DNA of 17,967 bases from JBDROU01 sp043809745 [NCBI: bacterium]. Lineage in GTDB: Bacteria > Elusimicrobiota > JBDRMW01. A model generated the notes under the pieces. It saw only the letters and a list, made by a program, of their open reading frames with translations, was not told the origin of the DNA and made no database searches. The position numbers and the translations under genes were made by a program. This document shows, piece after piece, positions 1 to 17,967 of the stretch (positions are counted from its first letter, which is position 1; each line of letters begins with the position of its first letter). The DNA is taken from positions 1 through 17,967 of the forward strand of contig JBDROU010000021.1 in the NCBI GenBank assembly GCA_043809745.1, read 5' to 3'.

Positions 1-128
1 CTTAAACGTCTTTATATTTGGACTTTAACGGCTTTACTTCATACACTCTGCCTGTTCTTTTCCATGCTACTATAAAACTAGCCCTGGAAAATAGCCCTTT
101 TACCTTTTCTCCGTGTCCACCAAATCGG

Positions 129-150
129 GGGAAGATTGGCGCCAATTCCC
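129..150. terminator. GC-rich hairpin, possible terminator of an upstream gene
   Basis: GGGA, a two-base AG bulge, the perfect 12-bp palindrome ATTGGCGCCAAT (135-146), then TCCC can fold into one stem. Only three T follow directly (151-153), with a looser T-run at 161-164. It could therefore be a weak intrinsic terminator for a gene upstream of the window, or an operator-like palindrome. The dyad is seen directly; the function is inferred. Confidence 0.35.
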
Positions 151-172
151 TTTACAATAATTTTACATAAAA

Positions 173-209
173 TTAACATTTCCATTATATGAATAAGATA
201 TAATATAAT
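173..209 (+). promoter_or_regulatory. Candidate promoter of the glycoside hydrolase-PorV unit
   Basis: Two overlapping perfect TATAAT boxes lie at 199-204 and 204-209, about 65 bases before the start codon. The best upstream element is TTAACA at 173-178, but its spacing to the first TATAAT is 20 bases, which is long. The surrounding DNA is very AT-rich, so a chance match is possible. Confidence 0.3.
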
Positions 210-271
210 AAAGAACTTAAAATTGGAACTTATGCGTAATTATTTTGTTACATAATAAAAGGGTAAATATA

Positions 272-3200
272 ATGAGATTAACAGCTAAAACTACTACTAA
301 TAGTTTAGTTAGTGTTATCTTTATCGCCGCGCTTACCTTTATAGGGTGGGTAACGCCCGCGTTTGGTGATACGATCCTACATAATTTATATAGCGATAGC
401 GGCATAATACAGGATTCTGAAGTTTTTGTATGGGAGAATGATAATAATTCTGCAGATGATTTTGCAGAGGTTAGTGATGCATCTGCACCTGAAGGGGATA
501 AGGTATTTCAGTTTAATGTAAATTCCGCTTGGGGTGGCTGGGGTATATTCTTTAAGAACTCAACAATAGATCTTTCAGGAGCAGCATCAGGTAATTTGGT
601 TTTCTGGGTAAAAACACCTGTAAAATTAAAGATAGAGATGCAGGAAACCGGAGTATCAGGAGCAAAAAGTGCTGTATATCTTAATTCCTATGGCTGGAAC
701 GGGACCAATACCTGGCAGGAAATTACGATTCCCTTGCAGGATTTTCTAAATAAACCGCTTAACTCGACAGCGATTTACAGTCCTTTTATGATAACGGTTG
801 AGCAAACCGCATCGTTTTCTATTGATCATGTTCGTATTACAGATGTAGGTGATCCAGTAGATCCTCCAGTAGATCCCCCAGTAGAGCCTCCTGTAGAGCC
901 TCCTGTAGATACTTTAACACCTGTATTACCATATAATCTTTATAGTGATGACGGAATCCCTCAAGATTCTGAAGTTTATGTGTGGGAAGCAGATGGTGAT
1001 TCTTTAGGAGATTTTGCAGAAGTCAGCGATCCGTCTGCTCCTGAAGGTGATAAGGTTCATAGATTTAATGTAGATTCCGCCTGGGGCGGTTGGGGTTTAT
1101 TTTTTTTAGATAAAAAACTAAATCTTTCAGAGTCAGCATCAGGCAATTTGGTTTTTTGGGTAAAAACACCTGTAAAATTAAAGATAGAGATGCAGGAAAA
1201 CGGAGCATCAGGAACGAAAAGTGCCGTATATCTTGATTCTTATGGCTGGGACGGAACTGATAACTGGCAGGAAATAACAATTCCTTTACAGGATTTTCTG
1301 AACAAACCGCTTGACGCGACAACCATTTATAGTCCTTTTATGATATCGGTTGAGCAAACCGCATCATTTTCTATAGATCATGTTCGTATTACAGACGGTA
1401 GTGATACGGTAGATCCTCCCGTAGATCCTGTAGACCCCGTGGATCCGGTAGTTCCCATAATTCCTCCGATTATACCGGAATCAGGTCAATCATTTCTATA
1501 TAACATATATACTGACAACGGAATCCCTCAAGGTTCTGATGTTTTTGTATGGGAAGCAGATGGGGATTCTTCAGGAGATTTTGCGGAAGTCAGTGATCCA
1601 TCTGCGCCTGAAGGTAATAAGGTTCATAGATTTAATGTTGATTCTGCCTGGGGCGGTTGGGGAGTATTCTATGCAACTGATCCGGATAATCAAACCGTAG
1701 ACTTTTCAAGTTATGTTACTGGGAATTTGATATTTTGGATAAAAACGCCGGTCAAACTCAAAATAGAGATGCAGGAAACAGGAGCATCCGGAACAAAAAG
1801 CACCGTATATCTTGATTCTTATGATTGGGATGGGACCAATACCTGGCAGGAAATTAAGATTCCCTTACAGGATTTTCTAAATAAACCGCTTGACGCAACA
1901 GCTATATACAGTCCTTTTATGATATCTGCGGAACAAACAGCAGAATTTTCTGTAGATTATGTGCGTATAGTAAGCCCGCCGGTTCATGATGGCGCCACTA
2001 AAGTCGAAATTCAAGATAACAAGTTTTTTGTTAACGGCCAGCCTTTTAAAGTAAAAGGAGTGAATACTAATTTCACGCCGGTTGGAAAAAATCCGTTATA
2101 TTATGATTGGACTGTTGATAAGAGAAATTATGAGATTGACATTGAACTTCTTAAAGCTATTGGCGCTAACGTTGTTCGTATCTATAACATACCTTCGAAT
2201 CAAGAAGCGCTTCTAAAGTTCTATGAACAAGGTATTTATATGATTCTTACTTTCCCTGTTGGCGAAGATGATATTAATAACAAACCAGACATGATATACA
2301 GATACTTAAGTTTTGTAAGCGATTGGATGAATCATCCCGCTGTTCTCGCGTGGTGTATAGGCAATGAGGTTGATTATTGGTACGGTTACAATGATGCACA
2401 AAAAGCTGAATGGTTTTCGCTGTTAAACGAGTGTGCCAAACAAAGTCATCTGTTTGAAACTTCAGCAGGGATTACGCCGCATCCTGTAACAACCGCTAAT
2501 TCAGGTATTGAAGAAATCGGAGTTCACGCTCTTAAATCTGATGATGTGAATATGCCGAATCTTGATTTCTGGTCTATTCAAACATATCGCGGAAGCGGTT
2601 TTGGGAATCTCTTTGATGATTATAAATCCCGTTCGTCAAAGCCGTTACTTATAAGCGAGTTCGGGTGTGATGCCTGGGACGGCACTAAGGGAGTTGAAGA
2701 TCAGCTAACTCAGAATCAATTTATAGCAAGTCAGTGGAATGAAATAGCAGCTCAGGTATCATCAGATACTAACCCTGGAGGGATCTGTATGGGGGGTATA
2801 CTCTTCCAGTGGAGGGACGGGTGGTTCAAGTATGAACCGGGCGCTCTGGATGAACATAATACTGAACAAAGTTGGATGAATTATTATTATCCGGATCCGT
2901 ATATGAATGAGGAGTGGTGGGGTATTATAGGTATAAATGCTGTAGATCCAACCTCAAGGGATTTAAGGGAAGCTTTTTATACTTTGATGGGCACAGATTA
3001 TTGGAGGGATGAACCGTTTACTAAAAAACCGAAAGTAACACTCAATTATTGGATAGCAGGATCGGATACTAAATTAACCGCTGATTTTGAAGGTATATTT
3101 TCTAAAGTCAGAAGCAGGTTTAACCCTATTCCTATTTCGCAAGATTCTGTGCAGACCGAAGGAGTTATATTTAATCAGTTAATTATCGGCGCAAGTGTTG

Positions 3201-4144
3201 TTGACGGAGGTTCAATTAATACTGGTGAGGTAGCGATCCCCCGCTATGAGCTGGTGCCGCCGGCTGGTGTTGATAAGCCCGGGATCAGTTATTTTATAGA
3301 GGTGACAGATGAGTTTAATAGAAAAACATATTTTGGGAAAAGCGGGGAACAAAAGACATACCCTGAATTTGCTGAAATGATATTTATTCCTATCTCACTA
3401 AGCTTAACAAAAACCGTATCCTCCTCCGGCGGTACTTTAATTTTTCCCGACGGTTCTACTAAAGACGGGGAAATCACATTTATTATTCCGGAAGGAGCTG
3501 TGGACGGGAATGTAGAAATTATGGTGGAGATGCTGGATCCGACCAGCCTGCACAAAGGCCCTTCTTTCGCAAAAAGCGAATACCCGATAATGGCTTATAG
3601 ATTATCGCCTAAAGGTTTAAAGTTCAAGAAACCTATAACAGTAAGTCTTCTTTACTTTGATGGTGATCAACCGCTTGCGCAGAAGCATCCTGTAGAGCCG
3701 GTCGCATATAACGAGGAGCAATACGGTGTTTTATTATTAAATGAGTCAAAAAATGAGTGGCAGTTATTGGAGCGCAACGAAATAACTGTAGATAAAGAAA
3801 ATAATTTGGTTACTTTTCAAACAGATCACTTTTCAATTTTTGGGGTATTCCCGCTGGGCGACATTACCACATTAACATCAGTATCATACAAACCTACCCA
3901 GAAAATAATTACGCCAAACGGCGACGGATACAATGATTTCTTGCTGTTCAATAATTTGGAAGGAAAGGGTGTAGAAATAAAAATATTTAATATCGCCGGA
4001 AAAAAAATACGCTCGATTAACCATGAGCCATATCAATGGGACGGCAAGGATGATGATGGAAACTTTGCTGAGATAGGTGTATACATTTATCAGTTTAAGG
4101 TTGAAGGCAAAAGAATAAACGGGATGATAGGTGTCGCCAGATAA
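272..4144 (+). CDS. Secreted multi-modular glycoside hydrolase with T9SS-like C-terminal domain
   Basis: This is a 1290-residue exported enzyme predicted to cleave or transfer glycans. The ATG at 272 is chosen because AAAGGG (258-263) lies 8 bases before it; a TTG at 245 in the same frame lacks this. A signal peptide covers residues 1-32 (basic N-region, hydrophobic core, cleavage after PAFG). Three near-identical beta-sandwich modules of about 155 residues follow, separated by Pro/Asp/Glu-rich linkers. They resemble CBM11/CBM30-like galactose-binding folds (WQEITIPLQDF). A TIM barrel spans about 578-940, with FFVNGQPFKVKGVN at its start, GNEV carrying the likely acid/base Glu699, and LLISEFG carrying the likely nucleophile Glu796, as in clan GH-A (GH2-, GH5- or GH72-like). 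A ZU5-like domain covers about 1049-1190. The C-terminus (about 1205-1290) has TPNGDGYND, WDGKDDDG and a final basic strand, as in CHU_C/T9SS type B sorting domains. The substrate is unknown; a beta-glucan is only a guess. Confidence 0.85.
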   Translation: MRLTAKTTTNSLVSVIFIAALTFIGWVTPAFGDTILHNLYSDSGIIQDSEVFVWENDNNSADDFAEVSDASAPEGDKVFQFNVNSAWGGWGIFFKNSTIDLSGAASGNLVFWVKTPVKLKIEMQETGVSGAKSAVYLNSYGWNGTNTWQEITIPLQDFLNKPLNSTAIYSPFMITVEQTASFSIDHVRITDVGDPVDPPVDPPVEPPVEPPVDTLTPVLPYNLYSDDGIPQDSEVYVWEADGDSLGDFAEVSDPSAPEGDKVHRFNVDSAWGGWGLFFLDKKLNLSESASGNLVFWVKTPVKLKIEMQENGASGTKSAVYLDSYGWDGTDNWQEITIPLQDFLNKPLDATTIYSPFMISVEQTASFSIDHVRITDGSDTVDPPVDPVDPVDPVVPIIPPIIPESGQSFLYNIYTDNGIPQGSDVFVWEADGDSSGDFAEVSDPSAPEGNKVHRFNVDSAWGGWGVFYATDPDNQTVDFSSYVTGNLIFWIKTPVKLKIEMQETGASGTKSTVYLDSYDWDGTNTWQEIKIPLQDFLNKPLDATAIYSPFMISAEQTAEFSVDYVRIVSPPVHDGATKVEIQDNKFFVNGQPFKVKGVNTNFTPVGKNPLYYDWTVDKRNYEIDIELLKAIGANVVRIYNIPSNQEALLKFYEQGIYMILTFPVGEDDINNKPDMIYRYLSFVSDWMNHPAVLAWCIGNEVDYWYGYNDAQKAEWFSLLNECAKQSHLFETSAGITPHPVTTANSGIEEIGVHALKSDDVNMPNLDFWSIQTYRGSGFGNLFDDYKSRSSKPLLISEFGCDAWDGTKGVEDQLTQNQFIASQWNEIAAQVSSDTNPGGICMGGILFQWRDGWFKYEPGALDEHNTEQSWMNYYYPDPYMNEEWWGIIGINAVDPTSRDLREAFYTLMGTDYWRDEPFTKKPKVTLNYWIAGSDTKLTADFEGIFSKVRSRFNPIPISQDSVQTEGVIFNQLIIGASVVDGGSINTGEVAIPRYELVPPAGVDKPGISYFIEVTDEFNRKTYFGKSGEQKTYPEFAEMIFIPISLSLTKTVSSSGGTLIFPDGSTKDGEITFIIPEGAVDGNVEIMVEMLDPTSLHKGPSFAKSEYPIMAYRLSPKGLKFKKPITVSLLYFDGDQPLAQKHPVEPVAYNEEQYGVLLLNESKNEWQLLERNEITVDKENNLVTFQTDHFSIFGVFPLGDITTLTSVSYKPTQKIITPNGDGYNDFLLFNNLEGKGVEIKIFNIAGKKIRSINHEPYQWDGKDDDGNFAEIGVYIYQFKVEGKRINGMIGVAR
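383..841 (+). repeat. Carbohydrate-binding-like module, copy 1 of 3
   Basis: This first 153-residue repeat unit of the glycoside hydrolase begins at NLYSD and ends at DHVRIT. Shared landmarks with the other copies are FAEVSD, SAWGGWG, FWVKTPVKLKIEMQE, WQEITIPLQDFLNKPL and IYSPFMI. It is followed by a linker (about 849-910) built of VDPP/VEPP units, encoded by a roughly 12-base tandem repeat. Confidence 0.8.
935..1393 (+). repeat. Carbohydrate-binding-like module, copy 2 of 3
   Basis: This second 153-residue unit has the same length and landmark motifs as copy 1. Many nucleotide stretches are identical or nearly so; for example, the segments encoding FWVKTPVKLKIEMQE in the two copies are almost the same. 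A DPVDPV-type linker follows before copy 3. Confidence 0.8.
1502..1972 (+). repeat. Carbohydrate-binding-like module, copy 3 of 3
   Basis: This third unit has 157 residues. It carries a four-residue longer loop around ATDPDNQTVDFSSY and is slightly more diverged (FWIKTPVKLK, DYVRIV) than copies 1 and 2 are from each other. It leads directly into the catalytic barrel through a short SPPVHDGA segment, with no Pro-rich linker. Confidence 0.8.
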
Positions 4145-4185
4145 AGAAGGCGCTGATGCAAAAAGAGGATGTAAGGAAAAATAAA

Positions 4186-5127
4186 ATGGCACGAATAATT
4201 AAAACATCACTTTTAATGCTTATATTTTTAGCGCTTGTTTCTGTTCACAGCAAGGCGGCGTTTAAAGATACCGGTTGGGGAGCCAGGCCCTCTAGTATGG
4301 GTAATGCATTCGGCGCTGTATCGGACGACGTGAACGCCGTATTTTATAATCCGGCGGGGATAGCCCAGCTGGATCAAACAGAGACCCACTTTATGTATGC
4401 GCGCAGATTCACCGGGTTAGATGATGTAAATCTGGGCTTAAATTATTTTGCGTTCGGCAAGCCGGTATCAAAATATGAAGCATGGGCTTTCAGCTGGGCG
4501 CGTTTCAGCGCTAAATCAATTTATAACGAGGATACGGTTGCGCTCTCATACTCAAGAATAGTAAGTAAAATTGAAGAAGCAGCGGGTGTTAAGGTATTTG
4601 TTGGCGGAAATATAAAATTATTGAGAAATGAATTTAAGCTGGATGATCAGTTAAGAGGGGACCCGGTGTTTGAAAAAGGCAAGCATGCTGAGGCATTTGC
4701 GGTTGATTTGGGATTGCTGCTTAAGTGGGAAAGAGAGGCGGTAGGATTATCTGTGAAAACATTGAATGAGCCTAATATAGGTTTAAAGGAGACAGAAAGA
4801 ATACCAAGGGAATACAGATTAGCTGTAAATCATATATTTGGAGATATAGGTTTGATTCAGGATGCGCATACTTCACTAGATCTCACACTTAGGGATGAAG
4901 ATTATAATGTTCATTTAGGATGGGAAAATTACTTTTTGGATAAGACCTTAAGTTTCCGGTGCGGTGGAAGCGCGCATGAATTATCAGTAGGGTTCGGCAG
5001 TTATCTCTCATTGGGAGAAGCTTTTGGCATTCAACTCGATTATGCTTTCCTTTGGCCGCTGGAATTAGAGGATACAACAGGATCACATAGGATAAGTCTG
5101 GTTACCAGATTTGGCCAGAAAAAATAA
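4186..5127 (+). CDS. PorV/UPF0164-family outer-membrane beta-barrel protein
   Basis: This is a predicted outer-membrane barrel of 313 residues. The ATG at 4186 has TAAGGA (4172-4177) 8 bases upstream and gives a compact signal peptide (MARIIKTSLLM..., cleavage near SKA). An in-frame ATG at 4156, also with a usable AAGAAGG site, would add ten charged residues and is the alternative start. After cleavage comes the family hallmark: GWGARPSSMGNAFGAV, then SDDVNAVFYNPAGIAQL. The rest alternates short polar and aromatic strands as a barrel would. In T9SS, PorV binds cargo C-terminal domains and carries them to the attachment complex. The gene directly upstream (41 bases away) encodes a protein with such a domain, so the two probably form one functional unit. 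The family also contains members with no proven secretion role, so the shuttle function is inference. Confidence 0.75.
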   Translation: MARIIKTSLLMLIFLALVSVHSKAAFKDTGWGARPSSMGNAFGAVSDDVNAVFYNPAGIAQLDQTETHFMYARRFTGLDDVNLGLNYFAFGKPVSKYEAWAFSWARFSAKSIYNEDTVALSYSRIVSKIEEAAGVKVFVGGNIKLLRNEFKLDDQLRGDPVFEKGKHAEAFAVDLGLLLKWEREAVGLSVKTLNEPNIGLKETERIPREYRLAVNHIFGDIGLIQDAHTSLDLTLRDEDYNVHLGWENYFLDKTLSFRCGGSAHELSVGFGSYLSLGEAFGIQLDYAFLWPLELEDTTGSHRISLVTRFGQKK

Positions 5128-5176
5128 GCCCTGCATCACGCGAATAAAAACCCCATACTTTTATTTAAATTTCACT

Positions 5177-5194
5177 TTTGACATCAATGTCAAA
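5177..5194. promoter_or_regulatory. Palindromic operator-like site over the -35 box
   Basis: TTTGACATCAATGTCAAA is an inverted repeat with perfect 8-bp arms and a 2-base centre. Its left arm contains the complete -35 hexamer of the promoter at 5178-5206. A protein bound here would be expected to block polymerase. The symmetry is seen directly; the regulatory role is inferred. Confidence 0.5.
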
Positions 5195-5206
5195 TTTTTG
5201 TATAGT
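5178..5206 (+). promoter_or_regulatory. Consensus sigma70-type promoter of the pgm-eno operon
   Basis: A perfect TTGACA (5178-5183), a 17-base spacer and TATAGT (5201-5206) make this the best promoter match in the window. The predicted transcription start is near 5213, only about four bases before the ATG at 5217, so the first mRNA would be almost leaderless. A TTG start at 5178 in the same frame would coincide with the -35 box and is rejected as a start codon. Confidence 0.7.
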
Positions 5207-5216
5207 GAAAATGTTT

Positions 5217-6656
5217 ATGGATAAAATTAAATTTGGAACATCAGGATGGCGGGCGATTATTGCAGATGAATTTACTTACGATAATGTCAAAATAGTCGTC
5301 CAATCAATTGCTGAATATTTAAAGAGCGAACATCTTTTAGCTAAGCCTGTTATTATAGGCAGTGATCCGCGTTTCTTATCCGAGGAGTTCATCGAACTTG
5401 CCGCCGGTGTGCTTGCCAGCAACTCAATTGAAAGTGTTATATGTCCTGTCGGCACTCCTACCCCTGTTTTAAGCTATGAGATAATATCTAAAAAAGCCGC
5501 AGGGGGCATAAATTTTACCGCCAGTCATAACCCGCCTAATTATCAAGGAATAAAGTTTTCTTCATCCTGGGGCGGACCTGCCATGCCTGATGTTACACAG
5601 TTCATTGAAAGGGAAGCAAATAGGATTTTAAGCAGCAATGAATCTGTAAATCATATGGATTTTCAACTTGCTGTTAATAAAAAGTTAGTAAGCTTCTTAA
5701 ATCCGAAGAAGAAATATCTTAAACATCTTAAAGACATATTGATGGTTAAAGCGATAAAGAAGTCTAAAGTGAAAGTAGGGCTTGATCTGTTATACAGCGC
5801 TGGGAGAGGTTATTTAGATGCTTTTTTAGATTATTATATGCCGCCGGTATTCAAATTGCATGATTATAGGGATGTGTTGTTTGGAGGCGCCGCTCCTGAC
5901 ACATCTGATCAGCAGCTTGGTTTGTTAAGAAAAACATTGCAGCAAAGGAAAGCGCAGCTCGGATTAAGTATTGATGGGGATGCTGATAGGTTTGGTATAG
6001 TTGATCAGGATGGCAGTTTAATACTGTCCAATGAATTTTTAGCAATTGTTCTAAATCATTTGGTGAAAACAAGAAAATGGAAAGGCGTGGTGGCCAGATC
6101 TGTTATGACATCGCATTTTGTTGACGCGGTCGCGAAAAAGTACGGTTTTGAAATAAAGGAAACACCTGTTGGATTTAAATATATTGCTGAGTTAATGACA
6201 CAGGAAGAATTTTTAGTAGGCGGGGAGGAATCCGGGGGCCTTACAATAAAAGGGCATGTACCTGAGAAAGACGGCATACTTGCGTGTTTGCTTGCGTTGG
6301 AGATTGTGGCGGTGGAAAAGAGCAGTTTGAGAAAAATAATCAATAATATGAGGAAAGAATTTGGTTCATTTTTGACGCGCAGGATTAATTTAAAACTTAA
6401 TGAAGAATTTTTCGAGGAATTAAAGTTCAGGCTTGACCTCCATCCGCCGACTAAGATTGGTGAATTTCATGTTAAACGTATTGTAGAAACGGATGGATTC
6501 AAATTTCTTTTGAAAGAAAACAGCTGGGTAGGAGTGAGATTTTCTGGGACCGAGCCTGTATTGCGTATATATATCGAAACAGACGAGCCAAAGAAGTTGG
6601 AGCTGCTGACTTCGCTTAGTAAAAAACTATTTACGAGAAGCGGAAAAAAGCGCTAA
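5217..6656 (+). CDS. Phosphoglucomutase/phosphomannomutase family protein (alpha-D-phosphohexomutase)
   Basis: This cytosolic enzyme of 479 residues interconverts hexose 1- and 6-phosphates, supplying precursors for surface polysaccharide and storage glycan. All four family signatures are present. TASHNPP holds the phosphoserine Ser103. The metal loop DGDADR is at 253-258. The sugar-specificity loop GGEESGG has Glu337 and Glu338. The phosphate-binding RFSGTEP is near 441-447. The N-terminal KFGTSGWRAII is typical of the family and fixes the start at the ATG at 5217; an ATG at 5211 is equally possible. There is no clear Shine-Dalgarno site, which agrees with a near-leaderless transcript from the promoter just upstream. 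It is followed after 22 bases by the O-antigen ligase gene, in line with a role in glycan supply. Whether glucose, mannose or glucosamine phosphate is preferred cannot be told from these motifs. Confidence 0.9.
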   Translation: MDKIKFGTSGWRAIIADEFTYDNVKIVVQSIAEYLKSEHLLAKPVIIGSDPRFLSEEFIELAAGVLASNSIESVICPVGTPTPVLSYEIISKKAAGGINFTASHNPPNYQGIKFSSSWGGPAMPDVTQFIEREANRILSSNESVNHMDFQLAVNKKLVSFLNPKKKYLKHLKDILMVKAIKKSKVKVGLDLLYSAGRGYLDAFLDYYMPPVFKLHDYRDVLFGGAAPDTSDQQLGLLRKTLQQRKAQLGLSIDGDADRFGIVDQDGSLILSNEFLAIVLNHLVKTRKWKGVVARSVMTSHFVDAVAKKYGFEIKETPVGFKYIAELMTQEEFLVGGEESGGLTIKGHVPEKDGILACLLALEIVAVEKSSLRKIINNMRKEFGSFLTRRINLKLNEEFFEELKFRLDLHPPTKIGEFHVKRIVETDGFKFLLKENSWVGVRFSGTEPVLRIYIETDEPKKLELLTSLSKKLFTRSGKKR

Positions 6657-6661
6657 ATTTT

Positions 6662-6690
6662 TAGATTTAATAATCTATTTGCTAGCAAAT
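6662..6690. promoter_or_regulatory. Two adjoining inverted repeats at the ligase start
   Basis: TAGATT-TAAT-AATCTA (6662-6677) is directly followed by the perfect 14-bp palindrome ATTTGCTAGCAAAT (6677-6690). The second contains the TTG start codon of the ligase gene (6679-6681). On RNA either could form a small hairpin that hides the start; on DNA either could bind a protein. The first is AT-rich and weak as an RNA stem. Confidence 0.35.
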
Positions 6691-8376
6691 AATGTATTTA
6701 AGATTACTTTATATAGTCTTGTTTTCATTCCTGCCGTAATATTATCCTTCTTAACCAAAGACCATTTTCTTGCAAAAGAAACCTTTTTTATATCAGCCAG
6801 CCTGTTGGCTTTAGGCATGCTTATACTCGGAGTAAAACTAAATTTAATTGACGAATACTGGAAAAGTGAAAAACGCGGAATAATTATTATTTCAGCTTAT
6901 CTCGCAACTATTATTGTCTCCGGTATAAATTCGCGTTTTATTCTTTTAACATTCGAAGTGTTCTTGCTGCAGTTTTTTTTGGTGCTGATACTGATTTACT
7001 GCATGATAATAGATGAGAATGTTATTAATAATATATTTATTGTTCTTGCAGTTTCGTTGTCAGTTCTGTGTATTTATGGAATTATTCAACATTTCGGATT
7101 AGATCCGGTAAGATGGGTTAATATACATAGCCGCAGGCCTAGCTCATTCCTTGGAAACCCGAATTTCTTTGCAGGATATTTAGTTGTATGCCTGCCTTTA
7201 ATTTTTGCGCTGGCTCAGCAAAGTAAAAAGCTGCCTATTAGGTTAATTTATATATTTATTTTTCTGTTAGGAACATATAACTTATTTTTGACATGGACCA
7301 GAGGAGCATGGCTCGCATTCCTCGCAAGCATGTGTTTTTTAATCTTAATGAATTCATATACAAAAAAGCGTTTGAAGATAGCTATTATAAGCTTGTCAAT
7401 AATTTTAATTGGCCTGGCTTTCTTCGGGAAGTCCAGGATATATGAATATTTCAATTTTAGCAATCAATCAGTGGTAGAGAGAGTTTTTAAATGGAAGACG
7501 GCTTTTGAGATGATAAAAGACCATCCGATAATTGGTGTTGGCGCGGGAAATTTGAAGGTTAATTTTGCCTTATATCAGGAAAAAGTAAGAGAGCAGGCAA
7601 AGTTCAAGGTTAGAGGAACAAGCGAATCCAATGTGCATAATGAATTTTTCCAGATTTTAGCAGAACAGGGATTGTTAGGTTTTGCTTTTTTTATCTTGAT
7701 GTTTGGCTACATATTTTATAAATATTTTATTTCCAGAAAAACGCCGGTAATTGTTGGGCTTGTTTCCGGCATTGTTGGATTTCTTGTTTTTTCTATTTCG
7801 AATTTCCCTTTACGCATTATACCGACTGCTATTGCGGTATTCTTTTTTTACGGGATAATACTTAGATTAATAAATTTTAATAATGAGAAAAAATATTATA
7901 TAATAAAAATTAGTTGGAAGAGATGGCCCTTTTTAATAATGTTTTGCATGTGTTCTTTCTTTCTGCTGTTTTACTGGGGATTTGCGAAATTCCGCGCTGA
8001 GGTTTTGCGGTATAAGGGTGATGAGGCATTTGCGAAAAGGCAATATATGAAAGCTATTGCTTATTATAAAAATGCCATAAATTTGGACTATTATCATTCA
8101 GAAAGAACTGCGTATGATCTAGGGGAGTCTTTCCGGGCGATTAATAGAATTGATGATGCTCTGGAAGCGTATAAGATATCTGTGGACTTAAGGAATTACG
8201 GTGAGGTTTATCACGATATTGGCAATTGCTATTATCTGAAAAATGATTATAAAAATGCGTTGACTAATTGGGAAAGAGCATATAATATGGGGCTCCCTGA
8301 TGAAAAAGATCAAAATAATTTAGAAATAAATATGAAAAAGCTTAAGAGTATGATGATTGAGGATAAAATAAATTGA
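6679..8376 (+). CDS. O-antigen ligase/polymerase-like (Wzy_C) membrane protein with C-terminal TPRs
   Basis: This is a 565-residue integral membrane protein of the O-antigen ligase/polymerase family, expected to move or polymerise glycans on the outer face of the inner membrane. About ten or more hydrophobic segments lie before residue 435. Family landmarks are GNPNFFAGYL (159-168), TWTRGAWLAF (205-214), HPIIGVGAGN (282-291) and NVHNEFFQILAEQG (318-331), with His320 and Arg208 as candidate key residues. Residues about 446-545 form two to three tetratricopeptide repeats (GDEAFAKRQYMKAIAYYKNA, then GNCYYLKNDYKNALTNWERA). The start is a TTG with no visible Shine-Dalgarno site; no ATG or GTG exists in the open frame upstream (stop at 6607), so this is the best choice. 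It follows the phosphohexomutase closely and is probably co-transcribed. Ligase and polymerase cannot be told apart by sequence alone. Confidence 0.8.
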   Translation: MLANNVFKITLYSLVFIPAVILSFLTKDHFLAKETFFISASLLALGMLILGVKLNLIDEYWKSEKRGIIIISAYLATIIVSGINSRFILLTFEVFLLQFFLVLILIYCMIIDENVINNIFIVLAVSLSVLCIYGIIQHFGLDPVRWVNIHSRRPSSFLGNPNFFAGYLVVCLPLIFALAQQSKKLPIRLIYIFIFLLGTYNLFLTWTRGAWLAFLASMCFLILMNSYTKKRLKIAIISLSIILIGLAFFGKSRIYEYFNFSNQSVVERVFKWKTAFEMIKDHPIIGVGAGNLKVNFALYQEKVREQAKFKVRGTSESNVHNEFFQILAEQGLLGFAFFILMFGYIFYKYFISRKTPVIVGLVSGIVGFLVFSISNFPLRIIPTAIAVFFFYGIILRLINFNNEKKYYIIKISWKRWPFLIMFCMCSFFLLFYWGFAKFRAEVLRYKGDEAFAKRQYMKAIAYYKNAINLDYYHSERTAYDLGESFRAINRIDDALEAYKISVDLRNYGEVYHDIGNCYYLKNDYKNALTNWERAYNMGLPDEKDQNNLEINMKKLKSMMIEDKIN

Positions 8377-8411
8377 GATGCGGCAGTTAGGAGCGATCTG
8401 GTCATTGATTC

Positions 8412-8425
8412 TTAACTAAAGTTAA
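8412..8425. promoter_or_regulatory. Palindrome upstream of eno
   Basis: TTAACT-AA-AGTTAA is a perfect inverted repeat with 6-bp arms. It lies in the 70-base gap before enolase and ends 5 bases before the ribosome-binding site. No good promoter hexamers line up with it. It could be an operator, a processing site or chance in AT-rich DNA. Confidence 0.25.
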
Positions 8426-8431
8426 TAATGA

Positions 8432-10045
<1,614 letters not shown>

Positions 10046-10056
<11 letters not shown>

Positions 10057-10579
10057 GCAGATATGCAATTTATGCGTAAAGACCGTGATTGATATTATAT
10101 CATTCAGGAGTTTTGTAGCTGGGTGGGGGTTGTTCTGGAGAAGCTTTATTTTGACATTTCTTTTTTATGTCGGTATCGTGTTCGTAATAGTAAAAATATT
10201 TAATTACATAGGTTTTACGATAAATTTAAGGGCAATTGTTTTTCTTTTAGTGACTCTTGTTATGACGCTTGTTTATATTAATCTTTTGAATTGGGCAATT
10301 AAAAATTCAGGTAAAAAATATCAATTGGATCTCGGACTTAATAAATGGTTTTGGTGGTCTATGTTTTGGAGATGGTCTCTGATTATGGTTGTTGTTACAG
10401 CAGTCGTTAATTTTATCGGAAAACTTTTTATTTTACTAATACCCTTTTTTCTTTTTGACATATTAATAATAGCAGCGGTTACTATAGCTCAGCTTTATTT
10501 ACTAATTTCAGTTTATGGATGGACGTTTTTATTTTTGGTCAACAAGTTACAAAAGGAAAAGGTTTTAAGCTCGTTATAA
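10046..10579 (+). CDS. Four-helix integral membrane protein of unknown function
   Basis: I do not recognise this 177-residue protein. The ATG at 10046 has GGAGGA (10029-10034) 11 bases upstream, inside the 3' end of the ftsB-like gene; a longer TTG-started frame from 9956 is rejected because it would run through most of that gene's second half. A short N-terminal region with two cysteines (Cys7, Cys10) precedes hydrophobic segments near 33-49, 63-82, 105-124 and 127-165, the last perhaps two helices. A striking aromatic cluster, WFWWSMFWRW, lies at 101-110. The C-terminus is short and basic. The 11-base overlap with ftsB suggests coupled translation, so a link to the cell envelope or division is possible but is inferred only from position. 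Confidence 0.7.
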
Positions 10580-10601
10580 TACAAGTTATAAGGAGGATTC
10601 A

Positions 10602-10790
10602 CTGGCTAAAAAATCTAGATTAATTAGCTACAAGGCTGTTATCAGGGCAGGCAGGAAAGAATACCATAATCATTATCTTGCGTATAATCTGTTTGTTATT
10701 ATTGTTTTTTTGCTGATTATTGGCGCTTTCTGCCTTTTATGGCAAAATCCTGAACTTGTAAGCAAACTCCTAACCAACCTATTTAAATAG
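10602..10790 (+). CDS. Small single-pass membrane protein, apparent CTG start
   Basis: This is a 62-residue frame that ordinary start-codon rules miss. A perfect AGGAGG (10591-10596) sits 5 bases before CTG at 10602, which opens a frame reading (M)AKKSRLISYKAVIRAG and onward. There is no in-frame ATG, GTG or TTG between the upstream stop (10566-10568) and residues deep in the membrane helix. The protein has a strongly basic N-terminus (K3, K4, R6, K11, R15, R18, K19), one hydrophobic helix at about 30-47 and a short amphipathic tail ending LTNLFK. It lies 22 bases after the four-helix protein gene, and its TAG lies inside the left arm of a terminator hairpin, so it is the last gene of the operon. 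No family is recognised. A sequencing error changing ATG to CTG is the main alternative. Confidence 0.6.
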   Translation: MAKKSRLISYKAVIRAGRKEYHNHYLAYNLFVIIVFLLIIGAFCLLWQNPELVSKLLTNLFK

Positions 10791-10813
10791 GGACAACCCC
10801 CTATTTAATTTTT
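10783..10813 (+). terminator. Intrinsic terminator of the pgm-eno-ftsB operon
   Basis: TTAAATAGGG (10783-10792) pairs perfectly with CCCTATTTAA (10799-10808) across a six-base loop, giving a 10-bp stem followed by five T (10809-10813). The stop codon of the CTG-started ORF lies in the left arm. Only three G-C pairs support the stem, so termination may be partial. Confidence 0.6.
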
Positions 10814-10824
10814 GAGGTTTTAAT

Positions 10825-10914
10825 ATGAAAATCAAAATTCTGTCTATTCCTGTTATTGTGTCAGCTATTTTCTTATTCACGTTTATTCTCCTCGTTTTTG
10901 ACTTAAAAATATAA
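10825..10914 (+). CDS. Possible 29-residue hydrophobic microprotein
   Basis: An ATG at 10825 with GAGG (10814-10817) 7 bases upstream opens a 29-codon frame ending in TAA. The product starts MKIKILSIPVIVSAIF: two lysines, then an almost unbroken hydrophobic stretch, then DLKI. This is the shape of a single-helix membrane microprotein or an isolated signal anchor. It lies directly after the operon terminator, with no clear promoter of its own, so expression would need read-through. A chance ORF in AT-rich DNA remains quite possible. Confidence 0.35.
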   Translation: MKIKILSIPVIVSAIFLFTFILLVFDLKI

Positions 10915-10978
10915 TATTTGAATCATAGCTCAACTCCTAAAAAATGTTGAGTAAAATATTTGTTAGCATTGCGGGCAT

Positions 10979-11004
10979 ATTACGCGGTATAATGACCGCG
11001 TGAT
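10979..11004. promoter_or_regulatory. Dyad with central -10 box upstream of the PPC gene
   Basis: ACGCGGT (10982-10988) and ACCGCGT (10995-11001) are a perfect inverted repeat around a six-base centre. Outer pairs extend it to 10 bp per arm with one G-T wobble. TATAAT occupies 10988-10993 across the left arm and centre. The best -35 candidate is TTAGCA (10963-10968) at 19 bases, which is poor. This looks like a promoter with a repressor site over its -10 box; it could instead be an RNA hairpin in a longer leader. Confidence 0.4.
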
Positions 11005-11080
11005 TAATAAGTATATTTTAGGGTCCGTACTATTGGCAACTGCAAGGAAAGAAATAACAATATATTAAAGGATATCAATT

Positions 11081-11491
11081 ATGTTAACCGGCAGGCAGTT
11101 TTTGGGGAGATTCAACTATAAAGCAGATCTGCTTGAATCTATAAATGAGTTCTGTAAAAATGAAAATATCCAATTAGGCATATTTAACATAATAGGTGCG
11201 CTTACTCAGGTGGCTTTAGGTTATTATGATCAGGATGCTAAAAGGTATGTTGAATGCGTTAAACTTAAAAAGAAGTTAGAGATTGCTTCATGTGTTGGTA
11301 ATATATCTTTAAAAGATTCAGGAATATTCGTACATGCTCATATTACTTTAGCGGATCATAAGGGTAAATGCTACGGCGGCCACCTTATGCCGGGGTCAAC
11401 GATTTTCGCGGCGGAATACTATATAAAAGAATTAACCGGAGAGAAGTTTATCAGAAAACACGATCCCGAAACAGGACTTTCCTTGTGGTAG
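11081..11491 (+). CDS. PPC/DUF296 domain protein
   Basis: This compact 136-residue protein consists of a single PPC (plants and prokaryotes conserved, DUF296) domain. The ATG has AAAGGA (11067-11072) 8 bases upstream. The family signature is clear: VHAHITLADHKGKCYGGHLM places His85, His87 and His101 as the probable metal-binding triad, and the N-terminal LTGRQFLGRF and the GALTQVALGYYD turn also fit. Bacterial members are small trimeric proteins, often described as DNA-binding by analogy with plant AT-hook proteins, but their role in bacteria is not established. It has no AT-hook. It is separated from addA by 143 bases with a promoter candidate, so co-transcription with addAB is not required. 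Confidence 0.85.
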   Translation: MLTGRQFLGRFNYKADLLESINEFCKNENIQLGIFNIIGALTQVALGYYDQDAKRYVECVKLKKKLEIASCVGNISLKDSGIFVHAHITLADHKGKCYGGHLMPGSTIFAAEYYIKELTGEKFIRKHDPETGLSLW

Positions 11492-11531
11492 CTCTGTTAT
11501 AAGTTTCTTGCTCTAACAACTTCCTAATTTA

Positions 11532-11562
11532 TTGAAATCAATAATACAGAAAATGCTATAAT
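11532..11562 (+). promoter_or_regulatory. Candidate extended -10 promoter of addAB
   Basis: TTGAAA (11532-11537) and a perfect TATAAT (11557-11562) are separated by 19 bases. A TG lies one base before the -10 box (TGC-TATAAT), which can make up for long spacing. The predicted transcription start is near 11569, giving a leader of about 66 bases before the addA ATG. Confidence 0.45.
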
Positions 11563-11634
11563 TATCTGAGATTTATTAAAAAAGCCAGCTTTGCAGCCAA
11601 GAACCAACTCTTTGAGCGATCTCGTACATATTTT

Positions 11635-14600
11635 ATGAATCAAAAAACCATTAACGTACAACAATTCCCAGAGGTGCGTGTTGTAGAAGCCTCGGCAGGA
11701 TCAGGCAAGACACATGCACTAACGGAACACTTTATTAAACTAATCATAAATAAAAACTCCTCTTCACAGGATATCAAGAATGTACTAGCTATAACCTTTA
11801 CCAGGCAAGCAGCTCGTGAGATGAAGGAACGTATATTGGGTTCACTCAAAAAGATCGCTCTCAATAAACCCGCAGATTTTGAAGAGGTTAATAGAGTACT
11901 GCAAGCATTGGTTGTTGGAAAAAAGGAAGCCCAATCAAAAGCTCATCAATTAGTGGAGTATATTATAAGAAATTTTAACTATTTTCAGGTGCAGACCATT
12001 GATAGTTTTATAAATATGATACTTTCAGGGTGCTCCTACAAACTAAAGCTTTCTTCGCAATTTGAGATTAAGGATGAGTACAGTGAATATCTTTCCTACA
12101 GTCTGGACAGGATCATAGATAAAGCAATGACTGATAATAGTATAAGAGATAAATTTAGTGAGTTCATTAAACAGTACTTGTTTTTAGAAAACAAGTTAGG
12201 CTGGTCCCCTAGGAAGGACATAATGAATATAATGAGTTCTCTATTATATAACGTTACTGTTTACGGTAAGGGATTCAAAAAAATAGAAGTAACCTATAAA
12301 GACATTTTAGATAGTAAATTAAAAGTTATTAAGATGCTTTCAGTCTTAAGAAAAGATGCCCCTGAAGGAACGAATAAAACTTTATTAAATGTTTTAGATA
12401 CATTTCTTACAGTTAATACTAAATATTTCGATATAAATGATTTCGCTTCCAGGAAAACACTTTTGTCTAAGGATTTTCCAATAAAGAAAGGTTATGATTT
12501 GACTCCGAACATTAAAAGCCTTTGGTGCAAAATACAAAAATCTATGTCAACTATTGCCGGGCTAGAAGCACGGTTTGTATTTAATTGTTATCTGGATATA
12601 TTTAACATGGTATATGATATGTTCAGGGAGTTTGCGCTTAAAGATAACGCGCTTTTTCTTGGAGAACTGAATGCGCAAGCAAAAACCCTGATAGCGCAGA
12701 ATAATTTAACAGTTCCGGAATTATACCTGAGGCTTGCCAATCGCTTTAAGCATTATCTTATTGATGAGTTTCAGGACACAAGTGCCTTGAGATGGCGGAA
12801 TCTATCCGAGATGGTTACTGACGGGTTATCTTCTGGGGGGTCGCTTTTTTATGTTGGAGATAGAAAACAAGCGATATTCCGTTTTACCGGCGGGGACATA
12901 TCGCTTTTTGAGAAAGTTCAAGATGAGTTAAAAGCATTTAACGTAAAATCAGATTCGTTAACAACTAATTACCGAAGTCAGAAAGAAATAGTTGAATTTA
13001 ATAATAGAGTATTCTCCAAAGAAAATTTGGAAAGATTCCTTTCTGATATGAAACCTGCAGATGACGAACATCTAAAAATTCTTAGTACTGAAGAAATTAG
13101 AGAAATACTACACGTGTTTTCAGATTCGAGGCAAGAGCATAAAAGCGATAAAGCCGGAGGTTATGTTTGTGTGAATAATGTTGAGTATGTTGACAAAGAA
13201 GATAGAGAAGAAAGAATAGCAGAGGAGCTTTTTAAGCTTTTAGGAGCAATAAAAAAGAGGTTTAACTTAAATGATATTGCTTTTCTATGTAGATCTAATA
13301 ACGAGGTTGAACTTGTAAGCGGATGGCTTATTGAGCACGGAATTGCGGTTGAATCTGAAAAGACCTTAAACTTAAAAAACAACATACATATAATTGAGCT
13401 GATATCATTTCTTAAATTTCTTAATTCGCCCATAGATAATCTTGCTTTTGCTTCATTCATATTAGGAGATATTTTCCGGAAAGCCAGCGGTTTAGAAAAG
13501 CAAGAAGTGGAGAAATTTCTTTTTTTAATAAAAAATAAGTTTAATAAGTCTAAGAACCATTATGTCTACCGAGAGTTCAGGCTTCAATTTCCGGAAATTT
13601 GGGAAGATTATTTTGAAGAGTTTTTTAAGAGTGTCGGATTCATGAATCTTTATGAATTTGTTGTGGATATAATGAGTAAATTTAGGGTGCAGGCTAATTT
13701 CGGGCAGCATCAGGGATTTTTTATGCATCTGTTGGAAGTTATTAAGAGTTTGGAAGATGAGTACCATAGTTTAGCGGATTTTCTAGAGTATTATGAAAAT
13801 CTGAAAGGTGATAAGCTATTCGTAAACTCATCTAACGAAGAGGCTGTAAGGGTAATGAGTATACACAAATCTAAAGGACTTGAATTTGGAGCGGTAGTAA
13901 TTCCTTTTTTCGAACTGGAATTCAGAGATTTAAGTTCAAACAATAACAAGGACAAGGTTTCATATGTTGTGTATCCAAGCAATGAGGATTTATTATTGTT
14001 AAGACTTGATTCAAAATATGCTTTGCTTTCTGATTCAGTGAAAAAGGCATATAAAGAAGAATATGTTAAAACGCTGATAGATGAATTGGATATTATTTAT
14101 GTTGCTTGTACGCGGGCGATAAATGAACTCTATATTTTCGTTCCTTTTAAGCAAAAAGGGAGCACAAATCTTGCAAAGAGCTTAATACCTGAGGATTCTT
14201 ACCTCAAGGGAACAAACTCCCAATATATATCAAAACCTGAAGATTCAACTGAATCAGTCAAGATCCCGATTAGTGGTTACAGAAGCTGGAAGGATATGCT
14301 GAAAGATGAGTTTGATGATATTAGTAGAATACGTAATAGAAAGCAGATATTAGGAGGAGAAATAATCCATAAAATATTTTCTTTTATTGGGAATTTAAAT
14401 AACCAAAATATAAAGGAAGTATTGGCAAAAGCTAAAGATCAAACAGAAATATTTTTCCCGTTTGTTAGTGATTATTCGCATTATGTTTCAGTAATTGAGC
14501 AACTGGTAAAGTCTGAATTAGCGAAAAACTTCTTTTTAGTTGAAAAAGGTAATGTTTTCAATGAGATTGAATTAGTGGATGGCAAAGGATTTACAAAGAG

Positions 14601-14787
14601 GATAGACAGATTAATTGTCAAAGAAGATGAGATATTGGTGATAGATTACAAAACAAGGGGAGAGCTAATACTAAAATACAGAGAACAACTTAAGGAATAC
14701 ATGAAAGTTATAGGAGAAATATACCCTAAAAAGCGCATAAGAGGTCTAATTATATTTGTAGAGGAAGTGCGAGTTGAAGAAATCTGA
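11635..14787 (+). CDS. addA: AddA-type helicase-nuclease subunit (UvrD-like helicase, PD-(D/E)XK nuclease)
   Basis: This 1050-residue subunit of the AddAB complex unwinds and resects double-strand DNA breaks for recombination. All superfamily 1 motifs are visible: Walker A EASAGSGKT at 18-26, ITFTRQAAREMKERI (Ia), LIDEFQDTS with Asp377-Glu378 (II), YVGDRKQAIFRF (III), LTTNYRS (IV), VRVMSIHKSKGLEF (V) and YVACTRA with Arg827 (VI). The C-terminal nuclease is intact: IDR with Asp991, VIDYKT with Asp1004 and Lys1006, then Gln1018 and Tyr1022. No Shine-Dalgarno site precedes the ATG at 11635, but the Walker A motif begins only 18 residues in, so the start cannot be much later. The 3' end overlaps addB by 14 bases. 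RecB of RecBCD is the alternative name, but the AddB-type neighbour and the absence of recC or recD here favour AddA. Confidence 0.9.
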   Translation: MNQKTINVQQFPEVRVVEASAGSGKTHALTEHFIKLIINKNSSSQDIKNVLAITFTRQAAREMKERILGSLKKIALNKPADFEEVNRVLQALVVGKKEAQSKAHQLVEYIIRNFNYFQVQTIDSFINMILSGCSYKLKLSSQFEIKDEYSEYLSYSLDRIIDKAMTDNSIRDKFSEFIKQYLFLENKLGWSPRKDIMNIMSSLLYNVTVYGKGFKKIEVTYKDILDSKLKVIKMLSVLRKDAPEGTNKTLLNVLDTFLTVNTKYFDINDFASRKTLLSKDFPIKKGYDLTPNIKSLWCKIQKSMSTIAGLEARFVFNCYLDIFNMVYDMFREFALKDNALFLGELNAQAKTLIAQNNLTVPELYLRLANRFKHYLIDEFQDTSALRWRNLSEMVTDGLSSGGSLFYVGDRKQAIFRFTGGDISLFEKVQDELKAFNVKSDSLTTNYRSQKEIVEFNNRVFSKENLERFLSDMKPADDEHLKILSTEEIREILHVFSDSRQEHKSDKAGGYVCVNNVEYVDKEDREERIAEELFKLLGAIKKRFNLNDIAFLCRSNNEVELVSGWLIEHGIAVESEKTLNLKNNIHIIELISFLKFLNSPIDNLAFASFILGDIFRKASGLEKQEVEKFLFLIKNKFNKSKNHYVYREFRLQFPEIWEDYFEEFFKSVGFMNLYEFVVDIMSKFRVQANFGQHQGFFMHLLEVIKSLEDEYHSLADFLEYYENLKGDKLFVNSSNEEAVRVMSIHKSKGLEFGAVVIPFFELEFRDLSSNNNKDKVSYVVYPSNEDLLLLRLDSKYALLSDSVKKAYKEEYVKTLIDELDIIYVACTRAINELYIFVPFKQKGSTNLAKSLIPEDSYLKGTNSQYISKPEDSTESVKIPISGYRSWKDMLKDEFDDISRIRNRKQILGGEIIHKIFSFIGNLNNQNIKEVLAKAKDQTEIFFPFVSDYSHYVSVIEQLVKSELAKNFFLVEKGNVFNEIELVDGKGFTKRIDRLIVKEDEILVIDYKTRGELILKYREQLKEYMKVIGEIYPKKRIRGLIIFVEEVRVEEI

Positions 14788-17611
14788 AATAAACATAAAA
14801 ACATATAGTTTTAGTGAGAATATAATCTTTAAAATAGCTGATTATTTAGAAGAAACGTTCCTAGATAAAGGGTTTGATTTAAGCAGGTGCGCTATAGTAT
14901 TTGGAGGCAGGAGACCTTCTTTATTCTTAAAAAAGGAACTATCTAAAAGGATAGGAAAAAGTTATCTTTCACCTAATTTCTTCTCTATTGATGATTTCTT
15001 AAGTTTTATTATTGAAAAAAAAGGAATTTATAGAAATCTGTCAGATTTAGATACCGCGTTCATTATTTATAACATTACTAAAAATTATGCACCTGAGATG
15101 CTTATTGGCAGGGAGGAATTCTCTAATTTTTTACCTTGGGCCAATGAGATCGCTGCTTTTATTGATGAACTTGACTTAGAGGATGTTTCATCAGAATCTC
15201 TTAAAAACGTTCAGAACTTTGCTCATATAGGTTATGAGGTTCCGGAGTCTATAAATAAGATGCTGCAGAATATAGTTTCAATAAGGGAAGCCTACCATGA
15301 AGCGCTTAAGTCTAAAAAGGCTTTATCCCGGGGTCTGAAGTATCTTGAGGCTTCAAAACACATATCGGAAGTTAAATTCAGTGAATTCGATAAAATACTA
15401 TTTTGCAATCTGTTTTATCTGCATAAGACAGAAGAGGTAATAATCAAGGAGCTTTTCGAAAAAGATATTGCTGCTCTTTTTTTTCAGAGCGATAAATCTG
15501 ACTGGAATGCTTTTAATCGAATCGAAAATGTACTTAATTGTAATATCAAGCCGCAGGAAGCAGTTAAGCCTAAATATGAGTTGAATTTATTTAGGGGGTT
15601 TGACTCGCATTCCCAGGTCTGTACTGTAAGGGAAGTAATAAAAAAAGTAAATGATCTTAATAATACAGTAATTCTTCTTTCGGACAGTAATAATCTTGTG
15701 CCTTTACTGTCCGAAATGTCCGCAAATGTGGATGATTATAATGTTTCTATCGGATACCCATTGAGAAGAAGTACAATCTTTAATTTGTTTATCTCAATAT
15801 TTAAGGCACAGTTTACAAGAAAAAATGATAAATATTATACAAAGGATTATTTAAAGCTATTACTGCATCCGCTGGTTAAGAACTTAAGCATTTCTTCGAC
15901 ACCTGCAAATACAAGAATTCTAGTGCATAAGATTGAAGAGATTTTATTAGGTATTGAAGAATCGAAATTAAGTAAAAATACATTTGTCGAACTTAAAGAA
16001 ATAGAATCATGCCAAGAACTTTATTCAATTACATCAGAGATGTTGGCGAGTATGGGCATAAAAATAAGCTTAAACAATTTAGTGGATTTACTCAAGGAAG
16101 TGCACTCGCTAGCCTTTTATAATTGGGAGTATATAACGGATTTCAAAGGATTCTCTGTTGCGCTGGAAAGCTTACTTGGGATATTAGTTACCAAGGGTTC
16201 TATAGATAAGTATTCGCTCAACTCGAAAGTAATTGAAAAAATATACTCGATTAAAGACGAATTAGAAAATTTAGAATTTAAAGACAACCCGTTTAATAAA
16301 TATGAAATATTTAGGATTTTTGAAGACAAACTGAAAAAATTAACAATCTCATTTTCAGGTTCCCCGCTTAAAGGATTGCAGATACTGGGTCTTTTTGAAA
16401 CAAGAGCATTAAGTTTTGATAATGTAATAATTATGGATGCCAATGAATCAGTGCTCCCAAAATTAAGGCTTTATGAACCATTGATACCGAGGCAGATAAT
16501 GGTTAATTTAGGTCTTAACAGGCTTGAACAAGAGGAGGAAACACAAAGATATCATTTTATGAGGCTTATCGGTTCGGCGAAAAATGTTTATTGTGTATAT
16601 GATGATAGTCCACAAAAGCAAAGAAGCCGTTTTTTAGAAGAGATTATCTGGCAGAAAGAAAAAGAAGGAATAGATACAAAAATATATTCCCACAATAAAG
16701 CCAAATTTAATGTTGAAGTGCTAACGAAAACCAATAATGTTAAGAAAAATAATGAAACATTGGAGTTTTTGAAGAATTTTAGGTTTTCTCCGACAAGCAT
16801 TAATTCATATTTAGAATGCCCTTTACAGTTCTATTACAGGTATGTGCTTGGTTTGGAGAAAAAAGAGGAGGTATATGATGAACCTCAGGCAAATGAGATA
16901 GGGATATATGTCCACGATTTGCTCGATGTTACTTACAGAAAGTTTTTAGATAAAAGATTGGCAATTAATGAACATTTTAAGGAATCGTTTTTTAAGGAGT
17001 TTGAGAGCAAATTTAACGAAACCATAGGAAAGAGCATAGGTTCTGACGGGTTTATGGTAAAGGAGATTTTAAGGGTAAGGCTGGAAAGATTTCTTTATAA
17101 TGAATCTAATAGAACGGTCAAAAAGGTTTTATATCTTGAAAACGCTTCGTTGATTAAGAATATGCCCTTTCGGGATTCTTCAGTGCAGTTTAAGTGCGTT
17201 GTGGACAGGGTTGATATACTTGATGATGACTCGATGCTTGTACTGGATTATAAAACAGGTTCAATCCCAAAACCCATATCAAAATTAGATAAATTGGAAG
17301 CTTTGGAATTCAGCAGAAAAACAATAAAAGATACAATTCATTCATTCCAACTGCCGGTGTATTATTATGCTGTAAAGAATAAGCATCAAAATACTCCGTT
17401 GAATGCGGCATTCTATGATATAAGGAATCCGGAGAAGTTTTCCTACTTTGTAAAACCCGGAAAGAATATCGATACAGACAAAGCGGTGCAGATTTGCATG
17501 AAAGCTTTGGAATTTATATTAGAGGAAATACTTGATTTAAGCAAAGTTTTTGAACCGGACCGCGAAGGTCAGAAGTGTTTGTACTGTCCGTATGCGGGTA
17601 TGTGCCAGTAA
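14774..17611 (+). CDS. addB: AddB-type nuclease subunit with Fe-S cysteines
   Basis: This 945-residue partner of AddA carries the second nuclease, which cuts the other strand. The TTG at 14774 is chosen because GAGGAAG (14761-14767) lies 6 bases upstream, inside addA, giving a 14-base overlap and probable coupling. The N-terminal helicase-like half has lost its ATP site: the Walker A position reads FGGRRPSLFLKKEL with no GKT, as in many AddB-like proteins outside Bacillus. The C-terminal nuclease is complete, with SPTSINSYLECPLQFYYRYV, VDRVD (Asp811), VLDYKTG (Asp825, Lys827) and FQLPVYYYA (Gln859). Four cysteines fit the AddB iron-sulfur cluster that holds the nuclease domain together: Cys682 before it, then Cys935, Cys938 and Cys944 at the very C-terminus (CLYCPYAGMC). 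The gene ends the recognisable coding content of the window. Confidence 0.88.
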   Translation: MKKSEINIKTYSFSENIIFKIADYLEETFLDKGFDLSRCAIVFGGRRPSLFLKKELSKRIGKSYLSPNFFSIDDFLSFIIEKKGIYRNLSDLDTAFIIYNITKNYAPEMLIGREEFSNFLPWANEIAAFIDELDLEDVSSESLKNVQNFAHIGYEVPESINKMLQNIVSIREAYHEALKSKKALSRGLKYLEASKHISEVKFSEFDKILFCNLFYLHKTEEVIIKELFEKDIAALFFQSDKSDWNAFNRIENVLNCNIKPQEAVKPKYELNLFRGFDSHSQVCTVREVIKKVNDLNNTVILLSDSNNLVPLLSEMSANVDDYNVSIGYPLRRSTIFNLFISIFKAQFTRKNDKYYTKDYLKLLLHPLVKNLSISSTPANTRILVHKIEEILLGIEESKLSKNTFVELKEIESCQELYSITSEMLASMGIKISLNNLVDLLKEVHSLAFYNWEYITDFKGFSVALESLLGILVTKGSIDKYSLNSKVIEKIYSIKDELENLEFKDNPFNKYEIFRIFEDKLKKLTISFSGSPLKGLQILGLFETRALSFDNVIIMDANESVLPKLRLYEPLIPRQIMVNLGLNRLEQEEETQRYHFMRLIGSAKNVYCVYDDSPQKQRSRFLEEIIWQKEKEGIDTKIYSHNKAKFNVEVLTKTNNVKKNNETLEFLKNFRFSPTSINSYLECPLQFYYRYVLGLEKKEEVYDEPQANEIGIYVHDLLDVTYRKFLDKRLAINEHFKESFFKEFESKFNETIGKSIGSDGFMVKEILRVRLERFLYNESNRTVKKVLYLENASLIKNMPFRDSSVQFKCVVDRVDILDDDSMLVLDYKTGSIPKPISKLDKLEALEFSRKTIKDTIHSFQLPVYYYAVKNKHQNTPLNAAFYDIRNPEKFSYFVKPGKNIDTDKAVQICMKALEFILEEILDLSKVFEPDREGQKCLYCPYAGMCQ

Positions 17612-17695
17612 CAAAGCGCGTGACATACTTTAATAAAAAGTCAAGAAAATAGATAACCTATCGGATAAATCTCTGCATAAAAAGAGTATTTTGTG

Positions 17696-17719
17696 TTAGA
17701 TTTGCATATAAGCCTCCAT
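17696..17719 (-). CDS. Possible 7-codon minus-strand ORF (leader-peptide-like)
   Basis: On the minus strand a perfect AGGAGG (17733 to 17728) lies 8 bases before an ATG at 17719. The frame reads MEAYMQI and then stops. The ribosome-binding site is among the strongest in the window, yet the frame is tiny and no longer frame follows. It could be a leader peptide, the remnant of a lost gene, or part of a small RNA. It is listed because promoter, ribosome site and start line up on one strand. Confidence 0.25.
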   Translation of the reverse strand: MEAYMQI

Positions 17720-17766
17720 AGTGGGCGCCTCCTCTGTTATTTTATGCCCCTGTCCATGAAAAGTCT

Positions 17767-17794
17767 TATATAACAATACTTTTCAGTATGTCAA
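17767..17794 (-). promoter_or_regulatory. Minus-strand sigma70-type promoter candidate
   Basis: Read on the minus strand, a perfect TTGACA (17794-17789) is followed after 16 bases by TATATA (17772-17767). The spacer contains ATACT-GAAA-AGTAT, a 5-bp inverted repeat. Transcription would start near 17760 and run toward the 3' end of addB, passing the 7-codon ORF about 40 bases on. Confidence 0.4.
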
Positions 17795-17918
17795 TCGGCT
17801 TTTAAAACACACTTTTTTCTGCCTGCCCCGTTGACTCATTAAAGAATGTTACCCAAACGGAGTTCAGATAACATGGAGAATAGTGCCGTTGTTGTTCATG
17901 CTAAAACCACAAGACAGT

Positions 17919-17967
17919 GAAGCTGATCCCCAAGACCCCGAAGGGGTCGCGGGAGCTTCTCAGAAGC
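17919..17967. repeat. Nested GC-rich palindromes at the window edge
   Basis: GACCCC-GAA-GGGGTC (17934-17948) is a perfect hairpin. It is enclosed by CCC/GGG and then GAAGCT (17919-17924) pairing with AGCTTC (17954-17959), giving a long imperfect stem. The same right arm can pair instead with the last five bases, GCTTC-TCA-GAAGC (17955-17967), so two exclusive folds exist. The element appears cut by the window end. It is probably a dispersed palindromic repeat or part of a structured RNA; neither can be shown here. Confidence 0.45.

What the first reader, a model, noticed from the sequence alone, without database searches (positions are those of the whole stretch)
10591..10790. Small membrane protein apparently initiated at CTG
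A perfect AGGAGG stands 5 bases before CTG. The frame that follows is basic, then hydrophobic, and ends in the operon terminator, and no ATG, GTG or TTG is available upstream in that frame. Natural CTG initiation is rare in bacteria, and standard gene callers would skip this gene.
Basis: seen in the sequence. Interest (0 to 1): 0.6.

Follow-up and report, generated by a model that had tools for sequence, protein, structure and literature searches.

The report
Small membrane protein starting at CTG
A short gene for a one-helix membrane protein, last in an operon of an uncultured bacterium, appears to begin with the rare start codon CTG, and its ribosome-binding site is folded into a hairpin that translation of the gene before it would open.

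Summary
In detail: AAGGAGG lies 5 bases before CTG (10602), the frame is open for 62 codons with no ATG, GTG or TTG upstream, and its stop lies in a terminator stem. The product's hydrophobicity was matched by none of 400 random stop-free frames in either of two null sets, but codon periodicity does not separate it from wrong-frame stretches (19 of 44 score as high). New here: a predicted hairpin (10570-10595, z -5.25) pairs the Shine-Dalgarno sequence (SD), and its 5' arm holds the stop codon of the preceding membrane-protein gene, which suggests translational coupling. Best reading: last gene of an eno-ftsB-like operon, a single-pass membrane protein made at a low, coupled rate from a natural CTG. 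No relative was found in 384 sampled genomes of the nearest phylum; the preceding protein has none either, so conservation could not be tested. No reads are held, so an error or variant at 10602 stays open. 800 kb of one relative shows no enrichment of CTG behind SDs. Rare CTG starts behind strong SDs are known (FIB rep, PMC11983097), so this is a new member of a known kind.

The parts
8447..9751 (+). enolase (eno)
   Evidence: Pfam Enolase_N and Enolase_C; up to 70% identical to genomes of the phylum of an Omnitrophota record
9748..10056 (+). FtsB/DivIC-like septum formation initiator, overlapping eno by 4 bases
   Evidence: Pfam DivIC 3.6e-16; a tblastn match in 23 of the 30 enolase loci L102-L131
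10046..10579 (+). P7: 177-residue multi-pass membrane protein of unknown family, overlapping the ftsB-like gene
   Evidence: ORF; no Pfam family reaching its cut-off; hydrophobic segments
10570..10595 (+). predicted hairpin: 3' arm holds most of the Shine-Dalgarno sequence, 5' arm holds the P7 stop codon (10577-10579)
   Evidence: -9.1 kcal/mol, z -5.25, 1 of 200 shuffles as stable; five of seven SD bases paired in 10540-10640
10590..10596 (+). Shine-Dalgarno sequence AAGGAGG
   Evidence: sequence; only copy in the window
10602..10604 (+). CTG, proposed start codon
   Evidence: only NTG or ATN start-like codon 4-11 bases after the SD; no ATG/GTG/TTG upstream in frame
10602..10790 (+). 62-codon gene for a single-pass membrane protein with a basic N-terminus
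   Evidence: single-sequence AlphaFold2 model: helices 5-48 and 50-61, mean pLDDT 84, pTM 0.52
10783..10808 (+). intrinsic-terminator-like stem-loop, T tract following, containing the stop codon of the CTG gene

Best explanation
The 62-codon frame is a real gene, the last of an eno - ftsB-like - P7 operon. It makes a small membrane protein with a basic N-terminus, probably inside the cell, and one helix across the membrane. Initiation is at CTG, made possible by a full 7-base SD at good spacing. In free mRNA the SD is paired in a hairpin. Ribosomes that read P7 to its stop, which lies in the hairpin's 5' arm, would open it and could start the small gene at once. The weak codon would keep the rate low, so the protein would be made as a small fixed fraction of P7, perhaps as its membrane partner. 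Shown: sequence, frame, SD. Predicted by computation: hairpin, terminator, membrane helix. Inferred: CTG use, coupling, low dose, topology, partnership with P7.
For: SD, spacing and frame. CTG is the only start-like codon (NTG, ATT, ATA, ATC) 4-11 bases after the SD. The codons GCT AAA AAA follow, an ordinary xAKK N-terminus. Hydrophobicity matched by 0 of 400 random stop-free frames in each of two null sets; N-terminal charge by 1.3% and 6.2%; both together by 0 of 400 in each. Second-order periodic coding score 4.0, inside the range of 162 pieces of the window's genes (12% score as low) and above all 324 off-frame pieces, which however contain stops. Hairpin z -5.25. SD-region accessibility 0.22, lowest of the 9 starts tested; three genes with uncertain starts (245, 5178, 6679) were left out. 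Holding the P7 end open frees the SD. Precedents: FIB rep starts at CTG with GGAGG, with CTG-to-CTC loss of function and earlier N-terminal analysis (PMC11983097, passages); Staphylococcus aureus cvfC1, 61 residues, starts at AUU behind an extended SD with about 10% of the AUG yield in poor medium (PMC13009471, passages).
Against: No credible relative of the 62 residues in 384 sampled genomes, plasmids or viral contigs, and no Pfam or NCBIfam match. The coding score is reached by 19 of 44 wrong-frame stop-free stretches of the window and by 9 to 12% of random stop-free frames. Of 16 plus-strand GGAGG sites in the window, 5 have a CTG 4-11 bases on, so the pairing of the two is not rare. No enrichment of CTG behind SD motifs in 800 kb of a relative. 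Counted over GGAGG alone, the SD is not unusually hidden: 0.42, 15th lowest of 27 sites. A longer stretch around the hairpin folds no better than shuffles (z -0.78). With the P7 end held open, the CTG's T and G stay largely paired.
Confidence: 0.66

Rival explanations
1. The gene is real, but the base at 10602 is an assembly or sequencing error, or a minority variant; the population starts at ATG, GTG or TTG.
For: No genome is held for the window and no reads are available. Only the first base of the codon is unusual; everything else is an ordinary start.
Against: One specific base would have to be wrong. CTG starts are rare but not absent: 20 of nearly 85,000 annotated genes, as quoted in PMC11983097, probably more often than a good assembly errs at one given base (inference).
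Confidence: 0.14
2. The frame is the C-terminal part of P7, separated by a one-base error or by programmed frameshifting; the SD is a coincidence.
For: The frame is open back to 10569, overlapping the last 8 coding bases of P7, and both products are hydrophobic.
Against: A 7-base SD, unique in the window, at 5 bases from an NTG would be chance; P7 ends with its own stop 22 bases before CTG.
Confidence: 0.07
3. The frame is a decaying or spurious gene: the start codon was lost by mutation, or never was one, and nothing useful is made.
For: No relatives found; coding score not decisive; CTG near GGAGG is common in the window.
Against: Frame intact to a stop placed in the terminator; SD and hairpin intact; hydrophobicity beyond all 400 random frames in each null set.
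Confidence: 0.1

Closest known systems
rep gene of the FIB replicon of F-like plasmids (CTG start)
   Same: CTG start, GGAGG-type ribosome-binding site, low expression as the likely point (PMC11983097, passages)
   Different: replication protein on plasmids, start proven by mutation; here a small membrane protein in an operon with housekeeping genes, start inferred
Staphylococcus aureus cvfC1 (AUU start, 61 residues)
   Same: small protein, non-canonical start behind a strong SD, about 10% of AUG output in poor medium (PMC13009471, passages)
   Different: AUU, not CTG; an extended SD; ribosome-profiling evidence
DUF5989 (PF19451) small membrane proteins
   Same: about 50 residues with one hydrophobic stretch; present in an Omnitrophota relative (L003 4261-4419)
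   Different: no alignment with the 62 residues; no Pfam match; no SxtJ match among the window proteins scanned
Orphan Rhs C-terminal toxin of Salmonella Typhimurium (CTG start)
   Same: a bacterial product reported to start at CTG at low level (PMC7043789, passages)
   Different: an orphan rhs gene product; unrelated protein

Membership tests
bacterial genes with a natural CTG start | CTG at SD distance with no ATG, GTG or TTG available upstream | tested here: met
bacterial genes with a natural CTG start | N-terminus or initiation at the CTG shown by experiment | not testable with these tools
   needs ribosome profiling, N-terminal analysis or a reporter
bacterial genes with a natural CTG start | start codon conserved or replaced by other starts in orthologues | tested here: inconclusive
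   no orthologue among 384 sampled genomes; P7 has none there either
translationally coupled gene pairs | SD of the second gene occluded by structure that reading of the first gene would open | tested here: inconclusive
   predicted hairpin and its opening fit; the GGAGG-only count (15th lowest of 27) and the longer fold (z -0.78) do not single it out
translationally coupled gene pairs | expression of the second gene lost when the first stops early | not testable with these tools
   reporter experiment
DUF5989 | match to the Pfam model PF19451 | tested here: not met
   no match listed up to E 10; no alignment with a true member

The most novel reading that the evidence does not exclude
The operon uses CTG as a deliberate dose setter in a coupled pair: a hairpin makes the small protein depend on P7 termination, and CTG fixes its ratio at a few per cent of P7. 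P7 itself may also start at a CTG (10040, 6 bases after GGAGG 10029-10033) rather than at ATG 10046, so that two genes of one operon would use CTG.
Probability: 0.12. Interest if true: 0.6.

Novelty: new member of a known kind. Interest (0 to 1): 0.38.

Why it matters
Usual gene callers accept only ATG, GTG and TTG (recalled), so small genes with other starts go unseen. If true, this is a CTG-started small membrane gene in an uncultured lineage, with a testable coupling hairpin. It is one case and does not point to a start-codon habit in the relative surveyed.

Tried and rejected
Whole-genome search and file of the window's own genome: none held. Orthologue search with the 62 residues: 106 of 384 genomes match at E up to 1, best 5.9e-4 for one genome, which is about chance over 384; the three best matches contain stop codons. 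Of the 20 loci fetched there, 3 (L083, L085, L099) reached E 0.01 in a local tblastn; only L085 was read. Its stretch lies in a longer open frame (190 codons) whose neighbours, by eye, are unlike those here. The other 19 were not read. Two further genomes reached by locus gave one match at E 0.219.

Orthologue search with P7: 6 of 384 at E up to 0.01, best 0.00198, read as chance and not followed. A local tblastn at E 0.01 against the 131 loci then held found no P7; two later loci gave one 21-residue match at E 0.65. Viral contigs: no confirmed relative of either protein. Closer relatives by enolase: two orders (19 and 4 genomes) and a class sample (384 genomes), searched with strict limits, gave nothing above 70%.

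Membership of DUF5989 was considered and dropped. Dropped as too weak: two Rfam matches far below gathering score, one PDB chain at E 0.21, one PHROG at E 0.06, one Pfam match of P7 at E 0.16. Structure models came from single sequences (P7 mean pLDDT 76, pTM 0.32) and were not searched by fold, since helical models of this kind match widely. Paper searches that gave nothing used here: (listings only).

Full report
What was checked. All of this is in the sequence. AAGGAGG is at 10590-10596, ATTCA follows, and CTG is at 10602-10604. The frame runs from 10569 to the TAG at 10788-10790. No ATG, GTG or TTG lies between the upstream stop and CTG, and the first one after it leaves only 26 residues. 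The stop lies in the 5' arm of a 10-pair stem at 10783-10808 followed by TTTTT; 10775-10825 folds at -15.1 kcal/mol, z -3.87.

Setting. Upstream are enolase (8447-9751), an FtsB/DivIC-like gene (9748-10056) and P7 (10046-10579), a 177-residue membrane protein with no family match above cut-off; downstream lie a PCC-domain gene, a UvrD-type gene and an AddB-like gene. No genome is held for the window. An ftsB-like match was found in 23 of the 30 enolase loci L102-L131, so the first two genes are often neighbours there. The window is therefore probably, not certainly, from an Omnitrophota bacterium without a close relative among the genomes searched.

Is the frame a gene? For: against 400 random stop-free frames of the same length in each of two Markov nulls (one built on 10580-11080, which includes the frame, one on the whole window), none reached its hydrophobicity (19-residue mean 2.81), 1.3% and 6.2% reached its N-terminal charge, and none had both. 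A second-order periodic score gives 4.0, within the range of 162 pieces of the window's genes, of which 12% score as low; all 324 off-frame pieces score lower, but these contain stops. Against: the same score is reached by 9 to 12% of the random stop-free frames and by 19 of 44 wrong-frame stop-free stretches of the window. The coding score alone does not decide; the membrane-protein character and the start signals carry the case.

Is CTG the start? It is the only start-like codon 4-11 bases after the SD, and GCT AAA AAA follow, an ordinary start context. AGGAGG-N4..9-CTG with 62 open codons came up once in 400 Markov sequences of window length on one strand. In 800 kb of one relative (G217, both strands), AGGAGG preceded 90 canonical start codons with 30 or more open codons and, among 40 orphan codons leading frames of 50 or more, no CTG. 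GGAGG preceded 210 canonical starts and 120 orphan codons, one of them CTG, through masked bases. AAGGAG preceded 103 canonical starts and 56 orphan codons, one of them CTG (64 codons). CTG is thus not enriched in that relative, and such frames are few. In the window itself the looser motif is weak evidence: 5 of 16 plus-strand GGAGG sites have a CTG 4-11 bases on, and GGAGG precedes one antisense CTG frame of 124 codons. What sets 10602 apart is the full 7-base SD, the intergenic place and the absence of any other start.

A hairpin over the SD. The stretch 10570-10595 folds as CTC.TTATAAT / GTTATAA.GAG at -9.1 kcal/mol; z is -5.25, and 1 of 200 shuffles is as stable. Of 30-base stretches sampled along the window, 0.8% fold as well. 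The region was chosen after it was seen in a longer fold (where the whole 81 bases have z -0.78), so the z-score is generous. The 3' arm holds most of the SD, and the 5' arm holds the P7 stop codon 10577-10579. In 10540-10640 five of the seven SD bases are paired nearly always; with 10562-10589 held open, as a terminating ribosome would do, they are 43 to 99% free, though the T and G of CTG stay largely paired. Accessibility of the SD region is the lowest of nine starts tested (0.22; three genes with uncertain starts left out). Counted over GGAGG alone it is 0.42, 15th lowest of 27 sites, so the SD as such is not unusually hidden. The layout fits a coupled pair, in which the second gene is read chiefly by ribosomes that finish the first, but it is a prediction.

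Mechanism and function. The 62-residue product would have a basic inner N-terminus, one membrane helix and, by eye, a short amphipathic end; a single-sequence model shows helices 5-48 and 50-61, mean pLDDT 84. Since it follows P7, would be coupled to it and is also a membrane protein, a role as a low-dose partner of P7 is the most likely guess. That is inference. A link with division through the ftsB-like gene is possible but has no evidence beyond the operon.

Precedents. The FIB rep gene of F-like plasmids starts at CTG behind GGAGG; changing CTG to CTC abolished replication, and the paper quotes 20 CTG starts in nearly 85,000 annotated genes (PMC11983097; passages). An orphan Rhs toxin of Salmonella is reported to be made at low level from a CTG (PMC7043789; passages). 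In S. aureus a 61-residue protein starts at AUU behind an extended SD, with about 10% of the AUG yield in poor medium (PMC13009471; passages). sORFdb reports CTG among the non-canonical starts of small genes over 20 residues (PMC11796252; passages). The case is therefore a new member of a known kind.

What is not settled. No credible relative of the 62 residues was found in 384 genomes of the phylum, a sample of a larger group, and none of P7, so absence is not evidence against the gene.

Noticed in passing
10825-10914: A 29-residue hydrophobic frame with an ATG start and GAGG at 10814-10817 stands just after the terminator; part of its SD can pair with AACCU before the terminator stem. No family match.
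   Followed up: partly
10029-10048: P7 has GGAGG at 10029-10033 with a CTG at 10040, spacing 6, and the ATG at 10046, spacing 12; it too could start at CTG.
   Followed up: no
245-5127: A large protein with glycoside-hydrolase and carbohydrate-binding domains and a CHU_C type IX secretion signal stands beside a PorP/SprF-like gene, in a window placed nearest Omnitrophota.
   Followed up: no
11635-17611: Adjacent UvrD-type and AddB-like (PDDEXK) genes; only 4 of 40 near genomes have a relative of the first at E 1e-20 or better, best 44%.
   Followed up: partly
L003 1978-4419: In an Omnitrophota relative, SxtJ and DUF5989 genes follow a long gene that looks like a carbamoyltransferase (this last name recalled, not tested); one gene lies between them and eno.
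   Followed up: no
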